From Fidelibacterota bacterium (lineage in GTDB: Bacteria; Fidelibacterota; Marinisomatia; Marinisomatales; UBA1611), in assembly GCA_018658715.1 (NCBI GenBank), contig JABHUQ010000108.1:1-60028 (forward strand): 60,028 nucleotides of DNA, read 5' to 3'. Made by a program: the position numbers and the translations under genes. The stretch's first letter is position 1. The number at the start of each line of letters is the position of its first letter. Positions 1 to 60,028 of the stretch are shown here, piece by piece. The notes under the pieces were generated by a model. The model was not told the DNA's origin. It searched no databases and saw only the letters and a list, made by a program, of their open reading frames with translations.

Positions 1-486
1 CTCCATTAATTGATTAAAAGCTGGTAATAAATGGTCATATGTATCTTCAAGCCCTTGAACTTGAACCTTTGTATGACCTAAAACCGGCATGAAATTAGTA
101 TCTCCAGACCATCTTGGTACAATGTGGAAATGAATATGTTCTTCAATTCCCGCGCCTCCTGCTGAACCAATATTGGCGCCGAAATTAAAACCTTCTGCGG
201 AAAGTTTCTCTTTTAATATTTCCATAGTTTTATCAGAAAACCATATAATTTCGCTTAGTGTTTCTGGAGATAAGGATTGCGTATTACTCTCATGGGAATA
301 AGGTGCCACCATTAAATGTGCATTATTGTATGGATATAGATTCATTAATACATATGAATGTTTTCCACGAGCCAAAATTAGAGATGATTGATCATCATTT
401 TTTTCTGGCTTATTACAAAATATGCATCCATCTTCTTTAGGTGAGCGAATATAATCTATTCGCCATGGAGCCCATAACCTATCCAT
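1..486 (-). CDS. HIT-family nucleotide hydrolase/phosphorylase (3' end cut off by window edge)
   Basis: The reverse strand reads open from an ATG at 486 to the window edge, giving the first 162 residues of a histidine-triad protein. The N-terminus begins MDRLWAPWR, and CxxC cysteines follow at residues 21 and 24 (CIFC), as in the long Ap4A-hydrolase/phosphorylase-like HIT branch. The triad HIHFHIVPRW carries histidines 117, 119 and 121; the family uses the middle one as the nucleophile for AMP transfer. Proteins of this branch usually run to about 160-170 residues, so only the last few residues are missing. The start lies 14 bases after the stop of the EF-G-like gene, which suggests co-transcription. 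Substrate is not readable from the sequence; dinucleoside polyphosphates or AMP conjugates are usual for the family. Confidence 0.9.
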   Translation of the reverse strand, partial: MDRLWAPWRIDYIRSPKEDGCIFCNKPEKNDDQSSLILARGKHSYVLMNLYPYNNAHLMVAPYSHESNTQSLSPETLSEIIWFSDKTMEILKEKLSAEGFNFGANIGSAGGAGIEEHIHFHIVPRWSGDTNFMPVLGHTKVQVQGLEDTYDHLLPAFNQLME

Positions 487-500
487 AATTATTGCTAATA

Positions 501-2576
501 TTAATCTTCATCATCTTTTTTTCGAGATCCAACTACTTTAGATTCATATTCTTTTGGCATTTTTTCATAATAGCTAAAAGTTTCCTTATGAAGACCTCGA
601 CCACCCGTTAATGAACGAACAGTTGTGGCATAATGATATAATTCAGCCTGCGGAACTTGAGCTTTAATTATTTGGAAATTACCATCTGCATCCATACCCA
701 TAATCTTTCCACGTTTCCCAGAAATATCACCCATAATATCTCCCATAAATTCTTCTGGAACTTTGACTTCAATGTCCATAATGGGTTCGAGCAAACAAGG
801 TTTTGCGCTTAGAAATGCTTCTCTAAAAGCGTGCTTTCCCGCTGTTTGGAATGCAATATCTTTTGAATCCACAGGATGCATTTTCCCATCATAAAAGTCA
901 ACTTTCAAATCTACAACTTTACATCCAGCAATTATACCATCCGTACATGCAGTATTGACACCTTTTTCCACAGAAGGGACAAAAACACGATCAACATTCT
1001 GCCCAACCAATGAATGGGTGAACTCGATTCCTTCACCACGTTGTTTTGGTTCAATTCGCATCCAAACTTCAGCGAACTGTCCTGCACCGCCTGATTGTTT
1101 TTTATGACGATACTTTGATTCACTCTTTTTTAGAATTGTCTCTCTATATGGTACTTTAGGTTCAATTAGTTGTAGTTCAATATTGAATCTATTTTTTAAC
1201 CGATCTGTACTTACACGAAGGTGTAATTCCCCTTGCCCAGAAATAATCGTTTGATGCACTTCACCATCAACTCGGTAGACAAAGGTTGGGTCTTCTTCAT
1301 GAAGTGTAGAAAGACCAACCGCCAATTTTTCTTCATCCCCTTGTTTGGAAACAATGGCTGCATGAATATTTGGATTTGGCATTTCAATTTCTGCTAAACT
1401 TACTTTTTTATTTGGACTACATAATGTATTCCCAGTGTGTGTGTCTTTTAATTTAACAACAGCGCCTATATCACCTGCTGAAAGAGATTCAACCTGTGTT
1501 CGATTTTTTCCATTCAATATAGATAATTGCCCAATTCTTTCTATATTATTTCTATTTGTATTGTAGAGGTCATCACCCATTGAAACTGCTCCGGCATAAA
1601 CTCTGAATAAGGATAATTCCCCTACATGTGAATCAGCCATCGTTTTGAATACTTGCAATACCGTGTTTTGTCCATCGAGCGATATTTCAACATCATTCCC
1701 TGATTCATCAGTCCCGTGTACAACCTTCCTATCTACAGGAGATGAACCATATTTGGCAAGAAAGTCACATAATCGTGCAACGCCGATATTTCTATCAGCT
1801 GCAGTACAAAACAAGGGTATAAATACTTGATTTTGGATAGCATGATGAATGCCACTTCTCATTTCTTCTTCCGTTAAACTACCTTCTTCAAAAAACTTTT
1901 CTAATAATGAATCATCTGATTCAGCTACATATTCAATAAGTTCACCGTGTAGTTCTTCAACTTTTTCTTTCAAATCTGCCGGGAGTTCACCTTCTATATA
2001 TTCACCAGAACCGTCGTCTTTATATGTAATGAGTTCACTTCTTAATACATCAACAACTTGATTAAACCCTGGGCCCGCATTTACCGGGAATTGCATTGGA
2101 AATACATTATTTCCGAATCGGGATTTTGCCTTTGCTAACGCTTCTTCAAAATGAGTGTGTTCTCTGTCCAATCCATTAACAACTAACACCTTGGGAATTC
2201 CATATTTATTCGCGATATCCCACATCATTTCTGTACCAACTTCAACACCATTTACAGCATGAACGACAACAACTGCCATATCTACAACAGCTAAACTTCC
2301 TGTCGTTTCACCAATAAAATCGGAATACCCTGGCGCATCAATCATATTGAATTTTGTCCCTTGCCATTCCATATGAAGAGGTACTGCATGGATGGATATT
2401 TGTCGATCTTTTTCTCCTGGACTAAAGTCAGAAACAGTATTACCTGCCTCAACCGTTCCCATACGATTTATTTCTTTCCCACATACAAGCATTGCTTCAG
2501 CTAAAGTTGTCTTTCCAGTGGTTCCGTGGCCAACAATAGCAAAATTTCGAATGTCAGATGGATTATATTTTTTCAT
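501..2576 (-). CDS. Elongation factor G-like translational GTPase (EF-G paralogue)
   Basis: This 691-residue protein has the full EF-G layout: GTPase domain, domain II from about residue 300, and domains III-V to the C-terminus. The P-loop is GHGTTGKTT (16-24) and the G3 motif is DAPGYSDF (80-87). It differs from canonical FusA, where the P-loop reads AHIDAGKTT. The switch I region reads EKDRQISIHA instead of the RGITI type, and the G4 motif is NGLD (134-137), lacking the usual NKxD lysine. These traits place it in the EF-G-like group found beside true FusA in FCB bacteria. Members are thought to act on ribosomes, but their exact step is not settled. It sits directly upstream of the HIT gene. 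The C-terminal tail is highly charged (KKDDED). Confidence 0.88.
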   Translation of the reverse strand: MKKYNPSDIRNFAIVGHGTTGKTTLAEAMLVCGKEINRMGTVEAGNTVSDFSPGEKDRQISIHAVPLHMEWQGTKFNMIDAPGYSDFIGETTGSLAVVDMAVVVVHAVNGVEVGTEMMWDIANKYGIPKVLVVNGLDREHTHFEEALAKAKSRFGNNVFPMQFPVNAGPGFNQVVDVLRSELITYKDDGSGEYIEGELPADLKEKVEELHGELIEYVAESDDSLLEKFFEEGSLTEEEMRSGIHHAIQNQVFIPLFCTAADRNIGVARLCDFLAKYGSSPVDRKVVHGTDESGNDVEISLDGQNTVLQVFKTMADSHVGELSLFRVYAGAVSMGDDLYNTNRNNIERIGQLSILNGKNRTQVESLSAGDIGAVVKLKDTHTGNTLCSPNKKVSLAEIEMPNPNIHAAIVSKQGDEEKLAVGLSTLHEEDPTFVYRVDGEVHQTIISGQGELHLRVSTDRLKNRFNIELQLIEPKVPYRETILKKSESKYRHKKQSGGAGQFAEVWMRIEPKQRGEGIEFTHSLVGQNVDRVFVPSVEKGVNTACTDGIIAGCKVVDLKVDFYDGKMHPVDSKDIAFQTAGKHAFREAFLSAKPCLLEPIMDIEVKVPEEFMGDIMGDISGKRGKIMGMDADGNFQIIKAQVPQAELYHYATTVRSLTGGRGLHKETFSYYEKMPKEYESKVVGSRKKDDED

Positions 2577-2612
2577 TTTTATTCCCGATCTATCTAGTTA
2601 GTTATCGTTTAT

Positions 2613-2640
2613 AAAAGGTGAAATTAGAATCACGCCTTTT
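2613..2640 (-). terminator. Weak hairpin between the small conserved gene and the EF-G-like gene
   Basis: In the 81-base gap, AAAAGG and CCTTTT form a six-pair stem, continued after a two-base bulge by a TGA/TCA pairing around an eight-base loop. The minus-strand product ends in only four Ts followed by A, so termination would be weak. It could equally be a leader hairpin of the EF-G-like gene. Confidence 0.3.
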
Positions 2641-2657
2641 AATTAATTCTTGTTTTT

Positions 2658-2918
2658 TTAAAGATTTAGAGTATTTACATTATCAATATAAGCCCGTAAA
2701 GCGGGGACAACGAAGATGCCTTCTAAATCCCATTCTAAAAAACTAAGAGCTAATACTCTTAATCGTTGTTCTATGGGTTTCGCTTTATTAACTACAATGA
2801 CTTTTTCTTCATTAATCAAACATGTACCGCCAATGAAATTTCCTTTCCCTTTTACTATTTTAACACCAAGCCTTTCGCCCAATGATTCAAACTCTTCAAA
2901 AAGTTTATCTTTTTTCAT
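2658..2918 (-). CDS. Small conserved protein of unknown function (86 aa)
   Basis: This short acidic/basic protein starts MKKDKLFEEF and contains a central segment (residues 23-45) of the form GKGNFIGGTCLINEEKVIVV, followed by NKAKPIEQRLRVLA. I recall similar small proteins in FCB genomes but can give no function. There is no signal peptide or membrane segment, so it is probably cytoplasmic. The start overlaps the manC stop by one base (TAATG), which implies translational coupling and supports its being a real gene. It may be a small accessory to nucleotide-sugar metabolism or simply a hitch-hiker in the operon. Certainty is good that it is coding and poor for any role. Confidence 0.7.
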   Translation of the reverse strand: MKKDKLFEEFESLGERLGVKIVKGKGNFIGGTCLINEEKVIVVNKAKPIEQRLRVLALSFLEWDLEGIFVVPALRAYIDNVNTLNL

Positions 2919-3976
2919 TAAACTATATCTTCATGGTTATGTTTTTTTAACCAAAATACTAAATCTTTTACTTTTTCAACTTGGTCCTTAGGGACAACAA
3001 GGGTCGCATCATCTGTATTAATAACAACAATATTGTCGAAACCTACAATTGCCGTAAATTTATCTTTACTTAAAATAAGGTTATTATTTCCATCTTGTAC
3101 AACACCATCTCCACGTATAACGTTAGTTGATTTGGATTTTGAAAAATAATCATATACAGCATTCCAAGACCCTAAATCATTCCAGTCAAATTCTGCTTTT
3201 ATTACAAAAATATCCTTAGCTTTCTCCAACAAACCATAGTCAATGGATTCTGGCGAAATCGAACTCCAAATATCATCAAATGATTCTTTCTTTTTTATTC
3301 TGTCTCTAATGAGTTCCATATGCTCATTTAAATCTGGCATATGGTTTTTTATCCCATCAAAAAAAGTACCCACTTTCCAAATAAATATACCAGCATTCCA
3401 CACAAAGTCTCCACTTTCTACAAATCGATTGGCTAAATCTTGGTGAGGTTTTTCCGCAAAGGTGACAACATGATATCCATCAATATGATCTTCTTCACTT
3501 TTTTCGCTAAACTGAATATAGCCATAAGCTGTCGATGGGAAAGTAGGATGAATTCCTATTGTAATTAACGAAGGGGTTTTTCGAGCAAGGTGGATAGAAT
3601 GGTTAACTGCTTTTTGAAATTTCTGATGTCCTACAATTAAATGGTCTGCTGGAAATATTCCCATTACAGCATCGGGATCTTTTTTTTCTATATGTAATGC
3701 CATTAAAGCAATCGCAGGTGCTGTATTTTTCCCTTCAGGCTCTGTGACTATATTTTTGGGTTTAATGCCTTTTATCTCTTTTTGGATGATTTTTTTTAGG
3801 TCTGCACGAGTTATAATATAAATGTCTTTAATTTTTTTGATTTTCTTCAAACGATCAACTGTCATTTGAAGCATAGACGTGTCTCCAACAATAGATAATA
3901 GTTGCTTTGGCCTGTCGGATCGGCTCAAAGGCCAAAACCGTGTTCCACTCCCCCCAGCTAAAATAACAGCATACAT
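2918..3976 (-). CDS. manC: Mannose-1-phosphate guanylyltransferase
   Basis: This enzyme makes GDP-mannose from mannose-1-phosphate and GTP for polysaccharide or glycan assembly. The nucleotidyltransferase signature LAGGSGTRFWPLSR is at residues 6-19, with PKQ at 23-25. Also visible are GKNTAPAIA (82-90), the FAEKP motif (153-157) and WNAGIF (173-178), all characteristic of the GMP family. At 352 residues it is the short monofunctional form, without the C-terminal phosphomannose-isomerase cupin domain found in about 470-residue ManC/AlgA proteins. It lies one base after the stop of the upstream lipoprotein gene and overlaps the following small gene by one base. A link to the DUF2723 putative mannosyltransferase elsewhere in the window is conceivable but unproven. 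Confidence 0.93.
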   Translation of the reverse strand: MYAVILAGGSGTRFWPLSRSDRPKQLLSIVGDTSMLQMTVDRLKKIKKIKDIYIITRADLKKIIQKEIKGIKPKNIVTEPEGKNTAPAIALMALHIEKKDPDAVMGIFPADHLIVGHQKFQKAVNHSIHLARKTPSLITIGIHPTFPSTAYGYIQFSEKSEEDHIDGYHVVTFAEKPHQDLANRFVESGDFVWNAGIFIWKVGTFFDGIKNHMPDLNEHMELIRDRIKKKESFDDIWSSISPESIDYGLLEKAKDIFVIKAEFDWNDLGSWNAVYDYFSKSKSTNVIRGDGVVQDGNNNLILSKDKFTAIVGFDNIVVINTDDATLVVPKDQVEKVKDLVFWLKKHNHEDIV

Positions 3977-3977
3977 T

Positions 3978-5657
3978 TTAAGGTGTTGACTCCAAATAAA
4001 TTGTTTTTAACTCTAAATCCCAATTCGCTCGGATTTTAATTGTATCTGGATAAAACGTAAACCATTCACCCGTTTGGAATGGCTCCGCACGGCCGGCATC
4101 AATTTTATTGTTTTGGTTCATATCTGAAAAAAACATTAACCGGTAACGTCCTTCCGGTACTTTTACATACTCAAATAGAGCATTGGAATTTACACTTTTT
4201 GTTAAAGTGAATTGCGGTTTTTCCATAGACATTAATACGGATTTAATTTGTTGAATGGATCCTGTTTTTACTGATGCGATTAAACGACCTTTTGATTGAT
4301 AGCTGGATGTTTTAATCTGTAATGATAATAATGAATCAGCCATAGGCTGGCCTGATATTGGAATAATTCCATTTGTATTTAATTGGAGTTTATAATTCTT
4401 CTCTTGTTCCCAGTTGACTAGCGGTGTAATAGACAATTGCATTTCATTTTCAATTAACATATCTAATTCCACTGGAATAGAGTCAGATAAATGCAATTCT
4501 AACTCTAATGAATCACTATTAAAACTAATGGGACGTGAAAATGGAATAATGACTGATAATATTGAATCAGGATCTGGAACCAACGCCATTGTTGAATTTG
4601 CATTGACCCACTCTAGAAAAGAAGTATCTGAATATGTGGGTGTGGAAAAACGTACTTTACTAGAATCAACTAAAATATCATTTCCACGCATCACACTTGG
4701 AATATTCAAAACATATGTTTGATCTACTTTCAATTCCCTTTTCGGGATTATAATGATTTCAGACGAATCTTTAGCATGTAAAGATGAAGTTAAGATTGGT
4801 ACAATAGTATCAGCATTCATAATTGTAAGGGATAACATATGACCCCAATCTGTAATATCTTGATTAAAAATAGCCTTCCCCCACGATAGATCATTCCATT
4901 CACTTCTTAGTAATCGTATAGGGTTTTCTTGTTTATCAACAATCATATCGATTTTAGATTTAACCGTAGCCGAATCAAGATGAATCTGACTTTCCCACGA
5001 GAAACCATATGCCATCCGGTCCGGCACTAGTAATAATCCTGCAGTAGATCTCAAGACAGCCATTGCTTGGTAATTTCCAGGAGATAAATACTGGAATTGA
5101 TAAGAGCCTTCATCACTTGCATCTGTGATATAATCGGGTAACCTTCGATAAAAAGGTTCTTCATTTTCATCATTAATTCGCCAAAGATGCACAGATATGT
5201 CACCATCATCAAATACACGCCCACTAATTTTTGATTGATCTATGAATGCACCTGTACTAAAAGCTAATTGAATATTTTTAGCAAGTGTTATACCATGTTC
5301 ATCTTTTAAATTTCTATTTATTGATAATATATAAGTTTGGTTTTTAGCCAAAGAATCAGGTAATTGAATTTTAATTTTTTTCCCCTTATAAATAAATTTT
5401 GGATTCATTGATAGCTGAGGATAAATATGAATGGCTGATGTAATACTTTTTTCGTCTATAAACTCATTAAAGGTTAATTCAATTTCACTGCTAGAAAAAT
5501 ATGTTGCTCCACTTATAGGATTTGAAAATAATAATTCTGGAGCCAAATTATCTTTTGGACCACCAGGTGGGTGCTTAACTGCCGCGCAACTCACCCAGAA
5601 CCAAAGTGGAATTCCAATGATTATCAATATGGAAGACTTCTTAAAAAAGGAATACAA
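3978..5657 (-). CDS. Ig-like (SbsA/Big_5-type) domain lipoprotein
   Basis: This 559-residue exported protein has an N-terminal hydrophobic segment ending in FWVSC at residues 20-24, which is close to a lipobox, so it is probably a lipoprotein. It is followed by the phrase HPPGGPKDNLAPELLFSNP, a hallmark of a family common in Bacteroidetes and relatives. Residues 30-130 look like a bacterial Ig-like Big_5 domain (SGATYF...IELTFNEFIDEKSI, then STGAFID). The rest is rich in beta-strand patterns consistent with further Ig-like modules. The function is unknown; an envelope structural or adhesion role is inferred. It lies upstream of manC with a one-base gap, so they probably share a transcript. 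The 180 bases upstream (5658-5837) hold no gene that I can support. Confidence 0.75.
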   Translation of the reverse strand: MYSFFKKSSILIIIGIPLWFWVSCAAVKHPPGGPKDNLAPELLFSNPISGATYFSSSEIELTFNEFIDEKSITSAIHIYPQLSMNPKFIYKGKKIKIQLPDSLAKNQTYILSINRNLKDEHGITLAKNIQLAFSTGAFIDQSKISGRVFDDGDISVHLWRINDENEEPFYRRLPDYITDASDEGSYQFQYLSPGNYQAMAVLRSTAGLLLVPDRMAYGFSWESQIHLDSATVKSKIDMIVDKQENPIRLLRSEWNDLSWGKAIFNQDITDWGHMLSLTIMNADTIVPILTSSLHAKDSSEIIIIPKRELKVDQTYVLNIPSVMRGNDILVDSSKVRFSTPTYSDTSFLEWVNANSTMALVPDPDSILSVIIPFSRPISFNSDSLELELHLSDSIPVELDMLIENEMQLSITPLVNWEQEKNYKLQLNTNGIIPISGQPMADSLLSLQIKTSSYQSKGRLIASVKTGSIQQIKSVLMSMEKPQFTLTKSVNSNALFEYVKVPEGRYRLMFFSDMNQNNKIDAGRAEPFQTGEWFTFYPDTIKIRANWDLELKTIYLESTP

Positions 5658-5837
5658 TCAAAACTCTATTTATCTTAATTCTAGCGACATTATTATGACA
5701 TTAAATATAATGGAATCTCCTGACATAATTACATATGTGTTTTTGAGTTTGTATCTTCAAAAACAATCTTAAATCGGTGACTTAACTTTTCAGAATATAT
5801 TAGAACCATAAAAATAATAAAGGTTAACTAATAATTA

Positions 5838-6488
5838 TTATAATTTGGAGCTATAACTTATCCCAAAAATAATTATCTCATCAGGGACTAAGTCGGTGAT
5901 ATCTTCATTTTTCAAGGTATAAAAAAGGCTCATTGAGTTCTTTCGTGCAAGATTAATCTCAATACCCAATGAGACTCGATATTCATTGAGTGGATTATTG
6001 GCTATGTTATAAAGATGAAAGAATTCTTCTGAAATATAGGGGGTAACCTTCTTATCTGTTTTATACTTAATTGTAAATTTATTCCTAATCAAGTCTCCAA
6101 GAGGATTCCCGTCTTCCCCAAGAGACTCTCCATTTTCATAGAGTCTGTAAATTTTAAGGCGATACTTTAGGCTTACAGGTTTGAAACTATATTGATATGA
6201 TGCACCAAAACTTAATCTATGTTTAATTTTATCTTCGTATACACTATAGCGGTATGGAATATTAACCCTCAGGTTACTAGATACTTTATATGAAACTGAT
6301 ATTTCAAAAAAGGCTTGGTTAATTGTAGAGAGTTGATTTTCTAACCTTAGTCCTTGTGTTAGTTCAAGCTTAAGTGAGAATGGAAGTTTTTTTTCAAAAC
6401 TTATTTTTGTCCAATTTTGATAATCATCTGCTCCATAAGAGCATTGAATCAGAAGAAAAATAAGCCAATATCCTAATTTAAATTTCAT
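5838..6488 (-). CDS. DUF2490 outer-membrane barrel-like protein
   Basis: This 216-residue protein begins with a signal peptide (MKFKLGYWLIFLLIQCSYG, cleavage after about residue 19). The mature part is a series of alternating amphipathic strands ending in FGISYSSKL, typical of a small outer-membrane beta-barrel. The opening DDYQNWTKISFEKKLP matches the DUF2490 pattern, where a W-x-x-x-x-x-x-K/L motif precedes the first strand. DUF2490 proteins are found in FCB bacteria and their role is unknown. It closes the lamin-tail/VTC/DUF4956 cassette with a 53-base gap to the DUF4956 gene. It may be the outer-membrane component of that set, which is an inference from adjacency only. Confidence 0.75.
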   Translation of the reverse strand: MKFKLGYWLIFLLIQCSYGADDYQNWTKISFEKKLPFSLKLELTQGLRLENQLSTINQAFFEISVSYKVSSNLRVNIPYRYSVYEDKIKHRLSFGASYQYSFKPVSLKYRLKIYRLYENGESLGEDGNPLGDLIRNKFTIKYKTDKKVTPYISEEFFHLYNIANNPLNEYRVSLGIEINLARKNSMSLFYTLKNEDITDLVPDEIIIFGISYSSKL

Positions 6489-6541
6489 GATTATTTTGCT
6501 AAATCAAGTAGGCTAATAAATAATTATATTCTGATTCATTA

Positions 6542-7120
6542 TTATTCTTTATAATAAACCTTGATTCGGACTGTATCTCGCAGAAAATTCATTCTGCGGA
6601 ATTCAAAACTCTGAATATTTAATCCTGTTCTTTCTTTCAAATCTGTAAGTAATACATCATGATTTTCTGGTTTGATATTCTCAATTTTTTCATAGTCTAT
6701 ATTAATAGGAATCAGTAAATGTTTTTGCCAATATGTTTCAAGAAAATAAGTTAATCCAACCAATGCCAAATTTGTAAATAATAGTGCAGCATAAGACACA
6801 TCAGTACCACTTAGGGCATTGATAACTCCAATCGTGATAACAATAAATAGATATGTCATTTCTTTTATTGGGATAGGATCTGTTCTATAACGAAGAATAG
6901 CAAAAACAGCAAACAAGCCAAAAGCAAAACCTATATTAATAGTAATATTGCCCAATAAAAATGCAAAAAAGAAAATCAGAGAATTGAACATAAAATAGGT
7001 AAATACAAAATCATTGTTTGTATGATTGCGTTGATAAATAATTTTTATTATGATAAAAGCAATGGATAGGTTAAATCCAAAGCGGGCGATTAAATTTAAT
7101 AACTCAGTTGATAATTCCAT
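6542..7120 (-). CDS. DUF4956 integral membrane protein
   Basis: This 192-residue protein has four or five hydrophobic helices within residues 8-125 and a soluble C-terminal domain of about 65 residues. The segment GFAFGLFAVFAILRYRTDPI, followed by PIKEMTYLF, is the family hallmark; it resembles a conserved loop between two helices. DUF4956 proteins are commonly encoded beside VTC-type polyphosphate-polymerase domain proteins, as here, where the two genes overlap by 17 bases. The pairing suggests the membrane protein and the tunnel-fold protein form one complex at the inner membrane. No enzymatic motif of its own is visible. Confidence 0.85.
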   Translation of the reverse strand: MELSTELLNLIARFGFNLSIAFIIIKIIYQRNHTNNDFVFTYFMFNSLIFFFAFLLGNITINIGFAFGLFAVFAILRYRTDPIPIKEMTYLFIVITIGVINALSGTDVSYAALLFTNLALVGLTYFLETYWQKHLLIPINIDYEKIENIKPENHDVLLTDLKERTGLNIQSFEFRRMNFLRDTVRIKVYYKE

Positions 7121-7916
7121 GTTTCTCCCTCATTGATAATTTTGTTTCTGTTAGAATTTTATTTATTTGTAATAATTTGGATTTAAAGCGATTATATTTA
7201 ATTTTATTATTAACATGTAACATGCCCATGCAATATTTACTAAACCGCATTTCCTGAATATTCAAATCATGAAGAATTTTAATAAATTCTGATTTGGGAT
7301 TGTATTTTTTTTGTTTGATTTCTGATATAACCAGTTTATTAAAAATCTTGCTACTGCTTCCATTTTTCGCATAGAGGTTGGTATCTATAGTCAAGCGTTC
7401 ATTAAAACTATTATCAGTTAGAGTTATACGTAAAAATTCCATGTCTATCTTTGGAGTGAGTTGGTTTGGTGAGAGTTTAATTATTTCAGATACCATATTG
7501 CTTTCTTTAGCACCAAGGTCATTTTTGACATTATCGACTAATAGTCGTTTTTTTACAGTCCGATTTTTATTATTTTTTATCTTAATTTCAAAAAATGATT
7601 TCTCATTACTGCTATACTTCCTGAATCTAACCTTAAACCGTTTCCTCTCACCATTATGATGTTGAATATAAAAACGACAATCATCTGTATCATAGTAGGT
7701 TGTATTATAAGTAAATATGCGGTCATTATTAATCTCTAATATTTTATAGAATGGTTTTATTTTTTCTAAAATGAGAGGTAATTGACACTGATTAAATACA
7801 AACTTGGTATCCTGACGATCTTGGAGTTTAACTTTATCTAATTCAAGCAAAGATACCGTCTCAATTTTATCCAGCAGGTTTTGATATATATATGTACTAT
7901 TATCTTTCACCGGCAT
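7104..7916 (-). CDS. VTC-type polyphosphate polymerase domain protein (triphosphate-tunnel fold)
   Basis: I place the start at ATG 7916 (MPVKDNSTYIYQ). The longer frame reaching 8060 lies inside the lamin-tail gene and its extra 48 residues are that gene read in another frame. The 270-residue product matches the VTC/CYTH-like tunnel domain. Visible motifs are DRQDTKFVF near the N-terminus, then RKRFKVRFRKY with alternating basic residues, FFEIKIKNN, VKKRLLV, LTIDTNLYA and LVISEIKQKKY. In yeast Vtc4 these alternating Lys/Arg/Glu residues line the tunnel that makes polyphosphate from ATP. Whether this bacterial form makes polyphosphate is inferred. It overlaps the preceding gene by 17 bases and the following DUF4956 gene by 17 bases, which implies tight coupling. 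Confidence 0.82.
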   Translation of the reverse strand: MPVKDNSTYIYQNLLDKIETVSLLELDKVKLQDRQDTKFVFNQCQLPLILEKIKPFYKILEINNDRIFTYNTTYYDTDDCRFYIQHHNGERKRFKVRFRKYSSNEKSFFEIKIKNNKNRTVKKRLLVDNVKNDLGAKESNMVSEIIKLSPNQLTPKIDMEFLRITLTDNSFNERLTIDTNLYAKNGSSSKIFNKLVISEIKQKKYNPKSEFIKILHDLNIQEMRFSKYCMGMLHVNNKIKYNRFKSKLLQINKILTETKLSMREKHGIIN

Positions 7917-8502
7917 ATACACTATTTTCTGCACCGGGAGTACCATTATCAATAGAATAACTCCAATTTGCTCCCGATGAGTTATCAAACGATGGATGGA
8001 TGAGTTCAAGGGTGGGGCCATTGCCATCGGGTTCTGTTGGCCATGGCGAGGCATCATCATATTCTACTTCATTGATTAATAATTCATCAGAATTAAACAG
8101 CCTGATGCGTTCTCCACCACCACCTAATCCAAACTCAAAATTACCCACAATATCGGAGCTTAGTACATTTGGGAATAATGAAGAAAATGCGAGTGTATCT
8201 TTGCATAAAACTAGATATCCTCCCGAGACAAGAACCATATTTTCAGGAAATTTAAAAACATTAGCATCATTATCATCTTTAAACTCCCACGAACCAAGGG
8301 AAATAGTTTCGATCGTTGGGTTATATATTTCTATCCAATCCTCTGGATTAAAATCAACAGATGAATTATAATTAATTTCATTAATTACTATGCCGTATTT
8401 AATAGAGTCAGAATTTTTTGTTATAGTATTTTCACAACTGCAAATAAAGAGCACTATAATTGCAATATTACTAATAGTTATAAATCTATTTATATCTTTC
8501 AT
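7900..8502 (-). CDS. Lamin-tail domain (LTD) lipoprotein
   Basis: This 200-residue protein has a hydrophobic leader ending in FICSCEN (residues 19-25), a plausible lipobox. One lamin-tail domain occupies about residues 37-165. Its hallmarks are GIVINEINYNSS, DWIEIYNP, ISLGSWEFKDD, LVSGGYLVLC and GERIRLFNSDELLINEVEYDD. It ends with WPTEPDGNGPTLELIHPSFDNSSGANW and a TPGAENS tail, also usual after bacterial LTDs. In many FCB genomes the LTD is fused to a CotH kinase-like domain; here it stands alone. It is the first gene of the cassette with VTC, DUF4956 and DUF2490, so it may be the surface-exposed part of that system. Its function is unknown. Confidence 0.82.
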   Translation of the reverse strand: MKDINRFITISNIAIIVLFICSCENTITKNSDSIKYGIVINEINYNSSVDFNPEDWIEIYNPTIETISLGSWEFKDDNDANVFKFPENMVLVSGGYLVLCKDTLAFSSLFPNVLSSDIVGNFEFGLGGGGERIRLFNSDELLINEVEYDDASPWPTEPDGNGPTLELIHPSFDNSSGANWSYSIDNGTPGAENSVYAGER

Positions 8503-8618
8503 TTATTCATTTCATCAAAGGGTTTCAGGGTCACTAATTTACAATTTTTATATTAAAAAATAATATTGATATTCTTGAGTTTTTTTAAGAACTGAAAATA
8601 ATTCGCAATTTAGAATAT

Positions 8619-8628
8619 GTTCTAGAAC
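8619..8628. promoter_or_regulatory. Perfect 10-bp palindrome upstream of the Lrp-type gene
   Basis: GTTCTAGAAC reads identically on both strands in the 256-base divergent gap between the lamin-tail gene and the Lrp-type regulator. Its position suits an operator, possibly autoregulatory, but short palindromes also arise by chance in AT-rich DNA. No convincing -35/-10 pair could be assigned in this gap. Confidence 0.3.
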
Positions 8629-8650
8629 GCGGTGAAGACTCACATGCTCC

Positions 8651-8671
8651 ATCTATTATGAGACAATAGAT
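8651..8671. promoter_or_regulatory. 7-bp inverted repeat upstream of the Lrp-type gene
   Basis: ATCTATT and AATAGAT are separated by seven bases, about 88 bases before the chosen start of the Lrp-type gene. The spacing (two half-sites in about 21 bp) is compatible with a winged-helix dimer site. It lacks the T-run needed for a terminator on either strand. Confidence 0.3.
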
Positions 8672-8758
8672 AAAAGAAGACAGGCAGTATATATATTGGT
8701 ATATTACAATGTTTGCCATATTTTCTTCTACTTATTAACTATTTTAAAGAATTATTAT

Positions 8759-9220
8759 ATGCTATATGACAATATTGACAAATTGCTATTGAAGGGATTA
8801 CAAACAAATTCTCGCATTACAAATGCGGAATTAGCTAAACTTGTTGGATTATCACCATCAAGTACATTAGAACGAGTAAAAAAACTTGAGAGCAGTGGTA
8901 TCATTGATAAATATGTAGCTTTACTTAATCCTCGCAAGGCAGGATATACGTGTTTTACTTTTGTTGAAGTAAAATTAACGCGACATGGTGAAACTCCCGT
9001 GGAAAACTTTTTTTCTGCAATTAGCGAGTTGCCGGAAATATTAGAATGTCATCACATAACAGGAGAAGCAGATTTTCTGTTACGCGTCGCAACGAAAGAT
9101 ATACCAAGTTATGAAGAATTTATCCTCCATCAACTTTCTGCCCTTCCTAATGTTCAAAATATGAAAACATCTGTTGTCTTATCAACGTTTAAACAAGAAA
9201 CAAAATTGGATGTATCCTGA
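8759..9220 (+). CDS. Lrp/AsnC-family transcriptional regulator
   Basis: I choose the ATG at 8759 (MLYDNIDKLLLKGLQ) rather than a TTG at 8696, because the family starts just before this first helix. The 153-residue product has the AsnC-type helix-turn-helix at about residues 8-55 (TNAELAKLVGLSPSSTLERVKKLESSGIIDKY), then a RAM ligand-binding domain whose core reads EILECHHITGEADFLLRV. Such regulators sense amino acids and form octamers. The stop overlaps the aminotransferase start (TGATG). This placement at the head of a tyrosine catabolic operon suggests that it responds to tyrosine, phenylalanine or a related compound. That assignment is contextual. Confidence 0.9.
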   Translation: MLYDNIDKLLLKGLQTNSRITNAELAKLVGLSPSSTLERVKKLESSGIIDKYVALLNPRKAGYTCFTFVEVKLTRHGETPVENFFSAISELPEILECHHITGEADFLLRVATKDIPSYEEFILHQLSALPNVQNMKTSVVLSTFKQETKLDVS

Positions 9221-10314
9221 TGGCTTTAGTTCCGTCCTATATCAAACAACTTGAATCTTATAAAGCTGGAAAATCTATTGATCAAGCTCGGCGAGAGTTA
9301 GGGCTATCATCTTTTATAAAAATGGCTTCCAATGAAAATCCAATTGGACCGTCACCAAAAGCTCTTGATGCAATGCGATCAGTCATAGATAATATGCATT
9401 ATTACCCAGAGACTTCTGGCTTTCACCTACGAAATGCATTGGCGAAAAAGTACAACGTTAAAATTGAAAATGTTATTTTGGGCGCTGGTTCTGAAGGCGT
9501 TATATCTACCATTATGCGAACATTTCTGCTCACTGACGATGAAATTATTTCTGCCAAAAATAGCTTTATTGGGTTTCGAATATTGGCGAATGCATCAGGG
9601 CGTCGCACTCATTGGGTGCCGATGAAAGTTCATAGATATGATTTGGATGCAATTAAAAATAAAATTACTGATTATACTAAGATTATTTATATCGCTAATC
9701 CTGATAATCCTATGGGGACATATATCACTCGGGAAGAGTTTGATGATTTCTATTCTCATGTTCCAGAGAGGTGTCTCATTATTTTAGATGAAGCATACTA
9801 TGAATTTGCGAAGGAAAAACCTGATTATCCTGATTCTATGACTTATCGCTATGATAATGTTATTACACTTAGAACATTTTCAAAAGCATACGGCCTAGCA
9901 GGTGCACGAATTGGATATGGACTTGCACATGAAGATCTTATTAGGAATCTAATAAAAGTAAAAGTTCCATTCGAGCCATCTTTAACCGCACAAGCAGCAG
10001 GCCTTGGTGCTTTATCTGACCAAACTCATTTAGATAAAACATTAGAAATAACAACAAATGGTTTACATTATTTAAAGAATCAATTACACGAATTAGGCAT
10101 CCAAACTATACCATCATCTGCAAATTTCATTACCACCCTATGGAGTTCTAATAATCATGCAAAACACATTACAGATTCATTATTTAATAAAGGTATTATT
10201 GTTCGCGAACTCAATGCATTTGGATGGCCTAATGCTATTCGAATTAGCATCGCAACCATGAAGCAAAATAAACAATTTATTCAACAATTAAAAAATATAC
10301 TCATAGGACAATAA
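9220..10314 (+). CDS. HisC-like PLP aminotransferase, probably aromatic
   Basis: This 364-residue fold-type I aminotransferase resembles histidinol-phosphate aminotransferase. SNENPIGPSP is at residues 37-46, NPDNPMGTYI at about 160-169 and the PLP lysine is K222 in TFSKAYGLAGAR. HisC-like enzymes often act on aromatic amino acids. Its position directly before HPPD suggests that it converts tyrosine to 4-hydroxyphenylpyruvate, so I do not name it hisC. No other histidine-biosynthesis gene is near. The start codon overlaps the regulator's stop, and the stop is directly followed by the HPPD start, so the genes are translated together. Confidence 0.85.
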   Translation: MALVPSYIKQLESYKAGKSIDQARRELGLSSFIKMASNENPIGPSPKALDAMRSVIDNMHYYPETSGFHLRNALAKKYNVKIENVILGAGSEGVISTIMRTFLLTDDEIISAKNSFIGFRILANASGRRTHWVPMKVHRYDLDAIKNKITDYTKIIYIANPDNPMGTYITREEFDDFYSHVPERCLIILDEAYYEFAKEKPDYPDSMTYRYDNVITLRTFSKAYGLAGARIGYGLAHEDLIRNLIKVKVPFEPSLTAQAAGLGALSDQTHLDKTLEITTNGLHYLKNQLHELGIQTIPSSANFITTLWSSNNHAKHITDSLFNKGIIVRELNAFGWPNAIRISIATMKQNKQFIQQLKNILIGQ

Positions 10315-11436
10315 ATGGCTATTATAACAACAGAGTGGACTGGGAAAGAATATTTCCAAATAACAGAATTAGACCATATTGAATTTTATGTAGGAAACGC
10401 AAAGCAAGCCGTTCATTATTACCGATCAGCATTTGGCATGCAACCTTTTGCATATGCTGGACCTGAAACCGGGCAAAAAGACCGTGTTAGTTATGTATTA
10501 AAACAGAAAAAAATCTTTTTTGTTATAACAACTCCGTTATCATCCCATCATCCTGCAACCAACTGGTTAGCAACACATGGAGATGGAGTTCGAGATATAG
10601 CATTTAAAGTAGACTGCGCCCAGACTGCTCATGATTCTTGCGTAAGTCGTGGTGCAGAATCTATCCATCCCTCTAAATCTTGGGGAGATTCTGATGGGAT
10701 TTACCAAAAATCTGCCATAAAAACTTATGGTGACACTATTCATTCCTTTGTAGAGCGAAAAGCTTATAATGGGCTATGGGCACCAAGATATGTACCCTTG
10801 AAGCTGCCAACTATTCATTCAGAAGATCCAGGACTTCTATTAATAGATCATATTGTTGGAAATGTGGAAGAAGGCAAAATGAATGACTGGCGCGATTTTT
10901 ATGAAAATATTTTTGGTTTTACCAATTTTGTTGTCTTTGATGAAAATGATATTTCAACCAAATTTTCTGCTTTAAAAAGTCGTGTTATGCGATCCAAAAA
11001 CTGGAAAGTAAAATTCCCAATAAATGAACCTGCATCAGGATTAAAAAAATCACAAATTGAAGAATATCTTGATTTTAATGAAGGACCCGGTGTTCAACAT
11101 ATTGCTTTATTAACAGATAATATTATTAAAACAATTACAGCATTACGTAATAATGGAGTGGATTTCCTATATGTTCCCGAAACATATTATGATGGATTAT
11201 CTAATCGAGTTGGAGATATTGACGAAACATTGGCTCCATTAAAGGAGTTAGGAATTTTAGTCGATAGAGATGATGAAGGATATTTATTGCAATTGTTCTC
11301 TAAACCCGTTGAAGATCGTCCAACACTTTTTTATGAGATTATTCAACGAAAAGGGTCAAGAGGATTTGGACAAGGAAATTTTCAAGCCCTATTTGAATCC
11401 ATTGAAATCGAACAGGAGAAAAGAGGTAATCTTTAA
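10315..11436 (+). CDS. hpd: 4-hydroxyphenylpyruvate dioxygenase
   Basis: This enzyme converts 4-hydroxyphenylpyruvate and O2 to homogentisate and CO2. At 373 residues it has the normal length. Two vicinal-oxygen-chelate halves are seen: the N-terminal one starting LDHIEFYVGNAK (19-30), and the catalytic C-terminal one from about residue 170. The iron ligands can be placed as H179 (LLIDHI), H262 (GVQHIALLTDNI) and E341 (FYEIIQRKG), followed by the conserved GFGQGNFQALFESIE tail. It starts immediately after the aminotransferase stop and is followed directly by the fumarylacetoacetase-like gene. No residue expected for catalysis is missing. Confidence 0.97.
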   Translation: MAIITTEWTGKEYFQITELDHIEFYVGNAKQAVHYYRSAFGMQPFAYAGPETGQKDRVSYVLKQKKIFFVITTPLSSHHPATNWLATHGDGVRDIAFKVDCAQTAHDSCVSRGAESIHPSKSWGDSDGIYQKSAIKTYGDTIHSFVERKAYNGLWAPRYVPLKLPTIHSEDPGLLLIDHIVGNVEEGKMNDWRDFYENIFGFTNFVVFDENDISTKFSALKSRVMRSKNWKVKFPINEPASGLKKSQIEEYLDFNEGPGVQHIALLTDNIIKTITALRNNGVDFLYVPETYYDGLSNRVGDIDETLAPLKELGILVDRDDEGYLLQLFSKPVEDRPTLFYEIIQRKGSRGFGQGNFQALFESIEIEQEKRGNL

Positions 11437-12423
11437 ATGAAATTTGTAACTTATACACGGGTTGAAGGAACGGAACCCCGATTCGGTTATTTGCGTAATG
11501 ATTTCATTATTGATATACTTTATGCTGCCATTTACATTAATGAAAATCATGGCAATTCAGAATATCTTTCCATTCCAACATCATTAACCCGTGCCTTAGA
11601 AAATTGGGATGGATCCTTTGAAAAATTGAAAAATTTAGATCGTTCTTTACCTAACACTCTCATCCATACTTATTCAGTCCACGGGAAGCCTATTGCTGTT
11701 TCTTCAGATTCAGTTCAATTTTTTCCACCTGTACCCGAACCGAAAACGTTTCGAGATTTTTATGCATTTGAACAACATGTCAAAATAGCTAGAAAAAACC
11801 GTGGACTTAAGATGAATCCAGTTTGGTATGACTTACCAGTATTTTATTTTTCCAATCCCACAGCATTATTTGGGCATAATGATAATGTCCCCTATCCTGA
11901 GCCAACTCAAGCATTAGATTATGAATTGGAAATTGCAATCATCATCGCAAATGGAGGAAAAAATATTTCAAAGGATAATGCATCATCTTTTATCGCAGGA
12001 TATACAATCTGCAATGATTGGTCTGCAAGAGATTTCCAAAAAGAAGAAATGAAGCTAAATCTTGGTCCAGCAAAAGGGAAAGATTTTGCTACAAGTTTCG
12101 GCCCAACTATGGTTACACCAGATGAATTAGAAGATTTCACAGATAGTAATGGAGAGCTATGTCTTCGTATGACTTGCCATGTGAATAATGAATTGTACTC
12201 ACAAGGGAATCTGAAAGATTTATACCATTCATTTCCAAAAATGATTGAAAGAGCAAGTCAAAATGCTCAATTATTACCTGGTGATTATATTGGTTCAGGC
12301 ACTGTTGGAACAGGATGCATTTTAGAATTAGATCCAAAAAACGTAAATGGGTGGCTGAATAAAGGTGATACTATCACGTTAACGATAGAAGGATTGGGAA
12401 CCTTGGAGAATAAAGTTGTCTAA
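11437..12423 (+). CDS. fahA: Fumarylacetoacetate hydrolase-family protein
   Basis: This 328-residue protein carries the FAH fold: FYAFEQHVKIARKNRG, then VPYPEPTQALDYELEIAIII around residues 152-171, SFIAGYTICNDWSARDFQKEEM, GPAKGKDFATSFGP and TCHVNNELYSQGNL, ending in the LLPGDYIGSGTVGTGC motif. Acidic residues in DYELEIA bind the metal in characterised members. In this operon it should cleave fumarylacetoacetate to fumarate and acetoacetate, the last step of tyrosine breakdown. The short form is common outside Proteobacteria. It might also hydrolyse maleylacetoacetate directly, since I find no isomerase gene nearby; that is inference. Confidence 0.9.
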   Translation: MKFVTYTRVEGTEPRFGYLRNDFIIDILYAAIYINENHGNSEYLSIPTSLTRALENWDGSFEKLKNLDRSLPNTLIHTYSVHGKPIAVSSDSVQFFPPVPEPKTFRDFYAFEQHVKIARKNRGLKMNPVWYDLPVFYFSNPTALFGHNDNVPYPEPTQALDYELEIAIIIANGGKNISKDNASSFIAGYTICNDWSARDFQKEEMKLNLGPAKGKDFATSFGPTMVTPDELEDFTDSNGELCLRMTCHVNNELYSQGNLKDLYHSFPKMIERASQNAQLLPGDYIGSGTVGTGCILELDPKNVNGWLNKGDTITLTIEGLGTLENKVV

Positions 12424-12790
12424 TAACAAGCCCATTAATGAAATTGATGAATTTTATCTTGGAGTTGAAGCTTTTAATCAAAAAGATTATCCGAAAGCTC
12501 ACAATATCTGGGAGCACAGTTGGATGCGCATTGGAAATTCTGGTGATCGCGCTTATTTAAAACCATTTATTATGTTAGCAGTATCACCTCAGAATTATGA
12601 TTTAAATAAAGTCTCGGGAGGAAATTATTTATTTGAAAAATCTCTCGAACGTATGATCCAAAACAAGGATGCAATCAATAAATACATTAATGTAAATTCA
12701 CTGATTCAACATCTTCAAAATGTAGCTTCACAGGAAATTTTATTGGATAGATTTAATAATCTTTACATAAAAAGAAGAAGAGAGATATAA
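12416..12790 (+). CDS. DUF309-like small helical protein
   Basis: This 124-residue protein is predicted to start at a TTG at 12416, overlapping the end of the FAH gene by eight bases; no upstream ATG is available in frame. The pattern FYLGVEAFNQKDYPKAHNIWEHSWMRI, followed by RAYLKPFIMLAV, resembles DUF309, a helical family with an H-x-x-W/E core. Here H and E lie in AHNIWEHSW at about residues 31-39. DUF309 proteins have no proven function. It is sandwiched between FAH and HmgA with overlaps at both ends (its stop shares one base with the hmgA start), so it is an integral operon member. Assignment to DUF309 is moderate. Confidence 0.65.
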   Translation: MSNNKPINEIDEFYLGVEAFNQKDYPKAHNIWEHSWMRIGNSGDRAYLKPFIMLAVSPQNYDLNKVSGGNYLFEKSLERMIQNKDAINKYINVNSLIQHLQNVASQEILLDRFNNLYIKRRREI

Positions 12791-13941
12791 TGCCATTTTA
12801 TCAAAAACGTGGTATCGTTCCAGAAAAACGTCACATTCAATTTAGAGAGAAAAATAATTCATTATATTGGGAAGAATTAGTCAGTCGAGAAGGATTCAGT
12901 TCAATTTACTCAAATATATACCACGTCCAACCACCAACTAATGTTTCAGGTGTAGGAGATTGGATTCCCCTCAATATTAAACCATTGCAGGATACACATA
13001 GAAATCGTCATTTCAAAACCCATCATCTAAAATCTTCAGGAGATGCTATTTCAGCGCGCATTCCACTTTTATTTAATCAAGATACAATTATTCATAAAGC
13101 ACATGTGGATCAATCCATGGGTATATTATATAGAAATGGTCACCACGACGAAGTATTATTCATCCAATCAGGGAAAGGACAATTCTGTTCCAATTTTGGT
13201 AATATGAATATTAAGCATGGAGACTATGTTGTCATTCCACGAGGAGTAATTTGGCAATTAATTATTCATGATCCAATACGGATGTTGGTTGTAGAATCAT
13301 CTGGACCAGTTGAAACGCCAAATCGGTATCGAAACAGATTCGGGCAACTCATGGAAGATTCACCATTTTGTGAAAGAGACATTCGAACACCCAATTTTAT
13401 TGAGCCAAAATATCAAAAGAACCCTGTAGATGTTCTTGTTCGAATTCAAGGTGGATATCAAACTTATTCTTATGAGCATCATCCTTTTGATTTAGTGGGA
13501 TGGGATGGTTTTTACTTTCCCTGGATTTTTAATATTAATGATTTTATGCCAATCACAGGGAAAGTTCACTTACCTCCACCCATCCACCAAACATTTCAGT
13601 CGCCTGGATTTGTGATTTGTTCTTTTGTCCCAAGATTATATGACTACCATGATAAAGCTATTCCAGCACCCTATGCTCATAGCAATGTAGATTCTGATGA
13701 AGTTTTATATTATGTGAAAGGAAAGTTCATGAGTAGAAAAGGGATCGAATCAGAATCCATTACCGTTCATCCCATGGGTTTGCCCCATGGCCCACAGCCA
13801 GGAAAAATTGAAGCATCTCTGGGTAAAAAAGAAACCATTGAATTAGCCGTAATGATAGATACTTTTTCACCATTGCAATATGCAGACATTCTATCAACAA
13901 TTGATGATTCGGATTACCCCTACTCTTGGCAAGAATCATGA
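12790..13941 (+). CDS. hmgA: Homogentisate 1,2-dioxygenase
   Basis: This enzyme opens the homogentisate ring to give maleylacetoacetate. The 383-residue product has the two-cupin HGD fold. The iron ligands expected from the human enzyme map to H297 and E304 in PYAHSNVDSDEVLYYV and H333 in LPHGPQPG. A second conserved histidine, H327, sits just before. It is shorter than the about 430-residue proteobacterial/eukaryotic form, matching the compact branch found in FCB and other bacteria. Its stop overlaps the start of the flavin-reductase-like gene (ATGA). Confidence 0.95.
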   Translation: MPFYQKRGIVPEKRHIQFREKNNSLYWEELVSREGFSSIYSNIYHVQPPTNVSGVGDWIPLNIKPLQDTHRNRHFKTHHLKSSGDAISARIPLLFNQDTIIHKAHVDQSMGILYRNGHHDEVLFIQSGKGQFCSNFGNMNIKHGDYVVIPRGVIWQLIIHDPIRMLVVESSGPVETPNRYRNRFGQLMEDSPFCERDIRTPNFIEPKYQKNPVDVLVRIQGGYQTYSYEHHPFDLVGWDGFYFPWIFNINDFMPITGKVHLPPPIHQTFQSPGFVICSFVPRLYDYHDKAIPAPYAHSNVDSDEVLYYVKGKFMSRKGIESESITVHPMGLPHGPQPGKIEASLGKKETIELAVMIDTFSPLQYADILSTIDDSDYPYSWQES

Positions 13942-14552
13942 TTCTCGATCCAAAGTATCAATCTTTTAAAGATAATTACAAAATTATGATTGGGTCTATT
14001 GTTCCTCGGCCAATTGCATTTGTTTCTACTATATCCAAAGATGGGGTGGATAATGTAGCGCCATTTTCTTTTTTCAATGGTGTATGCTCTAATCCACCTA
14101 CAATATCATTTTGCCCTGTTCGCCGGGGTACCGATAGTGAAATTAAAGATACACTTAGGAATATCCAAGATACAGGTGTTTTTGCCTTAAATATTGTCAG
14201 TGAATCTTTTGCGGCTGAAATGGTAAAAACAGCAATAGAATACCCTGTAGAAGTAAGTGAATTTGACAAAACTGGGTTAACGCCCATCCCATGTAATAAA
14301 ATTTTGGCACCTCGTGTAAGTGAATCAAAAATTTCATTTGAATGTGAATTAAATCAAATTATTGAAGTTGGTGATGGAAGCCCAGGAAGTGGCGCACTCA
14401 TTTTAGGAACAATTGTACTCTTCCATGTGGATGATGATATTTATGATCATGGAAGAATTAATTTAGACTTATTAAAACCCATTGGCCGCCTTGCAGGATC
14501 GAATGGGTATGTCCGAATAACAGATCGATTTGATATCGAAAGAAAAAAATAA
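13938..14552 (+). CDS. Flavin reductase-like FMN-binding split-barrel protein
   Basis: I choose ATG 13938 (MILDPKYQSF), which overlaps the hmgA stop as ATGA, over a TTG twelve bases earlier. The 204-residue product has the flavin-reductase-like split barrel: IGSIVPRPIAFVSTISKDG (residues 20-38), VAPFSFFNGVCSNPP and the ALNIVSE core, with SKISFECEL near the middle. Members bind FMN; some reduce flavins, others have unclear roles. In this operon it might supply reduced flavin or act on a ring-cleavage intermediate, but there is no partner monooxygenase here. Certainty is high for fold and low for role. Confidence 0.82.
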   Translation: MILDPKYQSFKDNYKIMIGSIVPRPIAFVSTISKDGVDNVAPFSFFNGVCSNPPTISFCPVRRGTDSEIKDTLRNIQDTGVFALNIVSESFAAEMVKTAIEYPVEVSEFDKTGLTPIPCNKILAPRVSESKISFECELNQIIEVGDGSPGSGALILGTIVLFHVDDDIYDHGRINLDLLKPIGRLAGSNGYVRITDRFDIERKK

Positions 14553-14575
14553 ATCTAAAAAGATAAACCCCTTTT

Positions 14576-15499
14576 ATGAATGAAATTATACTAATCGATT
14601 TGCCACCAGAAAATGGTACTATAAAAGGTTGTTGGTATAATGGATATCCTATTCACAAAGGGCAATCGGAAAATAGTTTGAATTATGCAACTGTTTATGC
14701 AAATGAGCATAATATTATTCCAAATCAAAAAAAACTGAAACAAGAATTTGAACATTTTATTCGAGCGATTAAAAAAGCTGGTTTTACTGTTCATTTACTC
14801 CCTTTTCCTGAAAAATTAAATCAATCCAATTGTTTACATCACGATGCTATTTTTGTAAGAGATTCAGGTTTATCCTTTAAAGATTACTGGATAAAAGCTC
14901 GATTTAGCGCCATAGATAGACAAATAGAAGCTGATTCACATGCTGAAACGATGCAAAAAATATTTAAAAAAGAAATCATTCACCTACCTAAAAATGCTTT
15001 TCTGGAATTTGGGGAAGTTTTTTTATTGGAAACTCAGAAAGGAACCTTCTACTTTGGTGGGCTTTCCCGATCCAGTAAAGAAGGTCATGATTTTGTAAAA
15101 TCCATAGTTAATCCCGATTATTATTGTCTAATTCAATCAGAAGGATATCATTTAGATACTGTATTCAGTCCAGTTATTAATGCAAATAATGAATTAGTCG
15201 CTTGTATTCTTTCAAAAAAGATGATTCATAAGGAAAGTATTGAAGCAATATATAATTTAAATATTCAATGTATTGATATTGATCCAATCGATTCGTCTGG
15301 TGAAGGTGAAAGTCTTGGCAATTATGCTGTAAACACATTGGTTGGACCGGGAGTTATGTTAAATAGTGCTCTATTCCAAACGCCTAGGGTTGAAGAAATA
15401 TTACAAGAAATGGGAATTAAACGTTTTGTTTCGCCTCTCACTTATTTCCGTTATGCTGGTGGTTCTTTTCATTGTCTAACCAATGAAATGTATTTTTAA
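14576..15499 (+). CDS. Amidinotransferase-superfamily protein, DDAH-like
   Basis: This 307-residue protein matches the dimethylarginine dimethylaminohydrolase-type pentein fold. Conserved landmarks are HHDAIFVRDSGLSF (88-101), LEFGEVFLLE (143-152), the catalytic histidine H192 in GYHLDTVFSPV, and the catalytic cysteine C300 in GGSFHCLTNEM. These enzymes hydrolyse or transfer amidino groups of arginine derivatives (DDAH, ADI). The substrate cannot be told from sequence; a methylated arginine or ornithine-related compound is typical. It follows the flavin-reductase gene after 23 bases and is the seventh gene on this strand, so it may simply share the transcript for amino-acid catabolism. Confidence 0.82.
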   Translation: MNEIILIDLPPENGTIKGCWYNGYPIHKGQSENSLNYATVYANEHNIIPNQKKLKQEFEHFIRAIKKAGFTVHLLPFPEKLNQSNCLHHDAIFVRDSGLSFKDYWIKARFSAIDRQIEADSHAETMQKIFKKEIIHLPKNAFLEFGEVFLLETQKGTFYFGGLSRSSKEGHDFVKSIVNPDYYCLIQSEGYHLDTVFSPVINANNELVACILSKKMIHKESIEAIYNLNIQCIDIDPIDSSGEGESLGNYAVNTLVGPGVMLNSALFQTPRVEEILQEMGIKRFVSPLTYFRYAGGSFHCLTNEMYF

Positions 15500-15554
15500 G
15501 TTCTAACCACTATAATAGTTACATCTTGCTACTATAATTCCATAAAAAAATAAT

Positions 15555-16496
15555 ATGAATCAAGTTCTGAAAAATAAAATTTATGAAGCCCAATGTTTAG
15601 GGAATGTTGAACCCATTGAATATATGGTTCCTTACCCCAATACAAGTGCACTCCTAGAAGGTCAAAATATTAAACATGCAAATCAAGTTATTTATGAATC
15701 ATTGGAAATAACAAATAAAACTTTCTTTGAAAAAGTTCAACAAACAGCTCATTGGCTTGAATCTTTAGGGTTGAAGCCCAAAGACCGCCTATACCTTCCA
15801 TCGCATTCATTTCCAATTAGTGAAATACTCGCTTTTGGTACTTGGTATTTAGGTGCTACAGTTGTCATTGCGAAAGAATTGCCTCAGAATACAATTCTTA
15901 ATTCTATTCATTGCAGAAATATTATACCAACTGATATTGATTTTTTTTCATCTATTTCCATATTTGATTCCACATATATTCCAAGTTATAAACCAAACCT
16001 AAGAGACGAAGGCGTTCTTTTTATAGATGAAAATAAAGTAATCCAGCTAAGCCATTATAATCTTCTAGTCAATACAAATGGTATTCAACAAAGTATTGGA
16101 TTGACGGGTGGTGAAAAAATATTTTCTGATTTAAAAGCATATTCTATGGAATGGCTTATTTTTCAAACAATTCTGCCCTTTTATGCTGCAAGCTTATTCA
16201 CTTCACATAATCCGGACATAGTTTTTGGCCAAAATAATCAGTTTGAAAAACAATCATATACCTTTTGTCATGAATTATCAACTTTTTCATCCATAAAGGA
16301 TTCTTCAATATTAATTTGTCCAGAAAATACATGTGCACTATCAATTGGGAATAAACCCATCCATATGACACATATCAATTCTAAAAAGAATCATTTATCA
16401 ATCAAGGGACATTCTGTTATGATGGGATATGTTAATGAAGTTGAAAATGGACGTATTTTTAAAGATAATTCCATGATTTTGACCTATATGAGTTAA
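15555..16496 (+). CDS. Shortened acyl-CoA synthetase/AMP-ligase-like protein
   Basis: This 313-residue protein resembles the N-terminal part of ANL adenylating enzymes. The segment HWLESLGLKPKDRLYLPSHS recalls the family's early helix-turn, LFIDENKVIQLSHYNLLVNT resembles the A3-A4 region, and the segment LSIKGHSVMMGYVNE at about 277-291 resembles the A5/A6 glycine-tyrosine motif. It stops at about the point where full enzymes continue into the TGD motif and the C-terminal lid domain. Full members have about 500 residues, so this one lacks the lid and the A8-A10 motifs, including the catalytic lysine. It may be a degenerate or regulatory form. Expression of the frame is supported by an operon-like position, but function is unproven. 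Confidence 0.5.
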   Translation: MNQVLKNKIYEAQCLGNVEPIEYMVPYPNTSALLEGQNIKHANQVIYESLEITNKTFFEKVQQTAHWLESLGLKPKDRLYLPSHSFPISEILAFGTWYLGATVVIAKELPQNTILNSIHCRNIIPTDIDFFSSISIFDSTYIPSYKPNLRDEGVLFIDENKVIQLSHYNLLVNTNGIQQSIGLTGGEKIFSDLKAYSMEWLIFQTILPFYAASLFTSHNPDIVFGQNNQFEKQSYTFCHELSTFSSIKDSSILICPENTCALSIGNKPIHMTHINSKKNHLSIKGHSVMMGYVNEVENGRIFKDNSMILTYMS

Positions 16497-16563
16497 ACTA
16501 TTGCCAAACTAAATTTATATATTATATCATAATATAATTATATCTTATAATATTTTACTCTTT

Positions 16564-17775
16564 ATGATTCGTGTAATTCTCCACTTACTTACCATATTTA
16601 TTATATTCTCATCAATGATTCGAGGAGATGGAACTTTTCCATCTGCGGAAACACAAGTTTCAATTATTCAAGATGATGGAACAGCCATTTCTTCCATCAA
16701 TTATTATCAAATGAATAATATTAATAAAACTTTATTCTTTCGCATAATGGATAATGGATGGAATAATCGAAATGAATTTCGAGTAACCCAATTAACGGGT
16801 GGCAGTGTTTGGTCTCCTTTAAAAAATAAAAAATTGTTTCAACTTCAAATGGGTGGAACAATCGACATAATCAAAGATTCACTTAAAATGAATCTGGCAG
16901 TTATGAGTCGTGCTACTTATAGGCCCAAAAAGGAGTATTGGTTTCGTGTAGGATTTGAATCATTTAATGGGCATACATTAAATGAAGTTCGATCGATGGA
17001 TAAAGAACAGACCCAGTCTCTTTATGGTGCTGGAAAACTCGATATGTATAAGTTCGGTGTTATTGGGATTGGTGGCATACGGCAAGATCGTTCAAACTCT
17101 GGTTCATTTGTTGGTGGTGGCGCAATGATTGGTGGTCCCTTTAATACATTCGCATTTATGGGAAAAATACGTGGCGATGAATTTGATCAAGATATAAATA
17201 CGACTGTGATCGGTCGATGGGCATCTTGGGAATCTGATGGCATCCCAAGTGGTATTTTTGTCCAAAGAGATAAGAAAAATTACACATTCCAAATAGGTGG
17301 ACTCTTTTGGGGTAAGAAAAATTTATTTATACGTCCTGCCGTGCTTGGCATGACACATGGCATATTTATAGGGAGCATTGCATTACGCGAAAATGTAGAA
17401 CTTCGGCAAAAACAATTAATGTCTATTACAGATGATCATCGGTATGCGAATATATCTTTACTTTATGTTGCGCTTGATCAAAAGATTTCAATAACACCTT
17501 TCCAATTAAATACGATTGGCTTCCGTACTGCTCGCGCCATTACTCAATGGACTGATTTTCAATTCCATTCAATATCCACTCCTACCCTTGGTATTTATAT
17601 AACAGAAGAAACATCACCCATTTTTGACCCAACTACTTATTCATTTGTTGATGCAACAATTAAATATAAATCTTATCATATTGGAGCTACCATTGGGGAT
17701 AGGTTTATTCTTGGACTCGTTCATTCCCCTGAACAAGAAGAATGGACTTTAGCCATATCATTTATCCAGTTTTAA
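16564..17775 (+). CDS. Exported protein of unknown function, barrel-like
   Basis: I do not recognise this 403-residue protein. It begins with an apparent signal peptide (MIRVILHLLTIFIIFSSMIRG, cleavage after about residue 21). The rest is composed of short alternating strands with many glycines and aromatic turns, such as GVIGIGGIRQDRS, GGGAMIGGPFNTF and YTFQIGGLFWGKKN. The C-terminus ends in WTLAISFIQF, the aromatic end typical of outer-membrane barrels. An outer-membrane location is therefore inferred. It follows the acyl-ligase-like gene after 67 AT-rich bases. A role in uptake of aromatic compounds would suit the operon but nothing shows it. Confidence 0.55.
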   Translation: MIRVILHLLTIFIIFSSMIRGDGTFPSAETQVSIIQDDGTAISSINYYQMNNINKTLFFRIMDNGWNNRNEFRVTQLTGGSVWSPLKNKKLFQLQMGGTIDIIKDSLKMNLAVMSRATYRPKKEYWFRVGFESFNGHTLNEVRSMDKEQTQSLYGAGKLDMYKFGVIGIGGIRQDRSNSGSFVGGGAMIGGPFNTFAFMGKIRGDEFDQDINTTVIGRWASWESDGIPSGIFVQRDKKNYTFQIGGLFWGKKNLFIRPAVLGMTHGIFIGSIALRENVELRQKQLMSITDDHRYANISLLYVALDQKISITPFQLNTIGFRTARAITQWTDFQFHSISTPTLGIYITEETSPIFDPTTYSFVDATIKYKSYHIGATIGDRFILGLVHSPEQEEWTLAISFIQF

Positions 17776-17781
17776 TATTAT

Positions 17782-18240
17782 TTATTCATTTAAATCAGAT
17801 AATACATCTAATGCATGCGTTTTAGTTTTTACTTTAGAGTAAACTTTTTCAATGTTTCCATTTTCATCAATTAAATAGGAATACCGAAAAATTCCTTCAT
17901 ACTCCCTGCCATATAATTTTTTTAATCCCCAAGCACCATATGCTTCAATCGTCTTATGATCTTCGTCACTTAATAATGGATATTGAAATTCTTGTTTATC
18001 TCCAAAATTCTTTTGCCGTTTTACAGAATCGGCACTCATACCTATAATGGCCATATTCTTTTGTTTAAATTGTTTGAATTCATCCCGGAATCCTTGACCT
18101 TCAACTATTCATCCTGGTGTACTGGCTTTTGGATAAAACCATAATAAAACTTTTTGCCCATCATAATCACTAAGTGAAACGGTGTTCCCATTTCCATCTA
18201 ATAATGAAAATTCAGGCGCTTTATCACCAACATTTAACAT
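17782..18240 (-). CDS. bcp: Bcp/PrxQ-type peroxiredoxin with in-frame TGA at the peroxidatic position (probable selenoprotein)
   Basis: The frame starts at ATG 18240, after a GAGGAG ribosome-binding site, overlapping the NUDIX stop as TGATG. It gives 152 codons with a single internal TGA at codon 44 (18109-18111). The residues around it, FYPKAS-TPG-x-IVEGQGFRDEF, align with the Bcp motif FYPKAMTPGCTVQACGLRD of E. coli, where the x-equivalent is the peroxidatic cysteine. No other cysteine is present, including at the resolving position. Beyond the TGA the frame continues with normal Bcp sequence (IIGMSADSVKRQKNF, PLLSDEDH, YSYLIDENG). A SECIS-like hairpin follows the TGA. The protein would reduce peroxides. 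A 1-base sequencing error from TGC/TGT is the main alternative. Confidence 0.85.
18076..18093 (-). promoter_or_regulatory. Candidate bacterial SECIS hairpin in the bcp transcript
   Basis: Counting from the base after UGA, GGAUUC (16-21) can pair with GAAUUC (28-33). This gives six pairs including one G-U, closing the loop CGGGAU (22-27). The second loop base is G at +23. The published bacterial SECIS model asks for a stem of at least four pairs, a 3-14 base loop with G among its first two bases and that loop G 16-37 nt from the UGA; all are met. Formation was judged by eye, not by folding software. Confidence 0.65.
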
Positions 18241-18713
18241 CATATATTCTCCTCTATTTTAATTTCTGACCATCGCATTCGATCATCTTCTTTTGTTGTC
18301 ATATCATGGACAACTGTTAATCCCATTTTTTGCCCTCGCCAAACTAACCGATTTAATGCATCATTATAAGACAACCATTCAAATTCAGAATGCTCTTTAG
18401 ACAACTTAACAGGCAAATCTGACACTTCGATTCCAAATACTGGAATCAAATTAATTCGATCACCATACACTTCATAAAAACGACTCACGTGATCTGCGAC
18501 AAATATTTTTAATGGGTTAAGTCCTGTCTCTTCTTTAAGCTCTCTAATGGCTGATTCCCACGCTTTCTCTTCTAGCTCAATTTTCCCGGCTACACCTTGC
18601 CATAAATGTTCATATATTTTTGTTTTAGCTCTTTTTAATAAAAGAAATTGAATGCCATCACCCAATTTTTTATACACATATGCATCTATAACACGTATGA
18701 CAGATTCTGGCAT
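18240..18713 (-). CDS. NUDIX hydrolase
   Basis: This 157-residue protein has a complete Nudix box at residues 43-65: G43, E49, then RELKEETGL (57-65), which is the G-x5-E-x7-REUxEExGU pattern that binds Mg2+ and the diphosphate. The start MPESVIRVIDAYVYK and the later SKEHSEFEWLSYNDAL segment resemble the MutT/NudB (dihydroneopterin triphosphate or 8-oxo-dGTP) subgroup. The substrate is not determinable. It shares one base with tgt upstream and one with bcp downstream, so these genes are translationally chained. Confidence 0.9.
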   Translation of the reverse strand: MPESVIRVIDAYVYKKLGDGIQFLLLKRAKTKIYEHLWQGVAGKIELEEKAWESAIRELKEETGLNPLKIFVADHVSRFYEVYGDRINLIPVFGIEVSDLPVKLSKEHSEFEWLSYNDALNRLVWRGQKMGLTVVHDMTTKEDDRMRWSEIKIEENI

Positions 18714-19846
18714 TACATACGTTTCCGATCAGCCATTTCATTTAACCACTTTTTAGACCATGAATCAAAGGTACCTGCATTAATTTCATTACGCATTTTT
18801 TGCATGAGATTTTGGTAATATGCAATATTGATATAGGAGGCCATCCGAAGCCCTAATATTTCGTTAACTTTTATTAAATGTCGCAGATATGCTTTTGTAA
18901 AATCTACCCCAAACGATATTGTACTATTTTCATCCACAGGAGAAAAATCGTCTTTATACTTTTCATTTCGAATATTTATAACACCAGTAGAAGTAAATAA
19001 TTGCCCATTACGTCCATTACGGGTAGGCATAACGCAATCAAACATATCAACACCCATCCGCACTGCCTTTACTAAATCTGATGGTCGCCCTACTCCCATT
19101 AGATAACGAGGTTGATCTTTTGGCAAAAGGCTATCGCATAAATCAATTGTTTCCATCATAGCATTTTTTTCTTCACCGACTGCCAATCCACCAATTGCCA
19201 TTCCACATTTTGAATAAGGGATAAGTTCTTCAGCACTTTGTTTCCTAAGGTCTGGATTAATTGCACCTTGCACAATCGGAAAAACCGTTTGCACCCAATC
19301 ATAAATAGGTGGGTGAGTGGCCAAATATGTTTCGCATCTTGCCATCCAATCTGATGTTCTTTGAACAGCTTGTTTTACTAGTGGTAATTCTGCATTTCCC
19401 GGTGGACATTGATCAAAAGCCATAATAATATCTGCGCCCAATAATCGTTGAATTTCCATTGACTTTTCTGGTGTAAATAAATGTTTACTTCCATTTAAAT
19501 GAGATCGGAACTCCACACCATAATCATTAATTTTGTTCAATTGTGCTAATGAAAATACTTGAAAACCACCACTATCAGTTAACATAGCCCCATCCCAATT
19601 AATAAAGGAATGAAGCCCGCCACCTTGATTTACAATATCCGTTCCTGGGCGCAAATATAAATGGTATGTATTTCCTAAAATAATTTTTGATCCAGCATCA
19701 GTTAATTCGTTTGGTGTCATTGTTTTAACAGCACCAACGGTACCAACGGGCATAAAAACAGGAGTTTCAATAATGCCATGGTCTGTTTTGAGAATTCCTG
19801 TTCGTGCAGAAATAGTTGGATCATTAGCTTTTATAGAAAACTTCAT
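18713..19846 (-). CDS. tgt: tRNA-guanine transglycosylase (queuine/preQ1) without zinc ligands
   Basis: This 377-residue enzyme swaps guanine 34 for preQ1 in tRNAs with GUN anticodons. DSGGFQVFSL with the general-base/substrate aspartate D91, PIVQGA near 200 and the nucleophile region GVDMFDCVMPTRNGR (D270) are intact. The structural zinc site is not. Where E. coli-type enzymes have CxCxxC after DFSPLDE, this protein reads NSTISFGVDF (307-316), and the fourth ligand of the IHN motif is replaced by isoleucine 339 (SYINIAYYQ). Bacteroidetes Tgt proteins also vary there as I recall. The last-base overlap with NUDIX and two-base gap from radA indicate one operon. Confidence 0.93.
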   Translation of the reverse strand: MKFSIKANDPTISARTGILKTDHGIIETPVFMPVGTVGAVKTMTPNELTDAGSKIILGNTYHLYLRPGTDIVNQGGGLHSFINWDGAMLTDSGGFQVFSLAQLNKINDYGVEFRSHLNGSKHLFTPEKSMEIQRLLGADIIMAFDQCPPGNAELPLVKQAVQRTSDWMARCETYLATHPPIYDWVQTVFPIVQGAINPDLRKQSAEELIPYSKCGMAIGGLAVGEEKNAMMETIDLCDSLLPKDQPRYLMGVGRPSDLVKAVRMGVDMFDCVMPTRNGRNGQLFTSTGVINIRNEKYKDDFSPVDENSTISFGVDFTKAYLRHLIKVNEILGLRMASYINIAYYQNLMQKMRNEINAGTFDSWSKKWLNEMADRKRM

Positions 19847-19848
19847 TT

Positions 19849-21201
19849 CTAAAAAATTATTCCAAAAACATTCTGAACGGTCTTGGCCGGATGAAGAGTA
19901 ATTTTAATTTTTTTAGTTTTTTCGTTATAATTCCCGTTTGGGATAATAGCATGTGTAAACCCTAGCGCCGATGCTTCTTGTAATCGTTTATCAATTTGTC
20001 CCACGGATCGGATTTCGCCTGCAAGGCCAACCTCACCAATAATAATCATTCCATCTGGAATTGATTGATCTCGTGAACTTGATGCCACTGAGCATAGAAT
20101 GGATAAATCTGCTGCAGGGTCATCCACTCGAAGTCCACCAACTAAATTCACAAATACATCTTTAGAGCCCATGGGAGTTTTCATTCTTTTTTCTAGTACG
20201 GCTAGCAACATCGATAAACGTTTATAGTCAAAACCATTTACATTTCGTTGAGGTGTTCCATAATTCGCGTTGGACACAAGAGCTTGAACTTCGACTAGTA
20301 TGGGACGTGTACCTTCTAACGATGGAAATATGGATGTCCCGGGTATATTTTCACTTCTTTCTGCTAAAAATAATTCTGATGGGTTACTCACTTCTGAAAG
20401 TCCATCTGGTTCCATTTGAAAAATACCCACTTCATGAGTTGGGCCAAATCTATTTTTAACAGAGCGTAAAATGCGATGGTCATGCCTATCATCTCCTTCT
20501 AAATACAATACTGTATCAACCATATGCTCTAACATTTTAGGCCCTGCAATTGTACCTTCTTTTGTAACATGACCTATAATTAAGATAGCTACATTTTTTT
20601 GCTTTGAAATGGATAAAAGCTGCTGTCCACATTCCCGAATTTGGCTAATCGATCCTGCAATGGAATCTAACTCTTCATTATATATTGTTTGTATTGAATC
20701 AACTACTACTAGCTGAGGATTGACCGTAGAGATATGTGATTCAATAGCATGAATTTCATTTTCACCTGACAAGTGTAATTGGTCAGATTGTATCCCTAGC
20801 CTTTTTGCTCGAATGGCTACTTGGTCTTCACTTTCTTCTGCAGTGACATACAATATTTTTAGATCGCCATTTCCAAGCTGTAATGCTAATGTTGATTTCC
20901 CGACACCGGGATTTCCACCCAATAATATGAGAGACCCAGAAAGAAGTCCTCCCCCCAAGACACGATCTACTTCACTCATCCCTGTATTAAATCGTTCGCC
21001 AGGGTTTCCTGCTAAAACTTCAGTTAATGATCTTGAATTTTGAATAAGTGCTTTACTTCTTAACGATGATCGTTTCCCAGTTACTTTAAATTCAGATAAT
21101 GTCCCCCATTCCTTACAGGATGGACATTGGCCATGCCACTTAGGGAACTCATCTCCGCAATCAGAGCAAAGGTAATGGATTTTAGATTTTATTTTAGCCA
21201 T
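19849..21201 (-). CDS. radA: DNA repair protein RadA (Sms)
   Basis: RadA promotes branch migration in recombinational repair. The 450-residue protein has the N-terminal zinc finger with cysteines 12, 15, 26 and 29, a Walker A GNPGVGKST (96-104) in the RecA-like core, the RadA-specific KNRFG motif within RILRSVKNRFGPTHEVG, and the C-terminal Lon-like domain containing GGLRVDDPAADLSIL and GEVGLAGEIR. Length and order are normal. Its start at 21201 is 43 bases downstream of the large propeller protein, and tgt follows after two bases. Confidence 0.97.
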   Translation of the reverse strand: MAKIKSKIHYLCSDCGDEFPKWHGQCPSCKEWGTLSEFKVTGKRSSLRSKALIQNSRSLTEVLAGNPGERFNTGMSEVDRVLGGGLLSGSLILLGGNPGVGKSTLALQLGNGDLKILYVTAEESEDQVAIRAKRLGIQSDQLHLSGENEIHAIESHISTVNPQLVVVDSIQTIYNEELDSIAGSISQIRECGQQLLSISKQKNVAILIIGHVTKEGTIAGPKMLEHMVDTVLYLEGDDRHDHRILRSVKNRFGPTHEVGIFQMEPDGLSEVSNPSELFLAERSENIPGTSIFPSLEGTRPILVEVQALVSNANYGTPQRNVNGFDYKRLSMLLAVLEKRMKTPMGSKDVFVNLVGGLRVDDPAADLSILCSVASSSRDQSIPDGMIIIGEVGLAGEIRSVGQIDKRLQEASALGFTHAIIPNGNYNEKTKKIKITLHPAKTVQNVFGIIF

Positions 21202-21244
21202 GAAGGGACGAGAAATTGCCCCATAGAAAGAATGGAATCAAGGT

Positions 21245-24200
21245 TTACCAATCAGGCCCAAGAGAAAAATACCATTGAGGCTTGGAATAACTATTATGGT
21301 TTACATCCCATGCAGCATCAATACGTAACAAGAAATAGCCAAGATTTATTTTTGTACCCACTCCAAATGTGGTGATCCAGGGTGTCATTGTTTCAGGTGA
21401 TGATTGTCCATACTTATTTTTTAGCTTAGTAACATCAGTAAACTCTTTTGGGTCATCCCATGCAGATCCCACATCTAAAAAAGCATGACCACGAATATTG
21501 CCAAAAACCATTTTTAATGGGAATCCTAAGGCTAAATAATTAATGAATGGGAATCGTATTTCAAAATTCATCAATAATGCATTTTTACCAAATCTTTCTG
21601 CATATCTTGCTCCGCGCACTGGAAAAACATACTCTGTAAAATAAATATCATGAAGCAATGATTGGTTTAATGTATCTAATAGTACTTCACGCCAAGTGCC
21701 ATAATCATCTTCGCCATTCGTTTCGCCATGACCCCCAATTAAATATGGAATTCCTCCCATAAAAAACTTCTGTGCATTTTCGCCAATACTTCCACCATAA
21801 TAAAATCGACCAGCTAAAGTATAATCTCGACCAAATAAAAAGTATTTTCGAGAATCCCACTTGAATGTTTGGAATTGGATTTTATCTGATCCCCAGCCTG
21901 GGCTAAGAGCTAAACTTACATTTTGTCGAAATCCATCTATTGGTCCTGTATACCCCATTGTCGAGTTATCAAATATCCAACTCATGGAAGGTATTACTGC
22001 AGAAAAACCTTCTTCTGAGACTGTTTGATATTGGTATTGGTATTGTCCTCCTCCCATATCAACAGGAACTTGTTTCATAATGGAATAGGAAGCCTTTTGT
22101 AATGAAAATCCAAAATCAAATCGCTGATACCTACTAAATGGGTGAGATATAAAACCGGTTGCGCCATAATTACGCAATCTTCCAATTAACTGGCTCCCTT
22201 CCTCTGAATAGCCGACTGAGAAGAAGTTGGCCGTTTGTGATGCATTGAAATGATAATCAGTTTTATTTTTTAAATATCCATAATAAAACATATAATCACT
22301 ATTTTCTAATGTTAGAACCATTTCTGTTCCAAAAGCAAGTTGATGATCGCCTAATATGTCACTAAAAGAAAAATAGGTCATCCCAGTTGCACCAAAAACA
22401 TTACTAATACTCAAATTCCCTGCTATCATATCCAATGTAAATCTCGTTTTATATGCATGAGGAATATGTCGCCCATCGACAAGCGAATCTTCAATAGCTA
22501 ATAGTGGCTTTTCATTCGAATCATTCCCAGCGATAGAAACATTATATGTTTCATAATGTGGGGCAAATATCCAGCTAGAATAATCGCCACTAGAATCTTC
22601 TACTTTTTTACGTTTATTCATTCGTAAATCTGAAATAGATTCAGTAGATAAAGATTGATTCTTTATAAATTGTGTTTCAAGAACTGATACTTTTTCTAAT
22701 TCCAATGGTTTCGATAAACTATAAATATCCCAACCAGTTCCAGCATATCCTGAAAAAATTAATAATTCATCATCTTGGGAAAGCGATAATTGCTGTAATC
22801 CAGTTAATACATTTGAAATTGGATACGCATTTGATGATAAATCATCCATATTTTTACGCCATAAATTCCATACACCTTTTTCATCTGAAGTATAAAAAAG
22901 ACTATTCTGCGTATTGGCCCACACCGGATAATCTTCCTTATGAGGTGTGTCTGTTATTTGATTAACTTGGGTTGATTGAATGTCTACAATATAAATATCA
23001 CTTTGGGTATAATCGTGTTCAGACATTTTACCTTGATAATTCCCATCCACAATCGTTCCTCTATCAGAAACAAACGCAATTTGAGATCCATCATAATTCC
23101 AAGACGGGTTTGAATCAGAAAAGGGATCATTCGTTAATTGCAAATAACTTTTTTCAGTAATATCTAATAAATATAAGTCACTTGCATTACCTTTATTACC
23201 GACAAAAGCAATCTTGTCGCCAGAAGGACTCCATGCAGCAGAAAATACACCATCTAAATTAATTGGAATTTTTTCTGTTTTTCCTGTTTTTGCATCAACA
23301 ATATGGATAACATCACTTTTGCCTGCTTTTGCTGCAAATGCAATTTTTCGACTATCAGGCGACCAGGTGATACCTGGGTGTAACCATTTTAATTCTTCAA
23401 AATTAACAGATCGACTTCCTTTAACGATTGTTCGAATTTCTTCACCGGATAGTGCATCCAATAATCGAATATTGAAATGACCATTATGATCTGATAAAAC
23501 AGCAACTTTACTTCCATCCGGGGATAAAGCAGGAGATACGTTATAATAATTATGGTCTTTTTTATGATCCGTTAAACTCTTTGCCATCTCCTCTAATGGA
23601 GTCCTATCAGCAATGTCTGGCCAATACTCCTTCTTTAAAAATTTATGCCATTGTATCGTTAAATCTTCCCATTTCATCCCAATGGCTCGTTCAAATCCTT
23701 TTTCAGCACTTTGAGTTTGCTTCATGGCTTTAAATATTTCACCTACTTTTTCACGACCATATTTTAACGTTATAAACCGCCACACGGATTGTCCGCCTTT
23801 ATATGCCATGTAATAGTTTAAATCATTTATAGTTGGAATACGCTCATGAATGGCAATATCACGAAGAGTCATATCTGCTTTCGTTTCCCAATTAGATGAC
23901 AAAAATTCAGCTAAACCTTCATTAACCCAGAGTGGAATACGAAGTCTTGTTTTATTAGAAATAATACTTTGCATATTTCCACCATAAACCATGTCATTTA
24001 TCATAGCATGGACTAATTCATGGTGAATTACATGACGAAATTGATCATAATTCCCCTCGAATGGAAAAATTACTCTATTTTTAAATAGTTCTGTTACCCC
24101 GCCTATTCCCTCTCTCATATAGGTACCAACAACATTTGTTTGTTGAAATTCATTGTGAGAATTATAAACTAGAATCGTTACACGTTTTTTTAAATTCCAT

Positions 24201-24415
24201 CTCAAATGAATTGAAATTTGTTCGTAGGCTTCTTCAGCAATATCTGCTGTAAATTCTGCTAAATCTTGTTCTTCGCCATAAAAATAAATATCAAAATGAG
24301 ATGATTGGATATAAGACCAATCAAATTCTCGATATTGAACCTTATTTTGACCAAAAGATTGTCCGAACACAAATTGCCCAAAAAGGCAAAAAATAAGTAC
24401 GATTTTTAATTTCAT
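21245..24415 (-). CDS. Secreted peptidase MA-like / PD40 beta-propeller / outer-membrane barrel protein
   Basis: I take ATG 24415 (MKLKIVLIFCLFGQFVFGQ) because a signal peptide begins there. The 1,056-residue product has three parts. First, a gluzincin-like metallopeptidase domain (about residues 30-265) with HELVH at 132-136 and a downstream WVNEGLAEFLSS, giving the third ligand. Second, a TolB/PD40-like propeller (about 280-590) with repeats such as SPALSPDGSKVAVLSDHNG, ITWSPDSRKIAFAAKAG, AAWSPSGDKIAFVGNKG and PSWNYDGSQIAFVSDRG. Third, a C-terminal barrel region resembling bacterial surface antigen/Omp85 ends (GHAFLDVGSAWDDP, then GVGTKINLGYFLLRIDAAWD). Similar multi-domain proteins occur in FCB genomes. 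Substrate and role are unknown. Confidence 0.8.
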   Translation of the reverse strand: MKLKIVLIFCLFGQFVFGQSFGQNKVQYREFDWSYIQSSHFDIYFYGEEQDLAEFTADIAEEAYEQISIHLRWNLKKRVTILVYNSHNEFQQTNVVGTYMREGIGGVTELFKNRVIFPFEGNYDQFRHVIHHELVHAMINDMVYGGNMQSIISNKTRLRIPLWVNEGLAEFLSSNWETKADMTLRDIAIHERIPTINDLNYYMAYKGGQSVWRFITLKYGREKVGEIFKAMKQTQSAEKGFERAIGMKWEDLTIQWHKFLKKEYWPDIADRTPLEEMAKSLTDHKKDHNYYNVSPALSPDGSKVAVLSDHNGHFNIRLLDALSGEEIRTIVKGSRSVNFEELKWLHPGITWSPDSRKIAFAAKAGKSDVIHIVDAKTGKTEKIPINLDGVFSAAWSPSGDKIAFVGNKGNASDLYLLDITEKSYLQLTNDPFSDSNPSWNYDGSQIAFVSDRGTIVDGNYQGKMSEHDYTQSDIYIVDIQSTQVNQITDTPHKEDYPVWANTQNSLFYTSDEKGVWNLWRKNMDDLSSNAYPISNVLTGLQQLSLSQDDELLIFSGYAGTGWDIYSLSKPLELEKVSVLETQFIKNQSLSTESISDLRMNKRKKVEDSSGDYSSWIFAPHYETYNVSIAGNDSNEKPLLAIEDSLVDGRHIPHAYKTRFTLDMIAGNLSISNVFGATGMTYFSFSDILGDHQLAFGTEMVLTLENSDYMFYYGYLKNKTDYHFNASQTANFFSVGYSEEGSQLIGRLRNYGATGFISHPFSRYQRFDFGFSLQKASYSIMKQVPVDMGGGQYQYQYQTVSEEGFSAVIPSMSWIFDNSTMGYTGPIDGFRQNVSLALSPGWGSDKIQFQTFKWDSRKYFLFGRDYTLAGRFYYGGSIGENAQKFFMGGIPYLIGGHGETNGEDDYGTWREVLLDTLNQSLLHDIYFTEYVFPVRGARYAERFGKNALLMNFEIRFPFINYLALGFPLKMVFGNIRGHAFLDVGSAWDDPKEFTDVTKLKNKYGQSSPETMTPWITTFGVGTKINLGYFLLRIDAAWDVNHNSYSKPQWYFSLGPDW

Positions 24416-24536
24416 TGTATGATAAGTACGCATAACTGCGACACCGGTTCCTTAACATTAGTTAAAATTTCAATACAATTCAACTATAAGACATAATCTT
24501 TTCATAAATAATATCTGATGAGTAATTTCATTCATC

Positions 24537-25268
24537 ATGCAAAGACCTCTCTATTTTATTTCTGATGTTCATTTGATGCTTTCTCGTACCAATGAAGAGT
24601 TAGACAGGCGAGAAAAACTCTATAGATTGTTAGATCATATAGCTTCCACTGGCGGAACAGTTTTTTTCGTTGGGGATTTATTTGATTTCTATTATGAATA
24701 TCCAGATGTAATTCCTAAAGAATATTTTAAACTATATGCAAAAGTCTGGGCATTAAAAGAACAGGGAATTGATTTCCATTTTCTTGTTGGGAATCATGAT
24801 TATTGGGTTATGGATTTTATGACAGAAAAACTAATGACCTATACGCATTTAAGTGATTTCGAATTTGAGATAAATGGGAAAAAGTTTTATATCACCCATG
24901 GGGATGGTTTATTATCTTGGGACTATGGGTATCGGTTTTTGAAAAAAATAATCCGTAGTAAATTATTTGTAGGTCTTTTTAGATGGATTCACCCTACAGT
25001 TGGATTTCAGATTGCGCGCTGGGTATCCAAAAGTGGACCAGAATATGACATTAGTGACGCATTAACCCAAAAAATAAGAAATGAATTAATGAATTTTGCA
25101 CAATTAAAGATAGAAAACGGCTTTGATTACATAGTCTTTGGACATTATCATCTGGGCGAAATGATGGATATAAATCAGGGGAAACTCGCTGTTCTTGGCG
25201 ATTGGTTTAATACTCCAAGATATGCTGTATTTGATGGAGAACAATTTGAAATGAAGGATTGGGAATAA
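24537..25268 (+). CDS. lpxH: UDP-2,3-diacylglucosamine diphosphatase
   Basis: This 243-residue metallophosphoesterase makes lipid X in lipid A synthesis at the inner membrane. The metal-binding motifs are in order: ISDVHLML (D10, H12), FFVGDLFDFYYE (about 43-54), LVGNHDYW (83-90), ITHGDG and FGHYHLGE. The helical segment between them (about 130-190) resembles the LpxH cap. It is the first of three plus-strand genes after a divergent gap of about 120 bases from the propeller protein. The neighbouring lpt and kdsC genes show that this organism makes LPS. Confidence 0.93.
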   Translation: MQRPLYFISDVHLMLSRTNEELDRREKLYRLLDHIASTGGTVFFVGDLFDFYYEYPDVIPKEYFKLYAKVWALKEQGIDFHFLVGNHDYWVMDFMTEKLMTYTHLSDFEFEINGKKFYITHGDGLLSWDYGYRFLKKIIRSKLFVGLFRWIHPTVGFQIARWVSKSGPEYDISDALTQKIRNELMNFAQLKIENGFDYIVFGHYHLGEMMDINQGKLAVLGDWFNTPRYAVFDGEQFEMKDWE

Positions 25269-25269
25269 A

Positions 25270-26397
25270 ATGAGACGAATCATTCCATTTATGATAATAG
25301 GATTATTATTCTTTGAAGGATGTGCTACAATCAAGGGATTCCTTAAGGAGAAGCCCGATGGGGATGAAGATTTTTTTCTAGCGAGTATTGAAAAATTACG
25401 AAATGAATATCAAGGTGGAGATTATGAGGCCCTTATGGCTCTCATAAAAATATATGAAGATCCTACCGAAAAAATGGATCTTCGCATAGAAGCTGGTAAA
25501 ACTTTGTCCAACACACATCACCCTACTGCTTTAAATGCCATTTCAGATATGGTGGCAACAACGAGTGCTGTTAATTATACTTTATTAAAAGAATCTATTT
25601 CTATGCTCGCAGTATTCAAGGAGAATCCAAAAGCTGGAGAATCTATGATAAAAGCCATGCATGTATTAGAAGAAAGAACTAATGATATACATATCGCTTT
25701 AGTAGAAAATTTGAACCGTGTGCGAACAAAAGATCAAATACTTACATTATTGGATTTATATCATGTCGCAAAATCAAATATGGCACGTACCGAAAATTTA
25801 TTAACTAAAACAATGGGTGCTCTCGGAGATAATCAAGTTATTCCTGTTTTAACAGAAATAGCTAAAAACCCAAAAGTAAATATTGGGATCCGAAACCAAG
25901 CAGTTGAAATATTAGGAAAGAAAAATCCACAAGATGTTGCACGAGCTTTTGCAGAATTATTAGGTGACCCTAATACTAATTTGGAAGTGCGAGAATTTGC
26001 TCTAAATACGATGAGGGGTGTAAAAGAAGAAAATTTAGTTTTATCCCTACTAGAAACTTATAATATGGGGAAAAATGAATATTATAGTCTTCTCAATACG
26101 ATGCTTGCTGCTTTGGGTGAATTCAATGATCCTGAAGTTAAAAAAGCTGTAATTGAGATTGCGTCAAATAAAGAATATCCATTGAAAATTCGTAAAAAGG
26201 CCGTCAATAATTTGGCGAATTTTGGGGACCCAAATGTAATACCAATGATTTTACCAGCCTTAAAAGATAAAAATAATTATGATTTATATGAAAATATATT
26301 AGACATGATTTTCGCTCTGGGCCAGGAACACAAATATGCAAATGAAGTTAGACATTATGCCTATCAAGCCCAATTTTCTCGGAGGGTTCATGAATAA
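25270..26397 (+). CDS. HEAT-repeat lipoprotein
   Basis: This 375-residue protein begins MRRIIPFMIIGLLFFEGCATIKG, with a lipobox around FEGC at residues 15-18, so it is probably lipid-anchored. From about residue 60 it is made of helical HEAT-like repeats: DLRIEAGKTLSNTHHPTALNAISDM, NIGIRNQAVEILGKKNP, NLEVREFALNTMRGVKEE and PLKIRKKAVNNLANFGDPNV. Such arrays are protein-interaction scaffolds. It follows lpxH after one base and its tail contacts the start of the next exported protein. No enzymatic motif is seen. A scaffold role in the envelope is an inference. Confidence 0.78.
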   Translation: MRRIIPFMIIGLLFFEGCATIKGFLKEKPDGDEDFFLASIEKLRNEYQGGDYEALMALIKIYEDPTEKMDLRIEAGKTLSNTHHPTALNAISDMVATTSAVNYTLLKESISMLAVFKENPKAGESMIKAMHVLEERTNDIHIALVENLNRVRTKDQILTLLDLYHVAKSNMARTENLLTKTMGALGDNQVIPVLTEIAKNPKVNIGIRNQAVEILGKKNPQDVARAFAELLGDPNTNLEVREFALNTMRGVKEENLVLSLLETYNMGKNEYYSLLNTMLAALGEFNDPEVKKAVIEIASNKEYPLKIRKKAVNNLANFGDPNVIPMILPALKDKNNYDLYENILDMIFALGQEHKYANEVRHYAYQAQFSRRVHE

Positions 26398-27547
26398 ATT
26401 GCACATCTATTTCTACCTATTATTGGGAATCAACATCCTTTTTGCTAAGGAAAATAAGTTTGCAATTTCTGGTTCTGTAATAGACTCAGAAGGTAACCCT
26501 ATAAAAAAAGTGGTTGTACAATTATTCGATGACAGAGGAGATGAAATAAAAGATAGTAAAACAGGGAAAAAGGGTAACTTTAAGTTTAAAAAAATAAAGT
26601 TAGGGGAATATACTATTACCGCATCTCATATATCATTAGGAAGTGCAAATGAAAAGATATCTTTAATAGATGACAATATTTCGATTACATTTACTTTATC
26701 TAGTGACACTATACCATCCAAATTAGCTGGCAATGAATCTGTTCCTGAAATAATTGATGAACCTGGATTAAAAGATAATAAAATAGAAACTAAAGAAGAA
26801 GAATCTAAACCATCTTTACTCACTCATTTGGAAAAACCTGAAGATCCCATCAATACAGCAAATCCTGATTCTATCAAATTCCTCCCCCCTATCCGGACTG
26901 AGCCTGGGATGCAAAAACTTCCTATGGGTGATATGTTTTACGATTATAAAATGAATTTAAAAGCTATGCAAAATCAAATAGATTCATTAAAAAGTGTTGT
27001 GACTGCTTTTGAAGAAAAGCAAACAATGCCAAATATCAGTGAAGATATTTTAAATCTCATTAACATTCCAAACTATGAGCATCGGATAGAATTACAAAAT
27101 GGTACTGTAGTTATGGGGCACATATTATCTGAATCAGATTCATCTTTAATACTTGATACTCAAATAGGAAAGTTGGTTCTTAGAAAAGACTTGGTGATTA
27201 AGATGGATGAATTAGAAAAACCAGCACCTAAAATAGAATTTCTACAAGAACCTATTGTGAATATTTATCCTGATAAATATATCTTTACAGGAAAAGTAAA
27301 AAATACAGGAAATGTAAGGGCAGATTTCGTAAGAGTTATTTCCCATCTTTGGACACAAACAACTACATCAGCAGGAACAGATTCTACATTTATTAAAGGA
27401 TCAAAAATCAAATATGAAACAGGTGTTGTTGCTGATACGGCTCTTCAGCCTGAACAAATATCTTTATTTAAATTAGTTGTTCCTATCAATTATGGCTCAA
27501 TACCGCAATACCATACAATGGATATCCATTGGGATGTTACAAAGTAG
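26390..27547 (+). CDS. Exported protein with carboxypeptidase-regulatory-like and FxLYD-like domains
   Basis: The chosen start is ATG 26390 (MNKLHIYFYLLLGINILFA), where a signal peptide begins and a GGAGGG-type ribosome site lies just upstream; an earlier ATG in frame lies inside the HEAT gene. The 385-residue product has a carboxypeptidase-regulatory-like beta-sandwich at about 25-110 (AISGSVIDSEGNPIKKVVVQL ... YTITASHISLG). A low-complexity linker follows, then a coiled stretch (DYKMNLKAMQNQIDSLKSVV). Near the C-terminus it shows EFLQEPIVNIYPDKYIFTG, then KVKNTGNVRADFVRV, consistent with an FxLYD-type domain. It is coupled to the HEAT gene by an eight-base overlap. Function is unknown. Confidence 0.68.
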   Translation: MNKLHIYFYLLLGINILFAKENKFAISGSVIDSEGNPIKKVVVQLFDDRGDEIKDSKTGKKGNFKFKKIKLGEYTITASHISLGSANEKISLIDDNISITFTLSSDTIPSKLAGNESVPEIIDEPGLKDNKIETKEEESKPSLLTHLEKPEDPINTANPDSIKFLPPIRTEPGMQKLPMGDMFYDYKMNLKAMQNQIDSLKSVVTAFEEKQTMPNISEDILNLINIPNYEHRIELQNGTVVMGHILSESDSSLILDTQIGKLVLRKDLVIKMDELEKPAPKIEFLQEPIVNIYPDKYIFTGKVKNTGNVRADFVRVISHLWTQTTTSAGTDSTFIKGSKIKYETGVVADTALQPEQISLFKLVVPINYGSIPQYHTMDIHWDVTK

Positions 27548-27549
27548 AT

Positions 27550-28485
<936 letters not shown>

Positions 28486-28493
28486 TCAATATC

Positions 28494-29342
28494 TTAATCT
28501 GTTAATGTTTTGAATAATTTTGAATCAGATGGAAGAACTAAAGTTGTTTTATTATCTATTACTTTTTTATACGTTTCTAATGTTCGTATAAATTCGTAAA
28601 AATCTGGGTCCTTCGAAAAAGCAGTTGCATAAATCTCCAATGCTTTTGCTTCCCCTACTCCACGTATTTCCTGAGCTGTTTTATAAGCATCCGCAAGGAT
28701 AACAACTTTATCTTTGTCTGTTGAAGCGCGAATTTTTTGAGCTTCTTCTTCTCCTTCAGATCGAAATTTATTGGCTTGACGCATCCGTTCGGCTTCCATA
28801 CGAGCATAAATAGATTTCTCGTTTTCTTGTGGTAAATCCACCCTTTTAATGCGTACATCCACTACTTGAATACCATAAGGATTGGTAGCTTCATCACTTT
28901 CACGTGTAACTATTTCCATAATCACATCGCGGTTTTCTGTAATTATTTCTGCCATTTCATGTGTTCCTAATTCTTGGCGTAACTTGGAATATACAATGTC
29001 ATCCAAACGAGTGACAGCAATAGGAACAGATTGAACTGTCTGAAGAAAAAGTAAAGGGTTAACAATTCTAAACCGAACATAGTTATCCACGATTAAAGAT
29101 TTTTTATCTTTACTTAAAATTTCTTCAGGAGGCACATCATATTCTAATAACCGATTATCAAAACTTGATGCTGTTTGAAAAGGAGCTGGCAATTTAAAAT
29201 TCAGCCCTGGCTCAGTTATTGTTCTTACTGGTTTTCCAAATTGAAGGATAACAACTTGTTCTGTTTCATCCACCATAAAAACTGTGGAAAATGCAAATAA
29301 TGTACCTAGAACAATGATGAATATTAAAATATTTTTTTTCAT
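28494..29342 (-). CDS. hflC: HflC, SPFH-domain membrane protease modulator
   Basis: This 282-residue protein has one N-terminal transmembrane helix (about residues 3-22) and an SPFH/Band 7 domain (from VDETEQVVILQFGKPVRTI onward). The coiled helical tail contains the conserved EAEKMR/RAEG-like repeats (ARMEAERMRQANKFRSEGEE). With HflK it forms a periplasmic complex that regulates FtsH. Its order after hflK, with one-base overlap at 29342, is the usual one. Nothing is missing. Confidence 0.93.
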   Translation of the reverse strand: MKKNILIFIIVLGTLFAFSTVFMVDETEQVVILQFGKPVRTITEPGLNFKLPAPFQTASSFDNRLLEYDVPPEEILSKDKKSLIVDNYVRFRIVNPLLFLQTVQSVPIAVTRLDDIVYSKLRQELGTHEMAEIITENRDVIMEIVTRESDEATNPYGIQVVDVRIKRVDLPQENEKSIYARMEAERMRQANKFRSEGEEEAQKIRASTDKDKVVILADAYKTAQEIRGVGEAKALEIYATAFSKDPDFYEFIRTLETYKKVIDNKTTLVLPSDSKLFKTLTD

Positions 29343-30313
29343 TACTTCTTCCCTTTCGATGGGTTGAGATTTAATAGATTGAGAACATTTCCGTTATCAC
29401 CATCTGGAATTATTACTTTTTCGATCCCAGGTAATATTTCTTCCATTGTTTCTAAATAGAGTCTTTTTTTTGTAATACTTTTTGCTTTCCTATATTCTAT
29501 TAACATGGCCTTGAATTTTGCAACATCACCCTCTGCCCGTTTTATTCGAGCTTCTTTGAATCCTTCAGCATCGCGAATATTTGCTTCTGCTTCACCACGT
29601 GCTTTTGGTATAATATCATTCCTATACCCTTCTGCTTGATTAATCATACGATTTTTATCTTCCTTTGCAGATGCAACATCCTTGAATGCTCCAATGACTT
29701 GTTCAGGCGGAGACACATCTTGTAATTGGACAGCAACAACTTGAATTCCAGATTGATAAATATCTAAGATTTCTTGCAATAAGTCCTTTGTCTCTTCTTG
29801 AATTTTTAATTTTCCACTCGTCAGGGATTCATCAATCTTATGCCGTCCTACCACCGTTCTAAGACTGGCTTCAGATGCTTCTCTTACAGTCATAGTTGGT
29901 TCTACAATATTGAATAAATAGGCTTCAGGTGATTTAATTTTATATTGCACAATCATTTCCGCATCCACAATATTTTCATCTCCAGTAAGCATTAAACTTT
30001 CTTGGTCCACCGTGCGGTATTGGCCATTCCCAAGAGAGCGAAAACCAATTTCTATCCGTTTTACTTCTGTGACTTTTGGTGTATCCACTGATTCGATGGG
30101 ATATGGAAAATGATAATTCAATCCCGGTTGTGCCACGCGGGTAAATTCTCCGAATGTTCTTACAACGCCCACTTCATCAGGCCCCACCATATAAATACCG
30201 GTGGATAGCCAACCAAATAATATGATTAGAACCATGGGAATTAATCCCATAGTTAACAACTTTTCTGGGACTCTAATTTCACTATCCCCGACTATGATTC
30301 TTCGATATGCCAT
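29342..30313 (-). CDS. hflK: HflK, SPFH-domain membrane protease modulator
   Basis: This 323-residue protein has a single N-terminal membrane helix (about 18-40), then the SPFH domain from VGPDEVGVVRTFGEFTRVAQPGLN. The long charged helix contains RMINQAEGYRNDIIPKARGEA and a GFKEARIKRAEGDV repeat. It pairs with HflC to control FtsH-mediated proteolysis. Unlike Proteobacterial HflK it lacks a glycine-rich N-terminal extension and is shorter than the E. coli form. It lies ten bases after rpoN and directly before hflC. Confidence 0.92.
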   Translation of the reverse strand: MAYRRIIVGDSEIRVPEKLLTMGLIPMVLIILFGWLSTGIYMVGPDEVGVVRTFGEFTRVAQPGLNYHFPYPIESVDTPKVTEVKRIEIGFRSLGNGQYRTVDQESLMLTGDENIVDAEMIVQYKIKSPEAYLFNIVEPTMTVREASEASLRTVVGRHKIDESLTSGKLKIQEETKDLLQEILDIYQSGIQVVAVQLQDVSPPEQVIGAFKDVASAKEDKNRMINQAEGYRNDIIPKARGEAEANIRDAEGFKEARIKRAEGDVAKFKAMLIEYRKAKSITKKRLYLETMEEILPGIEKVIIPDGDNGNVLNLLNLNPSKGKK

Positions 30314-30323
30314 TTTTAACTCC

Positions 30324-31670
30324 TTAAAATTCTTTTCTTAATCGTGCTACAGGGTATCCTAATTGGTCACGATATTTTGCTATAGTTCTACGTGCCATTT
30401 TATATCCTGCTTTATTTAAATGTTCCCCTAATTCGTCATCACTTAATGGTGAATGTTTATCTTCTACTAATATGATTATTTCTAATGCTTTTTTGATGAC
30501 ATAATTTGAAATAATGCGACCATCATCCAACTCTACGGCATCAGAAAAGAAATGTTTCAATTCGAAAACACCGTATGGAGTATCCACAAATTTACCACGA
30601 GTGGACCGACTAATGGTGGATATATCCATTTTAATCACATCACTAATGTCTTGCAAAACCATTGGGCGTAAATAGTCAATATTCCCGCTAAAAAATTCTG
30701 GCTGTTTTTCTATAATTGTTTTCATCACATTAAGCATTGTGCGACGCCTTTGATTAATGGCATCCACAAACCATGTAGCAGAATCCAATTTTTCTTTCAT
30801 GAATTTTTTTGTTTCAGCAGAAATAGATTTTTGATCCAATGTACCAGCATACGTTTGATTTACACGAACTTCTGGAACACCTCCATCATTGGTTATGATT
30901 CTCCATCCATCGTTTTCTTCTCTAACAATGAGATCTGGGATTACAACTTGATATCGATCTTGTAAACCTTCGCCTGGGCGAGGATTTAAATGAGAAATAT
31001 GTTCAATAGCATTGTGAAGATCTTCATCAGAACATTTTAATTTCTTTTGAATTTTTTCATACCGTTTATGCATAAAATCTTCAAAAAGATATTTCACTAT
31101 TTTCCACGAAATAGATTCTATTTCGTCTTCAAGCTGAATCAATAAACATTCTTGGATATTTCTTGACCCCAATCCCTTCGGTTCAAGCCTTTGAACAATA
31201 TTTAAAATGTCTTCAATTTCATCCTCTATTTTTCCAAACCGATCTGCTATAAGAATAAGATCTGTATCTAAATATCCACGATCATTTACGTTCCATATGA
31301 TTTCTTCGGCAATTTCTTTGTCTAAATCCGACAAGCCGGAATCAGCTAATTGAACAATAATATCATCTAAAAAACTATGTTTTTCAGGTAAAGGGCTAAA
31401 CTTATTTTCATCTTGTTTATTATAAGTAAAGTCATCTTCATAAACTTCTTTAGGGTCTAGATCTAAGGAATCTAGTGGCGATTGTTCTTCTGAAACTGAT
31501 TGTTCATTAGATTCAGTCTCAATTTGCTCCAAAAGTGGATTTATTTCCAATTCATCCATGATAGCTTGTTCTAGATTTATCGAATTGAGTTGGAGCAATT
31601 TTGCCTGTAGCACCTGTGTGGGTGACAGTTTCTGCTTTTGGGCTAATACTTGTCTAAGATAGGTTGCCAT
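30324..31670 (-). CDS. rpoN: RNA polymerase sigma-54 factor
   Basis: This 448-residue sigma-54 has the N-terminal glutamine-rich activator-interacting region (LRQVLAQKQKLSPTQVLQAKLLQLNSINLEQAI), the acidic region II, the core-binding domain, and the C-terminal DNA-binding helix with the RpoN box ARRTIAKYRD at 426-435. Sigma-54 needs an AAA+ activator. Presence of a complete rpoN means that -24/-12 promoters exist in this genome; I could not place one in this window. Its start overlaps the last base of lptB. The cluster kdsC-lptC-lptB-rpoN matches the widespread order. Confidence 0.97.
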   Translation of the reverse strand: MATYLRQVLAQKQKLSPTQVLQAKLLQLNSINLEQAIMDELEINPLLEQIETESNEQSVSEEQSPLDSLDLDPKEVYEDDFTYNKQDENKFSPLPEKHSFLDDIIVQLADSGLSDLDKEIAEEIIWNVNDRGYLDTDLILIADRFGKIEDEIEDILNIVQRLEPKGLGSRNIQECLLIQLEDEIESISWKIVKYLFEDFMHKRYEKIQKKLKCSDEDLHNAIEHISHLNPRPGEGLQDRYQVVIPDLIVREENDGWRIITNDGGVPEVRVNQTYAGTLDQKSISAETKKFMKEKLDSATWFVDAINQRRRTMLNVMKTIIEKQPEFFSGNIDYLRPMVLQDISDVIKMDISTISRSTRGKFVDTPYGVFELKHFFSDAVELDDGRIISNYVIKKALEIIILVEDKHSPLSDDELGEHLNKAGYKMARRTIAKYRDQLGYPVARLRKEF

Positions 31671-32407
31671 TAGTCCAGTCTAAATTTTTCTCCAAGATAA
31701 AGCCGGCGAGCTTCTTTATCGTTGGCTAAAGATTCTGAAGTACCCGTTTTTAATACTTGCCCTTCAAACAATAGATAAGATCGATCGGTGATGGATAATG
31801 TTTCTCTCACATTATGATCCGTTATCAAAACACCGATATTTTTTTCTTTAAGAGATCTAACAATGGATTGAATATCTTCTACTGCTATCGGGTCCACACC
31901 TGCAAATGGTTCATCTAATAAAATAAAATCTGGGTCCATGGCTAGGGCGCGACTTATTTCAACCCGCCGCCTTTCTCCGCCAGATAGGGTTCCACCTTTA
32001 GATTTTCTTAAATGAGAAATGGACAATTCATCTAATAATGTTTCCATTTTAGCGCTACGTTCAGATGGAGACATTTCACATCTCATCTCTAATACTAATT
32101 TTAAATTATCTTCAACAGATAGTTTCCAAAAAATAGATGGTTCCTGTGCTAAATAGCCGACCCCTGAACGAGCTCTTTTATACATTGGCTCATCTGTAAT
32201 ATTTTTATCATCAAGAAATATATTTCCTAAAGTTGGTTTAACCATGCCAGTAATCATATAAAATGTGGTTGTTTTTCCAGCTCCATTCGGTCCCAAAAGT
32301 CCTACGATTTCTCCTTTATTTACAGAAATGTCAACATCACGAACGACTAATCTATTTCCATATTTTTTTGATAAATTTTTGGCGCTTAATGATTTATGAT
32401 TCTTCAT
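31670..32407 (-). CDS. lptB: LPS export ABC transporter ATPase
   Basis: LptB powers lipopolysaccharide extraction at the inner membrane with LptF and LptG. At 245 residues it has GPNGAGKTT (39-47), the ABC signature LSGGERRRVEISRAL (about 140-154) and FILLDEPFAGVDP (Walker B), and ITDHN with the switch histidine. The FYMITG after Walker A and the FAGVDP are LptB hallmarks. It overlaps lptC by four bases and rpoN by one. Confidence 0.97.
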   Translation of the reverse strand: MKNHKSLSAKNLSKKYGNRLVVRDVDISVNKGEIVGLLGPNGAGKTTTFYMITGMVKPTLGNIFLDDKNITDEPMYKRARSGVGYLAQEPSIFWKLSVEDNLKLVLEMRCEMSPSERSAKMETLLDELSISHLRKSKGGTLSGGERRRVEISRALAMDPDFILLDEPFAGVDPIAVEDIQSIVRSLKEKNIGVLITDHNVRETLSITDRSYLLFEGQVLKTGTSESLANDKEARRLYLGEKFRLD

Positions 32408-33033
32408 TTCTTTAATTCTCTATTGGTAACACCAGACGGTTTCAATATTTTCCAATTTTCTAAATCAGAATCAGATTCAAATCCAACACCAAATAATGTA
32501 TCTAAATGTTGAGTCGTCAGCATAATTGAATCCTTTGTAAACATGATTTCTTTTTTAGAATTCCAAATTAAGGTATCCGTATATAATGTCATTCCGCTAT
32601 CTGAAAAAGCCACAACATTACCCATGGCAATCATATCATTCGATTTTTCATCTACTTCTGCTCTTTGAGCTCGTAATATAGATATGTGTTTTTCATCACT
32701 ATCATAAAAATCAATTACTACACCACTATCTAATAGAGCAAATTCTTTTTCTTGGTATTTTTCAAGATGACCCGAATTAATTTTAGCTGTCATACTCCCT
32801 TCATTAGTCATATAAATGGTTACATTCCAGCCCTCTTGATCTGGACGACCTTCACGTGTTTCATCATTCACCATTTCAGCAGGAGTGCTACAGGCAGACA
32901 ATAATAAAGTTAATAAAAAAGCCAATAATTGATGCCCTTGACCCTTTTTTGTCTTCCCTATTACACTAGAAATAGATGGATTCTTTATAACGAACCATTG
33001 GTGAATGGGAAAAAATATTTCTTTTATTTTCAT
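32404..33033 (-). CDS. lptC: LPS export protein LptC-like lipoprotein
   Basis: This 209-residue product of the LptC family (YrbK-like) has a 37-residue N-terminal extension before the hydrophobic segment LLAFLLTLLLSACST, where the lipobox LSAC ends at about residue 48. This makes a lipoprotein more likely than a bitopic LptC. The rest is beta-strand rich with LLDSGVVIDFYDSDEKHISILRAQRAEVDEKSNDMIAMGNV, the typical OstA/LptC pattern. ATG 33033 overlaps the kdsC stop as ATGA, supporting this start; no later start precedes the hydrophobic stretch. No lptA follows. The extension is unexplained. Confidence 0.85.
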   Translation of the reverse strand: MKIKEIFFPIHQWFVIKNPSISSVIGKTKKGQGHQLLAFLLTLLLSACSTPAEMVNDETREGRPDQEGWNVTIYMTNEGSMTAKINSGHLEKYQEKEFALLDSGVVIDFYDSDEKHISILRAQRAEVDEKSNDMIAMGNVVAFSDSGMTLYTDTLIWNSKKEIMFTKDSIMLTTQHLDTLFGVGFESDSDLENWKILKPSGVTNRELKK

Positions 33034-33581
33034 TGCCCAGATTCCGTATTATTTAAAGATTCTACATGTGCGCGAAGTTTCGTTAATACGGCTTCATATC
33101 GCCCTTGACCTTTTAATACCCAATCAACTGCTTCACGAAATGCCCCTTCTCCTCCGGCAGTTTCAGTAATATAAACAGCAATTTCTTTTACTAAAGGATA
33201 TGCGTTAGACACCGCGATAGGGGCCCCTACTCTTTCCATAACAGGAATATCAATCATATCATCTCCAACAAAGGCAATTTCTTCATCCTTGAGATTATAT
33301 TTTTCTTTAAGCTCATTATAAGGGATTAATTTATTCAATGTTCCATTGTATACATCTTCAATTTTCAATTCATTTGCACGTGCTTCTGTTGCTTTAGAGT
33401 ATCTGCCAGAAATGATTACTATCTTTAATCCTGCCATTCGAGCAACTGCAATACCAGCACTATCTAAGACTGAGAATTTTTTAAACTCTTCCCCACTTCC
33501 ATTAAGAAAAATGGATCCATCAGTCCAAACGCCATCCACGTCTGAAATAATCATTTTTATTTTTTCTGAAGGGTGATTCAT
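33030..33581 (-). CDS. kdsC: 3-deoxy-D-manno-octulosonate 8-phosphate phosphatase
   Basis: This 183-residue HAD phosphatase makes Kdo for LPS. The nucleophile motif ISDVDGVWTDGS places D14 and D16; ISGR supplies motif II, and FVGDDMIDIPVM motif IV with two aspartates. It lacks a cap domain, as expected for KdsC. It follows pyrG after 42 bases; CTP from PyrG is needed to activate Kdo, which makes the pairing sensible. Confidence 0.93.
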   Translation of the reverse strand: MNHPSEKIKMIISDVDGVWTDGSIFLNGSGEEFKKFSVLDSAGIAVARMAGLKIVIISGRYSKATEARANELKIEDVYNGTLNKLIPYNELKEKYNLKDEEIAFVGDDMIDIPVMERVGAPIAVSNAYPLVKEIAVYITETAGGEGAFREAVDWVLKGQGRYEAVLTKLRAHVESLNNTESGQ

Positions 33582-33623
33582 TCATTTACAGGTAGAATAA
33601 TTTACCTGTTCTTTATCAATAAC

Positions 33624-35246
33624 TTATTTAGTTTGGTCGAATTTTACGGCAGCGCCAATAAAATTCCGAAATAAAGGATGTGCGTGATTTACACGGCTTT
33701 TTAACTCAGGATGGAACTGGCCCGCAACAAACCAAGGGTGATTTGGAATTTCTATTGTTTCTACAACGCCTAATTCTTCATTTAAACCAGAAAATATTAA
33801 TCCACTTTTTTCTAATCGTTTTCGAAACCGATTATTGACTTCATAACGATGACGATGACGCTCAGAGATTTTTTTCTTCCTATAGGCAGCAAATGTTTTT
33901 GTCCCTGTTTTTATAAAACAATCATAGGCTCCCAAACGCATTGTTCCACCTTTAACTTTAATGGCTCTCTGTGATTCCATCAAATCAACGACTGGATATT
34001 TAGTCTTTTTATTGAATTCAGTTGAATTAGCACCTTTCAGTCCACACACATTCCGCGCAAAATCTATAACAGCACATTGTAAACCGAGACAAATACCTAA
34101 GAATGGTATATTATTTTCTCTCGCAAATTTTGATGATAATATTTTCCCTTCAGAACCACGAGAACCAAATCCAGGTAGTAGTAAAATTCCATCCACATTT
34201 TTAAAAGATTTGGCCGCAGTTTCATCATTTGAAATTTTATCTGTCTGAACCCATTTAAGATTGACACGTGCATTATTTTCTACACCAGCATGAATAAAGG
34301 ATTCCGTAACACTCTTATAGGCATCCCATAATTCTGTATATTTTCCACACATGGCTATTGTCACTTCATGAGATGGATTTTTAAAATGATAAATAAAATC
34401 TTTTAATTGGCTGACATTCGTATTTTTCTCTAATTGAAGTCTATCGTTAATAATATTTCCGATACCTTGTTCATTCAGAACTAAAGGTACTTCATAAATA
34501 CTTTCCACATCCCGCGCTTCTATTACATGTTCTGGTCGCACATTACAGAAAAGAGCTATTTTATCTCTTACAGATTTTTCAACTGAATATTCTGATCGAC
34601 ATAATATAATATCTGGTGATAAACCAATTTCTCTCAATTTCATGACAGAATGTTGAGTTGGTTTTGACTTTAATTCCCCACTTGCTTTTACAAAGGGTAA
34701 AAGTGTTACATGGACCAAAATGTGATTATGATACCCAGATTCTAATGATAATTGCCGAATTGCTTCCATGAAAGGAAGGCTCTCAATATCACCAACAGTA
34801 CCACCAACTTCACAAATAACTATATCGTACTTTTTAGGCTTATTAACAGCTTTAATGCGTTCAATAATTTCATTTGTCACATGCGGAATAACTTGAACCG
34901 TTTCTCCGAGATACTCGCCTTTTCGTTCTAGTTCTAAAACTGTACTGTAAATTTGGCCTGCAGTTGCATTATTATTTTTGGTCATATTTACGTCGATAAA
35001 CCGTTCGTAATGTCCAAGGTCCAAATCTGTTTCAGACCCATCATCTAGTACAAATACTTCTCCATGCTGATATGGATTCATAGTACCTGGATCCACATTT
35101 AAATAGGGATCTAATTTTAAAATCGTCACTCGGAGTCCTGCACTTTTTAATAAATAGCCTATAGAAGATGCAGCTATTCCCTTTCCAAGTCCTGACATAA
35201 CACCGCCGAGTACAAATATATATTTAGTTGGTCGAATAGGTGTCAT
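33624..35246 (-). CDS. pyrG: CTP synthase
   Basis: This 540-residue enzyme aminates UTP to CTP. The N-terminal synthase domain starts YIFVLGGVMSGLGKGIAASS with the P-loop GLGKGIAA, and EVGGTVGDIESLPFMEA follows near 145. The C-terminal glutamine amidotransferase contains the nucleophile cysteine in LGICLGLQCAVIDFARN (about residue 380) and the FHPE histidine/glutamate near the end. It is preceded by AGGATC and the GC-rich leader described separately, and heads the LPS/sigma-54 operon. Confidence 0.97.
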   Translation of the reverse strand: MTPIRPTKYIFVLGGVMSGLGKGIAASSIGYLLKSAGLRVTILKLDPYLNVDPGTMNPYQHGEVFVLDDGSETDLDLGHYERFIDVNMTKNNNATAGQIYSTVLELERKGEYLGETVQVIPHVTNEIIERIKAVNKPKKYDIVICEVGGTVGDIESLPFMEAIRQLSLESGYHNHILVHVTLLPFVKASGELKSKPTQHSVMKLREIGLSPDIILCRSEYSVEKSVRDKIALFCNVRPEHVIEARDVESIYEVPLVLNEQGIGNIINDRLQLEKNTNVSQLKDFIYHFKNPSHEVTIAMCGKYTELWDAYKSVTESFIHAGVENNARVNLKWVQTDKISNDETAAKSFKNVDGILLLPGFGSRGSEGKILSSKFARENNIPFLGICLGLQCAVIDFARNVCGLKGANSTEFNKKTKYPVVDLMESQRAIKVKGGTMRLGAYDCFIKTGTKTFAAYRKKKISERHRHRYEVNNRFRKRLEKSGLIFSGLNEELGVVETIEIPNHPWFVAGQFHPELKSRVNHAHPLFRNFIGAAVKFDQTK

Positions 35247-35349
35247 ACGTACATGATCCTATTGAGAAAAGAAGGCATTGGTCTAGATGTTTTTAGGGAG
35301 AGATAGCGGTCCCGTGGAGCCATGGAAGGCACTACTGAGAGACCCCTTT
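35247..35349 (-). promoter_or_regulatory. GC-rich structured leader of pyrG
   Basis: In an AT-rich background the bases 35306-35346 are strikingly GC-rich. Read on the minus strand, GGUCUC (35339-35344) can pair with GGGACC (35308-35313) with one G-U, enclosing a GUGCC...GGCUCCAC hairpin. GGUCU can alternatively pair with AGACC at 35280-35284. The likely first transcribed bases are GGGG (35343-35346), and CUCUCCCU lies at about 35295-35302. A role in CTP-sensitive control, as for B. subtilis pyrG, is only a hypothesis. Confidence 0.45.
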
Positions 35350-35390
35350 ATCAGAATACAATTGATCAGCAAATAAACACATATTCTGAT
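35350..35390. repeat. 9-bp inverted repeat upstream of the pyrG leader
   Basis: ATCAGAATA (35350-35358) and TATTCTGAT (35382-35390) are exact inverse copies with 23 bases between them. The spacer also contains TGATCA. The right-hand copy in minus-strand orientation lies across the presumed -10 region (TATTCT). The arrangement could be an operator covering the pyrG promoter. Confidence 0.4.
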
Positions 35391-35430
35391 GCAGTATTTC
35401 ATTTCGGATTAAAATTCCCATAAATACAAT

Positions 35431-35476
35431 AAAAAAATTTACCTTAGGCAACTCCTTTAAAAAAGAGATAAGGTAA
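35431..35476 (-). terminator. Rho-independent terminator after the small membrane protein gene
   Basis: On the minus strand TTACCTTA (35469-35476 side) pairs exactly with TAAGGTAA (35439-35446 side). Between them a second hairpin forms from CTCTTT and AAAGGAG-like bases (six pairs including one G-U). The pair is followed by seven T residues (35431-35437). This is a good intrinsic terminator between the efflux/membrane genes and pyrG. Confidence 0.75.
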
Positions 35477-35489
35477 TAATCTTTTAGCC

Positions 35490-35867
35490 CTATCTTAAAG
35501 TAGCACTATATATGCCTGTAATGTAGGAAATCACCCAAAATAAATAGACAAAACGAAAGAAATTTAATTGCTTTATCGGTATAGCCCACTTTTCTTCAGT
35601 GCCAGATGTTTTCCATCCCCATGTAATCACTGCAAGCATTAAAATTGCTCCAATATATCCTAATAGTGAATGGGGTGAAAATATAGATTTGGTTGAAACT
35701 GCACCCATACAAGTTACCGCAATAATTTCAGACATAAATCCAATGCTTAGTATAAATAAATCTTTTTTAGATAATAGTTTCCCTTTTAAAATAGAAAACA
35801 TTGCTTTGGAATACAGAATGAGTGCTAAAGTAATTAGGGTTGCTCCAATAATAATAAGTGAATTCAT
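35490..35867 (-). CDS. Small four-helix membrane protein, HsmA-like possible
   Basis: This 125-residue protein consists of four hydrophobic helices at about residues 3-20, 38-58, 68-88 and 100-120 with short polar loops. The pattern FSPHSLLGYIGAILMLAVITW resembles the HsmA-type family (TIGR03987), where a histidine and a glycine occupy this third helix, but I regard the match as weak. There is no signal peptide beyond helix one. It lies 97 bases after the second permease gene, before the terminator, so it may be transcribed with the efflux genes. Function is unknown. Confidence 0.6.
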   Translation of the reverse strand: MNSLIIIGATLITLALILYSKAMFSILKGKLLSKKDLFILSIGFMSEIIAVTCMGAVSTKSIFSPHSLLGYIGAILMLAVITWGWKTSGTEEKWAIPIKQLNFFRFVYLFWVISYITGIYSATLR

Positions 35868-35964
35868 AGTGTCATTTTTTCTCTAAGGGTTTAAAAAAGG
35901 TATTGTAAATAATATAGAAAATTACCTACGGTTGAAATAGTTATATAATAATTTTCTTACTCAT

Positions 35965-37218
35965 TTATTCAAATCGCAATGATTCTATCGGGTCAAGTTG
36001 TGATGCTTTCCATGCAGGGTATATCCCAAACCCAATTCCAATAATTGAACATACAAAAAGTCCGAAAAATCCCCACTCGATGGAAATAACAGCAGGAACA
36101 TTAAATATACTGGCTACAGCATTTCCCCCAAATACACCTAAAATAATTCCAGCAATTCCACCAAACTCGCTTAAAAAAATTGCTTCAAGTAAAAATTGTA
36201 AAAGAATATCCTTTTTCGTAGCTCCAATTGCTTTCCTTATACCAATCTCTTTTATTCTTTCCGTGACTGAAACTAACATGATATTCATAATGCCAATGCC
36301 TGCTACGATGAGAGCTATTACACTCACTGAAAATGCAAATATTTTAATTCCGTCAGAAAATACTGATAATTCATCAATGAGCTCTTCGTTAGACGAAATT
36401 TCAAAATTATTTTCATCTTGTGGTCTTAAGTCTCGAATAACACGAAGTAAACCAATTACTTCATCTTTTGTTTGATTTACCAATGCATCTGACTTAGCCT
36501 GAATATTCACCTGTAAGGAAGAACGCCGACTCCCAAAATGATTTAAATAAGTCGTAAGCGGTATGACTACATAATTGTCCTGGCTCTGCCCAAAAGATTG
36601 CCCCATAGGTTTTGTAATGCCAATAACTCTGAATTTAATCCCTTCAATTTTTATCATTTTATCTAAAGGATCTTCAAATGGAAAGAGTTGAGTAACCACA
36701 TCCATTCCTATAATTGCAACTTTACGTAAATGTTCTACATCACTTTCTGTAAAATTTCGACCATCATTTATGGACGTGTTATAAGTGACAATCGAACCTT
36801 CATCACCGCCAGCTATTTGAACACTTTTTAAAGCTTGATTGTCTTTATACTTTACTTTCAATCCTTGTTTTGCGTCCATACCAGTTATCATTTCTGGTAA
36901 AGTTGCTCTCTTTTTCAATTCTTGAACTTGATCGAAAGTAATATTAGGGCGATTGCGATATTTCCAATGCTTACTATCTCCCATAACGACTACTGGATAC
37001 TTTGAAATGGAAAATGTATTTGTCCCAAAAATATTTAACCCAGATTGAACAGATGATTCCAAAGTGTTAATCGCAGTCATGACACCAATCACAGAAAATA
37101 CGCCAATAGTAATACCTAACAAGGTTAATGATGATCTTAGTTTATTTTCTCGTATAGCCTCTAAAGCCATGCGGAAGCTCTCTTTAAATGTATTCTTAAA
37201 ATGAGATTTATTTTTCAA
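35965..37218 (-). CDS. MacB-like ABC transporter permease, second copy
   Basis: This 417-residue protein has the MacB permease layout: one N-terminal transmembrane helix (about 25-47) at LRSSLTLLGITIGVFSVI, a large periplasmic domain (about 50-280) and an FtsX-like C-terminal domain of three helices containing ERIKEIGIRKAIGATKKDIL. Residue motif PAWKASQLDPIESLRFE ends the protein, as usual. It has no ATPase domain of its own and is the second permease of the set. The two permeases are similar but clearly diverged. This suggests a heterodimeric MacB-like pump. Confidence 0.9.
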   Translation of the reverse strand: MKNKSHFKNTFKESFRMALEAIRENKLRSSLTLLGITIGVFSVIGVMTAINTLESSVQSGLNIFGTNTFSISKYPVVVMGDSKHWKYRNRPNITFDQVQELKKRATLPEMITGMDAKQGLKVKYKDNQALKSVQIAGGDEGSIVTYNTSINDGRNFTESDVEHLRKVAIIGMDVVTQLFPFEDPLDKMIKIEGIKFRVIGITKPMGQSFGQSQDNYVVIPLTTYLNHFGSRRSSLQVNIQAKSDALVNQTKDEVIGLLRVIRDLRPQDENNFEISSNEELIDELSVFSDGIKIFAFSVSVIALIVAGIGIMNIMLVSVTERIKEIGIRKAIGATKKDILLQFLLEAIFLSEFGGIAGIILGVFGGNAVASIFNVPAVISIEWGFFGLFVCSIIGIGFGIYPAWKASQLDPIESLRFE

Positions 37219-37221
37219 TTT

Positions 37222-38436
37222 CTATTCATACCTCAACGCATCAATAGGATCTAATTTTGCTGCTTTATAAGAAGGAGCTAAACCTGAAATAATTCCAACA
37301 ACCATGGATAAGCTTAAAGCTGACAAAGCTAGCCCTATTGGCATTTCTGAAGGAAAAAATGAATTAATCACAAGACTACCGCTGTACGCAAGTCCTAAAC
37401 CAACTAAACCACCAAATAAACAAATAATCATAGATTCCATCAAAAATTGAAACAATATCATCCTAGATGTAGCACCGATAGCTTTTCGGATACCTATTTC
37501 TTTTGTCCGCTCCTTTACAGAGACGAACATAATATTCGCAATCCCAATTCCACCTACAACTAGAGATAAAATAGTTATAAACATTCCTGTTCCTCCTATG
37601 GCTAACTTGATCATGGCATATTGCTCTTTAAATGGATCTTGGCGATTAATGGCGAAGTTATCTTTTTCTGATGGACGAAGGTGCCTAATTTGTCGCATTA
37701 ATGCAGTTAATTCTTCAGTGGCATTATCCAAATCCAATTCATCTACTTTAACATTTATCCCAGTCCACCCTCGCCTAGAAAATAGCCGTTGATGAGCTCC
37801 TATAGGAATAATAACTTGGTTATCTAAACTGAACATCCCTAAAAATTTTCCCTGTTTCTCCATTTCGCCAATGACTCTAAAATTATAACTCCCTATTCTA
37901 ATACGTTCTCCGAGAGAATTTTTACCTTGGAATAATGTTTCTGAAATATCTTTTCCAATAATAGCTACTCTTGCGCCAGAGCGATTTTCAGCACTTGAAA
38001 AAAATCGTCCTTCATCCACCTCGGCGATAGTAATCATCGCAAATTCTTCTGTTGTTCCCGATACACGAACTCCTGAAATGTTTTCATCTCCTTTTTTAAC
38101 GGAAGTCCACCATTCTGCTACAGGAGCAACATGTTTAGCATATTGTGATTTTTTTCGTATCGTTTCTGAATGTTTAATTTGAATATCTGGACGATTTCTG
38201 ATTTCCCACCAATCATTATTACCAAACCATTGAAACTTCCGAAGATAAAGAACATCTTTTCCTAAAAATTCCATACTTTTTTCAAATGATTGATCTAATC
38301 CAGATATTAGAGTCCCCATCAAAGTAACGGCTAAAATGCCTATTACCACGCCCAAAGCGGTTAATACTGAACGAGCTTTATTTGATAATACTGAAGAAAT
38401 AGAAATACGTAAATTTTCAAAAAATAATGAAAGCAT
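37222..38436 (-). CDS. MacB-like ABC transporter permease, first copy
   Basis: This 404-residue protein has the same architecture: N-terminal helix with SVLSNKARSVLTALGVVIGIL, periplasmic MacB_PCD-type domain (about 50-265), and FtsX core with ERTKEIGIRKAIGATSRMIL, ending PSYKAAKLDPIDALRYE. It lies between the ATPase gene (five-base gap) and the second permease (three-base gap). Export of a macrolide-like drug, a lipopeptide or an envelope metabolite is possible; the cargo cannot be read from sequence. Confidence 0.92.
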   Translation of the reverse strand: MLSLFFENLRISISSVLSNKARSVLTALGVVIGILAVTLMGTLISGLDQSFEKSMEFLGKDVLYLRKFQWFGNNDWWEIRNRPDIQIKHSETIRKKSQYAKHVAPVAEWWTSVKKGDENISGVRVSGTTEEFAMITIAEVDEGRFFSSAENRSGARVAIIGKDISETLFQGKNSLGERIRIGSYNFRVIGEMEKQGKFLGMFSLDNQVIIPIGAHQRLFSRRGWTGINVKVDELDLDNATEELTALMRQIRHLRPSEKDNFAINRQDPFKEQYAMIKLAIGGTGMFITILSLVVGGIGIANIMFVSVKERTKEIGIRKAIGATSRMILFQFLMESMIICLFGGLVGLGLAYSGSLVINSFFPSEMPIGLALSALSLSMVVGIISGLAPSYKAAKLDPIDALRYE

Positions 38437-38441
38437 ATAAT

Positions 38442-39122
38442 TTACTTATTCACATCTTCCACTATTTTTCCATCAAAAAGTCGTATAACTCGATTTGCAT
38501 GTGAGGCAATATCGTCTTCATGAGTAACTAATACAATTGTATTACCTTTTTGATGAAGTAAATCAAAAATATCCATGATTTCTTGCCCACTTTTTGAATC
38601 TAAATTCCCAGTTGGCTCATCTGCTAGAATAAGAGATGGCCGATTAACCAATGCACGAGCAATCGCAACTCTTTGTCGCTGCCCTCCTGACAATTCATTT
38701 GGTTTATGATGCATACGATCAGCTAAGCCTACGCTCGTTAAAGATTCAGAAGCCATTTCAAGGCGTTTTTCCCGCCTTATATTGGCATAAACCAATGGAA
38801 TTTCAACATTATGTTGTGCTGTTGCTTTTGGTAATAAATTAAATGTTTGAAATACAAATCCTATTTTTCTATTACGAATTGATGCCAATTGATTATCATC
38901 CATTTTATGAACTTTTTCACCTTCAAATTCATAATCACCAGATGACGGCGTATCTAAGCAACCCACCATATTCATTAATGTTGATTTGCCCGAACCAGAT
39001 GGTCCCATTATAGCCAAATATTCATTTTCTTTAATTGCTAAATCTATTCCATCCAATGCACGGACTTCTTCTCCACCCACATTATATATTTTATAAATAT
39101 CTTTTAATGATATAAGTGACAC
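38442..39122 (-). CDS. macB: MacB-type ABC transporter ATPase
   Basis: This 226-residue ATPase has GPSGSGKST (40-48), the signature [15 protein letters not shown] (about 139-153) and [12 protein letters not shown] (Walker B). The LolD/MacB subgroup is indicated by [14 protein letters not shown] near the N-terminus and the [19 protein letters not shown] segment after it. In typical E. coli MacB the ATPase is fused to the permease; here it is separate, as in LolCDE-like systems. It would energise the two permeases. It follows the MacA-like gene after 12 bases. Confidence 0.92.
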
Positions 39123-39134
39123 AATAAATATCTA

Positions 39135-40430
39135 TTATTTATTTGGCTTATGGTTTGGTTTATTTTCGATGGATACCAATGATCCATGCTGTAGTTCGCG
39201 GCTAATAGCTTTGTAACTACCTGTAACAATGAGCTGGTTTTCGTCTACTCCTGACTCAACTGCATAATGAGTTTCACTATCCACGCTAACTTGTACAGGT
39301 TGAACAAATGCATATTTTTGGCCATCTTTCGCATCGTTACCATCAAATGAATCTAATAATAAAAAAACAACCTCAATGGGTTCTTCTTTTTTTTCAAATG
39401 ATTTGCCTTTATTCTCATCTTTTGATCCACGATTGCCCCAATTATTACTTTTTTTTGGCTTTTCTTTTTTAATGTTTTTATAATTTATTGGGCGCGCAGT
39501 TAAAGATTGAATAGGAATTGATATATAATTGTTCTTCTTTTCAGTGATAATATTTACAGTACTACTCATTCCTGGTCTAACTGCCTTTGGTGGTGATAAG
39601 ATTTTTACCTTTACTTTAAAATTGGTTACTTGCTCCTGACTACCCAAATTTTGAGTTTGGGCTGTGTGTGCAATTTCGCTAACGTATCCATAAAATAAAG
39701 TATCCGGGAAAGCATCAATTTCAATTTCTGTGGTATCTCCAACTTGGATAGTTACAACATCATTCTCATTCACATCAACCAATACTTCCATTCGATTTAA
39801 ATCAGCAATAGTCATTAATACCCCTGGATTAAACATACCTCCAACTGCCATTTCACCTTCTTCTTTTGTAAGACTTGTTACAATCCCATATTTTGGTGCT
39901 AATAATCTGGTTTTTGATAATTCATCCTCCCGAGAAAAGAGACTTGCTTTTGATTGTTCTAATTGACTAAGTGCTAATTCAAAAGAAGCTTCCACTTGTT
40001 CGAGCTCCTGTTTGGAAATCAACTTTTTTGAAAATAGTGTCTGTGTTCTATCTTTCTGAGCTTTCACTTTTTTTAAATTCGCTTCTGACGATTTAACCTG
40101 TGATGCAACTTGGTTATAAGATGCCCGATATTGCTTTTCATCAATGCTAATTAGGTGTTGACCAGAAACGACTGTATCTCCTTCCACAACAGTAATATCT
40201 GTAATCCACCCAGTAATTGTTGATGTTATTTGAACTTCTTCTTCAGGTTGGATTTTACCATTTGCATTTACTTTATGAACAATATTCCTTCGAGTAATCG
40301 ATTCATATTGGACATTTAATGGTATTTCATTTGATCCTTTTGATACAAAGTATCCAATGATTCCAATTACCAATACAATTGGAATCCAAATTTTCTTTTG
40401 TTTTAGTTTATTTATCATAGGGCTATTCAT
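39135..40430 (-). CDS. macA: MacA-like periplasmic adaptor (HlyD/RND family)
   Basis: This 431-residue membrane-fusion protein has one N-terminal anchor helix (about 14-30: IWIPIVLVIGIIGYFV), a biotinyl-lipoyl half from about 58 (VNANGKIQPEEEVQITSTITGWI), a helical hairpin with many Gln/Lys (SSEANLKKVKAQKDRTQTLFSKKLISKQELEQ), and the beta-barrel domain. A highly charged insertion (about 320-350: KKEKPKKSNNWGNRGSKDEN) interrupts the C-terminal part, which is longer than in MacA. Stop and start overlap the TolC gene by eight bases, so adaptor and outer-membrane duct are coupled. Confidence 0.88.
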   Translation of the reverse strand: MNSPMINKLKQKKIWIPIVLVIGIIGYFVSKGSNEIPLNVQYESITRRNIVHKVNANGKIQPEEEVQITSTITGWITDITVVEGDTVVSGQHLISIDEKQYRASYNQVASQVKSSEANLKKVKAQKDRTQTLFSKKLISKQELEQVEASFELALSQLEQSKASLFSREDELSKTRLLAPKYGIVTSLTKEEGEMAVGGMFNPGVLMTIADLNRMEVLVDVNENDVVTIQVGDTTEIEIDAFPDTLFYGYVSEIAHTAQTQNLGSQEQVTNFKVKVKILSPPKAVRPGMSSTVNIITEKKNNYISIPIQSLTARPINYKNIKKEKPKKSNNWGNRGSKDENKGKSFEKKEEPIEVVFLLLDSFDGNDAKDGQKYAFVQPVQVSVDSETHYAVESGVDENQLIVTGSYKAISRELQHGSLVSIENKPNHKPNK

Positions 40431-41766
40431 TTTTGTATTCTAAATCCAGCACACCAAGTAAAGCTTTCAAATTCATTTCTTGAATACGAGCTTCATGGAT
40501 TGAATTAATTAAGGTTGATTTTGTTCTGATTAAGGAAACTTGGGCATCCAATACTTCTAAAATAGATGCTGAACCAAGACTGTATCTTTCTTTAGCTAGT
40601 TTTAAATCTTCTTCCGCTGAAACAACCACATCTAAATTAATTGGAATAATTTCAGAATAATTTTCAAGTGAATTTCTGATGAGTTCAACTTGTACTTTTA
40701 AATCATTTAATAAAGTAATATAATTATTATTTGATTTTTGAAGTGCTAAATGTGCTTGCTGCTTCTGAATAGATATGCTATTCCCAGAATATATTGGTAC
40801 AGATAAAGAAATATTCATTCCCAGCCTCCAATCATCTTTAAATGAATCCATCAGTGTTTCACTATCTTCACCCACTGCAGAATAATTCATAGAAGCACCT
40901 ACCGATGGTAATCGTAAACCTTTTGTCAATTGTATTTGTAATTCATTTAAGGTAATTCGCTTTTTTTGGATCAATAAACTTGGATTTTTTGTTTTTAATA
41001 ATCGTAATGCTTCTGATGATGATGGGACAATGGTTCCCGACCACTTATCAGAAACAGCGTTTATAGATTGTCCAAAATCCATCATACCCATATGATTAAA
41101 TAATTGTCGTCTAGCATTATTTAATGCTGTTTTTCGATTAAGAACATCAACTCGGCCTTGTCCCTTTGCGACTTCTGCTTTTAGAAGATCTGTTTTACGA
41201 ACTGCTCCTAAATCAAATTGTTGTATTACGAGAGATACTTGTTGATTGGATAATTCTAAATTGTTTTCAGCTACATCTAATAATTCTTGAGCTTGGAGAA
41301 GTCCATAATATGATTTAACAACATTTTGAATCACTTGGATTTTAGTTTGCCTTTGATTTAAAGTTGCAATAGCCAAATTGGACTTTGCTTGCTTTACGGT
41401 ATTACGTGTCCTTCCTCCATTGTATATATTTTGATTTACAGAAAGACCTGCTGACATATTATTCGTATGGTCAAGTTGCGTTGTATCCGAAGAAAAATCA
41501 GAAAAATCGTAAGTGACTGAATTCAATTCTGGGAATTGAGTCCTACCACTATTTGCCGTCATATTTATGGAAGGGAGATAACCACTTTTTGATCCTGCAA
41601 CACCTTTTTTTGCAGATTGAACATCTATTTGTGCTGAACGGAGTATTTTCTTATTTTCAAACGCGATTTGAATGCATTCATTTAAGTTATAAGATTGTTG
41701 GCTAAAGCCACTACAGACCCAAAATATAGTTATAACTAAAGTGGTTGAGTATTTTCTTATTTTCAT
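40423..41766 (-). CDS. TolC-family outer-membrane efflux protein
   Basis: I choose ATG 41766 (MKIRKYSTTLVITIFWVCSGFSQ) as it opens a signal peptide ending near residue 23; the earlier ATG at 41811 adds fifteen unrelated residues. The 447-residue product carries two OEP domains: the first includes SYNLNECIQIAFENKKILRSAQIDVQSAKKGV; the second includes KNPSLLIQKKRITLNELQIQLTKG, and the late LAKERYSLGSASILEVLDAQVSLIRTKS is the hallmark TolC repeat. It forms the trimeric outer-membrane channel for the MacAB-like pump. It is the first gene of the efflux set, 50 bases after cca. Confidence 0.9.
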   Translation of the reverse strand: MKIRKYSTTLVITIFWVCSGFSQQSYNLNECIQIAFENKKILRSAQIDVQSAKKGVAGSKSGYLPSINMTANSGRTQFPELNSVTYDFSDFSSDTTQLDHTNNMSAGLSVNQNIYNGGRTRNTVKQAKSNLAIATLNQRQTKIQVIQNVVKSYYGLLQAQELLDVAENNLELSNQQVSLVIQQFDLGAVRKTDLLKAEVAKGQGRVDVLNRKTALNNARRQLFNHMGMMDFGQSINAVSDKWSGTIVPSSSEALRLLKTKNPSLLIQKKRITLNELQIQLTKGLRLPSVGASMNYSAVGEDSETLMDSFKDDWRLGMNISLSVPIYSGNSISIQKQQAHLALQKSNNNYITLLNDLKVQVELIRNSLENYSEIIPINLDVVVSAEEDLKLAKERYSLGSASILEVLDAQVSLIRTKSTLINSIHEARIQEMNLKALLGVLDLEYKNE

Positions 41767-41816
41767 TTTGGTGGATGTTATTAGACCCCTAGTATTAAAA
41801 AAGGTTCCCATCTTAT

Positions 41817-43238
41817 TTAAAGATAAGTTGATTTATTTTCTATCAAGAATTGTTTTGCTTCTTCATACGTATTATCAATATCTCCGTCTAGAATAGCTTC
41901 TTCAATTGCTTTTTTAATTATACCAACTATTTTTCCTTCTGTTAAACCGCATATATCCATGATTTCTTTTCCACGAATAGGCGATTGAAATACGCGCATT
42001 GCATCACGCTCATTAACATTAGCCATTTTTGATTCAACAATATCAAAATTTTTCAAGTACTGTTTTACTTTATTTGGATTTTTGGTAGTGATATCAGCTC
42101 GACATAATGTTATTAAATCATCTATCTGATCTCCAGCGGCTACCATAACACGTCTTACCGCAGAATCGGTCACTTCCCCCTTTACTAATGCAATCGGGCG
42201 TAAATGAAGTAATGTTAAATTCACCAAATAGTCACGTAATTCATTTGAGAATTTCATGCGTTTGGCAACTTTTTTCAGTATGCGTGCACCCACTTCACTA
42301 TGCCCATGAAATGTATATCCCTTTTCAGGATCAATTCTTCGAGTATGGGGTTTTGCAATATCATGAACTAATGCAGCAAATCGTATTTCCATTTTATTTG
42401 TAAGGTTAGCTGCATTATCAACCACTTGCATGGTGTGTGTATAAATATCCTTATGATGCCATTCAGATGTTTGATCTAATCCAACCATATTATCGATTTC
42501 AGGAAAAACAAATTTCATTAATCCCGTTTCTTGTAAAATATTTAATCCAATAGATGGTTTTGGTGTTTTTAATATCTTTTCCAGTTCAGTTGTTTTTCGT
42601 TCCCATGAAACAATATCAATTCGTTTTACTTGTCTTTTAATAGAATTCAAACATTCATCATCTATTTCGAATGATAGTTTAGAAGCAAAATAGGCACCAC
42701 GCATCATTCTCAACGGATCTTCTGAAAAGGTTTCATTTGGATCTAGAGGTGTAATAAGTCGCTTTGCCTGTAAATCTTGAATTCCTTCAAACGGGTCATA
42801 TAAATTCCCAAAATGATTTGGACGTATATCTACCGCCATTGCGTTAATGGTAAAATCTCTACGGACCAAATCTCCTTTTAAATCTGTATATATTACTTGT
42901 TTGGGTTTCCGAGAATGATTATCGTAAGATTCTGTTCGCGCAGATGCAATTTCTATTTGAATAGGTTGACTTGGAATTAAAGCAGTTCCAAATTTTTCAA
43001 ATGGAACAACTTTATGAATCCCTAAAGCTTTGGAAACGTGTTTAGCAAAATTGATTCCATCCCCAACCACCATAATATCAATATCATTAAGAGGTTTTCC
43101 CATAAGTAGATCGCGAACGAATCCGCCCACAACATAAGCTTCGATTCCGATGGATTCAGCAATTTCTCCTGCAATCTGAAGTAGGGGTAAACTTTCCTTA
43201 CACCCATCCCCATTAAATAATTCTTTTACATTTGACAT
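41817..43238 (-). CDS. cca: CCA tRNA nucleotidyltransferase with HD domain
   Basis: This 473-residue enzyme has the class II nucleotidyltransferase head: AYVVGGFVRDLLMGKPLNDIDIMVVGD, with GGFVRD at 38-43 and the metal DxD at 52-54. The RRDFTINAMAVDI segment (about 132-144) and the RMMRGAYFASKL helix follow. An HD domain contains ALVHDIAKPHTRR (about 290-302) and further histidines. It may act as CCA-adding enzyme or as the poly(A)-polymerase-like member; the head motifs alone do not settle this. The 197-base gap upstream is shared with the divergent PorD-like gene. Confidence 0.93.
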   Translation of the reverse strand: MSNVKELFNGDGCKESLPLLQIAGEIAESIGIEAYVVGGFVRDLLMGKPLNDIDIMVVGDGINFAKHVSKALGIHKVVPFEKFGTALIPSQPIQIEIASARTESYDNHSRKPKQVIYTDLKGDLVRRDFTINAMAVDIRPNHFGNLYDPFEGIQDLQAKRLITPLDPNETFSEDPLRMMRGAYFASKLSFEIDDECLNSIKRQVKRIDIVSWERKTTELEKILKTPKPSIGLNILQETGLMKFVFPEIDNMVGLDQTSEWHHKDIYTHTMQVVDNAANLTNKMEIRFAALVHDIAKPHTRRIDPEKGYTFHGHSEVGARILKKVAKRMKFSNELRDYLVNLTLLHLRPIALVKGEVTDSAVRRVMVAAGDQIDDLITLCRADITTKNPNKVKQYLKNFDIVESKMANVNERDAMRVFQSPIRGKEIMDICGLTEGKIVGIIKKAIEEAILDGDIDNTYEEAKQFLIENKSTYL

Positions 43239-43435
43239 CTGCCAAAATTACTTTAAAAATTAGATAATTATATATGTCATTCAATTAGAAAAGTAAAAAG
43301 TATTGTTTCTAGATTTAATCCAAGATTTATTTAAATATTAGGATTTAGTCATCCTGCACGAATTGAACCCATCTATTTATTCCATATATAATTATTATCT
43401 TGGAGGAGAAAATTCAAACTTGCAATTTTACATCA

Positions 43436-44287
43436 ATGAAACACTCCTCAATAAATAGATTTCTTTCCTTCTTAACCTTCCTTTCTATTGCGTTTGGGCA
43501 ATTTGGAGATATTCATGTTTCATTTGACGATCGTCTTTTACGTGGAGATGAAAAACAAGAAGTTTTTCAGCTGAAGGATGATATCCGTCGCTTCATCTCA
43601 AGCACTCCATGGAATGAAGAATTCAGCGATCTAGGAATTCCACTCCATGTCCAATTTATTTTTGAAGGATCATCCTTTAAAAGTGGTCAAAAAACGTATA
43701 TTTGTCAGGCATTGTTTTCCAATGGAAGTGATCAACGTTATTTTGATAAAGGAGTGCAATTTTTCTATAGTCCAGGGAATGCACTTTATTTTGACCCAGT
43801 TCTCTTTGATCCTTTATCAAGTTTCCTCGCCTTTTATTCTCATTTAATATTAGCTGGCGAAATGGATACCTACGATTTACACGGTGGAGCAAAACATTTC
43901 GAAATTTCACGGGAAATCGCATTTCGCGGTCAAACATCCAATCTAAAAAAAGGCTGGTCATCACGATCAAATTTAGTTGATGATTTAACTTCAAATAATG
44001 GGTTGAGAAAAGCACGGTTAGCATTTTACTTTGGAGTTGAGTTATTTCAAGAGGGTCTTATGGATGAAGCTATAACCGAATTTCAAAATATGATTGATGG
44101 ACTAGATCAAGTTTATAAAGAATTTGGTCGGGACAATTACACAATGTTTTTCATGAAAGTTCAAGCAGAAACAATAGCAGATATTTTTACTAAACTGGGG
44201 CGGAAAGAATTATTGTTGGATATGAAAGAGTTAGATCCTGACCAACACGACATTTACCAAACTGCTTCCGATTCTATATCTCGTTAA
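43436..44287 (+). CDS. PorD/DUF4835-like exported protein
   Basis: The start at ATG 43436 opens a signal peptide (MKHSSINRFLSFLTFLSIAFGQ); an upstream TTG at 43400 would put that stretch inside the protein. A GGAGGAG sequence at 43402-43408 lies 27 bases before the chosen ATG, too far for a usual ribosome site. The 283-residue product begins with GDIHVSFDDRLLRGDEKQEVFQLKDDIRRFISSTPW. This resembles the opening of DUF4835/PorD, where a QVFQTLEKAL-like helix and a TxWT motif follow the signal. PorD is required for type IX secretion in Porphyromonas. Similarity is moderate and judged by eye. Confidence 0.55.
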   Translation: MKHSSINRFLSFLTFLSIAFGQFGDIHVSFDDRLLRGDEKQEVFQLKDDIRRFISSTPWNEEFSDLGIPLHVQFIFEGSSFKSGQKTYICQALFSNGSDQRYFDKGVQFFYSPGNALYFDPVLFDPLSSFLAFYSHLILAGEMDTYDLHGGAKHFEISREIAFRGQTSNLKKGWSSRSNLVDDLTSNNGLRKARLAFYFGVELFQEGLMDEAITEFQNMIDGLDQVYKEFGRDNYTMFFMKVQAETIADIFTKLGRKELLLDMKELDPDQHDIYQTASDSISR

Positions 44288-44325
44288 TTATTGATATTCA
44301 GACAATAACCGATATTAGGCAAATA

Positions 44326-45498
44326 ATGAAGTGTCTTTTATTAAGTACAATAGCCATTATTTTTACTACCATAAATGCTCAAAATTTGAGTGACTTATCC
44401 TTTGGAACGAATAGCTCGCTGGAAGTTTCAACATGGAATATTGAGTGGTTTCCAAAAAGTGGTCAATCAACTGTTGATTCTGTTTCAATAATTATTCAAT
44501 CTTTAGATATCGATATATATGCGCTTCAAGAAATAAGTGATACAAATATGTTTAAACAAATGATTGAAAATATCGAAGGATATGATTATTATTTTAAGTC
44601 AGGCTGGTTTGCTGGATTGGCATATGTTTATAAATCAGGGACCGTCGAAATTGACACAGTTTACGAAATATATACTGAAGAACCCTATTGGCGTCCATTT
44701 CCTCGTTCACCTATGGTAATGGAAATGAATTATCAAAATCAAAAATATTTTATCATCAATAATCATTTCAAATGTTGTGGCGATGGGAATATGAATCTAT
44801 CTGATTCTTGGGATGAAGAAACGAGACGATATGATGCTAGTAATCTACTAAAAGATTATATCGATGTGAATTTAAGTGAAGAAAATGTAATTGTATTAGG
44901 TGACCTTAATGATATTTTAACAGATCCGTCGGCACATAATGTCTTTCAAACCATTCTTGACGATGATTTAAACTTTCTTTTTGCCGATATTGATATTGCA
45001 AATGGCCCAAGTTCAGGGTGGTCATATCCAAATTGGCCTTCCCATATTGATCATATATTTATCACAAATGAGCTTTATGGAATTTTCGATAATAGTAGTT
45101 CTCTTATTCAAACAATTCAGATAGATGAAAATATGGCCGGTGGGTTTAATGAATATGATAATAAAATATCTGATCATCTTCCTGTGGCTATAAAATTAGA
45201 TAATAATTTGACAATAAATGATGAACTCTTAGAGCCTAACATTTTTCAATTAACGAATTACCCAAATCCTTTCAACTCTACAACTACAATATTTTATGAA
45301 ATATTAAATCCTGGTTTTGTAAATATTTCAATACACGATATAAGTGGTTATTTAATTGAGCAATTGGTTAATCAAAATAATATTCCCGGTTTATACTCTT
45401 TGGAATGGAATGCAAATCCATTTTCTTCAGGTATATATTTTTATACAATAACTATGGGAAATCAATCTATGACACAGAAAATGCTTTTACTCAAATAA
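44326..45498 (+). CDS. Endonuclease/exonuclease/phosphatase-fold protein with T9SS sorting domain
   Basis: This 390-residue secreted protein has a signal peptide (about residues 1-18) and an EEP catalytic domain: N38 in STWNIEWFP, E69 in YALQEISD, NNHFKCCGDG with a histidine near 147, LGDLND (D/N about 194-198), and SDHLPVAIK near 285-293. The C-terminal about 85 residues, starting FQLTNYPNPFNSTTTIFYEI and continuing ISGYLIEQLVN, SGIYFYTITMG and QKMLLLK, form a type A T9SS sorting domain. It would be exported by the T9SS and cleaved at the outer membrane. Substrate (DNA, phospho-ester or lipid) is not known. Confidence 0.85.
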   Translation: MKCLLLSTIAIIFTTINAQNLSDLSFGTNSSLEVSTWNIEWFPKSGQSTVDSVSIIIQSLDIDIYALQEISDTNMFKQMIENIEGYDYYFKSGWFAGLAYVYKSGTVEIDTVYEIYTEEPYWRPFPRSPMVMEMNYQNQKYFIINNHFKCCGDGNMNLSDSWDEETRRYDASNLLKDYIDVNLSEENVIVLGDLNDILTDPSAHNVFQTILDDDLNFLFADIDIANGPSSGWSYPNWPSHIDHIFITNELYGIFDNSSSLIQTIQIDENMAGGFNEYDNKISDHLPVAIKLDNNLTINDELLEPNIFQLTNYPNPFNSTTTIFYEILNPGFVNISIHDISGYLIEQLVNQNNIPGLYSLEWNANPFSSGIYFYTITMGNQSMTQKMLLLK

Positions 45499-45538
45499 GG
45501 GATTTCAAATTCATGATACAAGCCCAAGAATTAGTCAC

Positions 45539-46576
45539 TTAAGATAATTCGTTAAACTTCTTCTTACCAAAAAGATAATGAGAGAATACTATACTTCCCT
45601 TATGTAATTGATTTAAAAAATGTTTATCTTTTATTTTTCTTAATCGCCTAATATTCTTTCGTTTTTTTATAATAATGTGAGGATGAAAAAGAATCCAGAT
45701 TAGTGATCTAATAATTGCTGTCATATGGTTAAAATCAAATTTGGTAAAAGCATAGAAAAAAGCAACCCATTCCAGAACAAATCGCATGGTGAAAAAATAT
45801 ATGGATAATGGGAACGAGTAATTTCCTAATACCATCAATAAAGAATTACGATGATTTAAATAATATTTCCAGTGAGATTGCATGGGAAGTGAAACAGCAT
45901 TTTTATGATATACAACAGACTTAGGCTCTACATAAACCCGTTTGCCCATTAGATGGAATTTCCAACATAAATCTATTTCTTCCATATGGGCAAAAAAGGA
46001 TTCTTCAAATCCACCTGCTTTTTCATATGCATCTTTCCAAACACAAATAGCTGTTCCCGAAGCCCAAAATATTTGTCTGGAATCATCATACTGTCCTAAA
46101 TCTTTTTCTTGATCTAGGAATATGCGACCGCGTGCAAATGGAAATCCTAATACATCCATAAAACCACCAGATCCTCCAGCGTAATCAAATAAATCACGTT
46201 GGTAATAATTCAATATTTTAGGCTGAACAGCTACAGCCGATTCATCCGTAATTAGTGAAAGCGCAAGATGATTTAACCAATCTGGATCTTGAATTGTATC
46301 GTTATTTAGAAAAACTAAAATGGATCCTTTTGCAATTCGGGCTCCCAAATTACATCCACCTGCATATCCATAATTAGCATCATTTTCAAGAAGAGAAATA
46401 TCAGGATGATGGGATTTAAGCCAACTCTGTGAACCATCTGAAGATGCATTATCAGAAACAATTATTTCGAAGAAAGGATAGGTTGATGCTTTCAAACTAT
46501 CTAAACATTCAGATAAAATGTCGATTCCATTCCAATGTGGAATAATAACACTTATAAAGGGTTGATGCTCAGGCAT
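45539..46576 (-). CDS. Family 2 glycosyltransferase
   Basis: This 345-residue GT-A enzyme has the nucleotide-sugar motif FISVIIPHWNGIDILSECLDSLK, the aspartates ASSDGS and FLNNDTIQDPDW, and the acceptor motif MEEIDLCWKF (about 194-203). Rhamnosyltransferase-type GT2 enzymes share the DNASSDGS pattern. A basic helical C-terminal region follows residue 240, and it is probably membrane-associated. The gene is 23 bases after the DUF2723 gene, so both may serve glycan assembly. The donor sugar is unknown. Confidence 0.88.
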   Translation of the reverse strand: MPEHQPFISVIIPHWNGIDILSECLDSLKASTYPFFEIIVSDNASSDGSQSWLKSHHPDISLLENDANYGYAGGCNLGARIAKGSILVFLNNDTIQDPDWLNHLALSLITDESAVAVQPKILNYYQRDLFDYAGGSGGFMDVLGFPFARGRIFLDQEKDLGQYDDSRQIFWASGTAICVWKDAYEKAGGFEESFFAHMEEIDLCWKFHLMGKRVYVEPKSVVYHKNAVSLPMQSHWKYYLNHRNSLLMVLGNYSFPLSIYFFTMRFVLEWVAFFYAFTKFDFNHMTAIIRSLIWILFHPHIIIKKRKNIRRLRKIKDKHFLNQLHKGSIVFSHYLFGKKKFNELS

Positions 46577-46599
46577 TTGTCTACCTGCTTAGGAAGGAA

Positions 46600-49545
46600 T
46601 TATCCTTCAGTGCTTATACTTTCAAGCATTTTTTGCGCTGCTTCGTCTTGAGGGTATTTTTGAATCCAATCATTCAGTATCATTTTAGCGTTTTCATCTT
46701 GTCCTGTGTTTTTATACGCAAAAACAAGAGATGATATAATATCTGGATAACTTTTTTGCCATTGGGACCATTGTTTTTTGGTTGCAGTATTTCTACCAAA
46801 ACCTTCTAGGCGAACCATGGATTCAATCTGATCGAATTCAGCATGCAATGTTTCAAAAATATGTATGGCTGTTTCTGGCTCGTCCAATTCGCGAATATAT
46901 ACATTCCCATACTCTACACGTTCTCTAGGAGGTAATCCTTGTCGCAATATTAAATCATCTAAAATAGCCCTTAGTTCTTCCTTTTCACCCATTTCGCCAT
47001 ACATCCGTCCTACTTGGTAATATAATCCACTAGATGAAACAGGAATAGTATTCTCTGGGATATTCTCACGCATTTTTTCTAAAACATCAATCGTATTATT
47101 TTTATGTAATTCTAATTTTTCAGAATCTGCAGATTTACGTCTTTTCTCCGTTTGATATTCCATATAATGTGTAACAGCAAGTTGCATATATGCACTTCTA
47201 TAATTTTGAAGGAGTCGTATAATTTGCGGATTAAAATAAACAGCTTCATTTCCTAAATTTCTAAACATATATCCTTGCTGATAATCTCGAGACCAGTTCA
47301 AATAATCTAAATCTTCAGTTTTGTTAAAATCTGTAGCTACGAAATCATTGGACCATGTCGTATCGCCTACATCTGTTAACAAATTATTTGTCATTTTATT
47401 TAAATCAATAGGATTGGTCTTATGGCTCTTTAGTTGGAAAGTAAGTCCTTGCATATCGATATATTTATCAAGACCAATCCGATTTGTGTTAGACACTGTA
47501 ACAGCGAAATAAATAGGAACATTCCACCGAGCATCATTGATAATTCTCAAAATCATCATATCTTGAACGCGTAATGCTTGTCCTGCAAATGTTGGCTTAA
47601 CTGTCCATTCAATAAAGCCATCCTCATTCTGCGGATCATTATATACTGGTACTTGAATTTTTTGTGTCTCCCACCGCATTAAATTCGCCGTTAATGCATC
47701 AATCTGACTGTCACTCATGCGAATAAATTTAGTTTCATTTGGGCGAGAGTCTCTCATTTGTTTAATATACCAATGTGTATTTAATAAGCTGAGGTTAACT
47801 ACGGATACATCAGTTCGAACTTTTTCCACTTCTTGTAAATACCATAGTGGAAACGTATCATTATCACCATTGGTAAATATGATTCCATTTGGCTCAACTG
47901 ATTGTAAAATATTATAACTATAATCCCACGCAACATAATTTCCCGATCGGTCATGTGAATGATAATTTGCTTTTAACATTACACCAGGTATAAATAAAAA
48001 TTGTAATAATAGTGAACCAATAATGATTCGATTACCTAATTCTTTTTCCTTAAAGTATTCTGATATTTTTTCACCAATACCAGCCGCACCAACTCCAATC
48101 CAAATGGCAAATGCATAAAAACTTCCTACATAAGAATAATCTCTTTCCCTTGGTTGCGGGTCATCTTGATTTAAATAAATAATAATTGCATATCCAGTCA
48201 TGATAAATAATGCTAATACGGAGAATGCCATTCTTTCATCTTTGTGGGCATGATACATCATTCCGAATAAACCTAAAATAAAAGCTAGTGGTAATCCAAA
48301 TTGGTTCCAGTCAACACCATCTTCTGTTGTCTTAGCGCCCATTGGTGTTACACCAGGATTAATCGATAATCCTTTTCCAGCGAATTGCCACAAGAAATAT
48401 CGATTATACATTTTTTTAATTTGGTAATTCCAAAAATAATCCCATTGTTTAGATGTATTGTAAAACATGTATTCTCGTTCTTGGCGAGGTGAGAAATCCC
48501 GGCCTTTTTCTGGTCGTCCTACAACTTCATGAATCGGTTCAATCCCTTTATATCGTCTAGGAAAAGTCCCAACACTTCCATATTGTTCACGTTCTAAATA
48601 GCTAACAAAAGCTTCAACCGTTTCGGGATCATTTTCATCAATATTAGGATTTTGATTTGAACGAACAAATATGGTAGTATAAGTTGAATAACCAATCAAA
48701 ATCATAACCATAGATGTAAGTGCAACGGATAATAAATTATGCTTATTAATGATCGCCCAATATGTACTTGCAAAAACAGCTACAACAATCACTGCAGTTC
48801 CACCAATACCTAAACCACTTGCTGCCATTTTAGGTAGACCTTTAATTATCATATTATGAATAATAAAAAAAGTCACGCCCGTTATTCCAACAGTTGCTAA
48901 GAATGATTTCCATTCAAAGCTATATTTTCTAAAATACATAATGAGTGCAATAAATGGTAATGCAAGTAAATTAAGTAAATGAAGACCTGTTGCTAATCCC
49001 ATCATATAGGCAATAATCAAAATATATCTTTCATGCCCAGATTCGTCAGCTTTTTCACTCCATAATAAAATTAACCAAACCACAATTGCAGTAAAAAATG
49101 TACTGATAGCATAAACTTCTGCTTCCACTGCATTAAACCAATGACTATCTGTAAATGCAAAGGCTAATGCACCTACAACTGCTCCACCAAATGCAATCAT
49201 TGCGTCTGTGCTATTTTCAATCTTACCTCTCCAATGTGTAACCACCTTTACTACTACAAGATATAATAACATAACGGCCAAGGCACTGGATAAAGGTGAA
49301 AGAAGATTCACACGAAATGCAATATCTTGGTTAATTGGAATTAAAGAAAATATTCTCCCAAGTAGTAAAAAGAATGGACTCCCTGGAGGATGAGGAACAC
49401 CTAGAGTATAAGATGTTGCTATAAATTCACCACAATCCCAGTATGATACGGTGGACGCCATAGTATCATAATAAACGAAAAAGGAAATGAAAAATGTTAA
49501 TGCCGCTAGAATGCGGTTAAGTCTAATATAATCAGTATGTATCAC
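46600..49545 (-). CDS. DUF2723/TMEM260-like multi-spanning membrane protein
   Basis: This 981-residue protein has 13 or so hydrophobic helices in residues 10-520 and a soluble C-terminal half with a TPR-like pattern (about 790-975). The DUF2723 opening is DTMASTVSYWDCGEFIATSYTLGVPHPPGSPFFLLLGR, with DCGE at 36-39 and HPPGSP at 51-56. The human homologue TMEM260 has been reported as an O-mannosyltransferase of the GT-C type, where the acidic motif binds donor. A comparable role here, transfer of mannose to exported proteins, is an inference, supported weakly by manC and the adjacent GT2. It overlaps the DUF1844 gene by four bases. Confidence 0.9.
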   Translation of the reverse strand: MIHTDYIRLNRILAALTFFISFFVYYDTMASTVSYWDCGEFIATSYTLGVPHPPGSPFFLLLGRIFSLIPINQDIAFRVNLLSPLSSALAVMLLYLVVVKVVTHWRGKIENSTDAMIAFGGAVVGALAFAFTDSHWFNAVEAEVYAISTFFTAIVVWLILLWSEKADESGHERYILIIAYMMGLATGLHLLNLLALPFIALIMYFRKYSFEWKSFLATVGITGVTFFIIHNMIIKGLPKMAASGLGIGGTAVIVVAVFASTYWAIINKHNLLSVALTSMVMILIGYSTYTTIFVRSNQNPNIDENDPETVEAFVSYLEREQYGSVGTFPRRYKGIEPIHEVVGRPEKGRDFSPRQEREYMFYNTSKQWDYFWNYQIKKMYNRYFLWQFAGKGLSINPGVTPMGAKTTEDGVDWNQFGLPLAFILGLFGMMYHAHKDERMAFSVLALFIMTGYAIIIYLNQDDPQPRERDYSYVGSFYAFAIWIGVGAAGIGEKISEYFKEKELGNRIIIGSLLLQFLFIPGVMLKANYHSHDRSGNYVAWDYSYNILQSVEPNGIIFTNGDNDTFPLWYLQEVEKVRTDVSVVNLSLLNTHWYIKQMRDSRPNETKFIRMSDSQIDALTANLMRWETQKIQVPVYNDPQNEDGFIEWTVKPTFAGQALRVQDMMILRIINDARWNVPIYFAVTVSNTNRIGLDKYIDMQGLTFQLKSHKTNPIDLNKMTNNLLTDVGDTTWSNDFVATDFNKTEDLDYLNWSRDYQQGYMFRNLGNEAVYFNPQIIRLLQNYRSAYMQLAVTHYMEYQTEKRRKSADSEKLELHKNNTIDVLEKMRENIPENTIPVSSSGLYYQVGRMYGEMGEKEELRAILDDLILRQGLPPRERVEYGNVYIRELDEPETAIHIFETLHAEFDQIESMVRLEGFGRNTATKKQWSQWQKSYPDIISSLVFAYKNTGQDENAKMILNDWIQKYPQDEAAQKMLESISTEG

Positions 49546-49838
49546 GATTTTGCTTTCATGTCTTTTTGTAATTTTTGTTTTTCTTCGATCATAGTCATAT
49601 TTAAATCACTTACTGCAGTAATAAGGAATTGTTCCTCTTCTTGAGAAAGATTCCCCATGGTTCTCTTTTGAACTGTATCTAATAAACTAATATAAAATGT
49701 AGCTTGTTCAAGATTCTTCTCAAATCCATCTGTCATAGGGTTTTTAATTTTACCCATAGCAATTAATGCACTTGACTGAAATGTTGATACAAGGTACAAA
49801 AATAATTGTTCATCCTTGGTTAATGTTTTTTCGGCCAT
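49542..49838 (-). CDS. DUF1844 protein
   Basis: This 98-residue helical protein matches DUF1844: EQLFLYLVSTFQSSALIAMGKIKNP (11-35), then EQATFYISLLDTVQKRTMGNLSQEEEQFL. Members are small cytoplasmic proteins without known function that occur in many phyla. It overlaps the DUF2723 start by four bases (ATGA), so the two are coupled. It follows recG after a 113-base gap containing two hairpins. Confidence 0.85.
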   Translation of the reverse strand: MAEKTLTKDEQLFLYLVSTFQSSALIAMGKIKNPMTDGFEKNLEQATFYISLLDTVQKRTMGNLSQEEEQFLITAVSDLNMTMIEEKQKLQKDMKAKS

Positions 49839-49860
49839 ATCTCTTTCCTGTCTAATTTAA

Positions 49861-49910
49861 CTATTCAGATAAAATGGACTGAATAGAGTTTGGGTACTTA
49901 TTGCACCCAA
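49861..49910. promoter_or_regulatory. Two tandem inverted repeats between recG and the DUF1844 gene
   Basis: CTATTCAG (49861-49868) pairs exactly with CTGAATAG (49879-49886) around ten bases. Directly beside it TTGGGT (49890-49895) pairs with ACCCAA (49905-49910) around nine bases. Neither has a following T-run on the minus strand, so they are more likely operator or leader structures than an intrinsic terminator. Confidence 0.4.
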
Positions 49911-49951
49911 TTAAAGCCCGGAAATTTAATCCATGGAAGGATAAGACCAAA

Positions 49952-52033
49952 TTATGAAATCTGAATAAAATCCATACGATCAGCATAATCTTCCATAAAT
50001 GTTTTTCGAATATATCGGTTATGGGGTGCCATCAAATTTGGATCATTCTTAGCCACAGAAAATGCAACATCTCTAGCGTTTCGGATAATAGATCCATCCG
50101 TAAGAAGATTCGCAATTTTGAATTGTAAAAATCCACTTTGTCGAATACCAAAAAATTCTCCTGGTCCACGTAGTTTTAAATCTTCATCTGCAATAATAAA
50201 TCCATCATTCGTTCTCTCCATAATGGATAATCTATCTCTCGATGTATCTGTCACTTTTCGTTTGACTAAAATACAATAACTTTTTTCAGCTCCACGCCCC
50301 ACCCGTCCTCGTAATTGATGTAATTGCGTTAACCCAAAGCGTTCAGCATGTTCTACTAACATTACGGTTGCATTCGGAATATCTACCCCTACTTCAATCA
50401 CAGTAGTAGATACAAGTATATGAATTTTATTTTTTGAAAAAAGCTCCATTACATTATCTTTATCTTCTGTTTTCATTCTACCATGAATCAGTCCAACTTC
50501 GCAATCAGGGAATATACTTTCGTTTAATTGTTTATGTGCTTCCACCGCAGCAATTAAATCTGATTTTTCAGATTCTTCTACTAACGGATAAATAACCATA
50601 CATTGGCGACCTTTAGACACTTCATCCTTCATAAATAAATACACACTATTTAATCGAGTTGGTTCAATCACTTTTGTTACCACTGGCTTTCGATTTTTTG
50701 GCAATTCATCAATAATAGATAAATCCATATCGCCATGATATGTTATAGATAAAGTGCGTGGAATAGGGGTCGCTGTCATAGCTAAAAAATGTGGATTCAA
50801 TCCTTTATCAATTAATTTTCCTCTTTGTTTTACTCCAAATCGATGTTGCTCATCCACAATGACTAACCCTAATTTATTAAAATGAACATCATCTTGGATT
50901 AATGCGTGCGTTCCAATGACAACAGGAATTGAACCACTTTCTGAGCCAATGAGAATTTTTTGTCGCTCACTTTTTTTCATTTGTCCAATGAGTAAAGCGC
51001 ATGGAATATTTATTTTATCTAATATAGTTTTTATTGATTCATAATGTTGGTGAGCTAATATTTCTGTTGGTGCCATTAATACAGCCTGTGCTTTATTCCC
51101 TACAGCTAAAGCAATAGTTAAAATGGCTACAATTGTTTTTCCTGATCCAACGTCACCTTGCAAAAGGCGATTCATAGACTGGGGCATTTTCATATCATCT
51201 TTTATTTCAGAAATAACTTTTATTTGTGCATTTGTTAATTCAAATGGAAGTGAATCTTCAATTAGTTTCACATACGGACCTGTTATTAAGAATGGAGTTG
51301 CCTTTGAAATCTTTAGTGTTGCCTTCCGAAATGCCATCAATAGTTGTAGAAAAAAATGTTCTTCAAATTTTAATCGATAAATCGCATCCTTTAATGAATC
51401 TTCATTCTTCGGAAAATGGATTTCATGTAGAGCATCTTTTCTTGGTATAAGTCCACTTTTTTCACAAATTTCTTGTGTAAATAATTCTGGTACTTCGTCT
51501 AGATTTTCAAATATATCTAACATGATTTTTCGAAATATTCGTTGTTCTAATCCTGCGGATTTATAGACTTGTGTTAAAGGATATAATGGTAAAATAGCTC
51601 CAGTATTTACAGGATCATCATGGGAAGATAATCGATCAAAATCTGGATGTGTAATTGAAAATCCATTATAATAATCAATTTTTCCATAAACAGCTAGACG
51701 GTCACCAACTTTAAATAGATTCTTAATATATTTTACTCCATTAAACCACGTTAGTGTCATTGAGCCCGTGCCATCTGATAAAAAAACCTGAAATATTCTC
51801 CCTCTTCTTATGGCTTTCTCTCCCATAGATCGAACAGACCCAATTATAGAAGAATGGTCTCCTTTTCGAAGTAATTTAATTTGGGAAACAGATGTACGAT
51901 CTAAATGGCGTCTTGGAAAAGTATATAGTAAATCTTGGACGGTTTGAATATGATTTTCAGAAAGAACCTTTGCCCGTCTTACACCGATTCTTTTTAATTC
52001 AGATATGGAAGTAGTAAAGGTCAGCGACCCCAT
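49952..52033 (-). CDS. recG: ATP-dependent DNA helicase RecG
   Basis: RecG remodels stalled forks and Holliday junctions. The 693-residue protein starts with the wedge/OB domain (SISELKRIGVRRAKVLSENHI; YGKIDYYNGFSITHPDFD), then helicase domains with LQGDVGSGKT (291-300), VDEQHRFGVKQR (motif II), TATPIPRT (motif III) and the late QLRGRVGRG (motif VI). The TRG-type C-terminus is present. Length is normal. It follows the DUF4139 gene after nine bases in the valS transcript. Confidence 0.97.
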   Translation of the reverse strand: MGSLTFTTSISELKRIGVRRAKVLSENHIQTVQDLLYTFPRRHLDRTSVSQIKLLRKGDHSSIIGSVRSMGEKAIRRGRIFQVFLSDGTGSMTLTWFNGVKYIKNLFKVGDRLAVYGKIDYYNGFSITHPDFDRLSSHDDPVNTGAILPLYPLTQVYKSAGLEQRIFRKIMLDIFENLDEVPELFTQEICEKSGLIPRKDALHEIHFPKNEDSLKDAIYRLKFEEHFFLQLLMAFRKATLKISKATPFLITGPYVKLIEDSLPFELTNAQIKVISEIKDDMKMPQSMNRLLQGDVGSGKTIVAILTIALAVGNKAQAVLMAPTEILAHQHYESIKTILDKINIPCALLIGQMKKSERQKILIGSESGSIPVVIGTHALIQDDVHFNKLGLVIVDEQHRFGVKQRGKLIDKGLNPHFLAMTATPIPRTLSITYHGDMDLSIIDELPKNRKPVVTKVIEPTRLNSVYLFMKDEVSKGRQCMVIYPLVEESEKSDLIAAVEAHKQLNESIFPDCEVGLIHGRMKTEDKDNVMELFSKNKIHILVSTTVIEVGVDIPNATVMLVEHAERFGLTQLHQLRGRVGRGAEKSYCILVKRKVTDTSRDRLSIMERTNDGFIIADEDLKLRGPGEFFGIRQSGFLQFKIANLLTDGSIIRNARDVAFSVAKNDPNLMAPHNRYIRKTFMEDYADRMDFIQIS

Positions 52034-52042
52034 GGATCACCC

Positions 52043-53377
52043 TTATTGCCATTCTTTTCGGTAGGTATAAGAAACAATTTTTATTTCCCCAGGACCTAGG
52101 ACGAAGTGGAAGTGAATGGTGGAGGCATCTTCTTTTGTATAATTATGCGATTCTTGTTTTACGATCCAGTCACCATTAATGTGTTCAATTAATTTAATAG
52201 ATACAGAATCTTCACGCCCATTTGTAACTTGTATTTCAATGACTGCTTCTTCACTTTTTCTTTGCCGATCATAATTAATAACTTTTCTTTTTCCCACCAC
52301 ATTAAATGCACGACCAGAAGATAATTTAATCGACTGCCCCTTGGGTGTTTGTCGCATGTCGTCAGATCCAATATATTCCATCTTATGTGTTTGTGAATTC
52401 AAATACATTTCAACTTTTCCTGCCGGTAATGGAATATTTAAGCCATAGTCCGCTGTATTTTCCATAGATAATTCTACAGCTAAAGGTTCTTCTTTTTCGC
52501 GTCGTTCAATATTTTCAAATATATATGTTTTACGGAATTGGACTTTTATGGGGCCGTACAAACGAACAGATAATTTTTCTTTTGATTGTAAATCATATGT
52601 TCCGTTCAAAGGGTACAAAAGGTAATCGCCTAATTTATTTTCTGTGGCCACTTGAGTATAAGCATCCATTGCCATCATTTTATTCCGTCGCAATACATTT
52701 ACTGGCCCTTTTTCCTGAGCAATATTTAATTGCCCTTCAACAACTTGTATTTGCGCATCTTCATAATCTAAATTTGTATTATTTGATATAACTGCATCAG
52801 CTATTAATTCACCATGTTCTTGATCTAATAATAAAAAACGATATAATGTTGTCCAATTCATGTTTGATGTTTTATATAATACTCTACCTTCTACATCGCT
52901 AGATTGGTTCGCTTTTACATCCCACGATAAATATGGCTTAAGCACGGGATTCTTTATCTTTTGAGCCCCTTCCATATATTCAATATCACTTCTTGTATAT
53001 ATATAGATTGAATTTTTACGTTTTATTGTAAGATCAAGAGTTGTGTACTCTAACAAAATTCCTTCTACAACTTTTTCATTTTTAGGTTTAACAGAAATTT
53101 TTTCACCGATTAATGAGTTTAAATAATCATTTCCGGAAAATACTTTATTAAAATATTGTTGAGATGTAACCTGAACTCCATGTATATCCAAGAAAGGTGT
53201 TTCAGACTGAATCGCATTAGGAAGATCGTCATAAATCAAATAATCATTCCCTTTTGTTATATTCCAAATAACAGGTTGCTTCACTAAAGCAGTCCCATCT
53301 TTATAAATGGTTAATGTAGCAAAATTAGATTGCCCGTAAAGAATCCCTATTAAGAGTAATAATAGTTTTATTCTCAT
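52043..53377 (-). CDS. DUF4139-like exported protein
   Basis: This 444-residue protein has a signal peptide (MRIKLLLLLIGILYGQ). It begins with FATLTIYKDGTALVKQPVIW and shows the DUF4139 core: YLSWDVKANQSSDVEGRVLYKTSNMNWTTLYRFLL (about 150-185), then DAVISNNTNLDYEDAQIQVVEGQLNIA (about 194-220). These resemble the W-x-A-x-Y and N-x-T-G-x-x-Y-x-x-A-x-L patterns of the family. Function is unknown. It overlaps the valS stop by one base and precedes recG by nine, so this secreted protein is embedded in a housekeeping transcript. Confidence 0.72.
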   Translation of the reverse strand: MRIKLLLLLIGILYGQSNFATLTIYKDGTALVKQPVIWNITKGNDYLIYDDLPNAIQSETPFLDIHGVQVTSQQYFNKVFSGNDYLNSLIGEKISVKPKNEKVVEGILLEYTTLDLTIKRKNSIYIYTRSDIEYMEGAQKIKNPVLKPYLSWDVKANQSSDVEGRVLYKTSNMNWTTLYRFLLLDQEHGELIADAVISNNTNLDYEDAQIQVVEGQLNIAQEKGPVNVLRRNKMMAMDAYTQVATENKLGDYLLYPLNGTYDLQSKEKLSVRLYGPIKVQFRKTYIFENIERREKEEPLAVELSMENTADYGLNIPLPAGKVEMYLNSQTHKMEYIGSDDMRQTPKGQSIKLSSGRAFNVVGKRKVINYDRQRKSEEAVIEIQVTNGREDSVSIKLIEHINGDWIVKQESHNYTKEDASTIHFHFVLGPGEIKIVSYTYRKEWQ

Positions 53378-56010
53378 TATAGAATCTCCAAGTTATCTTC
53401 TACCTTTTTTAGTTCATCTGTCAAATCGTTCAATTTAGTCTTTTCATGATCAACAATATGTTGTGGAGCACGTTTTGTAAAGTGATCATTATTTAATTTG
53501 TTTTGAATACCAATTAGTAACTTTTCAATCTCTTTTTTACGTTTATTCAGACGAGCCCTTTCTTTATCTAAATCAATCACCCCCCCTAAAGGTAAGTATA
53601 ATTCCATTCCTTTTACAACGGCAGTTGCTGCTGGGTCTGGACGATCAATATTCGATCCTGTTTCCATTAATTTTACCCTTGCAAGTGTATGAATAAAATG
53701 AGCATACTTTTCTAAAAATTTCGTTTGTTTAGAAGTACATCGCACAAATAATTCTGCTTCTTTAGATGGTGGCACATTCATTCGACTGCGAATACTTCTT
53801 ATGGATGAAATAACCTCTTGCAGTAATGCCATATCTGTATTGATTCCGCCATCAATAAAATTTTCATCCAATTCGGGCCATGGTGAAACAATTAAATCAT
53901 TATCCGATTCTTTTTTGAAATGGCTCCATAATTCTTCAGTCATAAAGGGAGCATAAGGATGGAGTAAAGCTAATATAGTTCGAATAACTTCTATAGATAC
54001 TGCACATGCTTTGTTGGCTAATAATTCATCATCACCGTAAAACCGTGTCTTAGCAATCTCAATATACCAATCGCAAAAATCATTCCACGTAAAATCATAA
54101 ATCACTTTTGCTGCTTCATTAAAATGGAATCGATCCAATTGGCGATTATAATTTTTTATGGCTTGATTTAATCGACTTAGAATCCATTTCTCAGGTAAAT
54201 CTAATTCTGAATTCACTAAGGAATTATCAATGGATTTACCATCGGGTAAATTCATTTGGACAAATCTACATGCATTCCAAAGTTTATTCATAAAGTTTCG
54301 ACCAATATCAAGACGATCTTTGGTAAAGAGGACATCTAATCCTTGTGGCGCCATGAGCATAGTACCAAACCGAACAGCATCTGTCCCATATTCATCAAAT
54401 AAATCAAATGGATCTGGAGAATTGCCAAGGGATTTACTGAATTTTTTCCCTGTTTCATCCCGAAGTATGGATGTGAAATACACATCTTTAAAAGGTAACT
54501 CTCCCATATATTCATACCCAGTCATAATCATTCTAGCTACCCAGAAAAAGATAATATCCGGTCCTGTTACTAACGTATCCGTTGGGTAGAATTTTGATAA
54601 ATCTTTATCTTCTATTGGCCAAGAATGAACACCCATAGGCCAAAGCCACGAACTTGCCCAAGTATCTAAAACATCTGAATCTTGATTCCAATTTTCTGGA
54701 TCAGTTGGCCCATCAACTGAAACATGTATATTCGTTGGATCATCTTTATGGTACCAAACAGGAATACGATGCCCCCACCACAATTGTCGACTAATGCACC
54801 AATCTTTAATATTCTCCATCCAATGGTAATATGTTTTATCCCAATGTTTCGGATGAAAAGTAATTTTTCCATCTTTCACAGCCTTAATTGCTGGCTGAGC
54901 TAATTCTGTCATTTTTAAATACCATTGTTCTGACATATAAAATTCTATAGGGACATCACCGCGTTCAGAATATCCTACATTATTAACATAATCTTCAGTT
55001 TTCACCAATAACCCCTGGTCACTTAAATCTGCAATTACTTGCTTCCGGGCCTTTTCGCGGGTTAAAGATTGATATTTTTCCGGAACATTATTATTTAAGG
55101 AAGCATCATTTTTCATAATATTAATGAAGTCCAAATTATGTTTTTCACCCATAGAAAAATCATTTGGATCATGCGCAGGTGTTATTTTAACACATCCCGT
55201 TCCGAATTCTGGATCTACATATTCATCTGCTATAATGGGAATTTCTCGCCCAACTAATGGTAGTTTAACTTTTTTCCCTACTAAATCTTTATATCTTTCA
55301 TCATCAGGGTGAACTGCGACTGCTGTATCTCCTAGCATTGTTTCTGGGCGTGTTGTTGCCACAATAAGTGTTTCTTCAGAATCTAAAACCGGGTATCTAA
55401 AATGCCATAAATGGCCATTTATTTCGCGATGAAATACTTCTTCATCACTAATAGCTGACTTAGAAACAGGGCACCAATTCACTAATCGATGACCTCGATA
55501 AATTAAACCTTTTTCATAGAGTTTTACGAATGTATGAAGAACAGATTTTGTATACCCTTCATCCATTGTAAATCTCTCCCGTTCCCAATCACAAGAGCAT
55601 CCCAGCTTTTTTAACTGGTTAATAATAATGCCGCCGTATTTTTCCTTCCATTCCCATGCATGATTTATAAATTCATCTCTAGAAATATCTTTTTTTTGTA
55701 TTCCTTTTTCTTGAAGCATTTTTACAACTTTTGATTCAGTCGCAATTGACGCATGATCTGTTCCAGGGATCCAACATGCTTCTTTCCCTTCCATACGAGC
55801 TTTACGAATTAAAATATCTTGAATGGTATTATTTAATACATGACCCATCGTTAACATACCTGTTACATTGGGTGGTGGAATAACTATTGTATATGGATAT
55901 TTTTTTGACTCACTGTTCGCGTGAAAATAATTGTTATCCATCCAGTGTGAATACCAGCGGTCTTCTACATTGCCAGGATTATATTGTTTTTCTAAAAGGG
56001 GAGTTGACAT
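53377..56010 (-). CDS. valS: Valyl-tRNA synthetase
   Basis: This 877-residue class I synthetase has NVTGMLTMGHVLN (the HIGH motif, 54-57 as TMGH), an editing domain (about 190-330) with TTRPETMLGDTAVAVHP, the KMSKS equivalent KKFSKSLGN (about 530), the VARMIMTG region before it, and a C-terminal coiled-coil (LDKERARLNKRKKEIEKLL). Length is normal for the family. It starts the long minus-strand operon, 149 bases from the divergent pabA. I see no T-box-like leader upstream. Confidence 0.98.
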   Translation of the reverse strand: MSTPLLEKQYNPGNVEDRWYSHWMDNNYFHANSESKKYPYTIVIPPPNVTGMLTMGHVLNNTIQDILIRKARMEGKEACWIPGTDHASIATESKVVKMLQEKGIQKKDISRDEFINHAWEWKEKYGGIIINQLKKLGCSCDWERERFTMDEGYTKSVLHTFVKLYEKGLIYRGHRLVNWCPVSKSAISDEEVFHREINGHLWHFRYPVLDSEETLIVATTRPETMLGDTAVAVHPDDERYKDLVGKKVKLPLVGREIPIIADEYVDPEFGTGCVKITPAHDPNDFSMGEKHNLDFINIMKNDASLNNNVPEKYQSLTREKARKQVIADLSDQGLLVKTEDYVNNVGYSERGDVPIEFYMSEQWYLKMTELAQPAIKAVKDGKITFHPKHWDKTYYHWMENIKDWCISRQLWWGHRIPVWYHKDDPTNIHVSVDGPTDPENWNQDSDVLDTWASSWLWPMGVHSWPIEDKDLSKFYPTDTLVTGPDIIFFWVARMIMTGYEYMGELPFKDVYFTSILRDETGKKFSKSLGNSPDPFDLFDEYGTDAVRFGTMLMAPQGLDVLFTKDRLDIGRNFMNKLWNACRFVQMNLPDGKSIDNSLVNSELDLPEKWILSRLNQAIKNYNRQLDRFHFNEAAKVIYDFTWNDFCDWYIEIAKTRFYGDDELLANKACAVSIEVIRTILALLHPYAPFMTEELWSHFKKESDNDLIVSPWPELDENFIDGGINTDMALLQEVISSIRSIRSRMNVPPSKEAELFVRCTSKQTKFLEKYAHFIHTLARVKLMETGSNIDRPDPAATAVVKGMELYLPLGGVIDLDKERARLNKRKKEIEKLLIGIQNKLNNDHFTKRAPQHIVDHEKTKLNDLTDELKKVEDNLEIL

Positions 56011-56159
56011 ATAATAATTAGGTGTTTTTCATCGGTTTTTTTCAAAATAAAGTCTCCTATTTTACGACGGATCCCCTTCTATATCCAGCATCAGGAATAC
56101 AAATTGAAACTTATTTTTTAGATTTTAGGTCTTTTTAATTTCTTCTTTTAGCTTTTACC

Positions 56160-56717
56160 ATGGTTTTACTCATAGATAATTATGATTCCTTTACTTGGAA
56201 TTTGGTTCAATCAATTGAATTATTGGGCAAAACTGTCATTGTTAAACATAATGATAGTATCACAGTGTCAGATGTTGATAAAATGAACCCCAGTAGAATC
56301 ATCATTTCACCTGGTCCTGGCACTCCAATAGATTCAGGAATCTCCGTCCATATTATTCACCAATTCATGCATCGAATACCAATTTTGGGCGTTTGCCTTG
56401 GGCACCAATGTATAGGTTCTGTTTTTGACGTAGGTATTCGACAGTCAACAAAGATTCTTCACGGGAAAACATCATTAATTCATCATAATACAATTGGCTT
56501 ACTTAAAGGAATTCCAACACCATTTCAGGCAGCTCGATACCATTCGCTATCATTAGAATCTGTCCCGAATGACTTTTACAAAACAGCTTGGACGAATGAT
56601 GGGGAAATCATGGGAATCCAGCATAAATCATTTAACCTTTATGGTGTCCAATTTCATCCTGAATCATTCTTAACACCTGTAGGTTCACACATATTAGAGA
56701 ATTTCTTAAATGAATAA
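56160..56717 (+). CDS. pabA: Glutamine amidotransferase of aminodeoxychorismate synthase
   Basis: This 185-residue class I glutamine amidotransferase supplies ammonia to the chorismate-amination subunit. It has DNYDSFTWNLVQ at the start, the nucleophile C79 in LGVCLGHQCIG, and HPES with the histidine/glutamate near 168-171. PabA and TrpG are alike; the next gene fixes the reaction as aminodeoxychorismate synthesis. The start is ATG 56160; it overlaps pabB by eight bases. Confidence 0.92.
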   Translation: MVLLIDNYDSFTWNLVQSIELLGKTVIVKHNDSITVSDVDKMNPSRIIISPGPGTPIDSGISVHIIHQFMHRIPILGVCLGHQCIGSVFDVGIRQSTKILHGKTSLIHHNTIGLLKGIPTPFQAARYHSLSLESVPNDFYKTAWTNDGEIMGIQHKSFNLYGVQFHPESFLTPVGSHILENFLNE

Positions 56718-57816
56718 TTCTGTACAATTTTTAGGAAATGAGAAATCTGATTGGTTAAATATATCCGCATCTAACCCAATTGATATTCTATCTCTATCAT
56801 TGAATGATGATCCAAATAAATTGGTAGAATTTGTCAAAGAATACGAAGGAAAATTCCTCGCTGGATTTATTACCTATGAATATGGTGCAAAACAATTGGG
56901 GGTTCCAGTCCACGATATAAAGAATTTTCCTGCAGTTCATTTTCGTGCCTATGATTCCTTTGATGAATATCCAATATTTGATAAACCAAAAATAATTGAT
57001 TGGGATTACTTCAAACCAAAAATTTCAAAAATAGATTATGACTTTCAATTTAATAAAATACAATCACATATTCGATCTGGGGATTTCTATCAATTAAATT
57101 ATACACATCAACTCAATTCACAAACAACGGCAACTCCAAAAGAGTTGTTTATAAAACTACGCGAAAAAAACCAAGTAGGTTTTTCTGTCTATATGGAAGA
57201 ATCAGAATGGGCTATTCATTCCCTCTCCCCTGAACAATTTATAAAAATTGAGAATGGAGTCATCACAACTAAACCAATAAAAGGGACATACCCTCGCGGT
57301 CGTTCTAATAGTGAAGATAAACGAAATCTCACTGCCTTATTAGCTAACGAAAAAGAACAGGCTGAATTATATATGATTATTGATTTATTGCGAAATGATT
57401 TAGGCAAAATTTGTAAAACAGGATCTGTAAATGTTTTAGAATCAAAATCAGTTGAAATTTTAGAAAAGGTATTCCATACTTATGGTGTAGTCCAAGGTCA
57501 AATAAAGAATGAGATTCATCCTTTGGAGGCTTTATTATCTATGAGCCCTGGGGGATCTATTTCAGGTTGTCCTAAAAAACGTGCCTGCGAAATAATATAT
57601 GATTTAGAATCGGAAGCACGTGGCATTTATACGGGAACTATTGGATATATTTTACCTAACGGGTCATTACATTTTAATATTGCTATTCGAACCATTACTC
57701 AAGTTGGTCATAATTTAACCTTAGGAGTCGGCGGTGGTATTACTATTGGCTCGGAACTGGAAAATGAGTATAATGAAACATTAGTAAAAGCAACTTCATT
57801 GCAACCAAATGGATAA
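56710..57816 (+). CDS. pabB: Aminodeoxychorismate synthase component I
   Basis: This 368-residue chorismate-binding enzyme has KPIKGTYPRG at about 188-197; the lysine K191 of PIKGT is the ADC-synthase form, where anthranilate synthase has PIAGT. The later DLLRNDLGKI, SMSPGGSISGCPKKRA and IYTGTIGYILPNGSLHFNIAIRTI segments are the canonical chorismate-enzyme core. The N-terminal part is shorter than in TrpE. The product goes to PabC for folate synthesis. Confidence 0.92.
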   Translation: MNNSVQFLGNEKSDWLNISASNPIDILSLSLNDDPNKLVEFVKEYEGKFLAGFITYEYGAKQLGVPVHDIKNFPAVHFRAYDSFDEYPIFDKPKIIDWDYFKPKISKIDYDFQFNKIQSHIRSGDFYQLNYTHQLNSQTTATPKELFIKLREKNQVGFSVYMEESEWAIHSLSPEQFIKIENGVITTKPIKGTYPRGRSNSEDKRNLTALLANEKEQAELYMIIDLLRNDLGKICKTGSVNVLESKSVEILEKVFHTYGVVQGQIKNEIHPLEALLSMSPGGSISGCPKKRACEIIYDLESEARGIYTGTIGYILPNGSLHFNIAIRTITQVGHNLTLGVGGGITIGSELENEYNETLVKATSLQPNG

Positions 57817-58624
57817 TAAATTAACCAAAGTATTGATTAATAATAATTGGTCTGAAATGCCTATGTCTTCTTTACAGGTGGGATCAAATCAATTTGGATT
57901 TAAAACTGGCTTATACGAAACATTAAGAACATTTGATTCCCACCCTGTTTTTTTGGAGCCTCATCTTGATCGGTTATATTCTACGGCAGCACGCATTCAA
58001 CTTTCGATTTCATACTCTAAAACCGAAATCTTCCATATGATAGAAAAAGTTATCGATTCATTCTCTGATCCACAACAACGTGTAAGGATTTTAGCTGTAC
58101 CAGAAAAAATTATAGTATATACATCACATTTGAATTTGAATCCAATTATTTACAAGGGTGTAAAGGCACTAACAGTTCAGACTCAACGCAATAATCCCGA
58201 ATTAAAGACTACTGATTATCATGCTTGTTTAACTGCTTGGACTAAAGCGAATAATCAAGGATGTTTTGAGGCAATATTAATTGATGAAACTAATTATTTA
58301 TATGAAGGAACTAGGAGTAATGTATTCTGGATAAAAGACAATAAACTGTTCACTCGGCACCATGACGTTTTACCTGGTACCACTCGCCAAACAATTTCAC
58401 AAAAGTCTCCCTACCCTATTATGGATGGGAAATTAAACTTAAAGTATATTTCAAAAATTGATGAGTTGTTTCTCACAAACAGTGGTTCAGGCATCGTTCC
58501 AGTTACACTATTGAATGGGAAATTAATTGGTAGTGGCTCTGTTGGAATTATAACTCAACAATTATTGTCCCTTTATCATAATTGGATGATTCAAGATATT
58601 GAAAGAAAACAAACATATGAATAA
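57809..58624 (+). CDS. pabC: Aminodeoxychorismate lyase
   Basis: This 271-residue PLP fold-type IV enzyme converts ADC to 4-aminobenzoate. It shows GLYETLRTF (34-42), RLYSTAARI, the PLP lysine K133 in LKTTDYH, EGTRSNVFWI (about 168-177) and LTNSGSGIVPVTLL near the C-terminus. D-amino-acid or branched-chain aminotransferase activity is an alternative by fold, but operon position with pabA and pabB makes PabC most likely. Overlaps pabB and the MOSC gene by eight bases each. Confidence 0.9.
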   Translation: MDNKLTKVLINNNWSEMPMSSLQVGSNQFGFKTGLYETLRTFDSHPVFLEPHLDRLYSTAARIQLSISYSKTEIFHMIEKVIDSFSDPQQRVRILAVPEKIIVYTSHLNLNPIIYKGVKALTVQTQRNNPELKTTDYHACLTAWTKANNQGCFEAILIDETNYLYEGTRSNVFWIKDNKLFTRHHDVLPGTTRQTISQKSPYPIMDGKLNLKYISKIDELFLTNSGSGIVPVTLLNGKLIGSGSVGIITQQLLSLYHNWMIQDIERKQTYE

Positions 58625-59099
58625 AATATTACAGATAAATGTAAAACCGAATGTTTTTAATGAACATGGGCTCCCAAAAATACCAGTAGATGATGTTTTC
58701 GTATCAAATATGGGTGTAAGTGGAGATTACAATAATTATCGTACCAATAAAAAAGATAGAAATCCTGATATGGCAGTGTTATTATACCCTGACGAGTCTA
58801 TTAAAGAATTAAATGGTGAAAATTGGCCCATTAAGCGGGGGGATATTGGCGAAAATTTCACAATTTCAGGGATCCTACATTCTCATTTTTCACCCGGTCA
58901 ACAATTCCAACTTGGAGAATGTATTTTAGAAATTTCCTTTGAATGTGATCCCTGTCATAATTTAGCCGTTCTCCCATATGTGGGCGAAGACAAATTAAAC
59001 GAATTTATTAAAACATTAATGCATCGCCGTGGCTGGTATGCAAAGGTGATTAAAGAAGGAACGGTGAAAACCGGAGACCCTATTCAACAATTAAAATGA
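58617..59099 (+). CDS. MOSC-domain protein
   Basis: I take ATG 58617 (MNKILQINVKPN); a TTG at 58599 lies inside pabC. The 160-residue MOSC (molybdenum cofactor sulfurase C-terminal) protein has GVSGDYNNYR, PIKRGDIGENFTISG and the conserved cysteine in SFECDPCHNLAV (about 112-123), which is thought to carry sulfur or bind the cofactor in family members. Its role here is unknown. Start and stop overlap its neighbours, ending in an ATGA shared with the P-ATPase gene. Confidence 0.85.
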   Translation: MNKILQINVKPNVFNEHGLPKIPVDDVFVSNMGVSGDYNNYRTNKKDRNPDMAVLLYPDESIKELNGENWPIKRGDIGENFTISGILHSHFSPGQQFQLGECILEISFECDPCHNLAVLPYVGEDKLNEFIKTLMHRRGWYAKVIKEGTVKTGDPIQQLK

Positions 59100-60028
59100 G
59101 TAATACAATTGAATTAACAATAACAGGAATGCATTGTGCTGGGTGTGTAGGTTCAGTAGAAAATGCCTTAAGAAAAGTGGATGGTGTAGAAGAAGCTGTT
59201 GTGAATCTTACATTAGAAAAGGCAACTATTTTGGGAAATGTTGAGTCAGATGAATTATTATCTGCTATTGATAAAACTGGATATGGGGCTGAATTACTTG
59301 AATCCGAATCAACCATAAATCTTCAAGAAAAAACAGATGAAAAGGTAGACGAATCTTTTCATAATATGAAATTAGCATGGATCCTAACAGCCCCTACAAT
59401 GCTTTGGATGGGGATTCATATGTTTACGGGATATGCTTGGCCATCTATGGTAAGTATGGAATTGGGCATTTTTATTTTGAGCAGTTTGGTCTGTTTTATC
59501 CCAGGACGCGAAACGCTCACAAGTGCGGGGAAATCTTCAATTCATTTTGCTCCCAATATGGATGTGCTCATTGCCCTTGGTTCCTTGTCTGCCTTGTCCA
59601 CTAGTATTATAAATAATTATATTGAAATTCATTCCTTTGCTGGTGTCGCAGGCATGATAATGTCTTTTCATTTAACCGGGCGATACATAGAGACCAAAGC
59701 TCGTGGACGATCTTCCGAAGCCATCCAAAAACTGATGAGTTTGGGCGCGAAACAAGCTACTGTTTTAGATATGGATAAGAATGAAGTTCAAATTGATGTT
59801 CGTAGCCTTGTAATTGAACAAATAATGATTGTTCGTGCCGGAGAATCAATTCCAACAGATGGACTCATTAAAGAAGGACAGGCAACTATTGATGAGTCTA
59901 TTGTTACTGGCGAGTCAGCCCCAGTTACAAAATCTATCGGTGATGAAGTCATTGGTGGCACCATTTGTTGTGACAGTTCATTACACATTGAAGTGACTAA
60001 AATTGGGTCTGAAACATTTTTATCAAAA
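59096..60028 (+). CDS. copA: Copper-type P1B ATPase (3' end cut off)
   Basis: The frame from ATG 59096 runs open to the window edge, giving the first 311 residues. A heavy-metal-associated domain occupies residues 1-70 with GMHCAGC (cysteines 14 and 17). Several membrane helices follow (about 93-190), then the actuator domain with ESIVTGESAPVTK (about 271-283). Soft-metal P1B ATPases export Cu+ or related ions. The CPC motif and phosphorylation site lie beyond the window, so the metal is not proven. Its start overlaps the MOSC stop (ATGA). Confidence 0.9.
   Translation, partial: MSNTIELTITGMHCAGCVGSVENALRKVDGVEEAVVNLTLEKATILGNVESDELLSAIDKTGYGAELLESESTINLQEKTDEKVDESFHNMKLAWILTAPTMLWMGIHMFTGYAWPSMVSMELGIFILSSLVCFIPGRETLTSAGKSSIHFAPNMDVLIALGSLSALSTSIINNYIEIHSFAGVAGMIMSFHLTGRYIETKARGRSSEAIQKLMSLGAKQATVLDMDKNEVQIDVRSLVIEQIMIVRAGESIPTDGLIKEGQATIDESIVTGESAPVTKSIGDEVIGGTICCDSSLHIEVTKIGSETFLSK

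Follow-up and report, generated by a model that had tools for sequence, protein, structure and literature searches.

Gene Organization

The cassette described here is located at positions 5838–8502 of the window, i.e., of the whole analysed stretch of 60,028 nucleotides, which comes from a Candidatus Neomarinimicrobiota genome. It is composed of four adjacent minus-strand genes coding for a Lamin Tail Domain (LTD) lipoprotein, a VTC-domain protein, a DUF4956 protein, and a DUF2490 protein (Table 1). The Pfam matches of all four proteins exceed the family cut-offs, which confirms the partly overlapping block noticed in an earlier, sequence-only reading. The VTC open reading frame as listed, extending to 8060, is overlong, while the next ATG, at 7916, agrees with the relatives; with this start, the LTD and VTC genes overlap by 17 nt, as do the VTC and DUF4956 genes, and 53 nt separate DUF4956 from DUF2490.

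Table 1. Genes of the cassette and their Pfam assignments
Gene product	Position	Strand	Length (aa)	Pfam family	E value	Bits (cut-off)
LTD lipoprotein	7900..8502	-	200	LTD, PF00932	1.7e-15	
VTC-domain protein	7104..7916	-	270	VTC, PF09359	5.8e-26	91.9 (23)
DUF4956 protein	6542..7120	-	192	PF16316	2.9e-46	157.7 (30.6)
DUF2490 protein	5838..6488	-	216	PF10677	1.1e-18	68 (29.8)

A scan for promoters and terminators gave no signal fixing the operon ends, and none of the four proteins was named by NCBIfam at E ≤ 0.01. Profile searches of the host genome found one copy each of VTC, DUF4956, and DUF2490, so their contiguity is not due to chance; the LTD matches number 19. CotH, whose absence as the usual LTD partner had been pointed out, is indeed missing from the cassette but not from the genome, which has six CotH matches elsewhere, none on contig C60 among the three listed.

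The LTD protein carries a lipobox-like ICSC motif at Cys23 (read by eye) and a single Lamin Tail Domain. It is encoded directly upstream of VTC in the Neomarinimicrobiota relatives L040, L043, L048, L050, and L051, and recurs in that slot across several families of Neomarinimicrobiota, whereas in most Bacteroidota loci the slot is filled by other, unrelated small secreted proteins. Being clade-specific and replaceable, LTD is a variable accessory of the cassette; its role as an essential core part is ruled out by the unrelated occupants of the slot in Bacteroidota.

The VTC Protein

The VTC profile matches the solved yeast VTC4 (E 1.9e-23) over the whole catalytic domain. In 64 VTC sequences R34, K38, K95, R97, R99, E110, K112, K114, K122, R163, T176, D178, E199, K201, S226, and K227 are invariant, and R174 is conserved at ≥90%. 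Twelve of these residues (K38, R97, R99, E110, K112, K122, R163, R174, E199, K201, S226, and K227), all invariant in the 25 sequences of alignment A1, align with the catalytic/tunnel residues K200, R264, R266, E279, K281, K294, R361, R373, E426, K428, S457, and K458 of VTC4; R264, R266, and E426 are named as such in the available part of PMC9911596. The basic tunnel residues, on whose retention the sequence-only reading hinged, are thus kept, and the protein is a predicted cytoplasmic polyphosphate polymerase. The literature passages found in open-licence PMC papers report no measured activity of a VTC protein from bacteria, a point against the polymer-conduit reading given below.

The cassette resembles the yeast Vtc1/Vtc3/Vtc4 complex in its homologous tunnel domain and in that the polymerase is always accompanied by its membrane protein. 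It differs in that none of the four proteins has an SPX or VTC1-type Pfam match at E ≤ 1, DUF4956 being present instead, and in that two membranes would have to be crossed, with a predicted porin in the set.

Bacterial polyphosphate synthesis is usually described as cytoplasmic PPK1/PPK2 chemistry, and profile searches of the host genome found neither PPK1 nor PPK2. It is worth considering here whether VTC and PPK2 are interchangeable suppliers, an idea framed after PPK2 was noticed beside DUF2490 in L103. PPK2 occurs in 10/14 DUF4956 genomes without VTC versus 54/189 that lack both families (Fisher p 0.0018), and, among genomes with DUF4956 of the window's type, in 4/16 VTC-linked versus 11/12 unlinked ones (p 0.0006), with the reservations that the test was devised post hoc, that the metagenome-assembled genomes are incomplete and that the VTC-linked rate equals the background; G101 and G188 (VTC), G099 (PPK2), and G156 (DUF4956), below the family cut-offs, were left out. 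Interchangeability is not leaned on, a hand count over the 33 genomes of the family to which the host belongs giving 5/5 versus 15/22.

The DUF4956 Protein

The model of the DUF4956 protein comprises five predicted helices followed by a ferredoxin-like C-terminal domain (AlphaFold2 pLDDT 81.5), with a predicted N-out, C-in topology (positive-inside loop counts); R77 and R79 are invariant. It is proposed to be an inner-membrane conduit. A Foldseek search with the model gave no match at E ≤ 0.001, and VIA-align gave middling ones, the best being a viral protein (Z 8.2, 3.1 Å over 95 residues), with SecDF at Z 6.3 and 3.9 Å over 107; VTC1 and MgtC structures are not among the fold matches listed, an absence that excludes nothing. 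The lack of a clear solved relative counts against a conduit.

The MgtC family is similar in having membrane helices and a C-terminal ferredoxin-like domain, and its profile PF02308 matches four other DUF4956 genes (4e-5 to 8.5e-4, below the family cut-off). It differs in that PF02308 misses the host DUF4956, with zero matches in the host genome, and the hhalign comparison of the two profiles reaches a probability of 61% (E 7.9e-5).

The DUF2490 Barrel

The DUF2490 product is an outer-membrane β-barrel with a signal peptide (AlphaFold2 pLDDT 91.8; 11 strands listed in the model). The closest solved folds are VhGalP, NanC, and KdgM (Z 16.0–16.4), small β-barrels superposable with an rmsd of 2.4–3.5 Å across 155–181 residues, which differ in gene context and share 8–9% identity with DUF2490; the KdgM/NanC porin family is missing among the Pfam matches of the protein at E ≤ 1. 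The lumen of these acidic-oligosaccharide porins is basic, and the same combination of a small barrel and a basic lumen is predicted for DUF2490, in which the conserved residues R48, R80, R91, R110, K112, R135, K137, and R171 would face inward, judging by strand alternation. Inward basic residues are also conserved in 20 DUF2490 members from outside the cassette. What is new here is that DUF2490 models as a porin nearest to NanC/KdgM with conserved, putatively lumen-facing Arg/Lys, and it is predicted to form an anion or polyanion pore of the outer membrane. The same Pfam family is entered as TC 1.B.81, described in the accessible text of PMC4827864 as a putative porin whose function is not established; an oxyanion/(poly)phosphate role is newly proposed here from the gene context and the lumen residues.

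Conservation of the Gene Set

VTC lies directly upstream of DUF4956 in 71 of 80 GTDB loci, DUF2490 directly downstream in 53, and the two together in 44, 38 of them from Bacteroidota going by the record titles. These loci (L083–L162) were recruited by DUF4956 similarity as the 80 top-ranking of no fewer than 502 relatives and do not represent VTC genes in general. In Bacteroides thetaiotaomicron, BT3498–BT3499 bear the annotations DUF4956 and DUF2490. In L120, L132, L135, and L161 the set is kept with a permuted gene order. The gene maps rest on iterated profiles seeded with the proteins encoded in the window (E ≤ 1e-5 or 1e-4); in the high-GC loci L101, L138, and L162 overlong open reading frames masked VTC in the drawn map, and the 80-locus counts used raw hits.

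DUF4956 is present in all 42 genomes of the phylum with an above-cut-off VTC, and no case of VTC without DUF4956 was found among them. Among the 29 phylum DUF4956 genes of the window's type (>70 bits, a line drawn at a score gap), 26 adjoin DUF2490 and 13 have no linked VTC; these 13 belong to 12 genomes, 11 of which lack any VTC. VTC is therefore a dispensable member of the set, and the DUF4956–DUF2490 pair can function without the polymerase. Two genomes of the same genus lack VTC, DUF4956, and DUF2490. A merely accidental neighbourhood of DUF2490, which would have spoken against the sequence-only reading, is contradicted by these counts.

A Possible Trans-Envelope Route for Phosphate Polymers

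The cassette is best read as a trans-envelope (poly)phosphate conduit, to which we would give about an even chance. The cytoplasmic VTC protein would polymerise the γ-phosphates of ATP into polyphosphate via its basic tunnel, and DUF4956, with R77/R79 predicted at the cytoplasmic mouth of its five-helix membrane domain, would carry the chain through the inner membrane, assuming the task that VTC1 and the membrane helices of VTC3/4 perform in the yeast complex. In the outer membrane, the anion pore would be the DUF2490 barrel with its lining of conserved Arg/Lys, and the LTD lipoprotein may play an accessory part, either in the periplasm or at the surface of the envelope. The family identities, the conservation of the genes, and the retained catalytic residues are established here, as are, at the level of models, the folds and the basic lumen of the barrel, whereas polymerase activity, translocation, the direction of flow, and physical contact between the parts are inferences. 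This reading is supported by the invariant tunnel residues, the constant company of DUF4956 with VTC, the conserved gene set, the basic barrel, the phosphate- and sulfate-related surroundings of DUF2490 genes outside the cassette, the HlyD-type and TolC-like partners of VTC in other relatives, and the lack of PPK1 and PPK2 in the host. Against it stand the 13 DUF4956 genes with no linked VTC and the two same-genus genomes devoid of the set. The cross-envelope phosphate-polymer apparatus first envisaged is partly supported and stands as the best reading, the residues being kept and DUF2490 conserved, with LTD reduced to an accessory and VTC to a dispensable member. Its parts are known and the envelope variant is new; the open-licence PMC texts available yielded no paper on VTC with DUF2490 or on an envelope role of a bacterial VTC.

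A less probable reading, though the first among the alternatives, is phosphate uptake and storage, in which DUF2490 would import phosphate or short polyphosphate, DUF4956 would be an inner-membrane transporter or regulator, and VTC would make a store or sink. In 13 of the 20 non-cassette DUF2490 loci read (of 44 above the cut-off, mostly the best-scoring), the gene lies beside pst, sulfate-ABC, Na/Pi symporter, or CYTH genes, counts that are not independent because a single family contributes most of the CYTH cases. With DUF2490 in phosphate and sulfate uptake operons, inward flow fits as well as outward flow; moreover, in the VTC-less L094 the DUF4956–DUF2490 pair converges on a porin–PhoU–Na/Pi block, and DUF4956 resembles MgtC, a family linked to phosphate control. 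However, Pst and Na/Pi genes are absent from the window's cassette, and the yeast complex transports polyphosphate out of the cytosol (according to the part of PMC9911596 available). Outward flow is also suggested by HlyD-type adaptors adjoining VTC in 20 of 45 phylum loci, DUF2490 being also there in one (p 0.005 for this split, an inflated value since a single genus contributes many of the genomes), and by TolC-like outer-membrane proteins in three VTC–DUF4956 loci of relatives.

Rather unlikely, in our estimate, is surface phosphorylation, i.e., that VTC–DUF4956 supplies phosphate to CotH-type secreted kinases modifying surface proteins or polysaccharide, with LTD as a docking module. CotH is tied to VTC phylum-wide, being found in 38 of 42 VTC genomes versus 75 of 203 without VTC (raw counts, kinship ignored), and occurs in 29 of the 80 GTDB loci, often as LTD+CotH fusions adjoining the cassette. 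In Gram-positives the genes for CotH, a polyphosphate polymerase, and DUF4956 adjoin the Pel locus (excerpts of PMC7112168), and Streptococcus intermedius mutants in the CotH gene and in SIR_1592, described as MgtC-like helices with an ACT domain and taken here to be the DUF4956 gene, show altered Pel and reduced aggregation (excerpts of PMC12345266). The Pel accessory set of Streptococcus, Clostridium, and Bifidobacterium shares with the cassette a VTC-type polymerase beside DUF4956, CotH being near in many FCB relatives, but it has no outer-membrane component, and the available portions of its descriptions mention neither DUF2490 nor LTD. According to the same excerpts of PMC12345266, no instance of this synteny of three genes was found away from Pel loci, whereas in Bacteroidota and Neomarinimicrobiota the genes for VTC, DUF4956, and CotH do lie side by side, in a scan that covered genes other than pel. 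Against surface phosphorylation, CotH is not adjacent to the polymerase and DUF4956 in the window's cassette, and 75 genomes have CotH without VTC.

It is improbable that VTC is a tunnel enzyme acting on another substrate, in a triphosphatase or nucleotidyl-type reaction, and that DUF4956–DUF2490 moves another anion. CYTH tunnel proteins, often hydrolases, do adjoin non-cassette DUF2490 genes, and VTC is dispensable, but the VTC4 match spans the entire catalytic domain with its residues kept, and VTC never occurs without DUF4956 in the 42 VTC genomes. Finally, a position of LTD and DUF2490 beside the VTC–DUF4956 pair by mere chance, as the many LTD copies and the Bacteroidota slot might suggest, is very improbable, being contradicted for DUF2490 by the phylum-wide and GTDB adjacency counts and weakly open for LTD, which keeps its slot across several Neomarinimicrobiota families.

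The conduit reading can be extended, albeit doubtfully, to FCB bacteria in general, in which a counterpart of the VTC complex may export polyphosphate through both membranes with a swappable outer module, which would be either a route of the HlyD/TolC type or the DUF2490 porin with its Arg lining. The exported polymer may feed surface biology, e.g., by donating phosphate to surface proteins of the CotH-kinase and LTD kinds or by forming a metal-binding matrix for them, and this would make DUF2490 a family of general oxyanion/polyphosphate porins. A conserved VTC-type polymerase with an inner-membrane protein and an Arg-lined porin would constitute a dedicated phosphate-polymer route over two membranes, and DUF4956 and DUF2490, both families of unknown function, would gain a testable role. 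It would also explain the possible presence of polyphosphate in marine bacteria devoid of PPK1 and PPK2, the host included.

The cassette and its proteins

The four-gene block described in the sequence-only reading exists, with all four families matched in Pfam (see table). There is a 17-nt overlap at both the LTD/VTC and the VTC/DUF4956 joints, while 53 nt separate DUF4956 from DUF2490. The host genome (2.46 Mb, 96% complete) carries a single copy of VTC, of DUF4956 and of DUF2490, together with 19 LTD and six CotH matches. The cassette is adjoined on the opposite strand (9220-14552) by ORFs that, by eye, resemble a tyrosine/homogentisate breakdown cluster.

Genes of the cassette in the window
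Gene	Position	Strand	Pfam E value
LTD lipoprotein	8502-7900	minus	1.7e-15
VTC	7916-7104	minus	5.8e-26
DUF4956	7120-6542	minus	2.9e-46
DUF2490	6488-5838	minus	1.1e-18

A profile built from 25 VTC relatives found the solved yeast VTC4 at E 1.9e-23. The chain-to-yeast numbering uses an inferred offset of 3, chosen to bring the three residues that PMC9911596 names (R264, R266 and E426) into register. With it, their counterparts in the alignment are R97, R99 and E199 of the window protein. With the same offset, K38, E110, K112 and K122 presumably correspond to VTC4 K200, E279, K281 and K294, and K201, S226 and K227 to K428, S457 and K458; R163 and R174 are taken to be the equivalents of R361 and R373. 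All 12 residues are invariant among 25 VTC sequences, and in a second set, of 64, 11 are invariant and R174 is present in at least 90%; the basic residues of the tunnel, whose loss would have refuted the sequence-only reading, are thus kept. These counterparts are common to yeast VTC4 and the window protein, but the latter has no SPX domain matched in the Pfam search.

The AlphaFold2 model of DUF4956 (74 sequences, pLDDT 81.5) comprises five helices followed by a ferredoxin-like domain, with the N-terminus predicted outside and the C-terminus inside from loop charge counts. The invariant R77 and R79 are predicted to lie where helix 3 ends on the cytoplasmic side. A distant, tentative relationship to MgtC is likely.

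PMC4827864 treats DUF2490 as a family of putative porins with no known function. Its model (AlphaFold2, 53 sequences, pLDDT 91.8) is a beta-barrel, and the closest solved folds are the acidic-oligosaccharide porins VhGalP (Z 16.4), NanC and KdgM (both 16.1), a likeness of predicted fold; Foldseek alone puts other barrels ahead of them. Judging by strand alternation in the model, the conserved R48, R80, R91, R110, K112, R135, K137 and R171 face the lumen, beside one invariant acidic residue, E155. Of 20 DUF2490 proteins encoded away from the cassette, 19 or all 20 also have Arg or Lys at each of the eight positions, so the lumen basics are a trait of the family.

Gene neighbourhood

VTC is found above cut-off in 42 of 245 Candidatus Neomarinimicrobiota genomes, all 42 of which also carry DUF4956. 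DUF4956 of the window's type (>70 bits) is represented by 29 genes in 28 genomes of the phylum, 26 of them adjoined by DUF2490 (23 by Pfam above cut-off, three by our own profile or a sub-cut-off match); one of the other three is truncated by a contig end. VTC is adjacent to 14 of the 29, near one more (genome G044) and missing from the locus of 13, and in genome G183 the linkage is probably cut by a contig break.

Among 80 GTDB loci, retrieved by similarity to DUF4956 and the best 80 of at least 502 relatives, VTC lies 5' of DUF4956 in 71 (upstream in 70 of the 77 whose contig extends far enough), DUF2490 lies immediately 3' in 53 and somewhere in the locus in 62, both flank DUF4956 in 44, and CotH and LTD occur in 29 and 25, respectively. 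DUF2490 is therefore not a mere chance neighbour. For the nine VTC-less loci, no VTC was found genome-wide in seven of their genomes. The genes stand in a different order in L120, L132, L135 and L161; L102, L104, L117 and L136 encode an LTD+CotH protein between DUF4956 and DUF2490.

The membership of LTD, proposed in the sequence-only reading, stands in part. In Neomarinimicrobiota the slot upstream of VTC is filled by an LTD lipoprotein or, as at locus L048, by a protein that joins LTD and CotH; because many Bacteroidota carry other proteins there, either a small lipoprotein (ca. 130-270 aa, weak Ig-like match) or an RHS/YD-like secreted protein, LTD is just one of several fillers. An HlyD-type periplasmic adaptor is encoded immediately 5' of VTC in 20 of 45 VTC-bearing loci of the phylum, and three further loci have an HlyD-propeller and a TolC-like protein between DUF4956 and VTC; adaptor and DUF2490 occur together at a single locus. 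Secreted glycoside hydrolases (GH3, GH5, GH16) lie near several adaptor-type loci. The adaptor-VTC-DUF4956 sets of L062-L072 and relatives stand amid GH5/GH16 enzymes, and the L074-L076 row reads DUF4956, HlyD-propeller fusion (DUF6929-like), TolC-like protein, VTC, large LTD protein.

DUF2490 outside the cassette

The phylum has 67 DUF2490 genes above cut-off, 23 of them by DUF4956. For 20 of the remaining 44, same-strand neighbours were counted: a pst operon in one, sulfate-ABC genes in three, Na/Pi symporters in two and CYTH tunnel proteins in eight, with any of these in 13. DUF2490 lies within or next to sulfate-ABC, pst or Na/Pi genes in L183, L184, L188, L198, L185 and L186; in L190, L191, L193, L196, L199, L187, L194 and L186 it has both a CYTH tunnel protein and a sodium:solute symporter in its vicinity, a recurring arrangement coming largely from one family. 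In the VTC-less GTDB locus L094, the DUF4956-DUF2490 pair is convergent with a porin-PhoU-Na/Pi block. These neighbourhoods, independent of the cassette, link DUF2490 with phosphate and sulfate, and the family as a whole looks like porins for oxyanions. Since the context is mostly that of uptake, it is compatible with either direction of flow, and phosphate may move inward, for uptake or storage, rather than outward.

Polyphosphate enzymes and CotH

PPK1 is found in two and PPK2 in 84 (83 above cut-off) of the 245 genomes, and family searches found neither in the window's genome. PPK2 is frequent among DUF4956 genomes without VTC, an enrichment behind which phylogeny may lie; in L103, from such a genome, a PPK2 gene (1302-2135) is the neighbour of DUF2490 and convergent with the DUF4956-DUF2490 pair. 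L049, on contig C35 of G177 (a bacterial MAG with 8% contamination), encodes an SPX-VTC protein of eukaryotic type and, next to it, a small membrane protein, VTC1-like by eye, and is perhaps a protist or giant-virus contig.

CotH occurs in 38 of 42 VTC genomes versus 75 of 203 VTC-less ones, counts that ignore phylogeny, and CotH-LTD fusions are encoded in several cassette neighbours. VTC is thereby linked with secreted CotH kinases, to which VTC-DUF4956 may instead supply phosphate. Gram-positive Pel loci are adjoined by CotH, poly-phosphate polymerase and DUF4956 genes (PMC7112168). In Streptococcus intermedius, both Pel and aggregation are altered in mutants of the CotH gene and of SIR_1592, the presumed DUF4956 gene; the authors did not find the three-gene synteny beyond Pel loci (PMC12345266). 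Bacteroides thetaiotaomicron BT3498-99 are DUF4956 and DUF2490; a data set on iron in PMC10434189 lists them with the figures -7.6 and 0.175.

Proposed function

The component families are already known, and VTC-DUF4956 pairing is a known association; the literature searched described neither the recurrence of a block that includes an outer-membrane porin with a predicted Arg-lined lumen, nor the porin-for-adaptor swap beside VTC-DUF4956, nor the oxyanion gene context of DUF2490. The best single reading, to which we give roughly an even chance, is export: VTC would make polyphosphate, DUF4956 would pass it through the inner membrane, and DUF2490 would form the outer anion pore.
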